NCBI RefSeq assembly: GCF_024399475.1
Contig: NZ_CP101620.1
Location: 1,097,608-1,161,607, forward strand
DNA length: 64,000 nucleotides
Source: Allocoprobacillus halotolerans
Lineage (GTDB): Bacteria; Bacillota_I; Bacilli_A; Erysipelotrichales; Coprobacillaceae
Reading direction: 5' to 3'
The translations under genes and the position numbers were made by a program. The notes beneath the pieces are model-generated. The model was not told where the DNA came from, did not search any database, and saw only the letters and a program-made list of their open reading frames with translations. Shown in pieces: positions 1 to 64,000 of this stretch (its first letter is position 1; the number at the start of each line of letters is the position of its first letter).

Positions 1-323
1 TGCATTTTTTGAGTTGATTCAGTTGATTTGATCATGATAGGTAAAATTAATAAGTTAATGAAGATTGTCATTCCAACAACTCCCCAAGCAACGTTACCTA
101 ACATATTACTAATAAATAAAATACCTCTAGCGATAGGATAAGTTAATATAAAATCAAAAAATCCTAAATCACTTAAACTCCAAGGTGTTGACTCATTAAT
201 AGCACGTGATGCAATAAGTTCTCCATTTTTATCAAGATTACTTGTACATCCCACTAATAGTACGACAACGGCTACTAAAGCAAATACCTTTAAAAACTTC
301 TTTGTACGTTGATCTAAATACAT
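1..323 (-). CDS. yidC: YidC/OxaA-family membrane protein insertase, N-terminal part (runs off window)
   Basis: Reading leftward from the ATG at 323, the protein opens with a charged stretch, a hydrophobic segment and the lipobox L-V-G-C at about residues 24-27, so it is a lipoprotein with the cysteine anchored outside the membrane. A later hydrophobic segment ends in the family-typical P-I-M-I-K-S-T motif. The family inserts proteins into the membrane with or without Sec. The gene starts only 2 bp after the rnpA stop, and the order rpmH-rnpA-yidC is the classical origin-proximal operon. The C-terminal half lies outside the window. No frame break is visible in this part. Confidence 0.85.
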   Translation of the reverse strand, partial: MYLDQRTKKFLKVFALVAVVVLLVGCTSNLDKNGELIASRAINESTPWSLSDLGFFDFILTYPIARGILFISNMLGNVAWGVVGMTIFINLLILPIMIKSTESTQKM

Positions 324-325
324 TG

Positions 326-661
326 TTACTTTTCCATCCTTCTACTTATTTTATTATATAGAGATATTAAACTCTTTAAATTATCCTGATATGAACAATT
401 TAAATAATTATATCTCACTATAATAATAAAATCCATTTTCTGATCTTTATCAAAAACTTGTTGAACCATCATTCTGACTTGTCTTTTTATCTTATTACGA
501 ACAACAGCATGACCTAACTTTTTACTAACAGAGATTCCCACTCTTAAATGTTCTTGACTCGGTGCACAATACACAACAAATTGTCTATTAGCAACTGATT
601 TTTTCTTTTTAATAATAGACTGGAAATCTTCATTCTTTTTAATTCGATACTCTTTTTTCAT
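326..661 (-). CDS. rnpA: Ribonuclease P protein component
   Basis: A basic protein of 111 residues, the normal RnpA length. It binds the RNase P RNA and helps remove 5' leaders from pre-tRNAs. The start M-K-K-E-Y-R-I-K-K-N-x-D-F and the central R-V-G-I-S-V-S-K-K-L-G-x-A-V-x-R-N-K-I-K-R block, the RNR motif that contacts RNA, are unmistakable. It sits between rpmH and yidC as in most bacteria. Upstream of its ATG there is only an A/T-rich tract and no good Shine-Dalgarno sequence, so its translation may be weak, or coupled in a way that cannot be seen here. Confidence 0.95.
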   Translation of the reverse strand: MKKEYRIKKNEDFQSIIKKKKSVANRQFVVYCAPSQEHLRVGISVSKKLGHAVVRNKIKRQVRMMVQQVFDKDQKMDFIIIVRYNYLNCSYQDNLKSLISLYNKISRRMEK

Positions 662-670
662 ATTTTTTTA

Positions 671-693
671 GAAAAAAAACCACATTGAAGTGG
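671..693 (-). terminator. Weak hairpin with U-tract between rpmH and rnpA
   Basis: On the minus strand a 4-bp CCAC/GTGG stem (690-693 and 680-683) is followed directly by eight or nine T residues. The stem is short, so this is at best an attenuator that lowers rnpA transcription relative to rpmH. Confidence 0.35.
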
Positions 694-702
694 AATTTTT
701 TG

Positions 703-837
703 TTAGGCAGATAAAACTTTTCTTCCTCTCTTACGGCGACGAGCAAGTACTTTTCTTCCGCCTACTGTTGCCATTCTAGCTCTAAAACCATGAGTTTTTG
801 ATCTTTTTCTCTTATTTGGTTGATATGTTCTTTTCAT
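703..837 (-). CDS. rpmH: 50S ribosomal protein L34
   Basis: A 44-residue, highly basic protein that starts [12 protein letters not shown] and carries the L34 signature T-H-G-F-R-A-R-M. L34 is a small structural protein of the large ribosomal subunit. The SD on the minus strand is GGAGGTG at 845-851, eight bases upstream of the ATG. It is the first gene of the leftward operon rpmH-rnpA-yidC and faces dnaA across the origin. Confidence 0.97.
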
Positions 838-1009
838 TCTTTACACCTCCAAATTAGTAAATTTTTTTATACACAATAACATATGCCTCATTATTATATG
901 AGTTTTGTTTTTATAAGTCAATGAAAATATCTAAAATTATTTGATAAATCAAGCATTTTCTTTTACTGGATTGTTATATTTTTAAATCTATTTGCATATA
1001 CTAGAAAGA

Positions 1010-1320
1010 GGAAATCATACACTGTTCACAGTTTATGCACATATTCTAGAAAGTTATGCACAATTGTGCATAACTATTCAAAAATCCACATATATCGACA
1101 ATTTTCATGTGCATTCTTTGTTACTTTTAGTGTGAATAAGAAAAACTGTGGAAAATTGTGCACAGTTGTGCACATGGCATAACTTTTTATGCACAATTCA
1201 CATCTATGAAAATTTGTGTAAAATTAAAAAAAGCCCGTTATATCAATATATTTTGATGTGCATAACTATGTGAATAAGTTGTGTACAATTTTTTTTATCT
1301 TCTATTTATGCACTTTTTCC
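1010..1320. other. oriC: Upstream half of oriC: DnaA-box cluster before dnaA
   Basis: This gene-free stretch of about 500 bases (838-1348) is dense in 9-mers of the form TTATGCACA. Exact copies are at 1033-1041, 1054-1062 and 1187-1195 on the plus strand and at 1065-1073 and 1257-1265 on the minus strand. TTATTCACA variants are at 1131-1139 and 1269-1277 on the minus strand, with near matches such as 1306-1314. Two boxes at 1054-1073 face each other. The position between rpmH and dnaA and the box density match the bipartite origin of Bacillus. Divergent promoters for rpmH and dnaA must also lie here, but I cannot place them with confidence. Confidence 0.85.
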
Positions 1321-1348
1321 TTTATAATGTGTCTTGGAGATGGTGAAA

Positions 1349-2692
1349 ATGAATAATTTAGATATGAACTGGCAAAAAACTTTAAGCTTGTTTCAGGGAA
1401 AACTTGATGATTATGGTTTAGATAAGATTGGTTTTGATTCTTTTTTCACTACCTTGGAAATTAAAGACATTGTTGGCAGTGTAGTCACAATTACCGTTGA
1501 TACCAAATGGAGCTATGATGTTGTTGAACCTTACTTAACACATTTACAAGAAATCTATAACACAGTAACCAATGGTCATTATCAGCTACACTTAATGACT
1601 GAAGAAGATTTTAAACAAAGTCACGTGAATCATGAGCATCTCTTACAATTTGATGATCATTTAAATCCTGATTTGACTTTTGATAATTTCGTTATTGGTA
1701 ATAGTAACCGTATTGCGCAAAATGCATCATTAGCGGTTGCGATGAAACCTGGTGTTTCCTACAGTCCTTTATTTATACATAGTAATTCTGGACTTGGAAA
1801 AACACATTTATTAAATGCTATTGGGAATTATGCTAAAAAACGTGATCCATCTATTCATGTCTTATTTACAACAAGTGAAAATTTCGTTAATGAATATATT
1901 CAATCATTAGCGAATCATTCTATGGATGAATTTAACTATAAATATCGTCAAATGGATATCTTATTAATAGATGATATTCAATTTATGGCAACCAAAGAAT
2001 CATCAAGTGAAATCTTTTTTAACATTTTCAATACCTTAATTAGTAATAAAAAACAAATTGTCATTACATCAGATAAACCACCTCGAGATTTAAAAGGAAT
2101 GGAAAGTCGTCTTGTCAGTCGTTTTTCATCTGGTTTAACTGTTAGTATTGATACACCGGAATTTGAAACCGCCAAAGCTATATTAAGAAAGAAGATAGAA
2201 ATTGAAAATGTTGATTATCCTATTACGGAAGAAGTCTTAGATTTTATTGCGACACACTTTAATACAGATGTTAGAGAACTTGAAGGAAGTTTAAAAAGAT
2301 TATTATTTTATAAGTTAATATGTGGTAAAAAATTAGATGTTATTGATTTAAATTTTGCTTTAGAAGCTTTTAGTGATTCCTATAATCAACCTGTTCAAAA
2401 GAAAGAACTCACAGTATCAAATATAAAAAAATGTGTAGCTGATTACTATAATTTAACAGTTGCTCAAATCAATTCTAAATCAAGAACATCAAGTATTATT
2501 GTCGCTAGACATATTGCCATGTATTTAGTTAGAGAATTAATTGAAGATATTTCGTTTATTCAAATTGGTCATGAATTTGGTGGACGTGATCATTCTACAG
2601 TGATGAAAGCTTGTCATAAAGTCCAACAAAAATTAGATAAAGATATGAATTATCGTCAAGCTATTCAAGAGATCAAAAAGAAACTTGTGTAA
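1349..2692 (+). CDS. dnaA: Chromosomal replication initiator protein DnaA
   Basis: The AAA+ initiator that binds DnaA boxes, melts the origin and loads the helicase. Visible in order: N-terminal domain; Walker A S-G-L-G-K-T-H-L near residue 150; Walker B I-L-L-I-D-D-I-Q-F; C-terminal HTH with the DnaA signature G-G-R-D-H-S-T-V. I choose the ATG at 1349 (447 aa) because GGAGATGG at 1337-1344 is correctly spaced. An upstream in-frame TTG at 1334 would lie before that SD. The gene is flanked by DnaA boxes on both sides, which allows both autoregulation and origin function. Confidence 0.97.
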   Translation: MNNLDMNWQKTLSLFQGKLDDYGLDKIGFDSFFTTLEIKDIVGSVVTITVDTKWSYDVVEPYLTHLQEIYNTVTNGHYQLHLMTEEDFKQSHVNHEHLLQFDDHLNPDLTFDNFVIGNSNRIAQNASLAVAMKPGVSYSPLFIHSNSGLGKTHLLNAIGNYAKKRDPSIHVLFTTSENFVNEYIQSLANHSMDEFNYKYRQMDILLIDDIQFMATKESSSEIFFNIFNTLISNKKQIVITSDKPPRDLKGMESRLVSRFSSGLTVSIDTPEFETAKAILRKKIEIENVDYPITEEVLDFIATHFNTDVRELEGSLKRLLFYKLICGKKLDVIDLNFALEAFSDSYNQPVQKKELTVSNIKKCVADYYNLTVAQINSKSRTSSIIVARHIAMYLVRELIEDISFIQIGHEFGGRDHSTVMKACHKVQQKLDKDMNYRQAIQEIKKKLV

Positions 2693-2841
2693 AAGTTATG
2701 CACAGTTATCCACAACTTATGCACATATAAAAAATAAAAAAACAATGAATAAAACGTTACTTTTTTTGACTTATTCATATTGTGCACAGTATTATTATTA
2801 TGATATTATTTAAATAATATAAAATATAAAGGAGATCATTT
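2693..2841. other. oriC: Downstream half of oriC: three phased DnaA boxes and AT-rich unwinding region
   Basis: Immediately after dnaA come three same-strand boxes: TTATGCACA at 2696-2704, TTATCCACA at 2706-2714 and TTATGCACA at 2717-2725, with start-to-start steps of 10 and 11 bases, about one helical turn. They are followed by nearly pure A/T up to 2830, including a TTATTCATA near 2771 and a long TATTATTATTATGATATTAT-like tract. This layout suits the DnaA filament and DNA-unwinding element. The dnaN SD (AAGGAG) lies at the right edge. Confidence 0.85.
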
Positions 2842-3945
2842 ATGAATTTTAAAATTAAAAGATTAGAATTATTAAATGCTCTAACAAAAGTTTCTAGAGC
2901 AGTTTCTATAAAAAGTCCACTTCCTGTTTTAACTGGAATTAAGTTTAACTTAAAAGATGATGAATTAATTTTAACGGGTAGTGATAGTGATATTACCATT
3001 CAAACAAGTATTCATGACAATATTGAAATCATGGAAACAGGTAGTGTTGTTTTATCTTCACGTTATATATTAGAAATTATTAAAAAGATTGATTCTGAAG
3101 ATGTACATATTTTTATTGTTGATGGAACACTTACGAGAATTGAAGGAGCTAACTCTCGTTTTGATTTAAATGGAACATCTTATATTGATTATCCTCGTAT
3201 TGATTTAAATAAAACTGGTGTTAATTTACAGATGAAATCAACTGATTTAAAAGAAGCCATTGAACAAACATCTTTTGCGACAAGTGAAAAAGAAACAAGA
3301 CCAGTTTTAACAGGTGTTAACTTTAAGGCAAAAAATCATGTTCTAGAATGTATTGCGACAGATAGTTATCGTCTTGCTAAACGTATCTTAAATATTGATT
3401 CTGATATTTCATTTAATATTATTATTCCTAAAAAGAGTTTAATTGAAATTAGTCGTATTATTGAAAAAGATGAATTGATTGATTTATATGTTTCTGATCG
3501 TAAAGTTTTATTTGTTTTTGATCTTGTTTTAATTCAAACAAGATTAATTGATGGAACTTTCCCAGATACTGGTCGTTTAATTCCTGATAGCTTTGATTAT
3601 TCAATGAGTATTGATAGTACAAGCTTATTAAATTCTATTGATAGAGCTTCATTATTAACAAATGAACAAACAAATATTGTTAAATTGACAATGAATCAAG
3701 ATTCAGTAATTTTATCATCATTTTCTCAAGAAATTGGTTCTGTAGAAGAAAATCTATCAAGAGCTTTCTTTAAAGGTGAACCTTTAAAAATTTCATTTAG
3801 TGCAAGATATTTAACTGATGCCATTAAAAGTATTAATGGACAAAAAGTTCGTGTTTTATTTACTGGAGAAATGAAACCATTCATTATTAAAGATTTTGAA
3901 AGAGAAGATATTATTCAATTAGTTTTACCAGTAAGAACATATTAA
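2842..3945 (+). CDS. dnaN: DNA polymerase III beta subunit (sliding clamp)
   Basis: A 367-residue clamp protein. It starts M-N-F-K-I-K-R-L-E-L-L-N-A-L with the family-typical S-R-A-V-S-x-K-S-P-L-P-V-L-T-G-I-K near residues 18-34, and ends with I-I-Q-L-V-L-P-V-R-T-Y, the usual beta-clamp terminus. It encircles DNA and tethers polymerases. An AAGGAG SD lies 8 bases before the ATG. It is placed directly after dnaA as in almost all Firmicutes, with the origin element in between. An intrinsic terminator follows immediately, separating it from the two-component genes. Confidence 0.97.
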   Translation: MNFKIKRLELLNALTKVSRAVSIKSPLPVLTGIKFNLKDDELILTGSDSDITIQTSIHDNIEIMETGSVVLSSRYILEIIKKIDSEDVHIFIVDGTLTRIEGANSRFDLNGTSYIDYPRIDLNKTGVNLQMKSTDLKEAIEQTSFATSEKETRPVLTGVNFKAKNHVLECIATDSYRLAKRILNIDSDISFNIIIPKKSLIEISRIIEKDELIDLYVSDRKVLFVFDLVLIQTRLIDGTFPDTGRLIPDSFDYSMSIDSTSLLNSIDRASLLTNEQTNIVKLTMNQDSVILSSFSQEIGSVEENLSRAFFKGEPLKISFSARYLTDAIKSINGQKVRVLFTGEMKPFIIKDFEREDIIQLVLPVRTY

Positions 3946-3972
3946 GCGAGTCTATGATTGACTTGCTTTTTT
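3946..3972 (+). terminator. Rho-independent terminator after dnaN
   Basis: GCGAGTC at 3946-3952 pairs with GACTTGC at 3960-3966 (one G-T wobble, 7-nt loop) and is followed by six T residues. It starts right after the dnaN stop codon. Confidence 0.8.
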
Positions 3973-3996
3973 GTTATAATGGAAATTGGTGATGGT

Positions 3997-4668
3997 ATGG
4001 AAAAAATATTACTTGTTGAAGATGATTTACAGATTATTAAACATTTAAAATCTTACTTAGAAGAAAATGGTTATTATTTTATCAGTGTTGATGGACAAAA
4101 GAAAGCCATGCAAGTGCTTGAAAATCAAACCATTGATTTAATCTTATTAGATATTTCTTTAAAAGAAGGTAATGGTTTTTCTTTATATAATGAAATTAAA
4201 GCTTACTATGATATTCCTATTATCTTTTTAACTGCACAAAGTGATGAATTTAGTATTATTACAGGATTTAATTTAGGAGCTGATGATTATATCTCAAAGC
4301 CTTTTCAACCTCGTATTTTATTATCACGTATTCAAAATATATTAAGAAGATATAAAAAACAAGAACAAATCTTTCAATATCAAAATCTTCAAGTTCAAAT
4401 CACACAAGCAAAAGTCTATAAAAATCATCAAGAAATCTTTCTTTCAGCATTAGAATATAAATTATTATTAATCTTTATCCAACATGCTCATCATTTATTG
4501 ACAAGAGATTTCTTATTAGAAGAACTCTTTCAATTAACTGGAGAAGATATGAATGATAATACATTGACAGTTTATATTAAAAGACTACGTACAAAGATAG
4601 AAGATGATCCTCAAAACCCTCAAATCATTCAAACCAAAAGAGGATTGGGTTATCAGTTAGGTGATTGA
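3997..4668 (+). CDS. OmpR-family response regulator of a Bce-type module
   Basis: A 223-residue regulator with an N-terminal receiver domain (acidic E-D-D near residues 8-10, phospho-acceptor D in L-L-D-I-S-L, K in I-S-K-P-F) and a C-terminal winged helix ending R-G-L-G-Y-Q-L. It is followed 1 bp later by its kinase and then by an FtsX-type ABC transporter. This arrangement is typical of modules that sense and resist antimicrobial peptides. I chose the ATG at 3997; an earlier ATG at 3979 overlaps a TATAAT box at 3975-3980 that may be its promoter. The likely target is the inverted repeat at 5579-5592 before the transporter genes. Confidence 0.85.
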   Translation: MEKILLVEDDLQIIKHLKSYLEENGYYFISVDGQKKAMQVLENQTIDLILLDISLKEGNGFSLYNEIKAYYDIPIIFLTAQSDEFSIITGFNLGADDYISKPFQPRILLSRIQNILRRYKKQEQIFQYQNLQVQITQAKVYKNHQEIFLSALEYKLLLIFIQHAHHLLTRDFLLEELFQLTGEDMNDNTLTVYIKRLRTKIEDDPQNPQIIQTKRGLGYQLGD

Positions 4669-4669
4669 G

Positions 4670-5566
4670 ATGATTATTGTTATAGTGATATTATGTTTGA
4701 TTATAGGTTTCTTATGTTTTTATATTTATAATCAAAGTCAAAAATTAAAACACATTTCTCAACAGATTAATCATATTTTATTTCATCAAAATGACTTTTA
4801 TATTCAAAAGTATAAAGAGGGTATTTTGTCTATTTTAGAGACTGATATATGTAAATTGGTTAATAAAATTTATGAACAAAATCATTTATTAGAAACAGAA
4901 AAGAAGATTTTAAAAGATTATCTTGAAGATATATCTCATCAAATGAAAACACCGTTAACTTCTTTAAATTTAATTCATGAAAGATTAATGAAGGCAGAAG
5001 GTTTAGAAAAAAGACAGTTATTGAAAGATGAAAAGAAATTATTGGATAAAATAGAATGGTTAGTTATGAGTTTATTAAAGATGGCTCAATTAGATGCACA
5101 AACAGTTACTTTTCATCAAGAATCCATTCAACAACAAGATTTTTTAAATCAATTATTAAAACCTTTTGAAATACAATTAGATATGAAAAATATTAATGTT
5201 AAAACTAATATTCATGAATCACAATATTTAACTTGTGATGTGTTATGGAGTCTAGAGGCTATATCGAATATTTTAAAAAATTGTATCGAACATGTTGATC
5301 AAGATGGGATTATTTCAATAGAAATGAATCAAAATCCTTTATATGATGAAATTATAATTCAAGATAATGGTCCAGGTATTGAGCAGGAAGATATTGTTCA
5401 TTTATTTGAAAGATTTTATAAAGGGAAAAATTCTAAAAGTGATAGTGTTGGTATTGGATTGGCTTTAAGTTTAATGATTGTTGAAAAACAAAATGGAACT
5501 ATTCAAGTTGAAAATACTTATCCTGGCACACGTTTCATAATTCATTTTTATAAAGAAAATGTATAA
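4670..5566 (+). CDS. Sensor histidine kinase of the Bce-type module
   Basis: About 298 residues. One strongly hydrophobic N-terminal segment (residues about 2-22) is followed by a linker, the H-box D-I-S-H-Q-M-K-T-P-L (phospho-acceptor His), an N box, and the G-box D-N-G-P-G-I with G-I-G-L-A-L. There is no sizeable extracellular sensor domain, as in intramembrane-sensing kinases that rely on a partner ABC transporter for input. Most relatives have two membrane segments; only one is clear here. I prefer the ATG at 4670, one base after the regulator's stop, over the GTG at 4661. Confidence 0.85.
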   Translation: MIIVIVILCLIIGFLCFYIYNQSQKLKHISQQINHILFHQNDFYIQKYKEGILSILETDICKLVNKIYEQNHLLETEKKILKDYLEDISHQMKTPLTSLNLIHERLMKAEGLEKRQLLKDEKKLLDKIEWLVMSLLKMAQLDAQTVTFHQESIQQQDFLNQLLKPFEIQLDMKNINVKTNIHESQYLTCDVLWSLEAISNILKNCIEHVDQDGIISIEMNQNPLYDEIIIQDNGPGIEQEDIVHLFERFYKGKNSKSDSVGIGLALSLMIVEKQNGTIQVENTYPGTRFIIHFYKENV

Positions 5567-5578
5567 ATATATTAATTA

Positions 5579-5631
5579 TGACAAATCTGTCACTTTATTG
5601 TCATGGGTTTGTCATTTTTATTTGTTAAAAT
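5579..5631 (+). promoter_or_regulatory. Probable response-regulator operator and extended -10 promoter
   Basis: TGACA at 5579-5583 and TGTCA at 5588-5592 form an inverted repeat with a 4-bp spacer, close to the BceR-type TNACA-N4-TGTAA consensus. TGTCA then recurs at 5599-5603 and 5610-5614, so three direct copies are spaced exactly 11 bp apart. An extended -10, TG-T-TAAAAT (5623-5631), follows without a good -35 at the right distance, as expected for an activator-dependent promoter. It precedes the transporter ATPase gene. Confidence 0.6.
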
Positions 5632-5652
5632 GAGGATAAGGAGGGATGGTAT

Positions 5653-6336
5653 ATGACTATTCTTGAAGTGAAAGACTTATCTAAGATTTATGGAAGTGGT
5701 AAAAATAAAGTTGTTGCTTTAGACAATGTTTCCTTTTCTGTTGAAAAGGGTGAGTTCATTGCCATTGTTGGTTCTTCTGGCTCAGGTAAAAGTACATTGC
5801 TTCATTTGATTGGTGGTGTTGACAAGCCAACAAGTGGTGAAGTCATTGTCAATGGTCAAAATGTCTATCAAAAGGATGAAAATGAACTAGCCATCTTCAG
5901 ACGTAGAGAAGTTGGATTGATTTATCAGTTCTATAATCTGATTCCAATATTGACAGTAAAGGAAAACATCACATTACCGGTACTATTGGATAATCAAAAG
6001 GTGAATCAGGATAGATTGGATGAACTACTCAATATACTTGATCTAAAATCAAGAGAGAATCATCTGCCAAGAGAACTGTCAGGAGGACAACAACAGCGTG
6101 TATCGATAGGGAGAGCATTAATGAATGCACCATCATTGGTTCTGGCAGATGAACCAACAGGAAACCTAGATTCAAAGAACAGTAAGGAAATCATAGACTT
6201 ATTGAAATTAACCCAGAAAAGATATAAACAGACACTTATCATGATAACACATGATGAGCGTATCGCAATGCAGGCAGACAGAATCATCGTGATAGAAGAT
6301 GGAAAAATCAAAAAAGATGAGGTTCTAAGAAAATGA
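5653..6336 (+). CDS. ABC transporter ATP-binding protein, BceA/LolD type
   Basis: A 227-residue nucleotide-binding domain. Walker A is G-S-S-G-S-G-K-S-T near residue 39, the Q-loop is Y-Q-F-Y-N, the signature L-S-G-G-Q-Q-Q-R, Walker B L-V-L-A-D-E-P-T-G-N-L-D and the switch histidine T-H-D. It powers the FtsX-type permease encoded next, whose ATG overlaps its stop (ATGA). The SD is AAGGAGGGAT. Codon choice in this gene and the first ~130 bases of the permease is richer in C/G-ending codons than the flanking genes, which may reflect gene conversion with another copy. I judge the peptide-detoxification role from context. Confidence 0.9.
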   Translation: MTILEVKDLSKIYGSGKNKVVALDNVSFSVEKGEFIAIVGSSGSGKSTLLHLIGGVDKPTSGEVIVNGQNVYQKDENELAIFRRREVGLIYQFYNLIPILTVKENITLPVLLDNQKVNQDRLDELLNILDLKSRENHLPRELSGGQQQRVSIGRALMNAPSLVLADEPTGNLDSKNSKEIIDLLKLTQKRYKQTLIMITHDERIAMQADRIIVIEDGKIKKDEVLRK

Positions 6337-8715
6337 AAATCATGAATACATTGACTTTAAGGTATTTGAAAGCGAACAAGAAAAGAAGTCTGCTGACGTT
6401 ACTATGCATCATGGTATCAGTGATCATGATGAGCTGTGTAGGTATAGCTTTTTCATCAGGGAAAGATTATTATAAAAATTATTTAGAACAAACAGAGGGA
6501 GATTATCATTATGATATATATGGAGTAAATGATAATGTTATTAATATCATTAAAAATGATCCAGATATAGATGAATATTATATGTCTTCAATGTTAAATT
6601 ATGATTATGATGATTTTTCTATATCTGTATTAGCAGGTGATTCTGTTTATTTTCAAAAATTGGGAATACAAGATTATATTCTTGAAGGAAGATTACCTGA
6701 TGATTCTCATGAAATTATATTAAGTCAATCTTTTTTAGAAGAAAATCATATAAATAAAAAAATAGGTGATAATATTCAATTTAATGATGAAAAAACATAT
6801 GAAATTGTTGGAATTATGTCTTTTTATCAAATTAAAAATCATTTCAAGGATACTTGTCAAGGAATCACTTATGTTGATATGAATGAAAGTCCTACTGTAT
6901 ATATCAGAGATAAGAATGTTTCTACACATATCTTTGAACATACTGAACAATTAAAAGATAAGCTAAAAGAAAAAGGATATGCTATAGGTATTGAATATCA
7001 TACAGGTTATCTTGCAATTCAAGATATTTTTGAAAAAATTCATCATCATCTTTTTTAGATATTTATAAAATGATTGGTATTTTAATGTTGGTGATTGTCA
7101 TTACATCCATTATGATTATCTATCAAGCATTTCATTTATCTACAACGGATCGTATTCAATATTTAGGCATGTTGTCAAGTGTTGGTGCAACTCCAAAACA
7201 AAAGAAACGCTCAGTTTATTTTGAAGGATTGATATTGTCAATAATAGCTATTCCTTTAGGAATTATGATAAGTTATATAGGTTTAACGATTACTTTTCAA
7301 TTTGTTAATGAAATAGATATTATTAAACAAACAGGTATTATTATTTATCCTCAAATATCTATTGTTTATTTAATGATTGTTATGATATTAAGTTTTATAA
7401 CTGTTATGATAGCTCTCTATATTCCAGCTAGAAAAATATCAAAAATTTCAGTTATGGATGCATTAAGAAAAAGTGATGAAATTAAAGTTAAAAAATCAAA
7501 ACTTAAAGTTAATATCTTGATGCGAAAATATGGTTCTATTTCAGGACAAATGGCATTAAAAAATTATAAAAGACAAGGTAAACGTTCTAAAGTTATTGTG
7601 CTGTCGCTTGTTATATCTATGTGTTTGTTTATTACAGTTTTTAGTTTTAGTCAAATGTTTGTAGGAAAAATAAAGGAAGAGAGTCATTTGAGAAATTATG
7701 ATGTTATTGCTTATGCATCATTAAATGATATTCAAGATTTGAATAAAACATTAAAAACAAAAGGTGTAGATGATTATTATATCGTTGCATATAATTATGT
7801 TAGTGTAGATATGAATACAGATTATCTTCAGTATGAAAATCCAGATTCAAATATAGGTTTATATGCTTTAGATGATTTACATTTTCGACAACTTTGTCAA
7901 GATAATGATATTCAACCAAGTGATAATCAGGCATTGATTTATGATAGATCAATCACGATTGTTACTGATGATGCTCAAGAAATAAAATATGATAAACCAT
8001 ATCTAAAAATGGATAAAGATTTTATAAAGAAAATTGAATATGAAATATATGATGGAAATAATAATACTTATAAATCTTTAGAGTTATTTGATTCTATTGA
8101 ACTTATTCATACAAAAGATAAATATTATCTAACAAATCAACATACGATTTCTGTTATTGTTTCATTAGATTATATTCAAAGAAATCAAATAGAAAATGGT
8201 GGTATTGATTATTATATTCAAACAGATCAACATAGTGAAATATGTGAAACATTAGAATCAATGGGAATAAATACATTAGATGTCACAGCGAATACACAAA
8301 TGACTATACAAATTACTCAAATCGCTCAATTCTTTGTTTATGGTTTTGTCACCATTATAGTATTATTGACTTTATTAAATATTTTAAATATGATGAGTGC
8401 AAGTATTGAAAAAAGAAAAAAGAGTTTGCAATGATGATGAGTGTTGGTATTAGTCAAAAAGATATGTCAAAAATATTATTTTATGAATCATTCGTTTATG
8501 GTATGAAAGTCTTAATATATAGTATACCTTTATGTTTAGGTATAGAGTATGTCTTATATTCTGTTTCAGAATTATCGAATGAATTCCATCCATCATGGCT
8601 TGCTTATATGATTTCATTTATTGTAATATGTATAGTTATGATGTTGACATTCCATTTAGGATTCCGTCATTTTAGAAAACAAAATATTATAGAAACGTTA
8701 AAAGATGATATTTAA
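6333..8715 (+). CDS. FtsX-type ABC permease, BceB-like (two frame breaks)
   Basis: The full-length product would be about 794 residues with an N-terminal membrane segment, a large extracellular region, FtsX membrane segments, a second extracellular domain and C-terminal FtsX segments. As sequenced it is split in three. The first break is a T6 run at 7051-7056; a seventh T restores the frame into M-I-G-I-L-M. The second is the A6 run at 8416-8421; a seventh A gives K-K-E-F-A-M-M-M-S-V-G, the conserved FtsX motif. Both breaks look like loss of one base in a homopolymer. With its ATPase the protein would remove or sense membrane-targeting peptides. If the breaks are real it is a pseudogene. Confidence 0.8.
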
Positions 8716-8742
8716 AGGATATGTGAAAGCATATCTTTTTTT
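8716..8742 (+). terminator. Terminator after the permease
   Basis: GATATG at 8718-8723 pairs with CATATC at 8730-8735 around a 6-nt loop, followed by six T residues. The rest of the 8743-8944 gap is A/T-rich and holds nothing further I can name. Confidence 0.75.
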
Positions 8743-8944
8743 ATTGATGAAATATGAGTCAAGCGATTAGATAAGGAAAGATTGCTATTTTTTGACAAAC
8801 AAACTTTTTAAACAAAAAATAGATAACATATCTTTTTTAGCTTAAATTTAGCATTTAAGACGTTTTTATATAAAAATGAGTTTTAAGTCTTTTTTTATAA
8901 ATAGCGAATATAACCCATAAAAACTACCATTTTTGATGTTTTTG

Positions 8945-8953
8945 TGGTATAAT
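8945..8953 (+). promoter_or_regulatory. Extended -10 promoter for yaaA-recF-gyrBA
   Basis: TG-G-TATAAT is a perfect extended -10 element (8945-8953). No convincing -35 is seen 17 bp upstream. It would place transcription starts near 8960, just ahead of the S4-domain gene. Confidence 0.55.
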
Positions 8954-8986
8954 GGTTCAGGTTATGAAAGTATGGGTGATAAAAGT

Positions 8987-9191
8987 ATGAAAGCAATCAA
9001 GATTTATAGTGACTATATTACTTTAGGTCAATTACTCAAATTAGCTGATGCTGGGAGTAGTGGTGCTGAGGCAAAAATAGTCATTGGAGATGGATTAGTG
9101 CTTGTCAATGGTGAAGTGGAAACAAGACGTGGCAAAAAGCTCTATCATCAAGATATTGTTTCTTTTAATGGAGAAGATTACCAAATCAACA

Positions 9192-9202
<11 letters not shown>
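8987..9202 (+). CDS. yaaA: S4-domain RNA-binding protein YaaA (RlbA-like)
   Basis: A 71-residue S4-domain protein; the core I-T-L-G-Q-L-L-K-L-A-x-A-G-S-S-G-A-E-A-K and V-L-V-N-G-E-V-E-T-R-R-G-K-K are the RNA-contacting S4 motifs. In Bacillus the homologue lies between dnaN and recF and binds ribosomal large-subunit precursors. The same neighbourhood holds here, apart from the intervening transporter module. I chose the ATG at 8987 because GGGTGA lies 7 bases upstream; an ATG at 8972 is the alternative. Its end overlaps the recF start by 11 bp. Confidence 0.88.
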
Positions 9203-12208
<3,006 letters not shown>

Positions 12209-12223
12209 TAAAGGAGAGAAAAA

Positions 12224-14683
12224 ATGGAAGAACGTGGAATCAAGAAAAGATCATTAACAAAAGAAATGAAACAATCCTTTATCAATTATGCTATGTCAGT
12301 TATTGTTCAAAGAGCTTTACCTGATGTTCGTGATGGGTTAAAGCCTGTTCAAAGAAGAATTGTGCATGGAATGAATGAACTAGGATGTTATAGTGATAAA
12401 CCATATAAGAAATCTGCCCGTATTGTTGGGGAAGTTATGGGGAAATACCATCCTCATGGAGATTCTTCAATTTATGAAGCATTAGTCCGTATGGCTCAAG
12501 ATTTCAGTTATCGTTATATGCTTGTTGATGGACATGGTAACTTTGGATCTATTGATGGTGATGGAGCTGCCGCACAACGTTATACTGAAGCCAGAATGTC
12601 TAAGATTTCTATGGAAATGGTAAGAGATATTAATAAAGATACTGTTAATTTTATTCCTAACTATGATGGTGAAGAATCTGAACCAGAAGTTATGCCATCA
12701 CGTTTTCCTAACTTATTAGTTAATGGAACAACAGGGATTGCAGTTGGGATGGCAACTAATATTCCACCTCATAATTTAGGTGAAGTCATCGATGCAATTT
12801 TAGCAGTTTCTCATAATCCTAATATTAGTATTATGGAATTAATGGAAAATTACATACAAGGTCCTGATTTTCCTACGGGTGCTTATATTTTAGGTAAATC
12901 AGCTATCAAAAAAGCCTATGAAACAGGTAATGGCCTGATTGTTATGAGGGCTAAAACAGATATTATTGATATTCATGGTGGAAAGAAAGCTATTGTCGTC
13001 ACAGAAATTCCATACATGGTCAATAAAGCACGTTTAATTGAAAGAATGGCTGAACATGTAAAAGAAAAACGTATTGAAGGAATTACAGAAATACGTGATG
13101 AATCAAACCGTGAAGGAATTCGTATTATGATTGAACTTCGTAAAGATGTTCAACCTGAAGTGATTTTAAATCAGTTATTCAAATTAACAGCTTTACAAAC
13201 AACATTTGGTGTCAATTCTATTGCTTTGGTTAATAATCAACCTCAAACATTGACACTAAAACAAATGATTACTTATTATCTTGAACATCAAGAAGAAGTC
13301 ATCAGAAGAAGAACAGCCTATGATTTAAAGAAAGCTGAAGATCGTGCACATATTTTAGATGGTTTAAAAAGAGCATTGGATCAAATTGATGCCATTATTG
13401 AATTAATTCGTTCTTCAAGAACAACTGAAATTATTCAACAAAGATTAATGGATGAATTTAATATGTCTGATCGACAAGCAAAAGCTATTAGAGAAATGCA
13501 GTTACAAAGATTGGCTGGTTTGGAAAGAGAAAAGATTGAAAATGAATTGAATCAATTATTAGAATTGATTGCTGATTTAAAAGATATTCTTGCTAATAGA
13601 GAAAGAATATTAGAAATCATTGAAAAAGAATTATTAGAAATCAAAGCAAGATTTGCTGATAAACGTAGAACAGAAATTATTCAAGGAACATTTGATTTAG
13701 AAGATGAAGATTTAATTCCGGTTGATGATGTGATTATTTCACTCACAACAAATGGTTATGTCAAACGTATGCCTGTTGATACTTATAAGACTCAAAACAG
13801 AGGTGGTAGAGGTATTAAAGGTATGGGTACAAATGAAGATGATATTGTTGATTCATTAATTCATATGAGTACGCATGATGATTTATTATTCTTTACAAAC
13901 TTTGGTAAAGTCTATCGTTTAAAAGGTTATAATATTCCTGAATTTGGTCGTACAGCAAAAGGATTACCAGTTGTCAATTTATTAAATCTTGATAAAGATG
14001 AAAGTGTAAAATCTATGATTTCTATTCATAAAGATGATATAGATGAAGATAAACAACTTTATTTATTCTTTGTCACATTAAATGGTTTAGTTAAGAAAAC
14101 ATCTATTGAAGAATTTAAGAATATTCGTCAATCAGGTAAGATTGCAATTAACTTAAAAGATGAAGATCAATTAGTTGCGGTCAAATTAACTCAACATAAT
14201 GAAGAAATACTTGTTGCAGCTTCTAATGGTAAATTAATTCGTTTTAATGAAAATGATGTTCGACCAATGGGTAGAACAGCATCAGGAGTTAAAGGTATTA
14301 ATGTTGATGGAAGTCATGTTGTAGGAATGACAACAAATGGTGAAGGAAAATATATTATGGCTATTAGTGAAAATGGTTATGGTAAGATGTCACCAATTGA
14401 AGATTATCGTGAATCACATCGTGGTGGTAAAGGTGTGAAAACAATTAATACAACAGAAAAAACAGGAGAATTAGTGGCTTTAAGAGCTGTTAATGGTGAT
14501 GAAGATTTATTGATTATGACAAGTGAAGGTATTATGATTAGACTTCCAATGGAACAAGTGAAACTTGCTGGAAGAAATACACAGGGTGTCAGATTGATAA
14601 AAGTTGCTGAAGGTTCTATTGTTTCTAGTGTTGAAGTTGTAGAAAAATCTCAAGAAGAAGATGAAACGAATGAAGAAGAATAG
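12224..14683 (+). CDS. gyrA: DNA gyrase subunit A
   Basis: The 819-residue cleavage/rejoining subunit. The N-terminal domain carries the quinolone-resistance region with [11 protein letters not shown] and the active-site tyrosine in A-A-Q-R-Y-T-E-A. A coiled-coil tower follows, and then the C-terminal beta-pinwheel with the GyrA-box [10 protein letters not shown]. The QRDR shows serine at both usual hot spots (G-D-S-S), with no obvious resistance substitution. The start follows AAGGAG with good spacing, 15 bp after gyrB. An intrinsic terminator overlaps its stop codon. Confidence 0.98.
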
Positions 14684-14703
14684 GAAAAATCCTGTTCTTT
14701 TTT
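14678..14703 (+). terminator. gyrA terminator overlapping the stop codon
   Basis: GAATAGGA at 14678-14685 pairs with TCCTGTTC at 14690-14697 (one wobble) around an AAAA loop, followed by six T residues. The stem contains the TAG stop codon. Confidence 0.85.
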
Positions 14704-14709
14704 AATAAA

Positions 14710-14741
14710 AAATTCAAAGTACTAATAGACTTTGAATTTTT
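14710..14741. terminator. Bidirectional terminator between gyrA and the DUF6054 gene
   Basis: TTCAAAGT and ACTTTGAA form an 8-bp stem around an 8-nt loop, flanked by A and T runs on both sides, so it can work on either strand. It contains the stop of the convergent gene. Confidence 0.8.
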
Positions 14742-15063
14742 TTGACGCTTCTTTGAATTTATCTAAAAAGGCATCTTCACCAAAAGTATTGATTTTAAAA
14801 AATAAGGCTTGACTACCACCAGAACTCATGGCTGTTGCACGAATATGATTGTGATGTTCTACAACATTAACAGTTAAACTTAAACGATTTTTACCTGTAT
14901 AACTATATCTTTCAAAAACTAAAGTTCCAATATTGATATCATGAATATGATAGTAATCTTCTTCCTCTAAAGAAGCAGAGAAACTTGAACGAATCAACTC
15001 ATTTTTAAGATATTGACAAAACTGTTGCATCGTTCCTTGAAGTTCACATGTATATTTAGCCAT
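14722..15063 (-). CDS. DUF6054-like protein of unknown function
   Basis: A 113-residue cytoplasmic protein, convergent with gyrA. It starts M-A-K-Y-T-C-E-L-Q-G and contains S-F-S-A-S-L-E-E and A-M-S-S-G-G-S-Q-A-L-F-F-K-I-N-T-F-G-E. From memory this resembles the DUF6054 family, found mostly in gut Firmicutes; no role is known. There is no signal peptide or membrane segment. The SD on the minus strand is AAAGGAG with good spacing before the ATG at 15063. Confidence 0.65.
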   Translation of the reverse strand: MAKYTCELQGTMQQFCQYLKNELIRSSFSASLEEEDYYHIHDINIGTLVFERYSYTGKNRLSLTVNVVEHHNHIRATAMSSGGSQALFFKINTFGEDAFLDKFKEASKKFKVY

Positions 15064-15133
15064 AAAATTTCTCCTTTATTTTAGTATATAATATTTAATT
15101 GGTATTGTTGATGTAAATGGTAGTTTAAAGATG

Positions 15134-15185
15134 TAAAAATTGAGCAAATTTTTTTAATTGATAAATGATTATATAGAGGTATGAT
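15134..15185 (+). promoter_or_regulatory. Promoter with TAAAAATTGAGCAA repeat, copy 1
   Basis: TAAAAATTGAGCAA at 15134-15147 is followed by TTGATA at 15158-15163, a 16-bp spacer and TATGAT at 15180-15185. The same 14-mer recurs at 16430 with a -35 at exactly the same distance of 24 bp, so it may be an operator for the XRE-TPR regulators here. Confidence 0.5.
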
Positions 15186-15212
15186 AGTATATGGAGGTTG
15201 AAAATATTTTTT

Positions 15213-16432
15213 ATGGAACAGTATATTGGTAAAATTGTTAGATTAAATAGGAAACAAGAAAAATTAAAACAAGAGTATATATGTGTAAAAACAGGTATTG
15301 CAAGAAGTCAATTAAGTCGTTATGAAAGAAATAAAGAAAAAATTTCCACTGATAATATTAAGAATATATTCCAAGTTATGAATATAGAAGTATATCCTCA
15401 TGATGAAAATACCTTTGAAAAAGATTTTTGAGTTTTTATGAAGATATTGCTTATGAAAATGATTTTCAAAATTCATATCGAAGAATTTTATCTTATTATC
15501 CTCAAATTAGAGCGACAACTTCTTACATAAAATATTTGTTAGCATGTATGATTTATAATATTCATACACAGCTAGTTAATGACATAAAAGAATACTTTTA
15601 TATGACTGATTATTTTGAATATTTAGAACCCTATCAACAGCAACTTTATTATGATTATTTAGGCATTTTTTTATTTCAAAGGGAAAGATATATAGAATCA
15701 CTTGAATATTATAATAAAGCAGATTTCTACACAGGTAATCATGTTTCATTATCCATGCTTTATTATCATAAGAGCATTATTTATACTATACTTGGAAAAT
15801 ATAGTGAAGCTAGACTGAGTATTAATGTCGCAATCGAACAGTTTATAGAAACTGTTAATATGAAAAGGATTCTTATGTCTAAATTTCATTATGCTAATAT
15901 TCAATCGAATAGTGGTCATTTTGATGAAGCTATATTTATTTATAAGAAATGTATACCAGCATTTGATAATATGAATATGTCAAATTATGTAAAGAGTACA
16001 TATAATAATTTATTGTGGGTATATATACAAGATGAAAAGTATAAAGAAGTGATCATGACTTATTTTCAAAAGATGGATCAAGATACGCATAATCATAAAA
16101 TATATTTTTATCTATCTTATGCATATTATCAATTAAATGAAAAAGAAAAAGCAATACATTATATTGAATTAGCGAAATATTATATGAATCAAGCAAGTGA
16201 ATATATGGAAAATATGATTAATTCTTTTTCTATATTTTTATCAAATGCAACATTTGATAAAAAAGAAGCATATTTATTAAAGGTCTATCATATCTGTGAG
16301 AAACGACATGAAAATTATTTAATCATCTTTATTATTAAATTTCTTATTCAGTTTTATAAAGAACATCATTGTATTCAACAAACGTATACTTTTCAAAATC
16401 AATTGATTAAATATTATGAAGAAATTAGCTAA
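15213..16432 (+). CDS. XRE-family regulator with TPR-like C-terminus (one frame break)
   Basis: An N-terminal HTH_3 domain (residues about 8-60, with T-G-I-A-R-S-Q-L-S-R-Y-E-R) is followed by a helical C-terminal region rich in TPR-like pairs such as Y-I-E-S-L-E-Y-Y-N-K-A. The frame is lost at a T5 run, 15425-15429; one more T joins D-F to L-S-F-Y-E-D and gives about 406 residues, matching the layout of the neighbour at 16514-17794. Such proteins resemble RNPP/Rgg-like peptide-responsive regulators; no peptide gene is evident. GGAGG lies 15 bases before the chosen ATG, which is long. An in-frame TTG at 15198 is too close to the SD. Confidence 0.7.
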
Positions 16433-16482
16433 AAATTGAGCAATTTAAAATAATTGAATTACAAAAATTTTTATGATATTTT
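16430..16482 (+). promoter_or_regulatory. Promoter-like repeat, copy 2, after the XRE-TPR gene
   Basis: TAAAAATTGAGCAA at 16430-16443 overlaps the stop codon of the regulator. TTGAAT at 16454-16459 and TATTTT at 16477-16482 (17-bp spacer) follow, then an SD-like AGAGGTGA at 16493-16500. No ORF longer than a few codons comes after it before the convergent gene. Confidence 0.4.
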
Positions 16483-16513
16483 CTTGTTAAAGAGAGGTGA
16501 GGATAAAGGAATA

Positions 16514-17794
16514 TTAGTCAGCTTTAAAAGGATGTTCTTTTTGTATAATCATATCTTGAATACGGATGATGTTTTGATAATCGTTGATATTTTTATAGTG
16601 TTCTAAAAGTTCTTCTAATATAAATATTAACATTTCATTATCATTTTCATTTTCTTGTAAGCTATCATAAAAAGCAGTTAAGTTTTCAACAAAAGATTGA
16701 TTATCTTGATATATTTTTGCTTGAATGGCTTTTAAGAAATATTGATGATAACTATTTTGTAGATATTTCATATTATGTTCTATTTCTTTTAAACAATCAT
16801 CTATTTGATTAAGTTTATAAAGAGCGTAAGGAATATAAGTGTATATTTCTACAAAGTGACTATCTATTTTTATTGATAGTGATTTTTTTGTATACTCAAT
16901 TGTTTTTTCATGATTTCTTAGTTTAATATATGTCCATGCTATATTATCATAAGCCATTTTTTCAATATCATATAATTGATGATTGTGTGCGTGTTTAATC
17001 ACATATTCATAGCGAGATAGGGCTTGATTATAAGCGCCTGTTCTTGAATAACAATTGGCTTTAAATATTTCTAGTGTAAGTAATCTATGTGTAATATATG
17101 ATTTTTTAAGACAATTAATAGCTTTTTCACAGTGCATAAATGAATCTATATAGTTATTTAAATATTGTTCATTTATAGATAATAGATAGTATATCATTCC
17201 AGTAATATTAGGATTATTAAAACTATTTTCAAGTGAAGAAATAAGAAATGATTTTGATGTTTTAAATTCTTTGCTCTTATAATAATAACTGCCCATTAAT
17301 AGATAAAATATATTAAGTTCTTTTTTATCAAGTATATGTTTAAATTTATGAATGTGTTCGATTATAGGAAATGCTTGTTGTAAATCATTTTTGACATATA
17401 GAAGATAGTGAAGTTTGATGATATAAGAAGTTAAAAATGCATAGGAACAATAGCTATTTTCTTTTAATGTCATATTATAAATATCAGTAATCTTATTTTT
17501 TTGACTATATGCATAAGCATCCATTGCTTCTATTAATCTTTGAATCATTGTTTTTCTATATTCTAAAGATGTATTGAATTGAATATCTAAACAATGCATT
17601 ATCTTATTTAATGCATATTCAGAAGGTTGTTTTTGACCATACTCGATACTTCCTAGATAACTTTTCGTGATTCCCACATCTTTTGCAAGAACACCTAAAG
17701 ATATATTTTGTTTTTGTCTTTCATGTCGAATAAATGCACCTAATATCAAAGGATGAATATTTTGTTCCATTGTATTGTTTTCAGTAAATAACAT
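16514..17794 (-). CDS. XRE-family regulator with TPR-like C-terminus
   Basis: A 426-residue protein. The HTH_3 domain (L-G-A-F-I-R-H-E-R-Q-K-Q-N-I-S-L-G-V-L-A, then K-S-Y-L-G-S-I-E-Y-G) at residues about 15-75 is followed by a long helical region with TPR-like repeats. The start at 17794 is set by AGAGGTG six bases upstream; the longer frame back to 17860 adds a hydrophobic stretch that is unlikely to be translated. It is convergent with its relative at 15213 and divergent from the ABC exporter pair, which it may control. Peptide sensing is an inference from the fold. Confidence 0.75.
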   Translation of the reverse strand: MLFTENNTMEQNIHPLILGAFIRHERQKQNISLGVLAKDVGITKSYLGSIEYGQKQPSEYALNKIMHCLDIQFNTSLEYRKTMIQRLIEAMDAYAYSQKNKITDIYNMTLKENSYCSYAFLTSYIIKLHYLLYVKNDLQQAFPIIEHIHKFKHILDKKELNIFYLLMGSYYYKSKEFKTSKSFLISSLENSFNNPNITGMIYYLLSINEQYLNNYIDSFMHCEKAINCLKKSYITHRLLTLEIFKANCYSRTGAYNQALSRYEYVIKHAHNHQLYDIEKMAYDNIAWTYIKLRNHEKTIEYTKKSLSIKIDSHFVEIYTYIPYALYKLNQIDDCLKEIEHNMKYLQNSYHQYFLKAIQAKIYQDNQSFVENLTAFYDSLQENENDNEMLIFILEELLEHYKNINDYQNIIRIQDMIIQKEHPFKAD

Positions 17795-17961
17795 ATAATA
17801 CACCTCTACATCAAAATATAAATATATGATATAAAATATTTGTATGTAAAGCAATATCAATAAAATTTGTTTTATCTTATCTTGGTCAGCTTACGAAATT
17901 ATTTTTCTTTTTTTATTTTTATCATTATAATATATATATTATCAATAAAGGAGTTTGATTT

Positions 17962-19739
17962 ATGAAAGAATTGAAGGAAATAAAACGTATAAGTCAAAAA
18001 TATCATAAAAAACAATATATATACAGTGGTGTTTTATATATCATTTCACAGATTATCACATCTTTAATTAGTCTTTCAATCCCCACTTTATTACTCTATA
18101 TTTCTATCTATCAATCTATAAATCAAGATACATTGATGAAGATATTCATTCTTTTTATAGTATTTGCTGTATTTAAAATATTAAAGACTTATAGTAGTAA
18201 AACATTGTTTTATGATTTATTGAATTTAAGACTTTCTTTTATTAAAGAAGAAGGTATTCATTGTATGAATATTCCTTATTCCTATTTAGAAAATCCTGAG
18301 ATATTAGATACAATTCAACAATCACAAACAAGTATTGGAAGTCCTCAAATAGGTATTCAATCTTATATTCAAAATAGTATGAATTTGATTTATATTTCTT
18401 TCTTGTTGGTGTTGCTTTCACTTGTTTGTATTTATATCAGTTGGATTTTATTTTTTATTTTAACGATTATTAATCTTTTTTCCTATTATACGCTTATAAA
18501 AAGTAAGGATATAGAAGAAAAAAGAGTTCAGGATGAATCTATTTATAATCATAAAAAGAGTTATTTATATCGTGAAGTCATGTCTAATCAGGATTATGCT
18601 AAGGAAATAAGAATTTTTAAGATGCAGGATATGTTATTGGATGAATATGAAGATGTTTATCAATCTATGATTGATATAGAAAATCAGGCATTACATAAAA
18701 ATATAAAATGGTTAAATATAAGAAGTATCAATTCTTTTTTATTGCAGTTCTTTTTTTATAGTTTATTAATGTTTTTAGTGATGGACAATAAAATGTCAAT
18801 TATTGAATATAGTTTTTATATCAGTATACTTGGTTCTACCTTTACATATATGAAATCTTTTTAGAAACGATTGAACAAATCAAAAAAGATAAGAGTATTA
18901 TGAAATATTATCATGAAGTGATGAGTTATGAAGAAGAAAAGGATTTATCTTCTGTAACGATGGATGAACCATTTGAATCTTTAGAATTTAGAAATGTTTG
19001 TTTTTCATATGATAAAGATCATCAGGTCTTAAATAATATATCTTTTCAAATGCAGATAGGTGAAAAATTAGCATTAGTAGGTATCAATGGTTCAGGGAAA
19101 TCTACGATCATTAAACTTATATGTAGATTTTATAAACCAACAAGTGGAACAATATTACTCAACGGTGTAGATATTCAAAGTATAAATATTCATCAATATA
19201 GACATTATATTTCGGCTGTTTTTCAAGATATTCATATGTACCCTTTTACGATATTAGAAAATGTTTCTATGAATAGTCATGGAGATATTGATAAGTTTTA
19301 TCAAAGTGTATCTGATATGGAAATGGATGATATGATTCAAAGTTTACCTTTTCAAGAACAGACACTTGTTGGTAAAGATTTATATGATCAGGGAATTGAT
19401 TTGTCTGGTGGTCAAAAACAGAAATTATGTGTTTCAAGAGCTTTGTATCAAGATGCACCTCTTTTGATATTGGATGAACCAACAAGTGCAAGTGATCCTA
19501 GATTTGAATTAAAGTTTTTTCAATATTTTAAAAATCATTTTCATGATAAAGCGTGTTTATTAATATCGCATAGATTAGCTGCAACTACTTTTTGTGATCA
19601 TATTCTTTTATTAGAAAATGGTCAAATTGTAGAAGAAGGATCTTATGATGAATTGATGGCTATGAATGGCAATTATGCGAAATTATATCAGGCACAGGCA
19701 TCTATGTATTTGGAGGATTCATATGAAGAAGATGTTTAA
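17962..19739 (+). CDS. ABC exporter half-transporter A (one frame break)
   Basis: About 592 residues: an N-terminal membrane domain with roughly six hydrophobic segments, then an ATPase domain with Walker A G-I-N-G-S-G-K-S-T, Q-loop V-F-Q-D, signature L-S-G-G-Q-K-Q-K, Walker B L-L-I-L-D-E-P-T-S-A-S-D and the H-loop S-H-R. The frame is lost at a T5 run, 18858-18862; one T restores S-F-L-E-T-I-E-Q-I. It overlaps the next gene by 17 bp, so the two probably form a heterodimeric exporter. No peptidase C39 domain is present and the substrate is unknown. SD AAGGAG fits the ATG. Confidence 0.85.
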
Positions 19740-21443
19740 ATTAGGATGGCAAACATCCAAAAGTTATTTTTTATTACAAATCATATCTACGATATTTCAT
19801 TTGGTGCTATTTATGATGTTAATGCTTTTTTCACGTTATATTGGTCAAGGTATTGTTTATAAAGATAAAGATATGTTTTATTTTAGTATTATAATTTTAG
19901 TAGGTATTTTAATTATTGAATTAGTGATGAATTTTATGAATAAACATATTCATATCAAAGAAATGAAAATTGATTGTCAATTTGAAGAAAAACTCTTTTC
20001 TTATATTATGAAATTACCTTATCATATGCTAGAAGATCCACTTGTTCAAGATGATATATATAAAGTTCATTGGGGAATGATGGTCTATGGTTCTTTTGGA
20101 CAGTTTATGCAAAGAATCACAACACTCCTTAAAAATATAATTATATTTTTATCTATAATAACTCTATTACAATTTATTGATTATAGATTTATTATGATTA
20201 TTTTTTTGTTTATTGTTGGATATGTTTATGCTCAAAAGAAGATTATTGATATTCAGTTTGAATATGAAAATAAAATGCTTCAAAAGAGAGAAAATATTCT
20301 ACCTTTGGTGAATTGTTTTTAGGTTATGAACATGGTAAAGATGTAAGAATGTATAATTCTAGAAATTTATTTAGTGAAAAATTTGATCAGGAATCTATTT
20401 ACCCCTTTTATAAAGAAAGATTTCATAAACAATTCAAATATATGATGCTTTCAGATTTCGTTGAAGTCTTAAGTATTGTTTCTATTTATGGATATATATT
20501 TTATAGTATATTTCAACAAACAATTCCTTTATCATCATTTGTGATGTATATCACCATGATGACAACTTTCTTATCAACTTTGCAGGAGTTTGGAACGGAA
20601 ATCTTTCAATTAAGAAATTCTATGATTTATATCAAAACTTATTTTAAATTCTTAGATGAATATAAGGACCAACATCATCAAAAGAAAATTCAGACATGGC
20701 AAACGATTGAATTTAAAAATGTTTGTTATAAATATCCTCATAGTGATACATTTGCCCTTAAAAATATTAATTTAGTCATTCACAAAGGAGATAAGATTTC
20801 TATTGTAGGAGAAAATGGTTCAGGTAAGACAACTTTTATCAAAATTCTTTTAAGATTATTACCTGTTACATCAGGAGATATATGTATTGATGGCCAATCT
20901 ATCTATGATATGAGTTTAGAAGATTATTACTCTTTATTTAGTGTGACATTTCAAGATTATAAATTATTATCACTTTCATTAGAAGATAATTTATGTATGG
21001 GCCAACCTCAAAATCATCATAAAATCGTAAAAGTCTTAAAAGATTTTTCATTGGATTTTTTAGTTCCTCGTTTGTCTTTAGATTATTCTAAGAGATTTCG
21101 TAAAGATGGTATTCTTTTATCAGGAGGTCAAAGTCAAAGACTTGCGGTTGTAAGAAGTATTCTTAAAAATGGTGATATTGTTGTTTTGGATGAACCCACT
21201 GCTTCATTAGATGTTTATTCAGAAAAACAATTATATGATACAGTAAGTGAAACTTGTGAAGATAAGACTTTATTATTTATAAGTCATAGACTTGCAAGTT
21301 GCAGTTTTGCAAATCATATACTATTTTTTGAAAAGGGACACTTGATTGAAAATGGTTTAAAAGATGAATTATTGAAGAATAATGGTGCATATAAAGAGTT
21401 TTATGACAAACAATTGTTTCTTCAAGTAGATAAGATTTTATAA
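19723..21443 (+). CDS. ABC exporter half-transporter B (one frame break)
   Basis: About 573 residues with the same architecture as its upstream partner. ATPase motifs: G-E-N-G-S-G-K-T-T, L-S-G-G-Q-S-Q-R, V-V-L-D-E-P-T-A-S-L-D and S-H-R. Both partners keep the catalytic glutamate, so neither site looks degenerate. The frame is lost near 20303-20307 (CCTTTGG); one extra T or G restores G-E-L-F-L-G-Y-E-H-G-K. The start at 19723 follows GGAGG; the longer in-frame extension to 19666 is out-of-frame overlap with gene A. It is the second gene of the exporter operon. Confidence 0.85.
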
Positions 21444-21467
21444 ACTTGACTCATTTGTATCTATAAT

Positions 21468-21496
21468 TTGACAAATACTTCTATCTTTTCTAAAAT
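21468..21496 (+). promoter_or_regulatory. Sigma-A promoter for the DUF4230 gene
   Basis: TTGACA at 21468-21473, a 17-bp spacer and TAAAAT at 21491-21496. The predicted start near 21503 leaves a very short leader that already holds the SD. Confidence 0.7.
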
Positions 21497-21518
21497 AATG
21501 ACAAAGCAGGTGAAAAAA

Positions 21519-22130
21519 ATGAAAAAAATACAAATAAGTCAAACATTAAAAAATATCATTATTATTGTTGTGATTGCAGTGGTTTTCTTTTTTGTTGGAA
21601 AAGTATGGCCAAGTGGAGAAGAACCTACTGAAATTACAAGTGATTTATTATCACAACAGATACAAAGTATTAGTGAATTAGCAACTGTTGAGTACAATTA
21701 CACGAATATGGGTAAATTTGAAAATCAGGCAACGTTTTATGGATGGAAAGTTCCTTTTACAACAAAAAGTTTTATTATTTCTTATGATGGAAAAATTAAA
21801 GCTGGTATTGATATGAGTTTAGTAGAAGTGAATATGCGTGGTAAAAATATTGATATAACTGTTCCTGAAGCAAAGATTCTATCTCATGAAATGGATGAGG
21901 AAAGTATTGAAGTTTTTGATGAAACAAAGAATATTTTTAATCAGATTAGTATTACTGATTATAATCAATTTGCAATAGATCAAAAAGACAATATGGAAAT
22001 AAAAGCAAAGGAAAAAGGTTTGTTAGAAGAGGCTCAAAATAAGGCTGAAGAAACAATTAAAACATTTGTTGAATCTATGTGTTCATCTGATGATGAATAT
22101 AAAATTAATATAAAAGTGGCAGAATCTTAA
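21519..22130 (+). CDS. DUF4230 domain-containing membrane-anchored protein
   Basis: A 203-residue protein with one N-terminal membrane segment (hydrophobic I-I-I-I-V-V-I-A-V-V-F-F-F-V-G near residues 13-27) and an extracytoplasmic domain with E-L-A-T-V-E-Y-N-Y and A-G-I-D-M-S-L-V-E-V-N, typical of DUF4230. Function is unknown. I start at 21519 because AGCAGGTGA precedes it. It has its own promoter and terminator, so it is probably monocistronic. Confidence 0.75.
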   Translation: MKKIQISQTLKNIIIIVVIAVVFFFVGKVWPSGEEPTEITSDLLSQQIQSISELATVEYNYTNMGKFENQATFYGWKVPFTTKSFIISYDGKIKAGIDMSLVEVNMRGKNIDITVPEAKILSHEMDEESIEVFDETKNIFNQISITDYNQFAIDQKDNMEIKAKEKGLLEEAQNKAEETIKTFVESMCSSDDEYKINIKVAES

Positions 22131-22147
22131 AAGTTCTGTCATTTTTT
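22120..22147 (+). terminator. Terminator after the DUF4230 gene
   Basis: CAGAAT at 22120-22125 pairs with GTTCTG at 22133-22138 (one wobble) and is followed by TCATTTTTT. It overlaps the end of the coding sequence. Confidence 0.65.
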
Positions 22148-22210
22148 ATTGCAATATAGCGATATTATTGTATAATATTAAAAGTTTGGATATAAAAATG
22201 GGAGGTATTT

Positions 22211-23553
22211 ATGAAAACAGGTCAAAGTGGTAAAAAACTGGCAAAGAAAATGGTTATTGCCTTAATTTGTGGTTTGATTGCAGGATTAGGTTGTATTTTT
22301 TAAGAGAAAATTTATTAGCAAGTGGGCAAGATTCTCTATGGAATACAATTAATAATCTTTTATTTCAAGATATTAGTGCTGAAGGTGCTCATAATTCCAT
22401 TGGATTGTTTTATATTATTGGACAATTATTTGTGAATGCTTTACAGTTAATTATTATTCCAATGGTTTTTGTTTCCATTATTTTAGCAATTTGTGTAATT
22501 ACTGATACTAAGAAGTTAGGAAGAATTTCTTCTAAAACAATTGGAACTTTCCTTACAACAACATTATGTGCTTTAATATGGGCTGGTGTTATTGGTTCTA
22601 TTGTTTATAAATTAGGTGCATTTAATGCGATTCATGCTGATAATCTTGTAATTCAAGAAGGAACAGTTGGATCAAATCCATTAAATATTATTGTTTCAGT
22701 TATTCCTAATAACTTAATTAGTGCTTTTACAAATAATGGTAATGTTCTTGCAGTTGTCTTTTTAGCAGTTGCTATTGGTTTGGCTATGAATCAATTAAAA
22801 GATAAATCAAAAACATTAAAGAAATTATTAATTGAATGTAGTGATATTATTTCTGTATGTTTATCATTTGTGATTACAAAATGTGCCCCATATGCTATAT
22901 TTTGTTTACTAACAAGAACATTTGCAATTTATGGAATTGATTATTTATTACCAGCATTAGCTTATGTCTTAACAGTTATCTTTGCTTTACTTGTTTATTT
23001 ATTTATAGCATATCCTATTTATATTATAGTTATGGGAAAAATAAATCCAAAACCTTTCTCAAGAAAAATACCAAAAGTTGCTTTATTTGGTTTTTCAACT
23101 TCTTCAAGTGCTGCTACACTTCCTTTAAATAAAGAAACAACAGTTCATGAATTAGGGGTTAGTGAAGAAATTGCTTCATTCGTTTTACCACTTGGAATGA
23201 CAATTAATATGGATGGAACAGCCATCATGCAAGTTATTGCAGCTATCTTTATTGCAGCAAGTTCAGGTTATGATGTTACATTAACATCAATGGCTGTCAT
23301 TGCTTTCCTTGCTTTAATTGCTTCAGTTGGAACACCAGCTGCACCAGGAGCAGGAGCTGTCATCTTATTTACAATTTTAACAGGTATGGGATATACAAAT
23401 GATGGTGCTTTACTTGCTTATTCATTAATTTTAGCAATTAATAGACCTATTGAAATGCTTGTTACTTCATTGAATGTTGTTGGTGATTCAGCAACTTCAG
23501 TTATCGTTGCAAAAAAAGAAAATATGTTAGATGAAGATGTTTATCATAGTTAA
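22211..23553 (+). CDS. Dicarboxylate/amino acid:cation symporter (DAACS family; one frame break)
   Basis: About 447 residues, eight or more hydrophobic segments. The family motifs S-T-S-S-S-A-A-T-L-P, L-G-M-T-I-N-M-D-G-T-A and G-T-P-A-A-P-G-A-G-A-V are intact, so it should move glutamate/aspartate, serine or C4-dicarboxylates with sodium or protons. The N-terminus lies in another frame: M-K-T-G-Q-S-G-K-K starts at 22211 after GGAGGT and runs into a T6 run at 22296-22301, where a seventh T restores C-I-F-L-R-E-N-L-L. The exact substrate cannot be told from sequence. Confidence 0.88.
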
Positions 23554-23580
23554 GTAAGTTCATATGAGCTTACTTTTCTT
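23552..23580 (+). terminator. Symporter terminator
   Basis: AAGTAAG at 23552-23558 pairs with CTTACTT at 23569-23575 around a TCATATGA-containing centre, followed by T residues. Confidence 0.7.
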
Positions 23581-23583
23581 TGC

Positions 23584-23737
23584 AAAAAATAACTACCTTC
23601 AGGCTCTCGGTAAAATGAAGGTAGCTATTTCTACATAATGTTTTGGAATAAGTTGAGGTAGTTATTTCCATCTTATAAAATCCAAAGCATATCACTTAGG
23701 ATAATTTCGTTATACTTTATAAAAAGATGAAATTCAA
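23584..23737 (-). ncRNA. Orphan antitoxin-like RNA (type I TA), with its promoter
   Basis: On the minus strand TTGAAT (23732-23737), a 17-bp spacer and TATAAC (23709-23714) form a promoter. The predicted RNA of about 118 nt starts near 23702 and ends at a strong terminator: CTACCTTC and GAAGGTAG (23593-23600 and 23617-23624) followed by TTATTTTTT. It shares GGATTTT..., AAATAACTACC and TCCAAAACA blocks with the antitoxin RNA at 24018-24111, but no toxin ORF lies opposite it. It looks like a duplicated antitoxin whose toxin was lost. Confidence 0.6.
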
Positions 23738-23809
23738 TAATATTTGCTTTAAGTGAATAATTTTTATTAATATATACTTAATGAATTCCATAGAAGATAG
23801 TATTTTGAA

Positions 23810-23935
23810 TGATATAATACCTATGGAACAGCAATAGCGATAGGTGGTTATGCTTTGGTCGAAAGATCAGAGATCGGAAACTCTGTTGATATAGATAACT
23901 CGAAAGAGAAATTTATGGAGATGGAGGTGTTAAAC
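23810..23935 (+). promoter_or_regulatory. Toxin mRNA promoter and 5' leader
   Basis: An extended -10, TG-A-TATAAT, lies at 23810-23818; the -35 is poor. The leader of about 110 nt is unusually long for a 30-codon ORF, contains GGTTATGCTTTGG at 23847-23859, and ends in the strong SD GGAGGT. Long structured leaders are typical of type I toxin mRNAs. Confidence 0.55.
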
Positions 23936-24028
23936 ATGAGCAATTTTGGAATGTTATCATTAGTGATGGCAATGTTATCAATCATTGTGAAGCTACTCCT
24001 TGAAATAATAAAGGAAAACAAAAAATAA
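23936..24028 (+). CDS. Small hydrophobic type I toxin (holin-like)
   Basis: A 30-residue peptide beginning M-S-N-F-G-M-L-S-L-V-M-A-M-L-S-I with a single membrane segment (about residues 5-22) and a charged tail ending E-N-K-K. This layout matches the TxpA/BsrG/Fst-like and 'putative holin-like toxin' peptides of Firmicutes, which depolarise or damage the membrane when not silenced. The SD GGAGGT is five to seven bases upstream. An antisense RNA converges on its 3' end. A minus-strand ORF across this region is a shadow. Confidence 0.75.
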   Translation: MSNFGMLSLVMAMLSIIVKLLLEIIKENKK

Positions 24029-24068
24029 CTACCTCTTGTTTTGGACATACAGGGTAGTTATTTTTTAC
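24018..24068. terminator. Shared bidirectional terminator of toxin and antitoxin RNAs
   Basis: A 10-bp perfect stem (24024-24033 with 24053-24062) has A-rich sequence on the left and six T residues on the right, so it can end transcripts in both directions. It overlaps the toxin stop codon. Confidence 0.75.
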
Positions 24069-24146
24069 CTAAAAATCCAGAGCATAGCCGCTTATTGGAT
24101 GTTCCTTTTTCAACTACATTATAGTTTATGTTGATTTTAATGTCAA
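24018..24146 (-). ncRNA. Antitoxin RNA converging on the toxin gene, with perfect promoter
   Basis: On the minus strand TTGACA (24141-24146), exactly 17 bp, then TATAAT (24118-24123) form a consensus sigma-A promoter. The RNA would start near 24111 and run about 90 nt to the terminator formed by AATAACTACC (24024-24033) and GGTAGTTATT (24053-24062), which is flanked by A and T runs and can serve both strands. It therefore overlaps the toxin mRNA tail and the end of the ORF, the arrangement seen for TxpA/RatA. Blocking of toxin translation or mRNA decay is inferred. Confidence 0.7.
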
Positions 24147-24324
24147 TATGTATATGTTTGACTTTCGGTTTTTTGCATTCTTTTTTGAAGGGTATGTCTT
24201 GTTGTTTATTGTCATAACCCTTGTTTTCTTATCTATATCATCTTTTTTGTTTTTGTTCTCTTTTTATTGTAGCTGAAAAAGTGTCATTTTCATGACCTTT
24301 TTTATTATTTACTATATGTTCATT

Positions 24325-24522
24325 TTATAGTTTCAGTTGCAGCTGCCTGTATTCCTGCTTCTCTCTTATATTTTGAAACTCCTTGATTCCCTTTTGTGCA
24401 TATTTTAATATTTCCTGTATCCCTTTACTGATCTGATAGCACCAGTAATATCTCTTTCCTTTAAGCGATTTGCTTCTCTCTATCATCTTTATGACCAGTA
24501 ATTTCTTGTCTACTTTCTCTGC
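24325..24522 (-). pseudogene. IS4-family transposase, C-terminal fragment
   Basis: Sixty-five codons plus stop, reading in from the nested transposon's left end. It contains K-R-Y-Y-W-C-Y-Q-I-S-K-G-I-Q-E-I-L-K-Y-A-Q-K-G-I, the C-terminal pattern that follows the catalytic core in this IS4 subgroup. It belongs to the same gene as the fragment at 28060-29081 but does not join it in frame, and roughly 15-20 residues seem to be missing between them. It has no start of its own and is not expected to be expressed. Confidence 0.8.
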
Positions 24523-24560
24523 TGTTAAACCGAAAACTCTACAAAATCAATTTAGATGAA

Positions 24561-24640
24561 AAACCGCAGATTAATATAATCAAAAGGATATAAGATTTGC
24601 CGTTAGAAACCGCAGTTCTTATATCCTTTATCTGTTTTTT
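24561..24640 (+). repeat. Left-end internal repeats and 12-bp hairpin
   Basis: AACCGCAGATTAAT starts at 24562 and AACCGCAGTTCTTA at about 24609; similar elements occur at the right end, so these are probable transposase-binding sites. AAGGATATAAGA (24584-24595) and TCTTATATCCTT (24617-24628) form a perfect 12-bp stem whose loop contains part of the second repeat. T residues follow, so the hairpin could also block transcription entering the element. Confidence 0.6.
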
Positions 24641-24703
24641 GATTTATAATATTCTATGTGTTATTTATTTTGACTGATTTTTTTAATCTTAAGAAAGGAA
24701 AAA

Positions 24704-24749
24704 GAGAAAAGATAGGTTCAGTTTTGCAGGCTCAATCTCATCTTTTCTC
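24704..24749 (+). repeat. 10-bp inverted repeat upstream of the DUF6431 gene
   Basis: GAGAAAAGAT (24704-24713) and ATCTTTTCTC (24740-24749) are perfectly complementary around a 26-nt loop. It lies in the leader of the first gene and could be an attenuator or an operator. Confidence 0.5.
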
Positions 24750-24764
24750 CTGGGTTCATCTTTG

Positions 24765-25388
24765 ATGAATCCACCCGCTACTATGGTACAATCATTTTCT
24801 GTTTTAATCAAGCATATTTTTCAAACTTGTCCTATTAATTTTAACCATTCTCTCTCTGCTAGTGAATTTCAGCTTCTCGAAACCTTTTTATTAAATCATC
24901 TGGAACTCTCTGCGTTTCATATCCATGATGATCATATATGTAAGTCACCTAATTTTAAATTCTTTATCTCTTATGATCGCTATTTTATTACTTTCCGTGA
25001 TAATGCCGTTGTTGAGGAAACTGTTTCGATTCCCGTGCTTTACTGTGAAAACTGCAAACATTTTCATGCTGTCCTTCCTCATCTTTTCATTGTGCCTCAT
25101 TGCCAATATTCTATTCCTTTTATATTATCTGTCCTTTTTGATAAATTTTATTCTTCATTGACTGTAAATGATGTTTCAAATAAATATGGAATATCTATTT
25201 CTACAATCTACAGATGGATCAAAAAATACATGTGCTATCTACGCTACTATATGCAGCTTAGAAACAGTTACCGCATGTCTTTTTTTGTTTCAATGATTTA
25301 TCTTTATGAGGATGTCATGAATGATATCTACGATTTGAGTTCCCATGCTTTATTTCAATATGACCGCAAATTATTTGCTCCTTCGTGA
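24765..25388 (+). CDS. DUF6431-like protein with Cys/His cluster and HTH
   Basis: About 207 residues. A central Y-C-E-N-C-K-H-F-H-A-V-L-P-H segment with a later P-H-C looks like a metal-binding cluster. It is followed by Y-S-I-P-F-I-L-S-V-L-F-D and a helix-turn-helix (V-N-D-V-S-N-K-Y-G-I-S-I-S-T-I-Y-R-W-I-K-K-Y). From memory this is DUF6431, repeatedly found beside this transposase type. Zinc cluster plus HTH is also the design of TnsD/TniQ target selectors, so a targeting role is possible, but this is inference. The start is uncertain (24765 or 24783); no good SD is visible. Confidence 0.65.
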   Translation: MNPPATMVQSFSVLIKHIFQTCPINFNHSLSASEFQLLETFLLNHLELSAFHIHDDHICKSPNFKFFISYDRYFITFRDNAVVEETVSIPVLYCENCKHFHAVLPHLFIVPHCQYSIPFILSVLFDKFYSSLTVNDVSNKYGISISTIYRWIKKYMCYLRYYMQLRNSYRMSFFVSMIYLYEDVMNDIYDLSSHALFQYDRKLFAPS

Positions 25389-25477
25389 AATGATGATCAT
25401 TAGAATATAAAAATAAATAAGATGGAAATATCTTTATCATTTTCACTGTTCTATACTTTTTTGGGAGGTAAAAAGTT

Positions 25478-26818
25478 ATGAACAAACAGAATACTGATCG
25501 TTACGAGTACAGAAAACTCGTTGCACAGGTCAAATTTTCACTTATTGCACCTGTCGTTTCGGCTACATTTACGGATATATCCGCTGAAGCCTATTTTAGG
25601 CGTGTTTCCAAGAATGAGGTCGATTGGCCCGATGGTACCAGAAGAAAGTTTTCTGCTGTAACTTTAAAGAATTGGCTTTATATTTATAGAAATTGTGGAT
25701 TTGATGAACTGATGCCTAAAGATCGTCTGGATGCCGGAAGAGTCAGGAAGCTGGACAATCGCCATAAAGATTTTATTAGCGATATGATCAAGGAATTCCC
25801 TAAAGTGACAGGCGTCATGATCTATGAAAGAATGATTGAAAAGGGGCTCCTCAACGTAGGTGATGTATCGGTAGATACTGTTCAGAGGTACATTAAAAAT
25901 TCAGGATTGCGTCATGGGTCAAAACCTGTCACAAAAGAAAGACGTACATGGGAATTTGCTCATTCATGTGATGGATATGAAGCGGATACCTGTCATACCT
26001 TTTATATTTTTGATGAAGCCGGTGAGTACAGAAAAACTTATCTGATTGCCATCATCGATAATCATTCAAGAATGATAGTTGGTGCTGAATTCTTTTTTAA
26101 TGATAATGCCGTTAATTTTCAGAAGGTATGGCATGATGCAGTACTAAGATATGGGAGAAGTAAGATGATCATCCTTGACAATGGATCAAGCTACAAAAAT
26201 AAAAGCACCAAGGAGATAGAAGCAAGGCTGGGCACAAAAATCATCTACAATCCACCTTATTCACCGGAAGGAAAGGCCGTTATTGAAAGGTTCTTTTCTA
26301 CCATCAAGATGAGATGGATGAATGGGGATCATGGAAGCCATTATCATTCATTGACCGAGCTCAATATGAGATTAAAAAGTTGGATTAACGAATATAACCG
26401 TACCCCTCATTCTTCACTGAAGGATGACATTCACGACAATCACACTCCATTGGAAAGATACATGTACGATATGAAGGACGTGGAGGTATGTCAGCTATCC
26501 AATAAATCATCCGTTGAATACAGAGCCTGGCTTGACGATGTGTTCATGCATGAAACGACACGTAAGGTAAATGGAGATTCAACCGTATTGATTGAAAATG
26601 TTTTATTTGATGTTCCGTCCATTTATATCGGGATGAGGGTAATCATTCGATATGATCCAAGAACTTTTGAAAATACCTATCTGTATGATATATCCGAAAA
26701 AAGAAAGTTCCAATCAGTAGGACAGATAAGGTTGAAAACGGAAGGACAAGAAGAGAGGAGATTATTTATTAATGGAAATGACAACGTATTACGGAATGGA
26801 CAGAAATCCATTTACTAA
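25478..26818 (+). CDS. DDE (rve-type) transposase, TnsB/MuA-like
   Basis: A 446-residue transposase. The N-terminal DNA-binding region (residues 1-150) is followed by an integrase core with the triad D (Y-E-A-D-T-C-H), D (I-I-L-D-N-G-S-S-Y) and E (G-K-A-V-I-E-R-F), the last two 35 residues apart (DX35E). The C-terminus resembles the Mu transposase beta-barrel (V-L-F-D-V-P-S-I-Y-I-G-M-R-V). It should cut and join the element's ends. SD GGGAGGT. Its end overlaps the ATPase gene by 47 bp, implying translational coupling, as in istAB, tniAB and tnsBC pairs. Confidence 0.85.
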   Translation: MNKQNTDRYEYRKLVAQVKFSLIAPVVSATFTDISAEAYFRRVSKNEVDWPDGTRRKFSAVTLKNWLYIYRNCGFDELMPKDRLDAGRVRKLDNRHKDFISDMIKEFPKVTGVMIYERMIEKGLLNVGDVSVDTVQRYIKNSGLRHGSKPVTKERRTWEFAHSCDGYEADTCHTFYIFDEAGEYRKTYLIAIIDNHSRMIVGAEFFFNDNAVNFQKVWHDAVLRYGRSKMIILDNGSSYKNKSTKEIEARLGTKIIYNPPYSPEGKAVIERFFSTIKMRWMNGDHGSHYHSLTELNMRLKSWINEYNRTPHSSLKDDIHDNHTPLERYMYDMKDVEVCQLSNKSSVEYRAWLDDVFMHETTRKVNGDSTVLIENVLFDVPSIYIGMRVIIRYDPRTFENTYLYDISEKRKFQSVGQIRLKTEGQEERRLFINGNDNVLRNGQKSIY

Positions 26819-27578
26819 AGATACAATGATTAAAACATTATATGAATCTAATGATTTTAAACAGATGACGAACCGATTGGAATTTATCATCAAATCAAGA
26901 GGAATCGGTGTATTTTTAAGCAATCCTGGGATGGGAAAGACCACATGTCTGAGAAAAACATTGGAATCTCTCAACCCCAATCGATATGTAGTAATCTATA
27001 TCTGTATGACAACGATTACAGCCATAGATTTTTACAGAATGCTTAATGATGCACTGGGGCTTGAAGAGATGACAAAAAAGTCGAAGATGTTTCAAGCTAT
27101 CCAGGATGAACTGAGAAGATTGACAGTAGAAAACAAAATGGAAGTCATTATAGCGATAGATGAAGCACAATTTCTCAGAAAAGAAGTGCTTAGAGAATTC
27201 ATCATGCTTATGAATTTTGATTATGATTCAAAAGATTACTGTACACTGATATTCGTAGGGCAGAATGAATTTATAAGAACACTGCGACTTAAAGTCCTGG
27301 AACCATTTAGACAACGTATCAATATGAATTATACGTTTACAGGATTCAATGAAGAAGAAGTAAAAAATTATGTGGAATCACGTTTGGAATCGGTCGGTTG
27401 CCGAACAGACCTGTTTACAAAAGAAAGCTATCATACACTTTATACACTGATGAATACCTCCGTCAGGATACTCAATCAGATCATCAGTAAGAGCCTGATA
27501 TTAGGAATGCATTATAAAAAGGATATCATTGATAGCGAACTGATCATGGAAGCAGGCAAGGAATTAATGATAGGATAG
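26772..27578 (+). CDS. AAA+ ATPase, TnsC/TniB/ExeA-like transposition regulator
   Basis: A 268-residue ATPase. It begins Y-Y-G-M-D-R-N-P-F-T-K, the ExeA/TnsC-type start, with Walker A S-N-P-G-M-G-K-T-T near residue 50, Walker B V-I-I-A-I-D-E-A-Q and a sensor segment ending Q-R-I-N-M-N-Y. In Tn7, Mu and Tn5053-like systems such ATPases form filaments on target DNA and recruit the transposase. An SD (GAGGAG) lies inside the transposase gene before the ATG at 26772. Confidence 0.85.
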   Translation: MEMTTYYGMDRNPFTKDTMIKTLYESNDFKQMTNRLEFIIKSRGIGVFLSNPGMGKTTCLRKTLESLNPNRYVVIYICMTTITAIDFYRMLNDALGLEEMTKKSKMFQAIQDELRRLTVENKMEVIIAIDEAQFLRKEVLREFIMLMNFDYDSKDYCTLIFVGQNEFIRTLRLKVLEPFRQRINMNYTFTGFNEEEVKNYVESRLESVGCRTDLFTKESYHTLYTLMNTSVRILNQIISKSLILGMHYKKDIIDSELIMEAGKELMIG

Positions 27579-27583
27579 GAAAG

Positions 27584-27925
27584 ATGGATTATATATATAA
27601 AGATAGAGAAAATAAAAAACAGGTTGGGGAGATCGACTGCATAGAAATCAGACCATATTATACATTTAACATAAAAACAGAAAAAAGTATATATAGGTGT
27701 CAGATGCACGTAATAGCGGGGGAATGGGAATTGTTTATACATTACTACGATAAAATCATAAGAAAAAACCAGGATAGATTTATACCACTGGCATATCCAA
27801 CAGATATCATGTGGAATACGGAATCTGTGTATGATAATATAGATGATGAATTAGAAAGCAGAAGGATTGCATACGCGATAAAAAGTATATTTGAACAATA
27901 TAACTATGAGGATGTATCGATATGA
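27584..27925 (+). CDS. Small unknown protein of the transposon
   Basis: A 113-residue acidic, soluble protein that starts 6 bp after the ATPase with a weak SD (GGAAAG). It has a possible beta-rich first half (Y-T-F-N-I-K-T-E-K-S-I-Y-R-C-Q) and an acidic C-terminal helix. I do not recognise it. Its position as the last gene in the operon suggests an accessory of the transposition machinery. Confidence 0.6.
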   Translation: MDYIYKDRENKKQVGEIDCIEIRPYYTFNIKTEKSIYRCQMHVIAGEWELFIHYYDKIIRKNQDRFIPLAYPTDIMWNTESVYDNIDDELESRRIAYAIKSIFEQYNYEDVSI

Positions 27926-27969
27926 TATATCCTTTTTTCATTGATCACTTACTATCCATCAGCAGGTAG

Positions 27970-28059
27970 CAAATAATCTGCGGTTAAAAATAAAAGGACG
28001 TGATAAATCAGTATAAATTAATCTGCAGTTAACATTATCGCAGAATTTGTGGTTTAACA
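27970..28059 (-). repeat. Right end of the nested transposon
   Basis: Read inward on the minus strand: TGTTAAACCACAAATTCTGC at the tip, then AACTGCAGATTAAT near 28018-28031 and AACCGCAGATTATT near 27973-27986. The last two match the left-end repeats closely and have the same inward orientation. Confidence 0.65.
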
Positions 28060-29081
28060 ATTGATTTCATTGTCCTTACTCTTATATTTTCAAAACCATA
28101 CTGATTCTTTTTGAATCTGAATTTCTCCTCGATTCGCCACCTTGACATATATGCCCTCACTATCTTATGCACATCTCTTTTATTCCTGATCTCTCTATTC
28201 GTTAAAAGCATCATCGGTTTTTCTTCACTTAATCCATACACAATGACTAGATTTAATATCCTTCCCTTTTGTGATGGCAGTTCCACTCTCGTATGTGATA
28301 CATAGACTTCACTATCTTCCTTAGAAAAATACATGTTCATCTTAATCTTCCCTTTTCTTCTTTTGGCGATTTCTCCTACTTTCTTTGGCTTCCCTTTAAA
28401 CAATAACGTTCTATTTTCTTTGAGTCTGATGATGAAATCATCTGCATTATGATTTTCATCTATGAAGTAATCATAAAATACATTGGCATCATATCCTCTG
28501 TCACATACAAATGTACATCTTTCAGGAATGAGAGATTTGACATATTTTATGCTCTTTATTGTTTCATCGTTCATTGACCTGAATCCTTCACTTTCAGTTG
28601 AATAGATATGGCTATACAAAGATATTGGATGATGTTGATCCTGTGTGAGGGCAGTTGCCTCACATACATGGTATCCAGGATAAATGTCATCCTTAAGTGA
28701 GGAAGCATCCCTGACCATACAAAGATCTTCAAATTTTCTTCCATATTTTTTGATGATTTCACTGTTATCAAGTAAAATGATCCTGTCTTCGCTAAGATGC
28801 TTGATAACCATATCATTATAATTGGATTTCATTTGGTTCATTGCTTCATCATCAAATTGAGCCAAATGATTGGATAATCTGTCAATTGTATAATTGAGCT
28901 TGATATTTTCATCAAGAGCTCTGGCAATATCGCTAAGTAGAACACTTTGACTTCTTGCAAGACCAAACATCATGTCCATGACAAACTTGGCAGCAGGTTT
29001 ATCAAGACTGTCTGATAATTTATTAGAAAAATTGACAATTTCTCTTTTCGTTTCATATAGATCTGTGGTAAAATAACTCAT
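28060..29081 (-). pseudogene. IS4-family transposase, N-terminal and catalytic fragment
   Basis: About 340 codons from the ATG at 29081 (SD GGAGGG on the minus strand). The DDE core is visible: D in I-I-L-L-D-N-S-E-I-I, D in F-V-C-D-R-G-Y-D-A-N, and the IS4 signature around R-W-R-I-E-E-K-F-R-F-K-K, with N-I-R-V-R-T-M-K-S-I just before the break. At 28060 the sequence runs into the nested transposon end, adding a few foreign codons before a stop at 28035. The remaining C-terminus lies at 24325-24522. Transposition by this copy should be impossible without a helper. Confidence 0.85.
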
Positions 29082-29240
29082 GGAAAATCCCTCCTAAATT
29101 TTGTTTATTGATCTAAAATTATTATAACATTTAAGAGGCTGATTTTCCTTATAAATAAAGCAAAACAGGCAATTTGTGAATAACTTTTTACCTGTTTTTT
29201 ATTTTTTTACCGAAACTCAAAGTATATGAGTGTGAATTTG

Positions 29241-29269
29241 TTTAAAGCAAATATTGTTTATCCTATAAT
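29241..29269 (+). promoter_or_regulatory. Promoter for the acetyltransferase gene
   Basis: TTTAAA (29241-29246), a 17-bp spacer and TATAAT (29264-29269). The -10 is perfect and the -35 weak. Confidence 0.5.
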
Positions 29270-29290
29270 AGAGAAAAAGATGGTGATAAA

Positions 29291-29794
29291 ATGTCTTGTA
29301 TCATTAGAAAATGGAAAAGAGAAGATGCCAAGGAATTGTGCTATTGTATTAATGATTTAAGAGTTTTAAATAATATGACAGATCGTATTCCTTATCCTTA
29401 TCATATTGAAGATGCGTATGTTTATATTGATGATGTTCTTGCAAGTGATGAAACAAAACTATTTGCTTTTGCGATTGAATATAAAGGGCATATTACAGGG
29501 AGTATTGCAGTCATACGTCAAGATGATATTAATCGAAGAAGTAGAAAAATTGGTTATTATTTAGGACATGATTATTGGGGGCAAGGCATTATGTCAGAAG
29601 CTGTCAAACAAATCTTTCAATATGTCTTTAAACATAGTGATATAGAAAGAATTTTTGCAGCTCCATTTGATTACAATCCCGCTTCATGTCGTGTATTAGA
29701 AAAGTGTGGATTTGAAAAAGAAGGTATATTAAGAAAAAATGGCTTTAAAAATGGCGAATTTCATGACATGATAATGTATTCTTTGATTAAATAA
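29291..29794 (+). CDS. GNAT-family N-acetyltransferase (RimJ/RimL type)
   Basis: A 167-residue enzyme of the GNAT fold. It shows R-K-I-G-Y-Y-L-G-x-D-Y-W-G-Q-G-I-M-S-E-A, the acetyl-CoA-binding motif A, and N-P-A-S-C-R-V-L-E-K-C-G-F-E-K-E-G, both typical of the RimJ/RimL branch that acetylates protein N-termini or small amines. The SD GGTGAT precedes the ATG. It lies just right of the IS target duplication, so the insertion did not damage it. The substrate is unknown. Confidence 0.85.
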   Translation: MSCIIRKWKREDAKELCYCINDLRVLNNMTDRIPYPYHIEDAYVYIDDVLASDETKLFAFAIEYKGHITGSIAVIRQDDINRRSRKIGYYLGHDYWGQGIMSEAVKQIFQYVFKHSDIERIFAAPFDYNPASCRVLEKCGFEKEGILRKNGFKNGEFHDMIMYSLIK

Positions 29795-29797
29795 TTA

Positions 29798-29825
29798 TTG
29801 AAATTATAAAGTGTTATGCTATAAT
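29798..29825 (+). promoter_or_regulatory. Promoter of the serS T-box leader
   Basis: TTGAAA (29798-29803), a 16-bp spacer and TATAAT (29820-29825), with transcription expected from about 29832. Confidence 0.65.
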
Positions 29826-29831
29826 CAATAT

Positions 29832-30040
29832 ATCAAATCGTTGCATTGGATAAGTAAATGTGAAATCATTGTAGAGAACTGATGGTTGGTGAAAATCAGG
29901 ATGAGGAAACATTGAAATCTACCAATAAGAGGAGCTAATCACTCCCGGATGATCCGTTATCTCATGAAAGTTATCATTTTGATAAGAAATAGGGTGGCAC
30001 CACGATTGATTCGTCCCTTGTAAATGGTGTTTTTATTTTA
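29832..30040 (+). promoter_or_regulatory. T-box riboswitch controlling serS
   Basis: The T-box core AGGGTGGCACCACG is at 29991-30004, and stem I elements (AGAGAACTGATGGTTGGTGA, 29874-29893) precede it. A TCT serine codon at 29918-29920, in the context GAAA-TCT-ACC, sits where the specifier is expected. Uncharged tRNA-Ser should pair with it and favour read-through into serS when serine charging is low. The following terminator, ending in TTTTTATTTTA, is less regular than usual. Confidence 0.9.
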
Positions 30041-30061
30041 AGGAAAAGGAGAAAATGAAAG

Positions 30062-31339
30062 ATGATTGATATAGCCAAATTAAGAGAAAATCCTGAAGCA
30101 GTTAAAGAAAATATGCGTAAAAAATTCCAACATGAAAAATTACATTTAGTTGACGAAGCTTATCAGTTGGATAAAGAATATCGTGAATCATTAACAAAAG
30201 CAAGTGAATTAAGAGCAATGCGTAATAAGTTATCTAAAGAAATTGGACAATTTATGCGTGAAGGAAAGAAAGATTTAGCTGAAGAAAATAAAAGAAAAGT
30301 AGGAGAAATGGCTCAGACTTTAAAAGAATTGGAAGAAAAAGAAGCTCAGTTAGGTCCTCAATTAAAAGAGGTAATGATGAAAATACCTAACTTTATTGAT
30401 GATAGTGTACCTATTGGTAAAGATGATAGTGAAAACGTAGAAATTCAAAAATATGGGGAACCAATTGTTCCTGATTATGAAATTCCATATCATGCTGATA
30501 TTATTACAAAATTAAATGGTTTAGATAAAGAGGCAAGTGGAAGAACAAGTGGAAATGGTTTTTATTATTTAATGGGAGATATTGCTAGACTTTCTTCAGC
30601 TATGTTATCTTATGCTAGAGATTTTATGATTGATAAAGGATTTATTTATTGTATTCCTCCATTTATGATTAGAAGTGATGTTGTGACAGGTGTGATGTCA
30701 TTTGAAGAAATGGATGCGATGATGTATAAAATTGAAGGTGAAGATTTATATTTAATTGGAACAAGTGAACATAGTATGATTGGTAAATTTAAAGATCAAA
30801 TTGTCAAGGAAGACGAATTACCAATTACTTTAACTTCTTATTCACCATGTTTTAGAAAAGAAGTTGGAGCACATGGTATCGAAGAACGTGGTATTTATCG
30901 TGTACATCAATTTGAAAAACAAGAAATGGTTGTATTATGTAAACCAGAAGATGCAATGGAATGGTATGACAAAATGTGGTCTTATACAGTTGAACTTTTT
31001 AGAAGTTTAGATATTCCTGTAAGAACATTAGAATGTTGTAGTGGTGATTTAGCTGATTTAAAAGTCAAATCATGTGATGTTGAAGCATGGTCACCAAGAC
31101 AAAAGAAATACTTTGAAGTTGGTTCTTGTTCTACATTAGGAGATGCACAGGCAAGACGTTTAGGTATTCGTACAAAAGGTGAACAGGGAACATATTATGT
31201 TGCGACATTAAATAATACTGTTTTAGCAAGTACAAGAGCTTTAATTGCTTTTATTGAAAACAACTATAATGAAGATGGAACAATTTCTATTCCTGAAGTT
31301 TTAAGACCTTATATGGGTGGTAAAGACAAAATTGGATAA
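30062..31339 (+). CDS. serS: Serine--tRNA ligase
   Basis: A 425-residue class II synthetase that charges tRNA-Ser. The N-terminal long coiled-coil arm (residues about 30-105) is followed by the catalytic core with motif 2 S-P-C-F-R-K-E-V-G-A-H-G and motif 3 L-N-N-T-V-L-A-S-T-R-A-L. The start M-I-D-I-A-K-L-R-E-N and the end R-P-Y-M-G-G are standard for SerRS. SD AAGGAG. It is controlled by the T-box upstream and followed by a strong terminator. Confidence 0.97.
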   Translation: MIDIAKLRENPEAVKENMRKKFQHEKLHLVDEAYQLDKEYRESLTKASELRAMRNKLSKEIGQFMREGKKDLAEENKRKVGEMAQTLKELEEKEAQLGPQLKEVMMKIPNFIDDSVPIGKDDSENVEIQKYGEPIVPDYEIPYHADIITKLNGLDKEASGRTSGNGFYYLMGDIARLSSAMLSYARDFMIDKGFIYCIPPFMIRSDVVTGVMSFEEMDAMMYKIEGEDLYLIGTSEHSMIGKFKDQIVKEDELPITLTSYSPCFRKEVGAHGIEERGIYRVHQFEKQEMVVLCKPEDAMEWYDKMWSYTVELFRSLDIPVRTLECCSGDLADLKVKSCDVEAWSPRQKKYFEVGSCSTLGDAQARRLGIRTKGEQGTYYVATLNNTVLASTRALIAFIENNYNEDGTISIPEVLRPYMGGKDKIG

Positions 31340-31348
31340 TGAATTATA

Positions 31349-31389
31349 AAAAGAGTGAAAATAACGAAAACTTATTTTCACTCTTTTTT
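31349..31389 (+). terminator. serS terminator
   Basis: AAGAGTGAAAATA (31351-31363) pairs with TATTTTCACTCTT (31373-31385) around a short loop, followed by a T run. The group II intron begins immediately after this T run. Confidence 0.9.
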
Positions 31390-33278
31390 GTATGCCGGGC
31401 ATGGCATATATCTAGGTGGTGAAAGTCCACTGTGGGGGCGATGTCGCAACTGCCAACCACTAGCCAATATCAAGGGTGTCTATCGTGAGATGGAATCTGA
31501 AAGAAGATGGAGGCAAAGTCCTGGTCCGAGGAACACGAATCACATCAGGCATATAATAGGGACGAGTGTGCAAAACAACACGAAGTCATAAGAGGTTGCG
31601 AATAGGACTATTATATGTAAATGTGGCGGATATATGGGAGGAAAGAGATATGACCTTATCCCGGGAGGTCTCACTAGCGATACAGCAGTAACAACGAATA
31701 GTGAGAAGTCAGCAGAAGTCGTAGTAGTAAGGAAGTGACTGTAATGGTCATGGAGCGAAGGACTGAATAAATCTATCAGTTATTGAATTTTGAATTGATT
31801 TCATTATACGAAACCGTGGAGATAGACGAGTACACTAGAAGACCCGAAAGAAGAATGTAGGGAAGGTGAGTATAATGGATAGCGAAAGAAATGGAGGTAA
31901 CGAAAATATGAAAACTGATAACACATTGCTTGAGGAAATGCTTAGTGATACTAATCTAGAACTAGCATTTACACAAGTCAAACGAAACAAAGGTGCAAGT
32001 GGAGTAGATGGAATGGAAGTAGCTGAACTTAAAGACTATTTAGATAAACATCTAGAAGAAATTAAGGACAGTATACGAAACAAGACATATAAGCCACAAC
32101 CTGTGAGAAGAGTAGAAATACCCAAACCCGATGGCGGAATACGAAATCTAGGAGTGCCAACAGTACTTGATAGATTTGTCCAACAAGCCATAGCCCAAGT
32201 GTTAATACCTATCTATGAACCAATATTCAGTGACAATAGTTTTGGATTTAGACCAAATAGATGTTGCGAAATGGCAATCATCAAAGCATTGGAATATATG
32301 AATGAAGGCTATCAGTGGATAGTAGATATAGACCTAGAAAAGTTCTTTGATACAGTTAATCATGATAAACTTATTTCACTTGTCATGAAAGATGTAAAGA
32401 GTGGAGAAATAGTATCTCTAATTAGGAAATTTCTAGTAAGCGGGATTATGATTGATAATGAATATAAAGAGTCAGTCGTAGGAACACCACAAGGTGGAAA
32501 TCTAAGTCCGCTACTCAGTAACATAGTTCTCAATGAACTAGATAAGGAAATGGAAGCACGAGGACTAAGATTCACACGATATGCAGATGATTGTATTATA
32601 TTAGTGGGTAGCAGTAAAGCCGCCGATAGAGTAATGGAAAACATTAGTAAATTCATAGAAAAGAAACTAGGACTTAAAGTAAATATGACTAAAAGTAAAG
32701 TTTCCAAACCTAATGATATTAAATATCTAGGATTTGGATTCTATTATGACTCTTTTTCATCTATGTGGAAAGCAAAACCACATGAGAAATCTATCGCAAC
32801 ACTGCAAACAAAACTAAGGAGACTAACAAATAGAAGTTGGTCAGTATCGTGGGAATATAGAATACTTAAGATAAGACAACTTGTAAATGGGTGGATTAAC
32901 TATTACCGTATTGGAAATTTTATAAAAGTCTGTAGAAAACTAGATGCACAAATAAGATTTAGGATACGTATGTACTTATGGAAGAAATGGAAAACCATAG
33001 GAAATAGAGAAAAGCAACTAAGAAAGTTAGGGGCATTACCATGGCAAGCTAAAACTTGGGCAAACAGTCGAAAATCATATGCAAGATGTGCAAGTACATT
33101 TCTTCGAACAAGAATAACTAATGATTTATTATATAGAAAAGGACTACCATCAATGGTAGCCCAATATCAGTTAAAACATATTTCAGTATAGATTTAAACC
33201 GCCGTATGCCGAACGGCACGTACGGTGGTGTGAGAGGTCGAAAATAAATATAAAATTATTTATTTTCTCCTACTCGAT
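31390..33278 (+). mobile_element. Group II intron, class C (IIC-like)
   Basis: About 1.89 kb, starting GTATG directly after the serS terminator's T run and ending near 33278 after TACTCGAT. Domain V is visible after the reverse transcriptase gene: CCGCCGTATG pairs with CGTACGGTGG around a GAAC loop, with a CGC rather than AGC catalytic triad, as in class C introns. A domain VI-like stem follows. The 520 bases before the ORF hold ribozyme domains I-III, not genes. Insertion behind an intrinsic terminator is the hallmark of this class. End points are accurate to a few bases. Confidence 0.88.
31908..33191 (+). CDS. ltrA: Group II intron reverse transcriptase/maturase
   Basis: A 427-residue intron-encoded protein. 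Reverse transcriptase motifs include R-R-V-E-I-P-K-P-D-G-G-I-R-N-L-G, F-G-F-R-P-N-R, D-I-D-L-E-K-F-F-D-T-V, G-T-P-Q-G-G-N-L-S-P-L-L-S-N and the catalytic Y-A-D-D. A group II maturase X domain follows (I-R-Q-L-V-N-G-W-I-N-Y-Y-R). There is no HNH endonuclease domain, as in class C, so it probably inserts into DNA made single-stranded at replication forks or hairpins. The start at 31908 follows GGAGGT. The reading frame is intact. Confidence 0.95.
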   Translation: MKTDNTLLEEMLSDTNLELAFTQVKRNKGASGVDGMEVAELKDYLDKHLEEIKDSIRNKTYKPQPVRRVEIPKPDGGIRNLGVPTVLDRFVQQAIAQVLIPIYEPIFSDNSFGFRPNRCCEMAIIKALEYMNEGYQWIVDIDLEKFFDTVNHDKLISLVMKDVKSGEIVSLIRKFLVSGIMIDNEYKESVVGTPQGGNLSPLLSNIVLNELDKEMEARGLRFTRYADDCIILVGSSKAADRVMENISKFIEKKLGLKVNMTKSKVSKPNDIKYLGFGFYYDSFSSMWKAKPHEKSIATLQTKLRRLTNRSWSVSWEYRILKIRQLVNGWINYYRIGNFIKVCRKLDAQIRFRIRMYLWKKWKTIGNREKQLRKLGALPWQAKTWANSRKSYARCASTFLRTRITNDLLYRKGLPSMVAQYQLKHISV

Positions 33279-33386
33279 TCGTATAAGTTATATTTTATAG
33301 AATGTTTCGTACACAGAAATTTCATATTTTTTCCACTTTATATTCACAGTGATTTGTTAGAATCTTGTCGAAAGAGGAGGGTGTGT

Positions 33387-34895
33387 ATGAAAAATGTCCT
33401 TGAATTTTTAGAACAATCATCACAAAAGTATTTTACAAAAATTGCTTTTACAGATGAAAACAATGAGATAAGTTATGGACAATGTGTTGAAGATGCACAA
33501 AGAATAGGAACATATTTATTATCTTTACAAGTACGCAGACAACCCATTGCAGTAATGATGGATAAAAATGTTGAAAGTTTAATAGCTTTTTTAGGTGTTA
33601 TTTATAGTGGCAACTTTTATGTTGTTATAGATGCTTTGATGCCAAGTGATCGTATCCAGGCTATTTTTGAAACTTTAAAGCCAGTAGCTTTTTTGTGTCA
33701 AAGACAATATGAAGAAAAAGCAAGAACTTTACATCAACAAGTCTTTATTTATGAAGATATGATTCAAACAGGGATTGATATAGAAAAATTAAAAACGATA
33801 AGAAAACAAATGATTGATACGGATCCTTTATATGCTTTATTTACATCTGGGTCAACAGGAGTTCCAAAAGGAGCCGTTGTTTCTCATCGTAATGTTATAA
33901 ATTATGCATCGTGGTTTCAAGAAACATTTAATATTCAAGCAGATACACAGTTTGGAAGTCAAACACCATTTTATTTTAGTATGTCAGTATCTGATGTCTT
34001 TAGTACTATTATTGCTGGAGCGACTTTACATATCTTACCTAAAAAATTGTTTTCTTTTCCTATCAAATTAATTGAATATATGAATGAAAAACAAGTGAAT
34101 ACGATTTATTGGGTACCTTCGGCTTTAGGTATTATTGCGAATATGAAAGTTTTAGATTATGTTGAATTGCACCATCTTCAAAAGGTTTTATTTGCTGGTG
34201 AAGTGATGCCAACAAAACATTTAAATTATTGGAGAAAACATATACCAAATGCTTTGTATGCAAATTTATTTGGACCAACTGAAACAACAGATATTTGTAC
34301 ATATTACATTGTAGATCGAGAGTTTCAAGACGATGAAGTTTTACCAATAGGTAAAGCTTGTCAAAACTGTGATGTCTTCTTATTAGATGAAAATAATCAG
34401 GAAGTTACTGATCATAGAGAAGGTGAACTTTGTGTTAGAGGATCATTTTTAGCTTTAGGTTATTACAATAATCCAAGCAAAACACAAGAAGTCTTTGTTC
34501 AAAATCCATTAAATAAGTCTTATCCTGAAATGATTTATCGTACAGGAGATTTGGTGAAATATAATGAACGTAATGAACTAATCTATATTACACGTAAAGA
34601 TTTCCAAATCAAACATATGGGTTATCGTATTGAATTAGGTGAGATTGAAGCAGCTGTCTATGCTTTATCAAATATTCAAAGTTGTGCAGTGATTTATGAT
34701 GAAAAAGATGACAAGATTGTTTTGATTTATACTGGGAAAATAACTGATATAGCAATAATGGAAGGTATATCGCATAAAATACCACATTATATGTTTCCTA
34801 ATAAAATCATTAAGTTAAAGGCTATGCCTTTAAATCAAAATGGAAAAATAGATAGAAAATGGTTAAAAAATCATTATTATGAGGAGGAAAAGTAA
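33387..34895 (+). CDS. dltA: D-alanine--D-alanyl carrier protein ligase (DltA)
   Basis: A 502-residue adenylating enzyme. The phosphate loop T-S-G-S-T-G-V-P-K-G-A, the core G-P-T-E-T-T-D-I-C, Y-R-T-G-D-L-V and the C-terminal catalytic lysine in N-Q-N-G-K-I-D-R-K are present. DltA activates D-alanine and loads it on the carrier DltC for esterifying teichoic acids, which lowers negative surface charge and raises resistance to cationic peptides. SD GGAGGG with ATG at 33387. First gene of a four-gene operon that here runs A-C-B-D. Confidence 0.9.
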   Translation: MKNVLEFLEQSSQKYFTKIAFTDENNEISYGQCVEDAQRIGTYLLSLQVRRQPIAVMMDKNVESLIAFLGVIYSGNFYVVIDALMPSDRIQAIFETLKPVAFLCQRQYEEKARTLHQQVFIYEDMIQTGIDIEKLKTIRKQMIDTDPLYALFTSGSTGVPKGAVVSHRNVINYASWFQETFNIQADTQFGSQTPFYFSMSVSDVFSTIIAGATLHILPKKLFSFPIKLIEYMNEKQVNTIYWVPSALGIIANMKVLDYVELHHLQKVLFAGEVMPTKHLNYWRKHIPNALYANLFGPTETTDICTYYIVDREFQDDEVLPIGKACQNCDVFLLDENNQEVTDHREGELCVRGSFLALGYYNNPSKTQEVFVQNPLNKSYPEMIYRTGDLVKYNERNELIYITRKDFQIKHMGYRIELGEIEAAVYALSNIQSCAVIYDEKDDKIVLIYTGKITDIAIMEGISHKIPHYMFPNKIIKLKAMPLNQNGKIDRKWLKNHYYEEEK

Positions 34896-35126
34896 ATGGA
34901 TGAATTATTAAATATATTAAAAGATTTAAAACCTGGAGTTGATTTTGAAAATGAAAAGAATTTAATTGATGATAGAATATTAGATTCTTTAGATGTAATG
35001 AATTTAATAGTGGAATTAAATGATGAATTTGATATTGAAATTACACCATTAGATATATTACCTGAAAACTTTCAATCTGTAGAAACAATTTACCAACTCA
35101 TTACACGTTTACAGGAAGATAATTAA
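34896..35126 (+). CDS. dltC: D-alanyl carrier protein (DltC)
   Basis: A 76-residue acyl-carrier-type protein with the phosphopantetheine attachment serine in D-R-I-L-D-S-L-D-V-M-N. It starts at the base after the dltA stop and overlaps dltB by one base (TAATG). In the usual operon dltC follows dltB; here it is second. Confidence 0.9.
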   Translation: MDELLNILKDLKPGVDFENEKNLIDDRILDSLDVMNLIVELNDEFDIEITPLDILPENFQSVETIYQLITRLQEDN

Positions 35127-36694
35127 TGGCATATACATCATATATTTATTTACTACTCTTTTTAGGAAGCACATTTTTACTTTATACTGTGTTTCCTAAA
35201 AAGTATAAATGGTTAGTTTTATTATCAGCAAGTTATCTTTATTATATTCTTGCTAGTCGTGTATGGATGATTGTATTCATATTATTAACGACTGTTTCTA
35301 TTTATATTGGTGCTTTGAGGTTGGATAGAATCAATGATTTATTTATAACAATGAAAAAATCTTTAGATCGACAACAAAGAAAAGAATTGAAAGAAAGAAT
35401 AGTATGTCAAAAGAAAATTGTTGTTGTATTAATGCTTATCATTAATCTAGGATTACTGATATTTTTAAAATATTCAAACTTCTTAATAGATATCTTAAAT
35501 ATCAGTATTCTAGAACATTTTCAAATATCTATTCCACTTGTTAAATTATTTTTACCATTAGGTATTTCTTTTTATACATTACAGGCAATTAGCTATATTG
35601 TTGATGTATATCGAGGTAAATATCATAGTGATGAATGTTTTACAAGAGTGGCTTTATATTTAGCGTTTTTTCCAACAATTGTAGAAGGTCCTATTACAAG
35701 ATATAACGAAGTGGCATATCAGTTGTATGAAGGACATGATTTTAATTATGAGAATCTTACTTTTGGAGCACAATTGATTTTATGGGGTATGTTTAAAAAG
35801 ATTGTGATTGCTGATAGAGCCAATATGTTAGTGAATTATGTTTTTGATGATTATACAAAGTTTTCAGGTTTAAGTGTGATTATTGCGATTATCTTTTATA
35901 CGATTCAATTATATACAGAGTTTTCTGGATGCATGGATATTGTCAGAGGAAGCGCTCAATTATTTAGTATTCAGTTACCAGATAATTTTAGGCAACCTTT
36001 TTTTGCAAAAAGTATTAATGAGTTTTGGCAAAGATGGCATATTACTTTAGGTTCATGGTTAAGAGATTATGTATTTTATAGTGTATCTTTATCAGCTCCA
36101 TTTAAAAAGTGGAGTCAGTTAGTTAAAAAATATGGAAATGATTATATCAATAAACTATTACCAGCTTCAACAGCATTGTTTTTTGTTTGGCTATGTAATG
36201 GTTTGTGGCATGGGGCAAGCATGAAATACGTCATGTATGGAATGTATTATTATATTTTGATGATGTTAGGAATGTATTTGGAACCTGTTTTTATGAAAAT
36301 AAAAAGTTTCTTCCATCTTTCCAATAATCAATTTATCTTTCATTTATTTCAAATCATGAGAACCATTTTGATTGTTCATATTGGTATGCTTATTTTTAGA
36401 GCTGATAGTTTATCAAGTGCCTGGCATATGTTGATTTCATGTTTCCAAGGTTCAATGGAGATTGGATATATGGGCTTAGCTATTAAAGATATATTGATTG
36501 TGATAATTGGGGTATTGATTGTTTTTGTTGTGAGTCTTGGTAAAGAAAAGAATATTCATATTAGAGAGCGTATTGCTAAAATGCATATTATACCACGTTG
36601 GACATTTTATTTAACTGCTTTTATGATTGTTGTGATATTTGGTGCTTATGGACGAGGATATGATATTGTAAGCTTCATTTATGCACAGTTTTAG
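35126..36694 (+). CDS. dltB: MBOAT-family D-alanyl transferase (DltB)
   Basis: A 522-residue polytopic membrane protein with about 11 hydrophobic segments. MBOAT features include G-I-S-F-Y-T-L-Q-A-I-S-Y, P-T-I-V-E-G-P-I and the conserved catalytic histidine in C-N-G-L-W-H-G-A-S. DltB moves D-alanine from the carrier across or onto the membrane. It overlaps dltC by one base and leads into dltD after a few bases. Confidence 0.9.
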   Translation: MAYTSYIYLLLFLGSTFLLYTVFPKKYKWLVLLSASYLYYILASRVWMIVFILLTTVSIYIGALRLDRINDLFITMKKSLDRQQRKELKERIVCQKKIVVVLMLIINLGLLIFLKYSNFLIDILNISILEHFQISIPLVKLFLPLGISFYTLQAISYIVDVYRGKYHSDECFTRVALYLAFFPTIVEGPITRYNEVAYQLYEGHDFNYENLTFGAQLILWGMFKKIVIADRANMLVNYVFDDYTKFSGLSVIIAIIFYTIQLYTEFSGCMDIVRGSAQLFSIQLPDNFRQPFFAKSINEFWQRWHITLGSWLRDYVFYSVSLSAPFKKWSQLVKKYGNDYINKLLPASTALFFVWLCNGLWHGASMKYVMYGMYYYILMMLGMYLEPVFMKIKSFFHLSNNQFIFHLFQIMRTILIVHIGMLIFRADSLSSAWHMLISCFQGSMEIGYMGLAIKDILIVIIGVLIVFVVSLGKEKNIHIRERIAKMHIIPRWTFYLTAFMIVVIFGAYGRGYDIVSFIYAQF

Positions 36695-36705
36695 GAGGAA
36701 TGATG

Positions 36706-37701
36706 ATGAATAAACAAAATATGAAGAATATTTTAAAAATAGTTGTTTTTTTAAGTCTTGTAATCACTTTATTACATCTTTCCTCACAAATTTTTGTACC
36801 TAAACAAAATAGTAAAGAAGCAGGTATCAAATATGAAAATGCGAGAGGATTCTATGGTGAGAAAAAGAATTCTTTAGATATTATTGCGATTGGTAATAGT
36901 GATTTATATAATGGTATGAATCCTTTACAATTATGGCATGAACAAGGGATTCCTTCTTATGTCTGTGCCGAACCAAGTCAAAAAATTGTAGAAGCTTATT
37001 CTTTATTGAAACAAGCTTATCAAAATCAAAAACCAAAATTAATTATTTTAGAAGTTGATGAATTATTTACAAAGAGTGATATAGATGATTTAGATACAAG
37101 TATATCTGAAATGCTTAAAGAAACATTTCCAATTTTTGATTATCATAGTCGATGGAAAACTATTCAAGAAGATGATTTTATAAAAGCAAAAGAATATAAT
37201 CAAAAGATATTAACCAAAGGATATAAATATTATAATAATATTCTATCTTATAAAGGTGGTAAATCTTATCTAAAAAATAAAAAGAAAAGTTCTTTAACTT
37301 ATACAACACAATATTACCTTGATCAATTTATAAAATATGCTAAAAACAATGGTTCACAGGTCTTATTGATGTGTTGTCCAACAGCTAATACTTGGACTTT
37401 TGATAAACATAAAAAGATACAAAAAATAGCTGATCAATATCAATTACAGTTCTTGGATTTTAATATGTTATTGGATGAAATTGATTTTGATTGGACAAAT
37501 GATACTAGAGATGGTGGGAATCATTTAAATGATTTTGGAGCACAGAAAGTCACTCATTATTTAGGTGAGTATTTAAAAAATCAATATTCTTTGAAAGATT
37601 ATCGTACACATCAAGATTATCAGCAATGGAATCAAGATTATTTAGATTATCATCAAAAGTTAAAATTTTATAAAGGTAATAACGGATTTATTGGGAAATA
37701 G
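36706..37701 (+). CDS. dltD: D-alanyl-lipoteichoic acid biosynthesis protein DltD
   Basis: About 331 residues with one N-terminal membrane segment and an extracytoplasmic SGNH-like domain. The nucleophile region is I-A-I-G-N-S-D-L-Y and the catalytic D-x-x-H-type motif is seen in D-G-G-N-H-L-N-D-F-G. It completes D-alanine transfer to teichoic acid. Three in-frame ATGs are available; AGGAGG at 36693-36698 best fits the third, at 36706. Last gene of the dlt operon. Confidence 0.85.
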   Translation: MNKQNMKNILKIVVFLSLVITLLHLSSQIFVPKQNSKEAGIKYENARGFYGEKKNSLDIIAIGNSDLYNGMNPLQLWHEQGIPSYVCAEPSQKIVEAYSLLKQAYQNQKPKLIILEVDELFTKSDIDDLDTSISEMLKETFPIFDYHSRWKTIQEDDFIKAKEYNQKILTKGYKYYNNILSYKGGKSYLKNKKKSSLTYTTQYYLDQFIKYAKNNGSQVLLMCCPTANTWTFDKHKKIQKIADQYQLQFLDFNMLLDEIDFDWTNDTRDGGNHLNDFGAQKVTHYLGEYLKNQYSLKDYRTHQDYQQWNQDYLDYHQKLKFYKGNNGFIGK

Positions 37702-37710
37702 AAATTTCTA

Positions 37711-37738
37711 TTGATTTGTAGAAGAAATATGCTATAAT
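37711..37738 (+). promoter_or_regulatory. Promoter of the SRP RNA gene
   Basis: TTGATT (37711-37716), a 16-bp spacer and TATAAT (37733-37738), with the start expected near 37745. Confidence 0.7.
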
Positions 37739-37744
37739 ATTTCT

Positions 37745-37830
37745 TGCCATTACAATAGGCGGCTTCGAACCATGTCAGGACCGGAAGGTAGCAGCATTAA
37801 GAATGTCCGTCTATGTGTAGTGGCTTTTTC
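37745..37830 (+). ncRNA. ffs: Signal recognition particle RNA, small (4.5S-like) type
   Basis: The invariant core CATGTCAGGACCGGAAGGTA and GCAGCATTAAG around 37771-37802 marks SRP domain IV with its GGAA tetraloop. GCCATTACA near the 5' end pairs with TGTAGTGGC near the 3' end, closing a single long hairpin of about 85 nt. There is no Alu-type domain, unlike the Bacillus 6S-sized SRP RNA. It guides Ffh to nascent membrane proteins. Confidence 0.95.
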
Positions 37831-37845
37831 TAAGGAGTGAGAATA

Positions 37846-38289
37846 ATGAGTGATGAAGAATATATGCAAGTAGCTTACAATCAAGCTTGTTTGGCTAGAG
37901 ATATTGATGAAGTGCCCATTGGAGCAATTATTGTTAAAGATGGTGAAATCATAGCATTAGGATATAATCAAAAAGAATCATGTCATGATGTAACAGCCCA
38001 CGCTGAAATGATAGCTATTAGAAAAGCTTGTGAGAAACATGGGACGTGGCATTTAGATGATTGTGTCCTTTATTCAACTTTAGAGCCTTGTATTATGTGT
38101 AGTGGTGCCATTATTCAAAGTCGTATTGCAAAAGTTGTTTTTGGAGCAAAAGGTCAACGTTGGCATGGTTTGTCAAACTTTCTAGAAAGTCATGAGTTTA
38201 ATCATCATCCGGTTGTGATAGCGGGTGTATTAGAACAGGAATGTTCTTCATTACTCTCTCAATATTTTAAAACAAAAAGACATTTTTAA
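37846..38289 (+). CDS. tadA: tRNA-specific adenosine deaminase TadA
   Basis: A 147-residue zinc deaminase with H-A-E-M (zinc His and catalytic Glu) in V-T-A-H-A-E-M-I-A-I and P-C-I-M-C (zinc cysteines). It converts A34 to inosine in the tRNA-Arg(ACG) anticodon. The start at 37846 follows AAGGAG; a GTG nine bases earlier is less well spaced. It is immediately downstream of the SRP RNA gene, a conserved Firmicute pairing (tadA-ffs-dnaX). Confidence 0.92.
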   Translation: MSDEEYMQVAYNQACLARDIDEVPIGAIIVKDGEIIALGYNQKESCHDVTAHAEMIAIRKACEKHGTWHLDDCVLYSTLEPCIMCSGAIIQSRIAKVVFGAKGQRWHGLSNFLESHEFNHHPVVIAGVLEQECSSLLSQYFKTKRHF

Positions 38290-38355
38290 AATTGATATGC
38301 GAATTTTGTCATGTATAGATAAAGTTGTGATATACTAAAAGTAGAGGTGAAGTCT

Positions 38356-39048
38356 ATGGATCAAAGAATGTTAACAGAACAAATGAATTATGAAAACTTT
38401 TTAGCAAAAGTGATAAAATGGGTTTGTATTGGTGTCGCTATAACAGCAATCACATCATTTATTGTTATTTTATCAGGTATTATTCGTATTATTGCCTCAT
38501 TTTATCTTCCTATCTTATTTATATCTGTTATTGTTGAATTATTATTTGTTTGGCGTATTGCTAAAAAATTAGAAGATAGTGGCAATGAAGTTTCTTATTC
38601 TTCAGCAAAAAAATATTTTATCTTATATTCAATGATGAATGGTGTTGTCTTTTCATTTGTTTTATCGAGTGTATCAATTTATGTAACTGCATTAGCATTT
38701 GCATTAACTTGTGCTTATTTTGGATTATTATATACCATTACTAAATATACAAGTTCTAATTTCTCATTTGTAGCGAAAGTATGTGTATCATTTTTACCAA
38801 TCTTAATTATTGGATATATCATTTTAATGTTTATTCATGCACCTGTTCTCTATTATATTATTGTTCTTATTGATTTAGGTGTTTTTACTGGATTAACACT
38901 TTATGATCTTAAAAACATTTCAACGATGTATCAACAATCATTAGAAGAACAAAGGGAAGGTTTAGCATTAATTTGTGCTTTAGAGCTTTATCTTGATTTT
39001 GTGAATATCTTCCTTGATATTTTAATGTTAATCAGTGATAATAATTAG
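38356..39048 (+). CDS. Bax inhibitor-1/YccA-family membrane protein
   Basis: About 230 residues with seven hydrophobic segments. The C-terminal pattern L-Y-D-L-K-N-I (with the aspartate of the BI-1 proton/calcium site) and L-A-L-I-C-A-L-E-L-Y-L-D-F-V-N-I-F is diagnostic of the BI-1 family, which forms calcium leak channels in characterised members. The ATG at 38356 follows AGAGGTGA. Its biological role here is unknown. Confidence 0.85.
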   Translation: MDQRMLTEQMNYENFLAKVIKWVCIGVAITAITSFIVILSGIIRIIASFYLPILFISVIVELLFVWRIAKKLEDSGNEVSYSSAKKYFILYSMMNGVVFSFVLSSVSIYVTALAFALTCAYFGLLYTITKYTSSNFSFVAKVCVSFLPILIIGYIILMFIHAPVLYYIIVLIDLGVFTGLTLYDLKNISTMYQQSLEEQREGLALICALELYLDFVNIFLDILMLISDNN

Positions 39049-39070
39049 GTATCGAAAGGTACCTTTTTTT
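39047..39070 (+). terminator. Terminator after the BI-1 gene
   Basis: AGGTA and TACCT form a short stem around TCGAAAGG, followed by seven T residues. Confidence 0.6.
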
Positions 39071-39105
39071 ATGTTATAATGTGACAGTATAAGGAGTTGA
39101 TATGT

Positions 39106-40902
39106 GTGGCATATAAAACATTATATCGTGTTTACCGTCCGCAAAGATTTGAAGATGTTGCCGGACAGGAACATATTATTACAACATTAAAACATGCTGT
39201 GTATGAAAATAAGATTGCTCATGCTTATTTGTTTTGTGGACCTAGAGGAACTGGGAAAACAACGATTGCCAAGTTATTAGCCAAAGCTGTAAACTGTACG
39301 GGTAGTCCTAAGCCATGTGATCAGTGTGAAAATTGTCAACAGATTACACTTGGGACACATCCTGATGTCATTGAAATTGATGCAGCAAGTAATAATGGTG
39401 TTGATGAAGTACGTAATTTAATTGAAAAAGTTAAGTATGCACCAACACAGGGGAAATATAAAGTTTATATTATTGATGAATTTCATATGATGTCACCAGG
39501 TGCTTCTAATGCTTTATTGAAAACATTAGAAGAGCCACCAACTCATGTCATCTTTATTTTTGCGACAACGGAACCTCATAAAATCTTACCAACGATTATT
39601 TCAAGATGCCAAAGATTTGATTTTACGAAATTAAGTGTTCATGATATTGTTTCAAGAATGGAAGATATTATTAAGGAAGAACATTATCAATGTGATCGTG
39701 AAGCATTAGAATTGATTGCAAAATTGGCTGATGGAGGTATGCGTGATGCTTTATCTATCTTAGAACAATGTTTAGCTTTTAATGATCAACATTTAACTGT
39801 TCAAGATGTCAATCAGATTTATGGTATTGTATCTTTAGAAAATAAGATTGATTTTATTAAAACTATTCTTTCTAAAGATATGAAAAAGGCTTTATCTACA
39901 TTAGATGATATGAAGATGAATGGGATTGATATTAAAAGATTAACGCTAGATCTTGTTGATATTTTAAAAGATATTGTAATTTACCGTAATACACAAGATG
40001 AATCTATCTTATTTGTTTTATCTAAGTATTATCTTGATTTGATTGTTCCTTATATGGGATGCGAAGAAGCTTTGAACTTTATTGATATACTTATGGATGC
40101 GAGTGAAAAATATGCGAAAGTTATTAATCCATCTGTATATTTTGAACTTGCTATCTTAAAAATGTGTAATCAGGTTCAAGATGAGAGAGTTGTTCATGTT
40201 GAAACAGTCAAAGTCCCACAACAACCAGTTGTACAAGTGAATGAATGCCAACCAGAGATGGATGATGAATATGATGAGATTATTGATGATTCAGTTGGCG
40301 AAGATATGATAGAAGAGGTTATTGAAGAACAACCAGTTATTCAAGAGGTTGTTGAAGATATTCCAACCTTTGAATTTGAACAAAAACAAGAGATTGAACC
40401 ACAGGTTGATAATGACATTCGTGTCGATGAAGCTGATATTATGAATATTCTTGTTCAAGCGAAAAGAACGATATTGGAAAGTATACAGGAAAGATGGCCA
40501 ATTATTAAAAGATATCTAGCCAATTTAAATATGGCAAAAAGTGCAGGTATGCTTTGTGATGGAACAGCTGTTGCTGCTTGTGAAGGAGGTTTAATTATTT
40601 CCTTTGAATATCAGCCATCAGTAAACGCTGTCAACTATTACAAGAATTATAAACAATTGAGTCAATTTTTACAGGAAGTTTTAGGCAATGAGTATCGTTT
40701 TATTGCTATTCAGCAAGATGAATGGATTAAAATGCGAAGTCATTTCATTGAGTTAAAACGAAAAGGCCAATTACCTGAACCTCATGAACTAACTTTAAAA
40801 CATATTGATAGTCATGATTTAGACCATGTAGACATGACAGAAGCCCAAGCTTTTGCTATTGAGCTATTTGGTGAAGATATAGTGGAATTTAAGGAGGATT
40901 AA
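39106..40902 (+). CDS. dnaX: DNA polymerase III subunits gamma/tau
   Basis: A 598-residue clamp-loader ATPase. Walker A is G-P-R-G-T-G-K-T-T near residue 45, followed by a zinc-type C-x8-C-x2-C-x2-C cluster, Walker B Y-I-I-D-E-F-H-M and sensor A-T-T-E-P-H-K-I. An acidic linker (about residues 360-440) precedes the tau-type C-terminal domain. I start at the GTG at 39106 (M-A-Y-K-T-L-Y-R-V-Y-R-P), because AAGGAG lies 9 bases before it; the in-frame TTG at 39097 touches the SD. First gene of dnaX-ybaB-recR. Confidence 0.95.
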   Translation: MAYKTLYRVYRPQRFEDVAGQEHIITTLKHAVYENKIAHAYLFCGPRGTGKTTIAKLLAKAVNCTGSPKPCDQCENCQQITLGTHPDVIEIDAASNNGVDEVRNLIEKVKYAPTQGKYKVYIIDEFHMMSPGASNALLKTLEEPPTHVIFIFATTEPHKILPTIISRCQRFDFTKLSVHDIVSRMEDIIKEEHYQCDREALELIAKLADGGMRDALSILEQCLAFNDQHLTVQDVNQIYGIVSLENKIDFIKTILSKDMKKALSTLDDMKMNGIDIKRLTLDLVDILKDIVIYRNTQDESILFVLSKYYLDLIVPYMGCEEALNFIDILMDASEKYAKVINPSVYFELAILKMCNQVQDERVVHVETVKVPQQPVVQVNECQPEMDDEYDEIIDDSVGEDMIEEVIEEQPVIQEVVEDIPTFEFEQKQEIEPQVDNDIRVDEADIMNILVQAKRTILESIQERWPIIKRYLANLNMAKSAGMLCDGTAVAACEGGLIISFEYQPSVNAVNYYKNYKQLSQFLQEVLGNEYRFIAIQQDEWIKMRSHFIELKRKGQLPEPHELTLKHIDSHDLDHVDMTEAQAFAIELFGEDIVEFKED

Positions 40903-40904
40903 TT

Positions 40905-41210
40905 ATGAATTTTGGAAATTTATTACAACAAGCACAACAAATGCAACGTAAGGTTAATAAAGCAAAGAAAGAATTTGATGGAAAAGAATTTGAATTTAAA
41001 AGTCAAGATGATCTTATTGTTGGAAAGATGAAAGGTAATCTTTCTATTAGTGAATTACATATTACTAGTTCTTTACTTCAAGAAGATCAAGAAAATATGG
41101 AAGCTTTATTAATGGCTACAATTAATCAGTCAATTGAAAAAGTTTCTAAAGAAAGGGAAGATACATTAAATAAAGTGACTAATGGTGTTGATGTATCTGC
41201 ATTTCTATAA
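40905..41210 (+). CDS. YbaB/EbfC-family nucleoid-associated protein
   Basis: A 101-residue protein with the family start M-N-F-G-N-L-L-Q-Q-A-Q-Q-M-Q-R-K. It forms DNA-binding dimers and is conserved between dnaX and recR. It starts 2 bp after dnaX (SD AAGGAGG) and overlaps recR by one base, so the three genes are co-translated. Confidence 0.93.
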   Translation: MNFGNLLQQAQQMQRKVNKAKKEFDGKEFEFKSQDDLIVGKMKGNLSISELHITSSLLQEDQENMEALLMATINQSIEKVSKEREDTLNKVTNGVDVSAFL

Positions 41211-41803
41211 TGGACTATCCACATAGTTTTGAAGAACTTGTTGATTGTTTTAAAATGTTACCAGGCATTGGAACAAAAGGGGCAGAACGACTTGTGTATC
41301 ATGTTTTGTCAATGGACTTACAACAGGTTGAAAGATTTTCTGAAGCTTTATTGAACTTAAAAAATCGTATTCATTATTGTAAAAAATGTGGACATATATG
41401 TGAAGGCGACATATGTGAAATTTGTCAAGATTCTTCTCGAGATCAGACAACAATCTGTGTTGTTGAATCGCCAAAAGATGTTTTTGCGATGGAAAAGCTA
41501 AAAGAATATCATGGTTTATATCATGTCTTACATGGTACGATTTCTATTATGGATGGTAAGACAATTGATGATTTAAATATTCAGCCATTATTTGAACGTT
41601 TAAATGACAATATTAAAGAAGTTATTATTGCAACAAACCCAACGCGTGATGGTGAAACAACTGCTTTATTTTTAGCGAAACTTTTAACTAAAGAAAATAT
41701 ACCAGCATCAAGAATTGCTAATGGGTTGCCAATTGGAAGTAATCTTGATTATGCTGATGAATTAACATTATTAAAATCACTGGAAGGTAGAAAGAAATTA
41801 TGA
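41210..41803 (+). CDS. recR: Recombination protein RecR
   Basis: A 197-residue protein of the RecFOR pathway. Features in order: HhH motif L-P-G-I-G-T-K-G-A-E-R-L, zinc finger C-K-K-C-G-H-I-C-E-G-D-I-C-E-I-C, then a TOPRIM domain (V-V-E-S-P-K-D and N-P-T-R-D-G-E-T-T-A). It works with RecF, also encoded in this window. Its stop codon is the start of a terminator-like hairpin. Confidence 0.95.
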   Translation: MDYPHSFEELVDCFKMLPGIGTKGAERLVYHVLSMDLQQVERFSEALLNLKNRIHYCKKCGHICEGDICEICQDSSRDQTTICVVESPKDVFAMEKLKEYHGLYHVLHGTISIMDGKTIDDLNIQPLFERLNDNIKEVIIATNPTRDGETTALFLAKLLTKENIPASRIANGLPIGSNLDYADELTLLKSLEGRKKL

Positions 41804-41836
41804 TCATCTCATATATTGTAATGAGGTGATTTTTTC
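41803..41836 (+). terminator. recR terminator whose 3' arm holds the bofA Shine-Dalgarno
   Basis: ATCATCTCA (41803-41811) pairs with TGAGGTGAT (41822-41830) over 9 bp with one wobble; T residues follow. The GAGGTGA in the 3' arm is the SD for the next ORF, so folding would hide it. Confidence 0.75.
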
Positions 41837-42016
41837 TTGAAAATAACACGTATTTTTACAAGGTTGCTTCTAGCAACAATATCTATTTTTATTTTTAATA
41901 GTTTTAGTGGGATTACACAAATAACACTATCATTAAATATTTTTAATATTGTGATGATTTCTGTGTTTGATATATTTGGTTTTATATTATGTGTTGTTTT
42001 AAATATTGTTCTTTAA
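41837..42016 (+). CDS. bofA: BofA-like small membrane protein (pro-sigma-K processing inhibitor family)
   Basis: A 59-residue hydrophobic protein starting at TTG: M-K-I-T-R-I-F-T-R-L-L-L-A-T-I, ending in F-D-I-F-G-F-I-L-C-V-V-L-N-I-V-L. Position directly after recR and the L-N-I-F-N-I-V-M-I-S-V-F-D-I-F-G pattern match BofA, which in Bacillus holds SpoIVFB inactive until the forespore signals. It is shorter than Bacillus BofA (87 aa). Two membrane segments are likely. It is below the length most gene finders accept. Confidence 0.7.
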   Translation: MKITRIFTRLLLATISIFIFNSFSGITQITLSLNIFNIVMISVFDIFGFILCVVLNIVL

Positions 42017-42085
42017 TTGCCAAGAAATAAAACTTTATCTTTGAGCTAATTTTTTATATAATAGTAAAAGAAATGAGGTGTTAAG

Positions 42086-42709
42086 ATGTCAGGTGTTTTT
42101 ATTACTTTTGAAGGTGGCGAAGGAAGTGGAAAAACAACTATTGCTGCTATGATTAAAGAAGCACTTACACAAGAAGGATATCAGGTTGTTTTAACAAGAG
42201 AACCTGGTGGTGTTGAAATTGCAGAAAAAATTCGTGATATTATTCATGATGTTAAACATACCAATATGGATCGAAAAACTGAAGCTTTATTATATGCTGC
42301 AAGTCGTCGTCAACATTTGGTTGAAAAAGTGATTCCAGCTTTAGAACAAGGAGCTATTGTTATTTGCGATCGTTTTGTCGATAGTTCAATGGTTTATCAA
42401 GGTATAGGTCGAGGCATAGGTGTTGATGAAGTCTATCAAATGAATTTATTTGCGACTGAAAATATTTTACCTAAACGTACAATTTTCTTTGATATATTAC
42501 CAGAAGATGGATTAAAACGTGTTTATACGAATAAGGATCGAGAAGTTAATAGGTTAGATTTAGAAAATATAGAGTTTCATCAAAAAGTTTATCAGGGATA
42601 TATAAGTTTATGTGATAAATTTCCTGAACGTATTGTGAAGATTGATGCATCTTTAGATATTGAACATGTTTTTGTTCAAGTCTTATCAAAGATTCATGAG
42701 ATTCTATGA
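42086..42709 (+). CDS. tmk: Thymidylate kinase
   Basis: A 207-residue kinase that phosphorylates dTMP. It has the P-loop G-G-E-G-S-G-K-T-T, T-R-E-P-G-G (the DR/RE substrate motif) and C-D-R-F-V-D-S-S-M-V-Y-Q-G. SD GAGGTG. Its stop overlaps the holB start as ATGA. The order tmk-holB-ricT matches Bacillus. Confidence 0.95.
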   Translation: MSGVFITFEGGEGSGKTTIAAMIKEALTQEGYQVVLTREPGGVEIAEKIRDIIHDVKHTNMDRKTEALLYAASRRQHLVEKVIPALEQGAIVICDRFVDSSMVYQGIGRGIGVDEVYQMNLFATENILPKRTIFFDILPEDGLKRVYTNKDREVNRLDLENIEFHQKVYQGYISLCDKFPERIVKIDASLDIEHVFVQVLSKIHEIL

Positions 42710-43658
42710 TTTATAAAGATATCTTAAAGCAACAACAACCTATTTTATATCAAGTCCTTTTGCAAAGTTTTAAAAAACAAAAGATTCCTCATGCTTTTTT
42801 ATTGGTAGGAAAAAATGCAAGACAACCGGCTCATTTTATTGCGAAAAGTTTGGTCTGTGAAAATAATGTCCTTGCTTGTGATACATGTAATGAATGTCGT
42901 CGTATTGATGAACATAAATATGGGGATTTTATATATTGTAATGGGCAAGAGGAAACAATTAAGAAACCACAAATCGAATATATTCAAGACCAGTTTTCTA
43001 AATCAGCTTTGGAAGGTAAAGCAAAAATCTATTTGATGGAAAATATTGAAAATTCTACAATTGAAGCTATGAATAGTTTATTAAAGATGTTGGAAGAACC
43101 AACAGCTGGGGTTTACGCTATATTTACTTGTCAAAACTTAAATAGAGTTTTACCAACAATTCAATCAAGATGTCAGGTTATTCAACTTTTACCTGCTTCT
43201 CAAAAAACATTAAGAGAAGAATTAAAAAAGAAGATATTGCTGAAGATGATATAAATATACTTTCAGAGTTATTTACAAGCTATGAAGAATGTCAAGACTA
43301 TATTGAATCTGAAACATTTGATAAATTAAAAAATGAAGTTTATCATTTTATGGATGATTTATATTTTCATCGAGATAATCTCATTATTAATGTACAGACA
43401 CATTTATTAAAAGAATTTAGTGATAAGCAAAGTATTCAGTTTTTTCTTAATATGCTTGTTTTGGCATTGAGAGATTTGTTTCACGTGAAACATTCTATGA
43501 ATCTGACTTATCCGTCTTTTAAGAGTCTATATGAAAGAATAGATGAACAAGAAGAAAATATTATTCATAAAATTGATTTAATTTTAAATACTGAATATCT
43601 ATTAAGCACTAATGCAAATGTGATGTTATTAATGGATAGTATGATGTATAGAATTTAG
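42706..43658 (+). CDS. holB: DNA polymerase III delta-prime subunit (one frame break)
   Basis: About 317 residues. The clamp-loader motifs L-V-G-K-N-A-R-Q-P-A (degenerate P-loop), a zinc cluster C-x8-C-x2-C-x2-C, I-Y-L-M-E-N-I-E and L-K-M-L-E-E-P-T with the arginine-finger S-R-C are intact. The frame is lost at an A6 run, 43224-43229; a seventh A restores E-E-L-K-K-E-D-I-A-E-D. holB is normally essential, so a sequencing error is likely. The gene also hosts a perfect parS site. Confidence 0.9.
43477..43492. promoter_or_regulatory. parS: parS site, perfect 16-mer, inside holB
   Basis: TGTTTCACGTGAAACA is identical to the consensus parS palindrome bound by ParB/Spo0J. It lies within coding sequence, as most parS sites do, roughly 42 kb from the dnaA origin. 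Confidence 0.9.
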
Positions 43659-43670
43659 AAAGGAGAAAAT

Positions 43671-44501
43671 ATGGAAGAAAGATTAGCTCTTATACGTTTT
43701 AATAAAAGTGGTAAGTCTTATTATTTTTCTACCGATATAGATTTACATAAAGGTGACAAGGTTGTTGTAGAAACAATAAGAGGACTTGAATTGGGTGAAC
43801 TTGTATCAGATTTAAAAGATATTTGCGAATTTAATCTTGATACAGAGTTGAAAAAAGTAAAAAGAAAAGCCAATCGTGCTGACTTGGAATTATATGCTTA
43901 CAATGAGACAAAAGCTGAAAAGTCATTGGAAATTTGTAAAGATATTGTGAAAGAATATGATTTGGATATGCATTTGGTAAGTTGTGAATATACACTTGAT
44001 GCTTCTAAAGTGATTTTTATGTATACATCAGAAACACGAGTGGATTTTAGAGAATTATTAAAAGAATTAGCAAGTGTATTTAAATGTCGTATTGAATTAA
44101 GACAGATTGGTCCACGTGATAAATCTAAGATTGTTGGTGGTCTAGGATCATGTGGATTACCATTATGTTGTTCATCTTTTTTAGGCGAATTTGATGGTGT
44201 ATCAATTAATATGGCAAAGAATCAGATGTTGGCAATTAATATAGATAAAATTTCAGGTGCTTGTGGTCGTTTATTATGTTGTTTAAAATATGAAGATGAT
44301 ACATATACATTAGAAAAACAAAGATTTCCTAAGATTGGTTCTAAAGTGAAGTATGACAATAAGATTGTAAAAGTGACTGGCTTAAATGTCATTAGTGATT
44401 TAGTGAAAATTGAACATGATGGTAATATCTCATTTGTTTCCTTAGATGAAGTCCAAATATTACCACAAAGAGAGCATAAACATGAACCAAGAAGTCACTA
44501 A
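43671..44501 (+). CDS. ricT: PSP1-domain protein RicT (YaaT)
   Basis: A 276-residue PSP1 protein. It has the cysteine clusters G-S-C-G-L-P-L-C-C-S and G-A-C-G-R-L-L-C-C-L, which hold iron-sulfur clusters in the Bacillus Ric complex (RicA-RicF-RicT). That complex affects RNase Y cleavage and sporulation. SD AAAGGAG. Partners RicA and RicF are not in this window. The order holB-ricT-trmN6-rsmI is conserved in Firmicutes. Confidence 0.9.
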   Translation: MEERLALIRFNKSGKSYYFSTDIDLHKGDKVVVETIRGLELGELVSDLKDICEFNLDTELKKVKRKANRADLELYAYNETKAEKSLEICKDIVKEYDLDMHLVSCEYTLDASKVIFMYTSETRVDFRELLKELASVFKCRIELRQIGPRDKSKIVGGLGSCGLPLCCSSFLGEFDGVSINMAKNQMLAINIDKISGACGRLLCCLKYEDDTYTLEKQRFPKIGSKVKYDNKIVKVTGLNVISDLVKIEHDGNISFVSLDEVQILPQREHKHEPRSH

Positions 44502-45215
44502 TTATTTATTAGCATATGAAAATATGAAGATTATCCAAAGAAAAGATATGTTCAACTTTTCTTTGGATACTGTTTTATTAGCTCACTTTTGTACAATAAA
44601 TAAAGATTTAGATGAAATTATTGATTTTGGAACGAATAATGCCGCAATACCTCTTTTATTAAGTCGAAGAACTGATAAAAAAATTAAAGGGATTGAGATA
44701 CAAGAAGAAGCAGTTGAATTGGCTTTGAAAAATGTTGAACTTAATCATTTGGAGAGTCAAATTGAAATTATTCATAATGATATTAAAGAATATGTTAAAG
44801 ATGCAAATAAAGTTAAACTTGTCGTTTGTAATCCTCCTTTTTTAGAGTGGATGAAAGAAGTCATTTGAATGATAATGAATATTTAATGATTGCTCGCCAT
44901 GAAATTAAAATTAATTTAGAAGAAATTATTCAATCGGCTGCAAGAATACTTGATAATAAAGGAAGATTTGCGATGGTTCATAGACCAGATCGTATGATTG
45001 AAATTATTAATATGATGCAAAAATATGATATTGAACCGAAACGTATTCGTTTTGTTTATCCAAAAGTTGGAAAAGAATCTCATATCTTTTTAATTGAAGG
45101 TATGTATAAAGGGAACAAAGGATTAAAAATAGAAGCACCATTATATGCACATAATGATGATGGTAGCTACTCAAATGAAGTTAGAAAAATGTTTGGAGAA
45201 GATATTCATGAATAG
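44482..45215 (+). CDS. tRNA1(Val) adenine-37 N6-methyltransferase, TrmN6/YabB-like (one frame break)
   Basis: About 244 residues. The class I SAM-binding motif is I-I-D-F-G-T-N-N-A-A-I-P and the catalytic motif is N-P-P-F. The frame is lost in the T6 run right after N-P-P (44838-44843); a seventh T gives N-P-P-F-F-R-V-D-E-R-S-H-L-N. It overlaps ricT by 20 bp. The position between ricT and rsmI matches yabB. Substrate assignment rests on the family. Confidence 0.85.
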
Positions 45216-46062
45216 ACAGAAAAGTTTTGAAAACCAAAAGCCTACATTATATGTTGTGGCTACACCGATAGGAAATCTAAATGAGATGACTTATCGTGCT
45301 GTACAGACTCTTCAAGATGTTGATTATATTGCAGCTGAGGATACGCGTAATACAATTAAATTATTAAACCATTTTGAAATTTCAACAAAACTGATTTCAC
45401 ATCATGAACATAATTTAAGTATTGCGATACCAAAGATTATTAGTGATTTAAAAGATGGAATGGATATTGCATTAGTGAGTGATGCTGGTTATCCAGCTAT
45501 TAGTGATCCAGGGTATGAATTAGTAAAAGAAGTTATCAAGGAAGGCTTTAACGTTGTACCAATATCTGGTGCAAATGCCTGTTTAGATGCTTTGGTTGTT
45601 TCTGGAATTGCCCCTCAACCATTTATGTTTTATGGTTTTTTAGATAGAAATGATAAAACCAAAAAGAAAGAACTGGAAAAGTTAAAAAAATATCAAGAAA
45701 CGATTGTTTTCTACGAAGCACCACATCGTATCAAAAAGACATTAAAACTTATGCTAGAAATTATGGGAAATCGCTCGATTGCTTTATGTAGGGAACTTAC
45801 CAAAAAGCATGAAGAAATTAATCGAGGAACAATTGAAGAAATGTTATCAGTGATAGATGATATGAAAGGTGAAATGGTTATTGTTGTTGAGGGAAGTCAT
45901 GAAGAAATGACTGATGATGTTGTTGTCTTTGATCAAAGTATAAATGAACATGTAGAAGAATACATTGAAAAGGGTATGTCTACAAAAGATGCAATTAAAG
46001 AAGTTGCGAAAGTAAGAGGATTATCAAAAAATATTGTATATAATGAATATCATAAAAAATGA
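45208..46062 (+). CDS. rsmI: 16S rRNA (cytidine-1402-2'-O)-methyltransferase RsmI
   Basis: A 284-residue methyltransferase with V-V-A-T-P-I-G-N-L near the N-terminus, A-A-E-D-T-R-N-T and S-D-A-G-Y-P-A-I-S-D-P-G, the tetrapyrrole-methylase fold signatures of RsmI. It methylates the ribosomal decoding centre. I use the ATG at 45208, which overlaps the previous stop; the longer in-frame start at 45145 lies inside the neighbour. A terminator follows at once. Confidence 0.93.
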   Translation: MNRQKSFENQKPTLYVVATPIGNLNEMTYRAVQTLQDVDYIAAEDTRNTIKLLNHFEISTKLISHHEHNLSIAIPKIISDLKDGMDIALVSDAGYPAISDPGYELVKEVIKEGFNVVPISGANACLDALVVSGIAPQPFMFYGFLDRNDKTKKKELEKLKKYQETIVFYEAPHRIKKTLKLMLEIMGNRSIALCRELTKKHEEINRGTIEEMLSVIDDMKGEMVIVVEGSHEEMTDDVVVFDQSINEHVEEYIEKGMSTKDAIKEVAKVRGLSKNIVYNEYHKK

Positions 46063-46085
46063 ATATAGAAATATATTCTTTTTTT
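46061..46085 (+). terminator. rsmI terminator
   Basis: GAATATA and TATATTC form a 7-bp stem around GAAA, followed by seven T residues. It overlaps the stop codon. Confidence 0.85.
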
Positions 46086-46124
46086 GTATTTTAATGTATA
46101 ATAAAATGAGTAGGAGGGAAACTT

Positions 46125-47048
46125 ATGATTTATACAATAACATTTAATCCATCTATTGATTATATGGTTGAAGTTGAACAGTTTCAGTTAGGAGAAGTCA
46201 ATCGTGCCAAACATGAATATATTCTAGCTGGTGGTAAAGGTATTAATGTATCAGTCGTTCTAAAGAATTTAGGAATAGAAAGTCGTGCATTAGGATTTAT
46301 TGCTGGATTTACAGGTCAGGAAATTCAAGAGCGAGTACAGCACAAAGGTATACAGACAGATTTTATTGATGTTCAAAATGGTTATTCACGAATTAATTTT
46401 AAATTGAAAAGTGTTCAGGAAAGTGAAGTTAATGGAAATGGTCCATTTATTAGTGAGGATCATATTCATGCATTATTAGAAAAATTAAAGGAATTAAAAA
46501 CAGGGGATATTTTAGTTTTATCTGGTAGTATTCCAAAATGTGTATCGAATGATATTTATGCGAGAATTATGAAAGAATTACTGAATCAAGGGATAGAGAT
46601 TGTTGTTGATGCAACAGGTAATTTATTAATGAATGTATTAGAATATAAACCGTTTCTTATCAAACCAAACAATCATGAATTATCTGAAATGTTTCACGTG
46701 AAACTTTTTGATCAAAAAGATATTGTTCATTATGCAAAAAAGCTTCAACAAATGGGTGCAAAGAATGTATTAATATCAATGGCAGGTGATGGTGCTTTGT
46801 TTATCTGTGAAAATGGAAAAGTATATTTTAGCGAAGCACCAAAAGGTGAAGTGAAAAATTCAGTTGGAGCAGGGGATTCAATGGTCGCTGGTTTTATTGC
46901 AGGATATGAAAAAACAAGAGACTTTGTTCAGGCGTTTAAGATGGGTATTGCTACAGGGAGTGCAAGCGCATTTTCACACAATTTAGCAGCCAAAGAAGAA
47001 GTTGATGCATTGTTAGAAAATATTCAAGAGGTTGAATATGAATATTAA
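46125..47048 (+). CDS. fruK: 1-phosphofructokinase
   Basis: A 307-residue PfkB-family kinase. Substrate motif G-G-K-G-I-N-V-S and catalytic motif G-A-G-D-S-M-V-A-G-F are clear. It phosphorylates fructose-1-phosphate made by the PTS protein encoded next. SD GGAGGG. It overlaps fruA by 11 bp. No DeoR-type regulator precedes it, unlike many fru operons. A parS-like site lies inside the gene. Confidence 0.9.
   Translation: MIYTITFNPSIDYMVEVEQFQLGEVNRAKHEYILAGGKGINVSVVLKNLGIESRALGFIAGFTGQEIQERVQHKGIQTDFIDVQNGYSRINFKLKSVQESEVNGNGPFISEDHIHALLEKLKELKTGDILVLSGSIPKCVSNDIYARIMKELLNQGIEIVVDATGNLLMNVLEYKPFLIKPNNHELSEMFHVKLFDQKDIVHYAKKLQQMGAKNVLISMAGDGALFICENGKVYFSEAPKGEVKNSVGAGDSMVAGFIAGYEKTRDFVQAFKMGIATGSASAFSHNLAAKEEVDALLENIQEVEYEY
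46690..46705. promoter_or_regulatory. parS: parS-like site inside fruK
   Basis: TGTTTCACGTGAAACT matches the parS consensus at 15 of 16 positions. It lies 3.2 kb from the perfect site in holB. Confidence 0.75.
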
Positions 47049-48849
47049 AGATTTACTAAATGAAGAAAGTATTATTCTTGATTCTCACTCACATAGTAAA
47101 GATGAGGCTATCAAAGAAATGGTAGAAAAACATTATCAATGTGGGCATATACAAGATCAGGAAGTTTTCTATCAGGCAGTTTTAGAAAGAGAAAAATCTT
47201 TCACTACCGGAATAGGAAATTTTATTGCAATACCTCATGCACAATCTCCAACTGTTTTATATCCATCATTAGTTGCAATGATAAGCCAAGAAGGAATTGA
47301 ATTTAATACACTAGATCAAAAACCTGTGCATCTTTTGTTTATGATCGCTGTACCTCAAGAAAATCAATCTCAACATTTAGATATTCTAGCTCAACTTTGC
47401 CAAATTCTTATGGAAAAGGATGTTGTAGAAAAATTGATTTATTCATCAAGTCAAAAAGAATTTCTTGATATATTATTTGCACAGTTTCAAGAGAATGAAA
47501 CATCAGATGTTCAAGAAGAGCAATATGATATTGTAGCAGTGACAGCTTGTCCAACAGGAATTGCTCATACATATATGGCTGAAAAAGCATTAATTGAAAA
47601 AGCTAAAGAATTAAATGTTTCTATAAAGGTAGAAACCAATGGAGCAAGTGGTATTCAAAATCAATTGACAAATGAAGATATTGAAAAAGCCCGTTGTGTT
47701 ATTGTTGCTGCTGATAAGAAAGTTGCAATGGAAAGATTCCATAATAAGCCACTTATTCAAGTTTCAGTTTCAAAAGCGATTTATGATACAGAAGAGTTGA
47801 TTCAAAAGGCTTTACAATCTGATATAAAAAAATACCAAGCAGTAGAAAGCATATCAAAAAGCAATGAAAAAGGAATCAGAAGAATATATCAACATTTAAT
47901 GAGCGGTATATCACAAATTATACCAATTCTCATGATTTCAGGAATATTTATGAGTTTATTACCTTATATTCAAAAGCATAATATTGAACATATCTATTTA
48001 CCATTACTCTATTATATAGCAACAATAGCACAGAGTCTTGCTGTTCCAATTATGAGTGCATTTATTGGTGATAGTATTGCTGGAAAACCAGCGTTTATAA
48101 TATCACTCATTTCAACAACAATTGCTGTTGGGGTGCAAGGAAATGTCATTGAAGGGATTTTGATAGGATTTATTGTTGGGTATCTTGTTTTAGGTTTAAA
48201 TTATCTCTTTAGATTTATACCAAAAGATTTACAAAGTTTATCACCTAATCTTTTATTACCATTAATAGGAATATATATTATGGGAGTTATTATTTATACA
48301 ACTGCACCATATTATGCCCAATATACAGGATTGTTTTTACAAGAATTTGATAGTATAAGATTGATAGTTGTTGGTGCAATTTTGGGAATGATGATGTCAG
48401 TTGATTTAGGTGGCCCTATTAATAAAACAGCTTATACAATAGGAATCATTGGTATCTTTATTGGAAGATATGATATGATGTCAGCAGTCATGATTGCAGG
48501 AATGTTACCACCTTTAATTATTTGGCTTATTATGTTAATCACGCATATCTTTACACCAGAACAAAGAAAACAAAAATGGTCATGCTTATTTCAAGGGTTA
48601 TGTTTTGTTAGTGAAGTTGCAATACCTTATATGCAAGAATACAAACATACAGTTCATTATCCATGTATTATCGCATCAGGAATTGCAGGAGCATTAACAA
48701 TGTATTTTGGATGTGGACAAATGTTTCCACATGGAGGTATATGGACAGTTTTTCTTATTAATGAACCATTATATTTTCTTTTGAGTTTGATCATAAGTTT
48801 AGTTGTTGGAGCTGTACTTGTTATTGTGATGAATAAAATAATTTCATAG
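47038..48849 (+). CDS. fruA: PTS fructose transporter subunit IIABC
   Basis: A 603-residue fusion. The IIA domain (residues 1-150) carries the phospho-histidine in A-I-P-H-A-Q-S; IIB (about 160-260) carries the phospho-cysteine in V-T-A-C-P-T-G-I-A-H-T-Y-M-A; IIC (about 280-603) has about ten membrane segments. It imports fructose as fructose-1-phosphate for FruK. The ATG at 47038 overlaps the fruK stop, with AGAGGT upstream. Confidence 0.92.
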   Translation: MNIKDLLNEESIILDSHSHSKDEAIKEMVEKHYQCGHIQDQEVFYQAVLEREKSFTTGIGNFIAIPHAQSPTVLYPSLVAMISQEGIEFNTLDQKPVHLLFMIAVPQENQSQHLDILAQLCQILMEKDVVEKLIYSSSQKEFLDILFAQFQENETSDVQEEQYDIVAVTACPTGIAHTYMAEKALIEKAKELNVSIKVETNGASGIQNQLTNEDIEKARCVIVAADKKVAMERFHNKPLIQVSVSKAIYDTEELIQKALQSDIKKYQAVESISKSNEKGIRRIYQHLMSGISQIIPILMISGIFMSLLPYIQKHNIEHIYLPLLYYIATIAQSLAVPIMSAFIGDSIAGKPAFIISLISTTIAVGVQGNVIEGILIGFIVGYLVLGLNYLFRFIPKDLQSLSPNLLLPLIGIYIMGVIIYTTAPYYAQYTGLFLQEFDSIRLIVVGAILGMMMSVDLGGPINKTAYTIGIIGIFIGRYDMMSAVMIAGMLPPLIIWLIMLITHIFTPEQRKQKWSCLFQGLCFVSEVAIPYMQEYKHTVHYPCIIASGIAGALTMYFGCGQMFPHGGIWTVFLINEPLYFLLSLIISLVVGAVLVIVMNKIIS

Positions 48850-48859
48850 CCTCAAGATT

Positions 48860-48933
48860 AAAAGACATAGGATGGAATGAAATTATTATAAGAATAATCT
48901 TATGATACTATTTCATTTCAAAATATGTCTTTT
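48860..48933 (+). terminator. Long hairpin after fruA
   Basis: AAAAGACATA (48860-48869) pairs with TATGTCTTTT (48924-48933); inside, GGAATGAAAT with ATTTCATTTC and TATTATAAG with CTTATGATA continue the stem with a few mismatches to a 6-nt loop. T-rich sequence follows. It may be an elaborate terminator or a small mobile hairpin. Confidence 0.6.
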
Positions 48934-49008
48934 TCTTTTCTAAAAAGAAAATATTATAATATGATGAAAAAATATAAAATTGCATTAAGCAATATTTTAA
49001 GATGATAA

Positions 49009-49042
49009 AAATCTGTATGAAATATAAATTTCATACAGATTT
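49009..49042. terminator. Bidirectional terminator, 15-bp stem
   Basis: AAATCTGTATGAAAT (49009-49023) and ATTTCATACAGATTT (49028-49042) are perfectly complementary around ATAA. It ends the leftward NlpC/P60 gene and can block read-through from fruA. Confidence 0.85.
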
Positions 49043-49045
49043 CTT

Positions 49046-50230
49046 TTAATATAATCTTCTATAATTATAAACATATCTTTCCCAATATCCAGATAATGGA
49101 GCAGTTTTTACACATTGATCAGCATATTGTCCAACTGTACCTGAACCTTGACCTGATGCATGAACAAAACTTCCACCACCGATATAGATACCTATATGAG
49201 CAACACCACTACCATAACTAAATGTAATGACATCACCTGGTTGTAATTGAGAACGAGAAATAGATTTGCCACTACCTGCATATCCAGCAGCAGTTGTTCT
49301 ACCTAAACTTACACCAGCTTGATTATGTGCCCAGTAAACTAAACCAGAACAATCAAAGTAATTAGGACCATTTGCTCCCCACCAGTAACGACAACCTCTT
49401 CTTGTGAGAGCTTTTTGAGCAATCGCATTTCCAACAGATGAATCACCAGGTACGTATGATCCACCACCGCCACCACCACTAGGTGCACGAGAGATTAATT
49501 CAGATAAAGCAGCATCTATTTTCTTTTGGGCTGCAGATACTTCTTTTGATTCTTGCTGACTTTCTTTAATTTTTTCTTGTTGAGCAGCTTTTAATTCTAA
49601 ATATTTTTCTTGTAATGTTTCTTGAGATTTCTTTTGTGATTTTAAATTTTCTCTCGCTGTTTCTAAAGATTTCTGTTGTGTATCCAAATTTTCTTTTTGT
49701 TGCGTTAATTCATAAACTAAATCTTTTTCATAAGCAGTAATATCATTAACACTACTTAAACGAGAGAAGAAAGTTGAAAAATCATCAGAACCAAATAAGA
49801 AATCAATAACCCAATTAGAATTATATGTCGTTTGCATAACATACAAACGTTCTCTCATTTGTTCTTCTTTTTTCAATATCTTTTTTTATCTTTTCAATTG
49901 ATTTTAACATATAATCAATTTCTTTATTTTTTCATCTATTTGAGAATTTAAAGTTTCGATTTTTTTAGAAACAGCATCAAGATTATCATTTGTTTCACTT
50001 AATTCATCTTTGGTATCTTTAATTTCTTCTTTCAAATCTTGATTCTTTTCTTTTAAATATTTATTAAATTCTTGACAAACTTTTTTATTGGAACTTGTTA
50101 GATTAGAAGAACAAATCTTAATATACTTATCTTCTTTTCCTTCAAAATCAGTCGCATGAACGTCTATTGGAAAGAGGCTCATTGCGAATACAGAACAAAA
50201 CGCTAAAAGACCTAACAATAATTTCTTCAT
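49046..50230 (-). CDS. Secreted NlpC/P60 peptidoglycan hydrolase with coiled coil (two frame breaks)
   Basis: About 394 residues. A cleavable signal peptide (M-K-K-L-L-L-G-L-L-A-F..., A-T near residue 27) is followed by a long coiled coil like PcsB/CwlO, a glycine linker and an NlpC/P60 domain with catalytic Cys in Y-F-D-C-S-G-L-V and His in V-A-H-I-G-I-Y. It cleaves peptide stems during growth or division. The frame is lost at T6 49927-49932 on the plus strand (one base short) and at T6 49868-49873 (one extra, or two short). SD GGGGTGA. The two breaks nearly compensate, leaving a short segment in another frame. Confidence 0.85.
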
Positions 50231-50420
50231 TCAATCACCCCTGTAAAAAACATTATAGCACAAATAAATAAGAAAAAATACCAATTCATAGAAATTAACA
50301 AAACAACAACAATGTATGTTTCAATATTTCAATGCATATAATAGAAAGTCTTCTAAACTATGGCAAATGTGGAGGCATTTTTAGACATAAAAACATATTG
50401 TATTTTGAGGAGGTGAGTGA

Positions 50421-51443
50421 ATGGTTAAAGAAGGTATTGATGTTTCATATTATCAAGGTGAAATCAATTGGGAATTAGTGAAAGAGCATATTGATTTTGC
50501 AATATTACGTTGTGGCTATGGCCAAGACGTGCCAGGGCAAGATGATCCAACTTTTAAACGTAACGCGGATGAATGTACAAGATTAGGTATTCCTTTTGGT
50601 GTCTATCTATATTCTTATGCAACGGATGAACGTGCTGCTTTATCAGAAGCAAGGCATATTATGAGACTTGTCAAAGATTATAAAATGGAATATCCGGTTT
50701 ATTTAGATTTAGAAGATCCAAGTATTGCCAGATTAACAAATGATCAAATAGAAAGAAATGCTAGAGTCTGGGCAGATGAACTTGCTAGAAATAATTATTT
50801 TCCTGGGTTCTATGCTTCTTATTATTGGTGGACAACAAAATTGACAGGTCCAACATTTAAAAGATATACAAGATGGGTTGCTCGTTATGCTGAAGAATTA
50901 GGGGCAGAAGGCTTTGATATGTGGCAATATACAGACAATGGTTTTGTCGAAGGTATTAATGCACCAGTAGATAGAAACTATGCCTTTAGAGATTTCCCAA
51001 CTGAGATTAGGAAAGGTGGATACAATAATTTCAATACTGAAACAACACCTGAACCAGAAACACCACAACGAAATTATCAAATTGGTGATCATGTAACATT
51101 TGATTACGTATTTATCTCATCCCAAAGTAGTGTACCTTTGGTTCCTTATATGAATCATGGCACAATCACAAGAGTTGTTCAAGATGCCAGAAATCCATAT
51201 TTGATAGGAAATGGCTTAGGTTGGGTTAATGATGCCAGTATTACTGGAACGTTAAGATATTTATCGCATCCAACATATCGTGGTGATTCATTAGTAGATG
51301 CACTAGACCAAATTGGCGTTGATTCCTCTTTTGCATCACGAAAAGAACTAGCAATTAAAAATGGTATTGAAAATTATACAGGAAGTGCCAGACAAAATTT
51401 AGAGTTATTAAGGCTCCTTCAAGAAGGTCGCTTAAAAAGTTAA
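50421..51443 (+). CDS. Glycoside hydrolase family 25 lysozyme
   Basis: A 340-residue muramidase. The GH25 catalytic region is clear: G-I-D-V-S-Y-Y-Q-G-E-I-N-W near the start and Y-P-V-Y-L-D-L-E-D-P with the acidic residues. An SH3-like middle (residues about 220-275) and a C-terminal repeat S-S-F-A-S-R-K-E-L-A-I-K-N-G-I follow; the latter is a cell-wall-binding type seen in clostridial hydrolases. No signal peptide is present, as in phage endolysins. The SD GGAGGTGAGTGA is very strong. Confidence 0.88.
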   Translation: MVKEGIDVSYYQGEINWELVKEHIDFAILRCGYGQDVPGQDDPTFKRNADECTRLGIPFGVYLYSYATDERAALSEARHIMRLVKDYKMEYPVYLDLEDPSIARLTNDQIERNARVWADELARNNYFPGFYASYYWWTTKLTGPTFKRYTRWVARYAEELGAEGFDMWQYTDNGFVEGINAPVDRNYAFRDFPTEIRKGGYNNFNTETTPEPETPQRNYQIGDHVTFDYVFISSQSSVPLVPYMNHGTITRVVQDARNPYLIGNGLGWVNDASITGTLRYLSHPTYRGDSLVDALDQIGVDSSFASRKELAIKNGIENYTGSARQNLELLRLLQEGRLKS

Positions 51444-51470
51444 AGGTATTGCATGAGGCAATGCCTTTTA
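51442..51470 (+). terminator. Terminator after the GH25 gene
   Basis: AAAGGTATTGC and GCAATGCCTTT form an 11-bp stem (one wobble) around ATGAG; only four T residues follow. Confidence 0.7.
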
Positions 51471-51473
51471 CCA

Positions 51474-51502
51474 TTGTATTTATGTTTATACAATAGTATA
51501 AT
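51474..51502 (+). promoter_or_regulatory. Promoter of the YitT gene
   Basis: TTGTAT (51474-51479), a 17-bp spacer and TATAAT (51497-51502). Confidence 0.65.
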
Positions 51503-51533
51503 AAATGCGGTTTTAAGGGAGAGTGACTATAAA

Positions 51534-52415
51534 ATGGTTTATGCCAAAACAAGAAATGAAAAAGAATGGAAAAAACATATCACTTCACTTTTGTGTGTGG
51601 TCGTAGCTTCCATTATTATGTCTATTAATATTAAATCATTTGTTAGAGCTGGTGATTTAATACCAGGAGGATTTACAGGTTTATCATTATTAACACAAAG
51701 ATCATTAAATGTTTTTTTACATATTGATGTACCCTATTCTATTATCAATATTACATTAAATGCTTTACCAGCATTTATTGGATTTAAAATGATTGGTAAG
51801 AAGTTTACAAGTTATTCTGTCTTAATGATTGTTTTAAATTCTTTTCTAGTTGATTTAATACCAATAACACCTATTACTTATGACCCATTATTAGTTTCTG
51901 TTTTTGGTGGTATCTTAAATGGTGTTGCAATAGTCATTGCATTATCAGGAAGAGCATCTAGTGGAGGTACTGATTTTATTGCTGTGTATTTATCAAATAA
52001 ATTAAGGAAACCATCATGGAATTTTGTATTTGGAATTAATACAGTGATTTTAACTGTTGGTGGATTCTTATTTGGATTTGAAGCAACTATGTATTCCATT
52101 ATTTTTCAATTTGTTTCTACACAAGTGATAGAAAGATTACATCGTCGTGATCATAAAGTTACTTTATTGATTATTACAAAAGAAGGAGAAACAATTGGTC
52201 AAGAATTGTTAGAATATACTCATCATGGTGTGACTCAATTTGAAGGACAAGGATGTTATTTAAAAGAAAATAAAACAATGTTATATACTGTTGTTGGGGC
52301 TGATGAAGTCAAAGATGTTGTACACTTAATCAAGAAATTAGATCCAAAAGTTTTTATTAATGCGATTAATTCTGAAGGTGTGACAGGGAGATTTTATCAA
52401 GAACCTATTGAATAA
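51534..52415 (+). CDS. YitT-family membrane protein (DUF161 and DUF2179)
   Basis: A 293-residue protein with five or six membrane segments (G-D-L-I-P-G-G-F-T-G-L-S and S-G-R-A-S-S-G-G-T-D-F-I are the family motifs) and a cytoplasmic C-terminal DUF2179 domain (G-V-T-Q-F-E-G-Q-G-C-Y). Function is not established. The ATG at 51534 follows GGGAGAGTGA; the longer frame from 51453 begins inside the preceding terminator. Confidence 0.88.
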   Translation: MVYAKTRNEKEWKKHITSLLCVVVASIIMSINIKSFVRAGDLIPGGFTGLSLLTQRSLNVFLHIDVPYSIINITLNALPAFIGFKMIGKKFTSYSVLMIVLNSFLVDLIPITPITYDPLLVSVFGGILNGVAIVIALSGRASSGGTDFIAVYLSNKLRKPSWNFVFGINTVILTVGGFLFGFEATMYSIIFQFVSTQVIERLHRRDHKVTLLIITKEGETIGQELLEYTHHGVTQFEGQGCYLKENKTMLYTVVGADEVKDVVHLIKKLDPKVFINAINSEGVTGRFYQEPIE

Positions 52416-52436
52416 AAAAGGCTTAAAGCCTTTTCT
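52414..52436. terminator. Bidirectional terminator between convergent genes
   Basis: AAAAGGC and GCCTTTT pair around TTAAA, with A and T runs outside. It overlaps the end of the ferritin-like gene. Confidence 0.8.
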
Positions 52437-52935
52437 TGTATTGATATTCATTTAAGAAGTATTCAAAGATTTCAAGATGTAATTGTTCATCTTCAATAAT
52501 ACGATAAAGAATTTGTTGAATTGTATGATTGTGTATACAATTGATTTCTTTTTGATAAATATCTATTGTTTGTTGTTCTTGTATCATTGCATTTTCCAAT
52601 AACGATTGTAAATGGCTGGGATAAACATTATAACCAGGTGACCAGTATTCAAGATAACCATTTTGACAATCCCATAGACGAGGATCAGCACCAAGCTGAT
52701 AGGCTAATTGAGCAAAAATATCTAAATGTCGCATTTCAACAATACTGATTTGTTCCATAGCCTCAGATAATTCAAGCCATGAATCTTTTAAAATAATATG
52801 ATTATAAAAATAAAGGCTAACAGCATTCATTTCAGAATATAAACCACCTAAATGAGATAACATCATTGAGGCATATCGAGGATTAGGTTGTAACTTTTCA
52901 ATTAGTGGATAAGGCTTATCAATTCTATATTTCAT
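52423..52935 (-). CDS. Ferritin-like di-metal protein (CotJC/Mn-catalase-like)
   Basis: About 170 residues, all-helical. Likely metal ligands are in L-Y-S-E-M-N-A-V, V-E-M-R-H-L-D-I-F and E-D-E-Q-L-H-L-E-I-F, the E...E-x-x-H pattern of ferritin-like proteins. The shape resembles manganese catalase and spore-coat CotJC proteins, so a role in oxidative defence or the spore coat is possible but not shown. The start at 52935 follows GGAGGTT; that SD lies in the arm of a hairpin. Convergent with the YitT gene. Confidence 0.7.
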   Translation of the reverse strand: MKYRIDKPYPLIEKLQPNPRYASMMLSHLGGLYSEMNAVSLYFYNHIILKDSWLELSEAMEQISIVEMRHLDIFAQLAYQLGADPRLWDCQNGYLEYWSPGYNVYPSHLQSLLENAMIQEQQTIDIYQKEINCIHNHTIQQILYRIIEDEQLHLEIFEYFLNEYQYKKRL

Positions 52936-52941
52936 AAAAAT

Positions 52942-52969
52942 AACCTCCATACTTTACTGTATGAAGGTT
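52942..52969 (-). promoter_or_regulatory. Hairpin that hides the Shine-Dalgarno of the ferritin-like gene
   Basis: On the minus strand AACCTTCATAC pairs with GTATGGAGGTT over 11 bp (one wobble), 6-nt loop. The 3' arm holds the GGAGG SD; ATTTTTATG follows. It could be an RNA thermometer or a terminator of the upstream gene reused as leader. Confidence 0.6.
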
Positions 52970-52977
52970 GATTTTAT

Positions 52978-53481
52978 TTATTCTAATATTTTTTCAAATC
53001 CAATACGCTTTGCTCCACTTAATAATGTAATTTGACCACAAGCAACAAATCCATGTTTTAATAAAAAGCGTTGCATAGATAAATTATCTTTATGGGTATC
53101 AATACGAATGCTTTGAATATGATTGTTTTGACATTCTTTGATAGCAAACATCAGTAATTGATGAGCCATATTTTGCCCTTTATAATTTTCATCCACAACA
53201 ATACGATGAATAACTGCATAGGGTTGTTGGCTTGTTTTCCATGCACCATCAATGACATGATAAGTTGGATCGTCCTCCACAGCAAAGTACATTGTTCCAA
53301 TCACTTTTGTATCTTCTATAATATAACTTTTTCCTTGATGAATATCCTGAATAATATCATTAGCTTGAGGATAACCATCTTGCCACTGATCAATACCGTT
53401 TTCTTTAAAATACTGTTGAGCTTGATGAATAAGTGTCATAATATGATTCACATCATCAAGACATGATTTTCTTATTTCCAT
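52978..53481 (-). CDS. GNAT-family N-acetyltransferase
   Basis: A 167-residue GNAT enzyme. The acetyl-CoA motif is I-H-R-I-V-V-D-E-N-Y-K-G-Q-N-M-A-H-Q-L-L, followed by R-I-D-T-H-K-D-N-L-S-M-Q-R-F and the C-terminal H-G-F-V-A-C-G. Its substrate is unknown. It overlaps the next upstream acetyltransferase gene by 10 bp, so the two are co-transcribed leftward. Confidence 0.85.
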   Translation of the reverse strand: MEIRKSCLDDVNHIMTLIHQAQQYFKENGIDQWQDGYPQANDIIQDIHQGKSYIIEDTKVIGTMYFAVEDDPTYHVIDGAWKTSQQPYAVIHRIVVDENYKGQNMAHQLLMFAIKECQNNHIQSIRIDTHKDNLSMQRFLLKHGFVACGQITLLSGAKRIGFEKILE

Positions 53482-53978
53482 TGTGTACTCCTTAAACTAT
53501 AAATAATGACATCATGATATTGAAAATTTTTATAGGCATGTTCACATAAATAACCTTCTTTGACAAAATGATTAGACTCAAGAACATGACAAGATGCCTG
53601 ATTTTCCACAAAGACTTCTCCGTATATTTTATGAATTTGATAATTTTCAAAAACATAGCTACAAAAAAGTTTAACAGCTTGTTGCATAATGCCACGGTTG
53701 GTATAAGCAGGATTCAACCAATAGCCAAGTTCACAGTTATGAACATAAATATCATTGTGTAAAGTTCCACCAATACATCCAACACAGATTCCATCTACGA
53801 CAATACCAAAATCTAAACCATGATGTTCTAAAGAATGAGTTATAAATGACATGGCATGATCAAGCGTATAAGGATAGGGAAATGAATTTCTCAGATAAGT
53901 TCCTATACTTTGTTCATTAGCATGATATGCCAGCTGGCATGGATCAATATCATCTAAAGTTTTTAATTCAATAATCAT
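53472..53978 (-). CDS. GNAT-family N-acetyltransferase, RimJ/RimL type
   Basis: A 168-residue enzyme with E-L-G-Y-W-L-N-P-A-Y-T-N-R-G-I-M-Q-Q-A and N-Q-A-S-C-H-V-L-E-S-N-H-F-V-K-E-G, the RimJ/RimL-type motifs also seen in the acetyltransferase at 29291. It lies between an aldo/keto reductase and another acetyltransferase on the minus strand. The substrate is unknown. Confidence 0.85.
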   Translation of the reverse strand: MIIELKTLDDIDPCQLAYHANEQSIGTYLRNSFPYPYTLDHAMSFITHSLEHHGLDFGIVVDGICVGCIGGTLHNDIYVHNCELGYWLNPAYTNRGIMQQAVKLFCSYVFENYQIHKIYGEVFVENQASCHVLESNHFVKEGYLCEHAYKNFQYHDVIIYSLRSTQWK

Positions 53979-53986
53979 AAATTCTC

Positions 53987-54906
53987 CTATGGAAGAGGCT
54001 TATCACTGGCAAGGTAGAGATCATACCATTGTTGGCGTGTCAAATGAACATCACAAGCCTGTACCATTTCTTTTAAGTGAACAGGAGAAGTTGTCCCCAT
54101 AATTGGTTGCATGCAGGCTGGATGGCGAAGTAACCAAGCAATCGCAATAGCGCTCTTTGTCACATGATATTCATCAGCAAGTTCTTTCATGACTTGGTTT
54201 AGTTTTTCATATTGAGGATGATCAATAAAACATCCTTCTGCCCAAGATGCCTGCACAACACTCCAAGGCTGAATTGTTATATCATGTAAACGACAATAAT
54301 CTAAAACACCACCATCTTTATCTTGAGCCCATGATTCTTTCATATTCATGTTCATTCCTGAATCAATCATAACGGAATGAACAATGGACAATTGTAATTG
54401 ATTAATAATGAGAGGATGTTTTGTATATTTTTGTAAAAGTTCTATTTGTAAAGGTGTATGATTAGAAACACCAAAATATTTGACTTTTCCACTTTCATAT
54501 AATTCATCAAAGGCTTCAGCAACTTCTTTTGGATCACATAAAGCATCAGGACGATGCAATAATAAAATATCAATATATTCAGTTTGTAATCTTTCTAATG
54601 AGTCATGTACACTTTGTAAGATATGTTCTTTAGAAAAATCATAACGTTTTCCTGACACTATACCACATTTTGTTTGAATAATCATCTTTTCACGATATTC
54701 AGGATGTTTCTTTAATACTTCACCAAATATGGTTTCTGATTTTCCACCACCATAAATATCAGCATGATCAAAAAATTAATGCCTGCATCTAATGCAGTTT
54801 GTACTAATTCTTCAACTTCTTCAGTACTTTTGTTGGCAATACGCATACATCCCAAAGCTAAACGAGATGCTTTTAAATTTGTTTTTGCTATTTGAAAATA
54901 ATCCAT
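53987..54906 (-). CDS. Aldo/keto reductase (one frame break)
   Basis: About 306 residues of the TIM-barrel reductase family. L-A-L-G-C-M-R-I, the catalytic tyrosine in D-H-A-D-I-Y-G-G-G, the lysine in I-I-Q-T-K-C-G-I and L-L-L-H-R-P-D are visible. The frame is lost at the A6 run on the plus strand, 54770-54775; a seventh base restores N-F-F-D-H-A-D-I-Y. It reduces carbonyls with NAD(P)H; the substrate is not predictable. SD AGGAGG on the minus strand. First gene of the leftward cluster. Confidence 0.88.
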
Positions 54907-54974
54907 AATTATAAACCTCCTATTGTTATTATATAAAATAATGATTATAATGTAAAAGAAAAAGAGGTGTTGGA

Positions 54975-55181
54975 ATGGTTTATCATATTGTAAATATTGC
55001 TGTATATATTATTTCTATTGCTCTAGCAATGATTGGTTTAAGTTGTTTTCGTTTTGATCAGTATGTGAGAAAAGGTAAAGAAAGAGAATTTCATATTTTC
55101 TTTATTGTCACATCAATAGCTTTAGGATATTTATTTGCATCTTTTATATTAGATTTTGGAAGTTTAAGTTTTCAGTTCTAA
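54975..55181 (+). CDS. DUF1146 (YwzB-like) small membrane protein
   Basis: A 68-residue protein with two membrane segments (residues about 6-25 and 42-62) separated by a short loop holding F-R-F-D-Q-Y-V-R-K-G-K, the DUF1146 motif. Function is unknown. In several Firmicutes it sits in the same region as spoIID and mbl, as here. SD AGAGGTG. Confidence 0.8.
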   Translation: MVYHIVNIAVYIISIALAMIGLSCFRFDQYVRKGKEREFHIFFIVTSIALGYLFASFILDFGSLSFQF

Positions 55182-55205
55182 AAAGAAGTTTTGACATATA
55201 TATCA

Positions 55206-56106
55206 ATGATGAGAAAAATATATGTAAAACTTCTTTTTATATGCTCACTTATATTTATTATAGGTTGTTTCCATTATCAGGATGCATTAACTTGGCTAGA
55301 CTCTTATTATCATGTTCAACAACAAGAGAAAGAAGTACAAGTTCAAATGTCTGATAAGGTCGTTTCAATTCCACTTGAAGAATATCTTGTTGGCGTTATT
55401 GCTGGGGAAATGCCAGTTAGTTTTGAAAAGGAGGCACTTAAGGCACAGGCAGTCGCAAGTCGTACATTTGTTTTATCAAGACATTTAAAAGTGGATAATA
55501 CAACCAATTCACAAGTGTATTTGGATGATCAACAAATGAAAAAGAATTGGGGAAAGCAATATGAACAAAATAAAAAGAAAGTAGAAGAAGCTATCCAAGA
55601 AACAAAAGGGGAAGTGATGACTTATCAGGGTGAATATATTTCAGCATTGTTTTTTTCAAGCTGTAATGGTAAGACTGTTAATAGTGAAGATTATTTTACA
55701 GGAGAAGTGGCTTATTTAAAAGCAGTAGATAGCCATTGGGATACAAGTGTTGATCCAAAAAATACCAGAAAAAAACTTTTACGAAGGAACAATTAGCTAG
55801 TATTTTCCAAACTGTTCCACAAAAATCCAAGTGACATCACATACATCAAGTGGCTATGTTGATAAAGTCACAATTAATCAAAAAACATATACAGGTAGAG
55901 AAGTGAGAGAAAAATTATCTTTACCATCTTCATGCTTTCAAATTCAATTTTCATCAAAAGGTTATACTTTTATAACACAAGGAAATGGTCATGGAGTAGG
56001 AATGAGTCAGTATGGTGCACAAGGTATGGCTTTAGAAAATAAGGATTATCAAGATATTTTACATCATTATTATCAAAATATTGAAATTGAAAGTATAGAC
56101 TCTTAA
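55206..56106 (+). CDS. spoIID: Stage II sporulation protein D (two frame breaks)
   Basis: About 300 residues: an N-terminal membrane anchor, then the SpoIID domain with V-S-I-P-L-E-E-Y-L-V-G-V-I-A-G-E-M-P and K-A-Q-A-V-A-S-R-T-F. The C-terminal G-N-G-H-G-V-G-M-S-Q-Y-G-A-Q-G-M-A motif is intact. SpoIID is a lytic transglycosylase that drives forespore engulfment. The frame is lost at A7 55769-55775 and A5 55821-55825; one A added at each restores it. The start is uncertain (55206 or 55209; an in-frame TTG lies at 55191). Confidence 0.85.
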
Positions 56107-56137
56107 CTTTTGTTCATACTTAAGTTGAGGTGAAAAC

Positions 56138-56773
56138 ATGAAGAAAAGATCTTTTCATTATAAGAAAGTATTAGGAATCTCACTAGCTTTGGCTTTATTT
56201 TTAGGTGGTATTGGAGTTGTACAAAATATCTTAGATGAACGTACAAAGAATTTTGAAGATGAAACTGTTGTTAAAGTAGATGAAAACAAGAAACAAGAAA
56301 CAAAAACAGAAGAAAAGAAAATTGAAACTTTAAAATCACCAGTAAAAGATGGTATTGGCATTGTGAGATATTTCTATGATAAAGATGATGATAGTTCAAA
56401 ACAGGAACAATCTTTGATTTTGTTTGAAGAAGTTTATCGTCCTAATCAAGGTGTTGACTATGCCAATAAGAATGAAACTTTTGATGTGATGGCAGCAATT
56501 AGTGGAACAGTCACAAAGAAAACAAACGATCCAGTTTTAGGATGGGTTGTCACAATTACCAATAGTGATAAGATTTCTACAACTTATGAATCGTTATCAA
56601 AAGTTTCAGTAGAGCTTAATCAAGAAGTCAAGCAAGGAGATGTCATTGGTCAAAGTGGAGAGAATGTTTATGAAGCTGATTTGAAAAATCATTTACATTT
56701 TATTCTTCAAAAAGAAGATCAGTTATATAATCCAGAAAAGTTTATTGGACAGACATTAGATATGATTAAATAA
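56138..56773 (+). CDS. spoIIQ: SpoIIQ-like degenerate M23 peptidase-domain protein
   Basis: A 211-residue protein with one N-terminal membrane segment, a charged linker and a LytM/M23 domain. The first zinc histidine expected in R-P-H-x-G-x-D is asparagine here (R-P-N-Q-G-V-D-Y-A), while the H-L-H-F motif remains. This resembles Bacillus SpoIIQ, which is also catalytically dead and docks with SpoIIIAH to link forespore and mother cell. It follows spoIID directly, as in Bacillus. SD GAGGTG. Confidence 0.8.
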   Translation: MKKRSFHYKKVLGISLALALFLGGIGVVQNILDERTKNFEDETVVKVDENKKQETKTEEKKIETLKSPVKDGIGIVRYFYDKDDDSSKQEQSLILFEEVYRPNQGVDYANKNETFDVMAAISGTVTKKTNDPVLGWVVTITNSDKISTTYESLSKVSVELNQEVKQGDVIGQSGENVYEADLKNHLHFILQKEDQLYNPEKFIGQTLDMIK

Positions 56774-56804
56774 AATTTAGGTTCTTAGGAATCTAAATTT
56801 TTTT
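56773..56804 (+). terminator. spoIIQ terminator
   Basis: AATTTAGGTTC and GAATCTAAATT form an 11-bp stem with one wobble around TTAG, followed by a T run. Confidence 0.85.
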
Positions 56805-56906
56805 AAAATATTCACATAAATTTCATACATTTATTATATTATCATATGCGAAAAGTTATAGATTGATAAAAGATAAAAATTATGTTGATATAGTAATAAT
56901 TTTTTC

Positions 56907-56934
56907 TTGTAATTAATAGGAAAAATGATACAAT
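56907..56934 (+). promoter_or_regulatory. Promoter of mbl
   Basis: TTGTAA (56907-56912), a 16-bp spacer and TACAAT (56929-56934). Confidence 0.6.
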
Positions 56935-56960
56935 AGAAATGCTTATAGGAGGAATGTTCA

Positions 56961-57950
56961 ATGAAATTATCAAAGGAAATTGGTATTGACTTAGGAACAG
57001 CTAACATTCTTATTTATGTAAAAGGTGAAGGAATTGTTGTTAATGAACCTTCTGTTGTGACTATCAATACTGAAACAAATAAGCCTATCGCAGTTGGAGA
57101 AGAAGCAAGAGATATGCTTGGAAAAACACCAGGTAAATTTCAAGCTATTCGTCCTTTAAAAGATGGGGTTATCGCAGATTTTCAAATTACTGAAATATTA
57201 TTAACTCACTTTATTAATAAATTAAATTTAAAAGGAGTTTTCTCAAGACCAACAATCTTAATTTGTTGTCCATCAAATATCACTTCAATTGAAAAAAGTG
57301 CTATTCAAGATGTGGCTTTAAGATGTGGGGCTAAACGTGTTTATATTGAAGAAGAACCAAAAGTAGCAGCTATTGGTGCTGGTTTAGATATTTCTAAACC
57401 GTCAGGAAATATGGTTGTTGATATTGGTGGGGGAACAACTGATATTGCTGTTCTTTCATTAGGAGATATTGTCACAAGTACATCTTTAAAAATTGCTGGT
57501 GATAAAATGGATGCTGAATTAATTAAATATGTTAAAGATAAATATAAATTATTAATTGGGGATCGTACAGCAGAAGAAATCAAGATGACAATTGGTAGTG
57601 CTTATGAAGCCGATCCAAAAGATGTTATGGATGTTAGAGGTAGAGACTTAGTGACTGGATTACCTCATACAATTCAATTAAATGCGAAAGAAACACAAGA
57701 AGCATTAGAAGAATGTTGTATGACAATTTTACGTTCTACAAAACAAGTTCTTGAACAAACACCACCAGAACTTTCAGCTGATATTGTTAATAAAGGTGTA
57801 TTCTTAACAGGTGGAGGAGCATTACTTCATAACTTAGATAAATTCTTAGAAGAAGGTTTAGGTGTTCCTGTATTTGTTGCTGAAAACGCACTTGACTGTG
57901 TTGCTGAAGGATGCGGTGTGATGTTAGAAAACACACAGTATTTACAGTAG
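56961..57950 (+). CDS. mbl: MreB/Mbl rod-shape-determining actin homologue
   Basis: A 329-residue actin-fold ATPase with G-I-D-L-G-T-A-N at the start, the phosphate-2 motif V-V-D-I-G-G-G-T-T-D-I-A and the adenosine motif L-T-G-G-G-A-L-L. It forms membrane filaments guiding cell-wall synthesis. Position after spoIID-spoIIQ matches mbl of Bacillus, although spoIIID, which usually lies between, is missing. SD AGGAGGA. The protein is complete. Confidence 0.92.
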   Translation: MKLSKEIGIDLGTANILIYVKGEGIVVNEPSVVTINTETNKPIAVGEEARDMLGKTPGKFQAIRPLKDGVIADFQITEILLTHFINKLNLKGVFSRPTILICCPSNITSIEKSAIQDVALRCGAKRVYIEEEPKVAAIGAGLDISKPSGNMVVDIGGGTTDIAVLSLGDIVTSTSLKIAGDKMDAELIKYVKDKYKLLIGDRTAEEIKMTIGSAYEADPKDVMDVRGRDLVTGLPHTIQLNAKETQEALEECCMTILRSTKQVLEQTPPELSADIVNKGVFLTGGGALLHNLDKFLEEGLGVPVFVAENALDCVAEGCGVMLENTQYLQ

Positions 57951-57956
57951 TAAAGT

Positions 57957-57987
57957 AAGTATCATCTTTTGAGGTGATACTTTTTCT
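57957..57987 (+). terminator. mbl terminator
   Basis: AAGTATCATC and GGTGATACTT pair over 10 bp with one wobble; T residues follow. Confidence 0.75.
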
Positions 57988-58050
57988 TATCTTGTAAAAA
58001 AGATGGATTTTTGAATAATTTTGATAAAATAGGGGACGAGGTGAATAAAG

Positions 58051-58830
58051 ATGGGTCAAAAAAAGTATTTTTTCTTTGATATTGATGGTACTTTAGCAGT
58101 AGGAACACCTGGAGATCAATACGTTCCAGAATCTGCCAAAAGAACAATTAAAGAACTTGAAGCAAAGGGACATTTTGTAGCTATTGCGACAGGAAGAAGT
58201 TATGCGATGGCGGTGAATCATATGAAGGAATTGGGATTTAAAAATATGGTGAGTGATGGAGGTAATGGTATCACTATCAACAATAAGTTAATAGAAATTA
58301 AACCGTTAGACTATGAAAAATGTTTAGCTTTAATAGATGAATGCCAACAAAAGGGTTTTATATGGGCAATTTCACCTGATAATGAAACAAGACGTTTAGC
58401 ACCGGATCATCGTTTTTATGATTTTACACATGATATTTATATGGATACAGTTGTTGAAGAGGGATTGGATCCAAGAAACTATGATCAGATATACAAAGTT
58501 TATATTGCATGTTTTTCTCCAGAAGAAGAAAAACTTGAGACATTAAAGGAACTTCCTTGGTGTCGTTTCCATAAAGAATATCTCTTTGTTGAACCAGGAG
58601 ATAAATCAGTTGGAATTAAAGCTATCGTAGATTATTTTGGTGGCAGTTATGAAGATGTTGTGGTATTTGGTGATGAAAAGAATGATTTAAGTATGTTTAG
58701 AGATGAATGGACTTCTATTGCAATGGGAAATGCGATTGAACCTTTAAAAGCAAAAGCAACTTATATAACAGATAATGCTGAAGATGATGGGATTTATAAA
58801 GCTTGTCAGCATTTTGGATGGGTGGATTAA
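58051..58830 (+). CDS. HAD-superfamily (Cof-type) hydrolase
   Basis: A 259-residue phosphatase of the Cof/IIB subclass. Motif I is F-D-I-D-G-T-L near residues 8-14, motif II A-T-G-R-S, and motif IV V-F-G-D-E-K-N-D-L-S-M. Such enzymes dephosphorylate sugar phosphates or related metabolites; the substrate is unknown. SD GAGGTGA. It is followed without a gap by a second member of the same family. Confidence 0.85.
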   Translation: MGQKKYFFFDIDGTLAVGTPGDQYVPESAKRTIKELEAKGHFVAIATGRSYAMAVNHMKELGFKNMVSDGGNGITINNKLIEIKPLDYEKCLALIDECQQKGFIWAISPDNETRRLAPDHRFYDFTHDIYMDTVVEEGLDPRNYDQIYKVYIACFSPEEEKLETLKELPWCRFHKEYLFVEPGDKSVGIKAIVDYFGGSYEDVVVFGDEKNDLSMFRDEWTSIAMGNAIEPLKAKATYITDNAEDDGIYKACQHFGWVD

Positions 58831-59615
58831 ATGGAAAAAAGATTATATTTTTTGATATAGATGGAACATTGTTTTGTCCTGAATTAGGTGGTATTACTCA
58901 TGAAGTGAAAACAGCGATTAAAAATGTTCAACAACAAGGACATTTATGTTTTATTGCGAGTGGTAGACCTTATGGTTTTATTGCCCAAAATGTTAAAGAT
59001 ATTGGTTTTGATGGATATGTACTTGCTAATGGAGCCAACGTCAAATACCAAAATCAAGATTTAGAAGTCAGATATATGAATCCTCAAAAAGTCAAACAAC
59101 TTTGTAAACAACTAAAAGCTAAAAATATTGAATATATTTTACAAACATCTTCGCTATGTTATATGAGTCAAACAAATGAGAATCTTTTAAACTTTTATTC
59201 TCATTGTAATATTGATTTTCATAATTTATGTTATGAATATGATGAAAATGAAGTAGCTCAAAGAACTGTAAAAATCGAGGCATGGACAAAGACTCAAGAA
59301 GAAATAGATTATCTTGTATCATGTTTATCAACATTTTCATATGAACTGCATCCAGATAATCATAGTTTAGAAATTTATGCCAGTGATGTATCTAAGGCAA
59401 CTGGTATCATGGATGTTATCAATGAATTTCAATTAAGCGTGGATGATAGTTATTGTTTTGGGGATGGACCTAATGATATTGAAATGTTTGAAACCGTAGG
59501 ACATCCTATAGCTATGGGTAACGCTATTGAGAATATAAAAAAGAGAGCAGAAATAATTTGTCCAAGTGTTATGGAAAATGGTGTCGCTGTGCAATTGAAG
59601 AAAATATTTTTGTAA
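58831..59615 (+). CDS. HAD-superfamily (Cof-type) hydrolase (probable frame break near start)
   Basis: About 261 residues with motif I I-I-F-F-D-I-D-G-T-L, A-S-G-R-P and F-G-D-G-P-N-D-I-E-M-F. The natural start appears to be the ATG at 58831, right after the previous stop: adding one A to the A6 run at 58835-58840 gives M-E-K-K-I-I-F-F-D. As sequenced, only an upstream in-frame ATG at 58818, inside the previous gene, gives the complete domain. Probably co-transcribed with its relative. Confidence 0.8.
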
Positions 59616-59616
59616 A

Positions 59617-59722
59617 AGACTAGCTTATTAATAGGCTAGTTTTTCAATTATGAGAAAGTGAGGGTACCCCTCATTTTTTGTGAAGGTAAAGTAAAAAGAG
59701 TAGGATGAGCTACTCTTTTTGT
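59617..59722. terminator. Three consecutive terminator-like hairpins
   Basis: First: ACTAGC with GCTAGT followed by T5 (about 59620-59645). Second: TGAGGG with CCCTCA followed by T6 (about 59658-59680). Third: AAAAAGAGTAG with CTACTCTTTTT (about 59694-59721). The third works on both strands and also serves the leftward genes. Confidence 0.7.
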
Positions 59723-59756
59723 CATTTACAACTTTATAAAATGAAAAGTTATGGTT

Positions 59757-59966
59757 CTAATAGTCTAATATACACATTAATAACATGATAAACATAAAAA
59801 GTAATGAGAAACTAGCAACAAGTAAAGCGAAGTTAAAACCAGTCTTGTTTTGAACTTCATTTTTAATGCCAAAGGCTAAAGAAAAGACAAAAATAAAAGG
59901 ATAAATGAACCATGTTAAATAAAAGAAGGTTTGAAAAGCATCGTTATAAAATAATTCTGCAAGCAT
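59757..59966 (-). CDS. Small two-helix membrane protein of unknown function
   Basis: A 69-residue hydrophobic protein with two membrane segments (about residues 13-33 and 45-67) and a short polar loop K-N-E-V-Q-N-K-T. I do not recognise it. The SD AAGGAGG lies within the end of the upstream thioesterase gene, so the two are probably co-translated. Confidence 0.65.
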   Translation of the reverse strand: MLAELFYNDAFQTFFYLTWFIYPFIFVFSLAFGIKNEVQNKTGFNFALLVASFSLLFMFIMLLMCILDY

Positions 59967-59968
59967 TA

Positions 59969-60374
59969 TTATTCCTCCTTGTCTTGATTAAGATAATCAT
60001 TGAGAATTTGATCAAGTTCAGGCAAATGTTTCTTTAAAATAATAGGTCTACCATCTTTGTTTAAAAAACAATGTAGACTTTTTCAATAGAAACAATTTCA
60101 CCTTTGACTTTCATGATATATTCAATTTCTAATCTTGTACCTTTATAAGCAGATATTCTTGTTTCAATAGTAATAATATCTGGAAATGTTGTACTTTTTT
60201 ATAATCACATTGAATGCTAATGACAGGAGAAGAAACATCAAGTTTTTCCATTTTATCATAGCCAAAACCAATTTGTTGTAAAAAGTTAACACGTGCTTCT
60301 TCCATAAAACGAATGTAATTGGAATGATGTGTAATTTGCATTTTATCTGTTTCATAATATTGAATTTGATGTAT
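59969..60374 (-). CDS. Acyl-CoA thioesterase, 4HBT hot-dog family (at least two frame breaks)
   Basis: Rebuilt from three frames, the product is about 134 residues: Y-Y-E-T-D-K-M-Q-I-T-H-H-S-N-Y-I-R-F-M-E-E-A-R (the hot-dog catalytic Asp/Glu region), then T-F-P-D-I-I-T-I-E-T-R-I, then F-L-N-K-D-G-R-P to a stop at 59969. Breaks lie at the plus-strand T6 60195-60200 and A6 60063-60068, each one base short. The start is not resolvable: AAGGAG is at 60385-60390 but no ATG in frame follows, suggesting a third error. It hydrolyses acyl-CoA thioesters; the substrate is unknown. Confidence 0.75.
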
Positions 60375-60389
60375 GTATAATGAACTCCT

Positions 60390-61139
60390 TTATATTCTTT
60401 TCGCTATTTCAGATGTGAGAAGATCAATATATATAAAGAAAATAATCTGATTTTCAAGATATTGATCTAAGCTTTGATTCGTAGAAGAAGGTAACCAAAT
60501 ATAATGATTACATAATTTTTTTATAGAAAGTTTATCATTCATTGTGACTAAGGCTAATTGAAAATCAATTTCTTGTTTTAAATCTTTTAACATTGATTTA
60601 AGTTGAATCAAACCACTTCCTTTATTTGTAAAGAAAATAAAAATATCATTTTTATGAATAATCTGTGATAATTCATGTAATTCATCATTTTGTAGAACTA
60701 ATGATTTTTTATTTAATTTAAATAAATTATATTGAAGCATTTTGGCAGGTAAAGAACTTTTATGAAATCCTGAAATATAAATAGATTCAGCATGGATAAT
60801 AGCTTCAGCAAGCTGTTCCATCTTTTCATAATCCATAGATTGTTTCATAATGTGAATTAAATGAATATACAAGTCTAAAGAATTGTTGTTTTGTAAACTA
60901 GAATCAGTTCCTTGTTTTTGATAGCGAAAGACATCAAACTTAAATTCATTAAAACCATCATAACCAAGTTTTTGACAAAAACGTGTAATTGTTGCTTGAG
61001 AAACATGATAGTTCTTAGATAAATCAGTAGCTGAACTTCTTAAAATAATTTCTAAATCATTATGTAAAAGATCATATATAATCATTTCTTTTTTTGTAAA
61101 GGTTTCTTTTTTTAATTCCATTTTCTCAAAAGGATTCAT
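60390..61139 (-). CDS. RpiR/MurR-family transcriptional regulator
   Basis: A 249-residue regulator with an N-terminal HTH (Y-H-V-S-Q-A-T-I-T-R-F-C-Q-K-L-G-Y-D-G-F-N-E-F-K) and a C-terminal SIS domain that binds phosphosugars (I-Y-I-S-G-F-H-K-S-S and I-F-F-T-N-K-G-S-G). Such regulators respond to sugar phosphates and are often next to the genes they control. Here it lies beside a ceramidase-like gene and a PTS IIC gene, so it probably controls that cluster. SD AGGAGATG on the minus strand. Confidence 0.88.
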   Translation of the reverse strand: MNPFEKMELKKETFTKKEMIIYDLLHNDLEIILRSSATDLSKNYHVSQATITRFCQKLGYDGFNEFKFDVFRYQKQGTDSSLQNNNSLDLYIHLIHIMKQSMDYEKMEQLAEAIIHAESIYISGFHKSSLPAKMLQYNLFKLNKKSLVLQNDELHELSQIIHKNDIFIFFTNKGSGLIQLKSMLKDLKQEIDFQLALVTMNDKLSIKKLCNHYIWLPSSTNQSLDQYLENQIIFFIYIDLLTSEIAKRI

Positions 61140-61167
61140 TTTATCATCTCCTAAGACTTATTATAAT

Positions 61168-61201
61168 AAAAAAAGACTATTTCGCAAAATGAAATAGTCT
61201 A
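61168..61201 (-). terminator. Terminator of the ceramidase-like gene
   Basis: AGACTATTTC and GAAATAGTCT form a perfect 10-bp stem around a 7-nt loop, followed on the minus strand by seven T residues. Confidence 0.85.
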
Positions 61202-62420
61202 CTTACATAATTCTTTTGCACATAAGATAGTATGGTCAATAAAATCATCAGCATTTCCTTTTTCCAAACGAGAAATATATGTTTCAAAGTATAAACCATA
61301 ATCTTCTTCACAAACAAAATAATTTGAATAGTTTTCACAATATCCCATGATAATAACGATTTTATCTTGAAAAGCTTCTCTTATACGTTTTGCAAAAACA
61401 GCTGTAATATCACCTGGTAATGTAATAAACATAAGTCCACCTAAATCAATGATATGACTATATAATGATAAAGTCATAGGACTTTTTTCATGTTTAAATT
61501 TCAAATTATTTAATAATTGTTGTTTGTAAGGAATATCATTGTTTTCAGGATGAGATTGGACATATTGTTCAAGTTGTGGAATGGTTTGTGTTATAAAATC
61601 GTCTTTTCCAGTATAAACATAGTTGGCTTGATAAGATGAGAATTGTAAATTTGAAATAGATACATTGATGTCTTTGGCTTCTATGAGCTGGGAAAAAATG
61701 AGATCAGCGACACGATATAATTCTTCTTCACCGCTTTTTCTCTGTAAAAACGTGTTGATACATCTCCACAACATCCATTAACTATCATACAAGGTTGTTT
61801 ATGAGTATCTTGATAACGTAAACGAATTTGTCCTAATAAATCAGCTGATAATTTTTGATTTGTCTGATTTAATAGGGTTGGATGACATGCTAGAGAAATC
61901 AAAGAAAATAGTAGCTCTTTTGAATGAGTATTCATAAATTCTAAAATATAAGCATTTTTATCTGACTGTCCATTCAATATATTTCTGTTTCCATAAATAC
62001 CGTCAATAACCGTATGTTTGATAGATAATGATACTTCTACCATTGAATCTATTGCTTTTTGAATAGATTCAATAAATTGTGTAATGAGTTGTTCTTGGAG
62101 TTGCGTTTCTACCGTTGTCTTTTCAAAAAAAGGTTTAAAATACGCGGTGCTGAATGCGTATGAATACATCCAATAACAACTTGATCTTGTGAAATATTAT
62201 AAAGCTCACAAATCTTATTTTTTACTGGTTCTATCACACTATTTTCAATAATAATAGAATCTAAAATTGAAATAATGAATAGCTTTTCTTGTGAACATAA
62301 TGCCATGGTATTGATCTCAATAGGATCTAAAATACCAATAGATTGATAAGGACGATTATAACCTGCCATATAGACAGGATTTTTAGGCGTAATATCTAAT
62401 TTATTATAACCTGCTTTCAT
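61199..62420 (-). CDS. Neutral/alkaline ceramidase-like protein (two frame breaks)
   Basis: About 407 residues when rebuilt. It resembles the N-terminal domain of neutral/alkaline ceramidases: A-G-Y-N-K-L-D-I-T-P near the start, the metal-site H-T-H-S-A-P in I-G-C-I-H-T-H-S-A-P, S-L-A-C-H-P-T near the middle and N-G-C-C-G-D-V-S-T-R. No signal peptide is present, so it should be cytoplasmic. Breaks lie near 62134-62140 and at T5 61735-61739 on the plus strand. Ceramide is not an obvious substrate for this setting; another amide such as an acylated amino sugar is possible. SD GGAGGTGG. Confidence 0.75.
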
Positions 62421-62528
62421 AATTTCCACCTCCAAGAAGAGTATAACATAAATTTTTATAAAATGAAAGAGTATTCAAAAAATAAAATTTTATATTGCAA
62501 AACCATTCACTATGTGGTACGCTATATT

Positions 62529-62558
62529 TGTCAAATGAAACCGGTTAACAAAATGACA
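62529..62558. promoter_or_regulatory. Candidate operator before the PTS gene
   Basis: TGAAACCGGTTAACA (62536-62550) holds the palindrome AACCGGTT and resembles a catabolite-responsive element with one extra base. TGTCA (62529-62533) and TGACA (62554-62558) flank it. The neighbouring RpiR-type regulator or CcpA are the likely binders. Confidence 0.45.
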
Positions 62559-62583
62559 TATTTAAAAGGAGGAAATCAATATT

Positions 62584-63927
62584 ATGAATTCAACACAAAA
62601 TGGATTTATGGCTAAGTTCCAAGCATTATTAGAAAAATATGTTGTTCCAGTAGCAACAAAGATTTCACAACAAAAACATCTTGCTGCTGTACGTGATGGT
62701 TTAACAGTATTAGTTCCAGTAACGATTATTGGAGGGTTTGCTATATTGCTAGCGCAACCTCCAGTTAGTGCAAGTATGCAACCAACAAATATATTATTTC
62801 AATTCTTATGTACATGGCGTGATTGGGCTGCTGCCAATATTGGTGTTTTGTTAACACCTTATAATCTTACAATAGGTGCAATTGCAGTGTATGTAACATT
62901 AGGAGTTGCTTATCAATTATGTAAAACATATAAGATGGATCCAATTTCAAACTTGATTTCTACATTACTTGTTTTTTTATGTGTTTCAGGTGTTCCTCAA
63001 GGATTTGTAAGTGGCGAAGCAACTGTTAATGCTATCCCTTTAACAAATTTAGGAGCAAGTGGAATGTTTACAGCAATATTAGTTGCTATTTCAGTTGTCG
63101 AAATTAATCATTTCTTTGTTAAAAAGAATATTGTTATTAAAATGCCAGCATCTGTACCACCAAATGTTGCTGCACCATTTCATTTATTAATTCCAGCAGT
63201 TGTTAATGTTGTCTTATTTATTGGCTTAAATATGCTTTCAAGTCAACTCTTTGGAGCAGATATTCCTGGTTTGATTTATGCTTTATTCCAACCATTAATT
63301 TCAGCAACAGGTTCACTTCCTTCAATTTTATTAATTAATGTTTTAATGACAACATTCTGGTTCTTTGGGGTTCATGGAGCTAACATGGTAGGAGTTGTTA
63401 CAGGACCATTAACATTAGTTGGTTTAACAGCAAATGCTACAGCTTATGCTGCTGGAAAAGACTTACCATATATTTTTGCAGGAGCAGTTAACAGTGTTTA
63501 TGGGGGATGGATTTCATATTTTGCTGTTGTAGTTGTAATCTTATTATTCTGTAAGTCATCACAAGCAAGATCAATTGCAAAAATTGCTTCAGTACCAGCA
63601 TTCTTTAATATTAATGAACCATTAATTTTTGGTTTACCTACAGTGTTAAATCCATTTACATTAATAACTTTCTTAATTTGCAACAATCTTAACTTTACAA
63701 TTGTTTACTTTTTAATGGAAAGTAACTTCTTAGGAAAATTCTTTGTATCTATGCCTTTTACAGTACCAGGACCATTACAAGCATGGTTATCTTCTATGGA
63801 TCCAAAATCAATTCTTGTTTGGGCAGCTTTATTAGTATTGGATGTTATTATTGCACTACCATTTATTAAAGCATATGATAAACAATTATTAGCAACAGAA
63901 AATGTAGAAGAAATGAGTGCAGAATAA
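62584..63927 (+). CDS. PTS transporter subunit IIC, cellobiose/diacetylchitobiose type
   Basis: A 447-residue membrane permease with about ten hydrophobic segments. The IIC-Lac/Cel hallmarks are V-R-D-G-L-T-V-L-V-P near residue 35, F-F-G-V-H-G-A-N, and F-F-N-I-N-E-P-L-I-F-G-L-P. It imports beta-linked disaccharides with phosphorylation by separate IIA and IIB proteins, which are not in this window. SD AAAGGAGG. It diverges from the ceramidase-like gene and leads into a ChbG-type deacetylase, which favours an acetylated substrate such as chitobiose. Confidence 0.88.
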   Translation: MNSTQNGFMAKFQALLEKYVVPVATKISQQKHLAAVRDGLTVLVPVTIIGGFAILLAQPPVSASMQPTNILFQFLCTWRDWAAANIGVLLTPYNLTIGAIAVYVTLGVAYQLCKTYKMDPISNLISTLLVFLCVSGVPQGFVSGEATVNAIPLTNLGASGMFTAILVAISVVEINHFFVKKNIVIKMPASVPPNVAAPFHLLIPAVVNVVLFIGLNMLSSQLFGADIPGLIYALFQPLISATGSLPSILLINVLMTTFWFFGVHGANMVGVVTGPLTLVGLTANATAYAAGKDLPYIFAGAVNSVYGGWISYFAVVVVILLFCKSSQARSIAKIASVPAFFNINEPLIFGLPTVLNPFTLITFLICNNLNFTIVYFLMESNFLGKFFVSMPFTVPGPLQAWLSSMDPKSILVWAALLVLDVIIALPFIKAYDKQLLATENVEEMSAE

Positions 63928-63948
63928 TTTGCACTCTCTTTATTAAAA

Positions 63949-64000
63949 ATGAAAGTTATTATTAATGCAGATGATTTTGGTTATACCAAGGGAGTAACTG
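63949..64000 (+). CDS. ChbG/HpnK-family (YdjC) carbohydrate deacetylase, N-terminal fragment
   Basis: Only 17 codons are in the window: M-K-V-I-I-N-A-D-D-F-G-Y-T-K-G-V-T. N-A-D-D-F-G is the metal-binding signature of this family, which removes an acetyl group from chitobiose-phosphate in Escherichia coli. Its position right after a cellobiose/chitobiose-type IIC supports the same pathway. Confidence 0.8.
   Translation, partial: MKVIINADDFGYTKGVT

Follow-up and report, generated by a model that had tools for sequence, protein, structure and literature searches.

A consensus parS site inside holB, one of two candidate chromosomal parS sites near the replication origin of Allocoprobacillus halotolerans

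The origin region and its parS sites

The window, by which we mean the whole stretch of 64,000 nucleotides of the Allocoprobacillus halotolerans chromosome analysed here, contains the following features that bear on this study.

860..1333, no strand: probable oriC, in which DnaA-box-like 9-mers, mostly TTATGCACA, cluster between rpmH and dnaA
1334..2692, + strand: dnaA, then dnaN (2842-3945), gyrB (10287-12023) and gyrA (12224-14683)
42706..43658, + strand: holB (DNA polymerase III delta' subunit), read as 42706-43254 in one frame and 43170-43658 in another
43477..43492, no strand: candidate parS 1, a perfect 16-bp palindrome in holB, where the holB frame reads (L)-F-H-V-K-H
46125..47048, + strand: fruK, 1-phosphofructokinase, host of the second candidate parS
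46690..46705, no strand: candidate parS 2, 15/16 bases, in fruK, where the frame reads (M)-F-H-V-K-L

For the region 860..1333 we took the DnaA box consensus and the reading of the adjoining gene as rpmH as assumptions. Three further DnaA-box-like 9-mers lie directly after dnaA (window 2696-2725) and may form a second box cluster in the dnaA-dnaN gap.

As the first-pass annotation had it, the 16-mer TGTTTCACGTGAAACA occurs exactly at 43477-43492, inside holB. The same 16-mer is given as the consensus parS in PMC7383237. A second copy that this annotation did not list, TGTTTCACGTGAAACT, lies inside fruK; its single mismatch concerns the last base only, so that the 14-bp core GTTTCACGTGAAAC is perfect. 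When the whole genome (a single contig of 2,931,125 bases, or 2.93 Mb) was scanned allowing at most one mismatch, these were the only two places found, one perfect and one with one mismatch. From base composition, about 0.0009 perfect and about 0.05 one-mismatch copies would be expected genome-wide, and a chance match as the origin of the 16-mer was therefore rejected. With up to two mismatches allowed, 6 places were found, and the reversed control gave 1; the 4 places with exactly two mismatches, compared with 1.2 expected by base composition, are little above chance. The looser pattern NGTTNCACGTGNAACN (at most one mismatch) added only 2 places, near 1.64 Mb, and its reversed control was equal (4 versus 4). 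At the level of sequence, positions 43477-43492 are confirmed as a perfect consensus parS, one of two candidate chromosomal parS sites.

Both copies are close to the replication origin, the holB site lying 42.1 kb and the fruK site 45.4 kb downstream of dnaA, in line with the earlier description of the site as origin-proximal. Many copies spread evenly around the chromosome, named beforehand as an outcome that would speak against a segregation centre, are thus not what the scan gave. The nearest parS was likewise found 9-60 kb downstream of dnaA, on a shared contig, in 17/17 genomes in which dnaA was mapped. A promoter and terminator scan over 42-47 kb showed no excess.

The holB gene itself reads as two overlapping frames, a feature absent from the first-pass annotation. 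Both pieces match delta', aligning the gene with same-genus holB genes reveals a gap of one base within an A run, and holB is a single open frame in three same-genus genomes (G002, G003, G004). Since trmN (window 44446-45215, split by a frameshift or stop) and smc (C1:2193013-2195918, readable as three pieces only, one with in-frame stops) are also split in the same assembly, the one-base frameshift is probably an assembly error rather than a real lesion. To the left of the window, several further ORFs (by reading, an mnmE-like GTPase and a glycosidase) appear split too, and the split ORFs taken together suggest that the assembly contains indel errors.

ParA, ParB and Noc

The genome encodes a parA-parB operon at C1:1427470-1429114, in agreement with the expectation in the first-pass annotation that such a pair exists; a genome without parB had been its second counter-indication. 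Both genes are chromosomal. The ParA contains the motif KGGVGKT and lies directly upstream of a Spo0J-type ParB (C1:1428230-1429111), an arrangement that recurs in 30/30 loci examined with strand taken into account. This ParB has an N-terminal GLGKGL and a GERRYR motif and matches the Spo0J chain 6sdk_A with an E-value of 1.2e-63. At the specificity positions 173, 179, 184 and 201 it has R, T, K and, by alignment, G, and thus includes R173 and G201 (residue numbering and assignment of parS-binding residues follow PMC7383237). Judged by these sequence features, the parA-parB operon of this genome is canonical, and its ParB carries parS-type specificity residues.

A domain search found 4 occurrences of ParB_N in the whole genome. 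Besides this ParB and a Noc orthologue, they comprise two plasmid-type parA-parB pairs present in the chromosome, at C1:146944 and C1:2797573, which probably stem from integrated elements; a plasmid origin of the system was rejected, as these pairs are distant and their ParB scores lower.

A Noc orthologue is encoded apart from parAB (C1:1280647-1281423, which is L047:7648-8424), and this raises the alternative that the holB site serves nucleoid occlusion through Noc and not ParB. The Noc-NBS system is indeed related, both in its protein, a paralogue, and in its 16-bp palindrome, but it differs in its bases and specificity residues. Noc prefers TATTTCCCGGGAAATA according to PMC7383237, whereas the 16-mer in holB has the parS bases where parS and NBS differ, on which ground a Noc site was rejected. 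Moreover, the best structure match of the present protein is Noc, its residues at positions 173/179/184/201 are Q, K, Q and R, including the Noc-type Q and R, and its TIGR04285 score is 314.6, just under the cut-off of 315; NBS-like sites occur elsewhere in the genome, the best of them with one mismatch at C1:1481487. We therefore consider it very improbable that the holB site belongs to Noc. In one genome of another family (G043), a Noc-like gene adjoins parB.

With respect to the place of parAB, the first-pass annotation was mistaken: it had put the pair probably just left of the window, and parA in fact starts on the right-hand side of dnaA at a distance of 328.5 kb, which amounts to 11% of the chromosome. 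The 12.6 kb left of the window contain no ParA- or ParB-like ORF (by reading, and for ParB also by domain search), and the whole-genome ParB_N search gave nothing within hundreds of kb leftward. The usual, though not strict, ParABS arrangement of parAB close to the origin and to parS is thus absent, and we counted this against a ParABS assignment, together with the fragmentation of smc in the assembly. In 13 of the 17 genomes with dnaA mapped, ParB is encoded on the same contig as dnaA. Within the family, ParB is 107-389 kb from dnaA in 6/7 genomes (the 107 kb of G020 assumes a circular contig), the exception being G006 with 39 kb, and in the other family the distance is 21-60 kb in 6/6 genomes. 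Because parS is near dnaA in all 17 genomes and ParB is far from it in most of the family genomes so mapped, parS holds its place while the operon moves.

Conservation of the holB and fruK sites

To place the site in a wider context, 60 genomes, namely the present one and 59 relatives, were compared. A parS with at most one mismatch was found in 59/60 genomes (reversed control, 2/60), and a strong ParB orthologue in 58/60. One of the two remaining genomes (G028, 82% complete) has a Noc-like match only; the other (G056) lacks matches to parS and ParB, and since HolB was not found there either, it is uninformative and was not counted as negative. The holB-type 20-mer is present in 38/43 family genomes. 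Of the five without it, two are incomplete (G005, 69%; G060, 72%), and in three (G006, G008, G013) holB is intact but lacks the site. Gene context was inspected in all but five (G061-G065) of the 38 genomes, and in these 33/33 family genomes the site has the same codon phase; its first base is 59-66 codons from the end of holB in 32 relatives. A peptide-pattern search gave parS in holB at 31/49 loci, a proportion that is biased by the presence of FHVK in the patterns and that overlaps with the genomes above.

Elsewhere in the relatives, parS DNA was found in dnaX or outside detected genes. The loci with parS inside dnaX, another clamp-loader gene, are L123, L125, L118, L150, L153, L164 and L170. 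In G045, one site is near the start of serS (L157:3566) and one just past its end (L157:4936), and a pair of parS sites at a comparable spacing of about 1.37 kb recurs in several further genomes of that family.

Since the site lies in protein-coding DNA and its translation is conserved within the family, the 16-mer might be a by-product of a conserved delta' peptide, FHVK, with no role as DNA. The codon-level conservation, which the first-pass annotation did not address, argues strongly against this. We aligned 29 of the 33 inspected holB genes, leaving out three partial ones (G001, G028, G034) and the frameshifted gene of the present genome. In these full-length genes parS occupies one alignment column range and is the only 16-base window with an identity of 1.0, ranking first of 1019 holB windows with a mean of 0.58. 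Complete synonymous identity is confined to five codon columns, the very ones that make up parS, so that all synonymous positions are fixed in 29/29 genes, although these codons are otherwise rare: outside the site, CAC accounts for 14% of His and GTG for 10% of Val codons. At holB codon usage, FHVK would be encoded by TTT CAC GTG AAA in about 0.9% of cases per gene, a figure to be read with the relatedness of the genes in mind. Conversely, FHVK was found at the aligned place in 0/16 HolB proteins without the site (3 from the family and 13 from outside it).

The same DNA is also read in the same phase in the unrelated fruK, as NTG TTT CAC GTG AAA CNN, again giving FHVK. This fruK site is in the same phase in 9 genomes, and in the 8 aligned genes (one partial gene was left out) the site with the bases directly next to it is the only run of 15 bases or more that is identical throughout. 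A protein-motif artefact was rejected on the absence of FHVK from HolB without the site and the fixed synonymous positions, and we attach next to no weight to the peptide explanation. To judge from these alignments, the holB site is under DNA-level selection. Because FHVK is absent where the site is absent, and the codons are fixed though rare, parS dictates the protein sequence at this place and not the reverse: selection on the DNA fixes the codons TTT CAC GTG AAA, and parS imposes (L/M/V)FHVK(H/Q) on delta' at a position otherwise free to vary.

Relation to known ParABS systems and implications

Taken as a whole, the evidence makes it very probable that the holB and fruK sites are the two chromosomal parS sites of a canonical ParABS system, with binding predicted by analogy with other species. 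In Bacillus subtilis and Caulobacter, ParB bound at parS spreads and brings in SMC, and ParA moves it (PMC7333895, PMC5815017). By analogy with these species, a dimer of the ParB encoded 329 kb away would bind the palindrome, load with CTP and then slide out over the DNA on its flanks; the ParB-parS complex would then recruit SMC and be moved by ParA, and the dnaA-proximal region would thereby separate first.

The closest known counterpart is the Soj-Spo0J-parS system of B. subtilis (chromosomal type Ia ParABS), which shares the consensus parS, near-origin sites, a Spo0J-like ParB with GERRYR, ParA directly upstream and a separate Noc. It differs in having ten parS sites, eight of them in the ori domain (PMC7022226), compared with two here, and in that parAB is here 329 kb from dnaA. 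Sites inside genes are also reported for Pseudomonas aeruginosa, in a study that changed parS bases while leaving the protein unaltered (PMC4368675). That species has a cluster of four ori-proximal sites, in contrast to the two found here, one of which is locked in holB family-wide. Intragenic parS is thus already known (PMC4368675), and the holB site adds a well-supported new example to a known kind. A literature search that combined parS with holB, Erysipelotrichaceae, codon or synonymous constraint, or parAB displacement gave no paper on the present case, as judged by title and abstract.

A further possibility is an additional, local role of the holB parS, in which ParB would spread across dnaX-recR-tmk-holB-ricT and tune the expression of clamp-loader genes. 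In its favour, most family genomes retain the holB site whereas sites elsewhere change position; against it, three members of the family carry an intact holB that lacks the site, and we regard such a local role as unlikely. The same low expectation applies to a broader scenario in which parS has been frozen at one holB codon position through the divergence of the family, writing delta' sequence, while parAB wandered by up to about 0.39 Mb and ParB may tune clamp-loader gene expression. If true, ParB on the holB parS would couple replisome supply to segregation.

The unlinking of parAB from the ori-proximal parS in this family fits the view that selection holds the position of parS and not that of the genes. 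With the sites described here, the probable centromere of a group of gut bacteria is identified, and the holB parS would be a clear example from nature of how a DNA-binding site can override protein and codon evolution in an essential gene.
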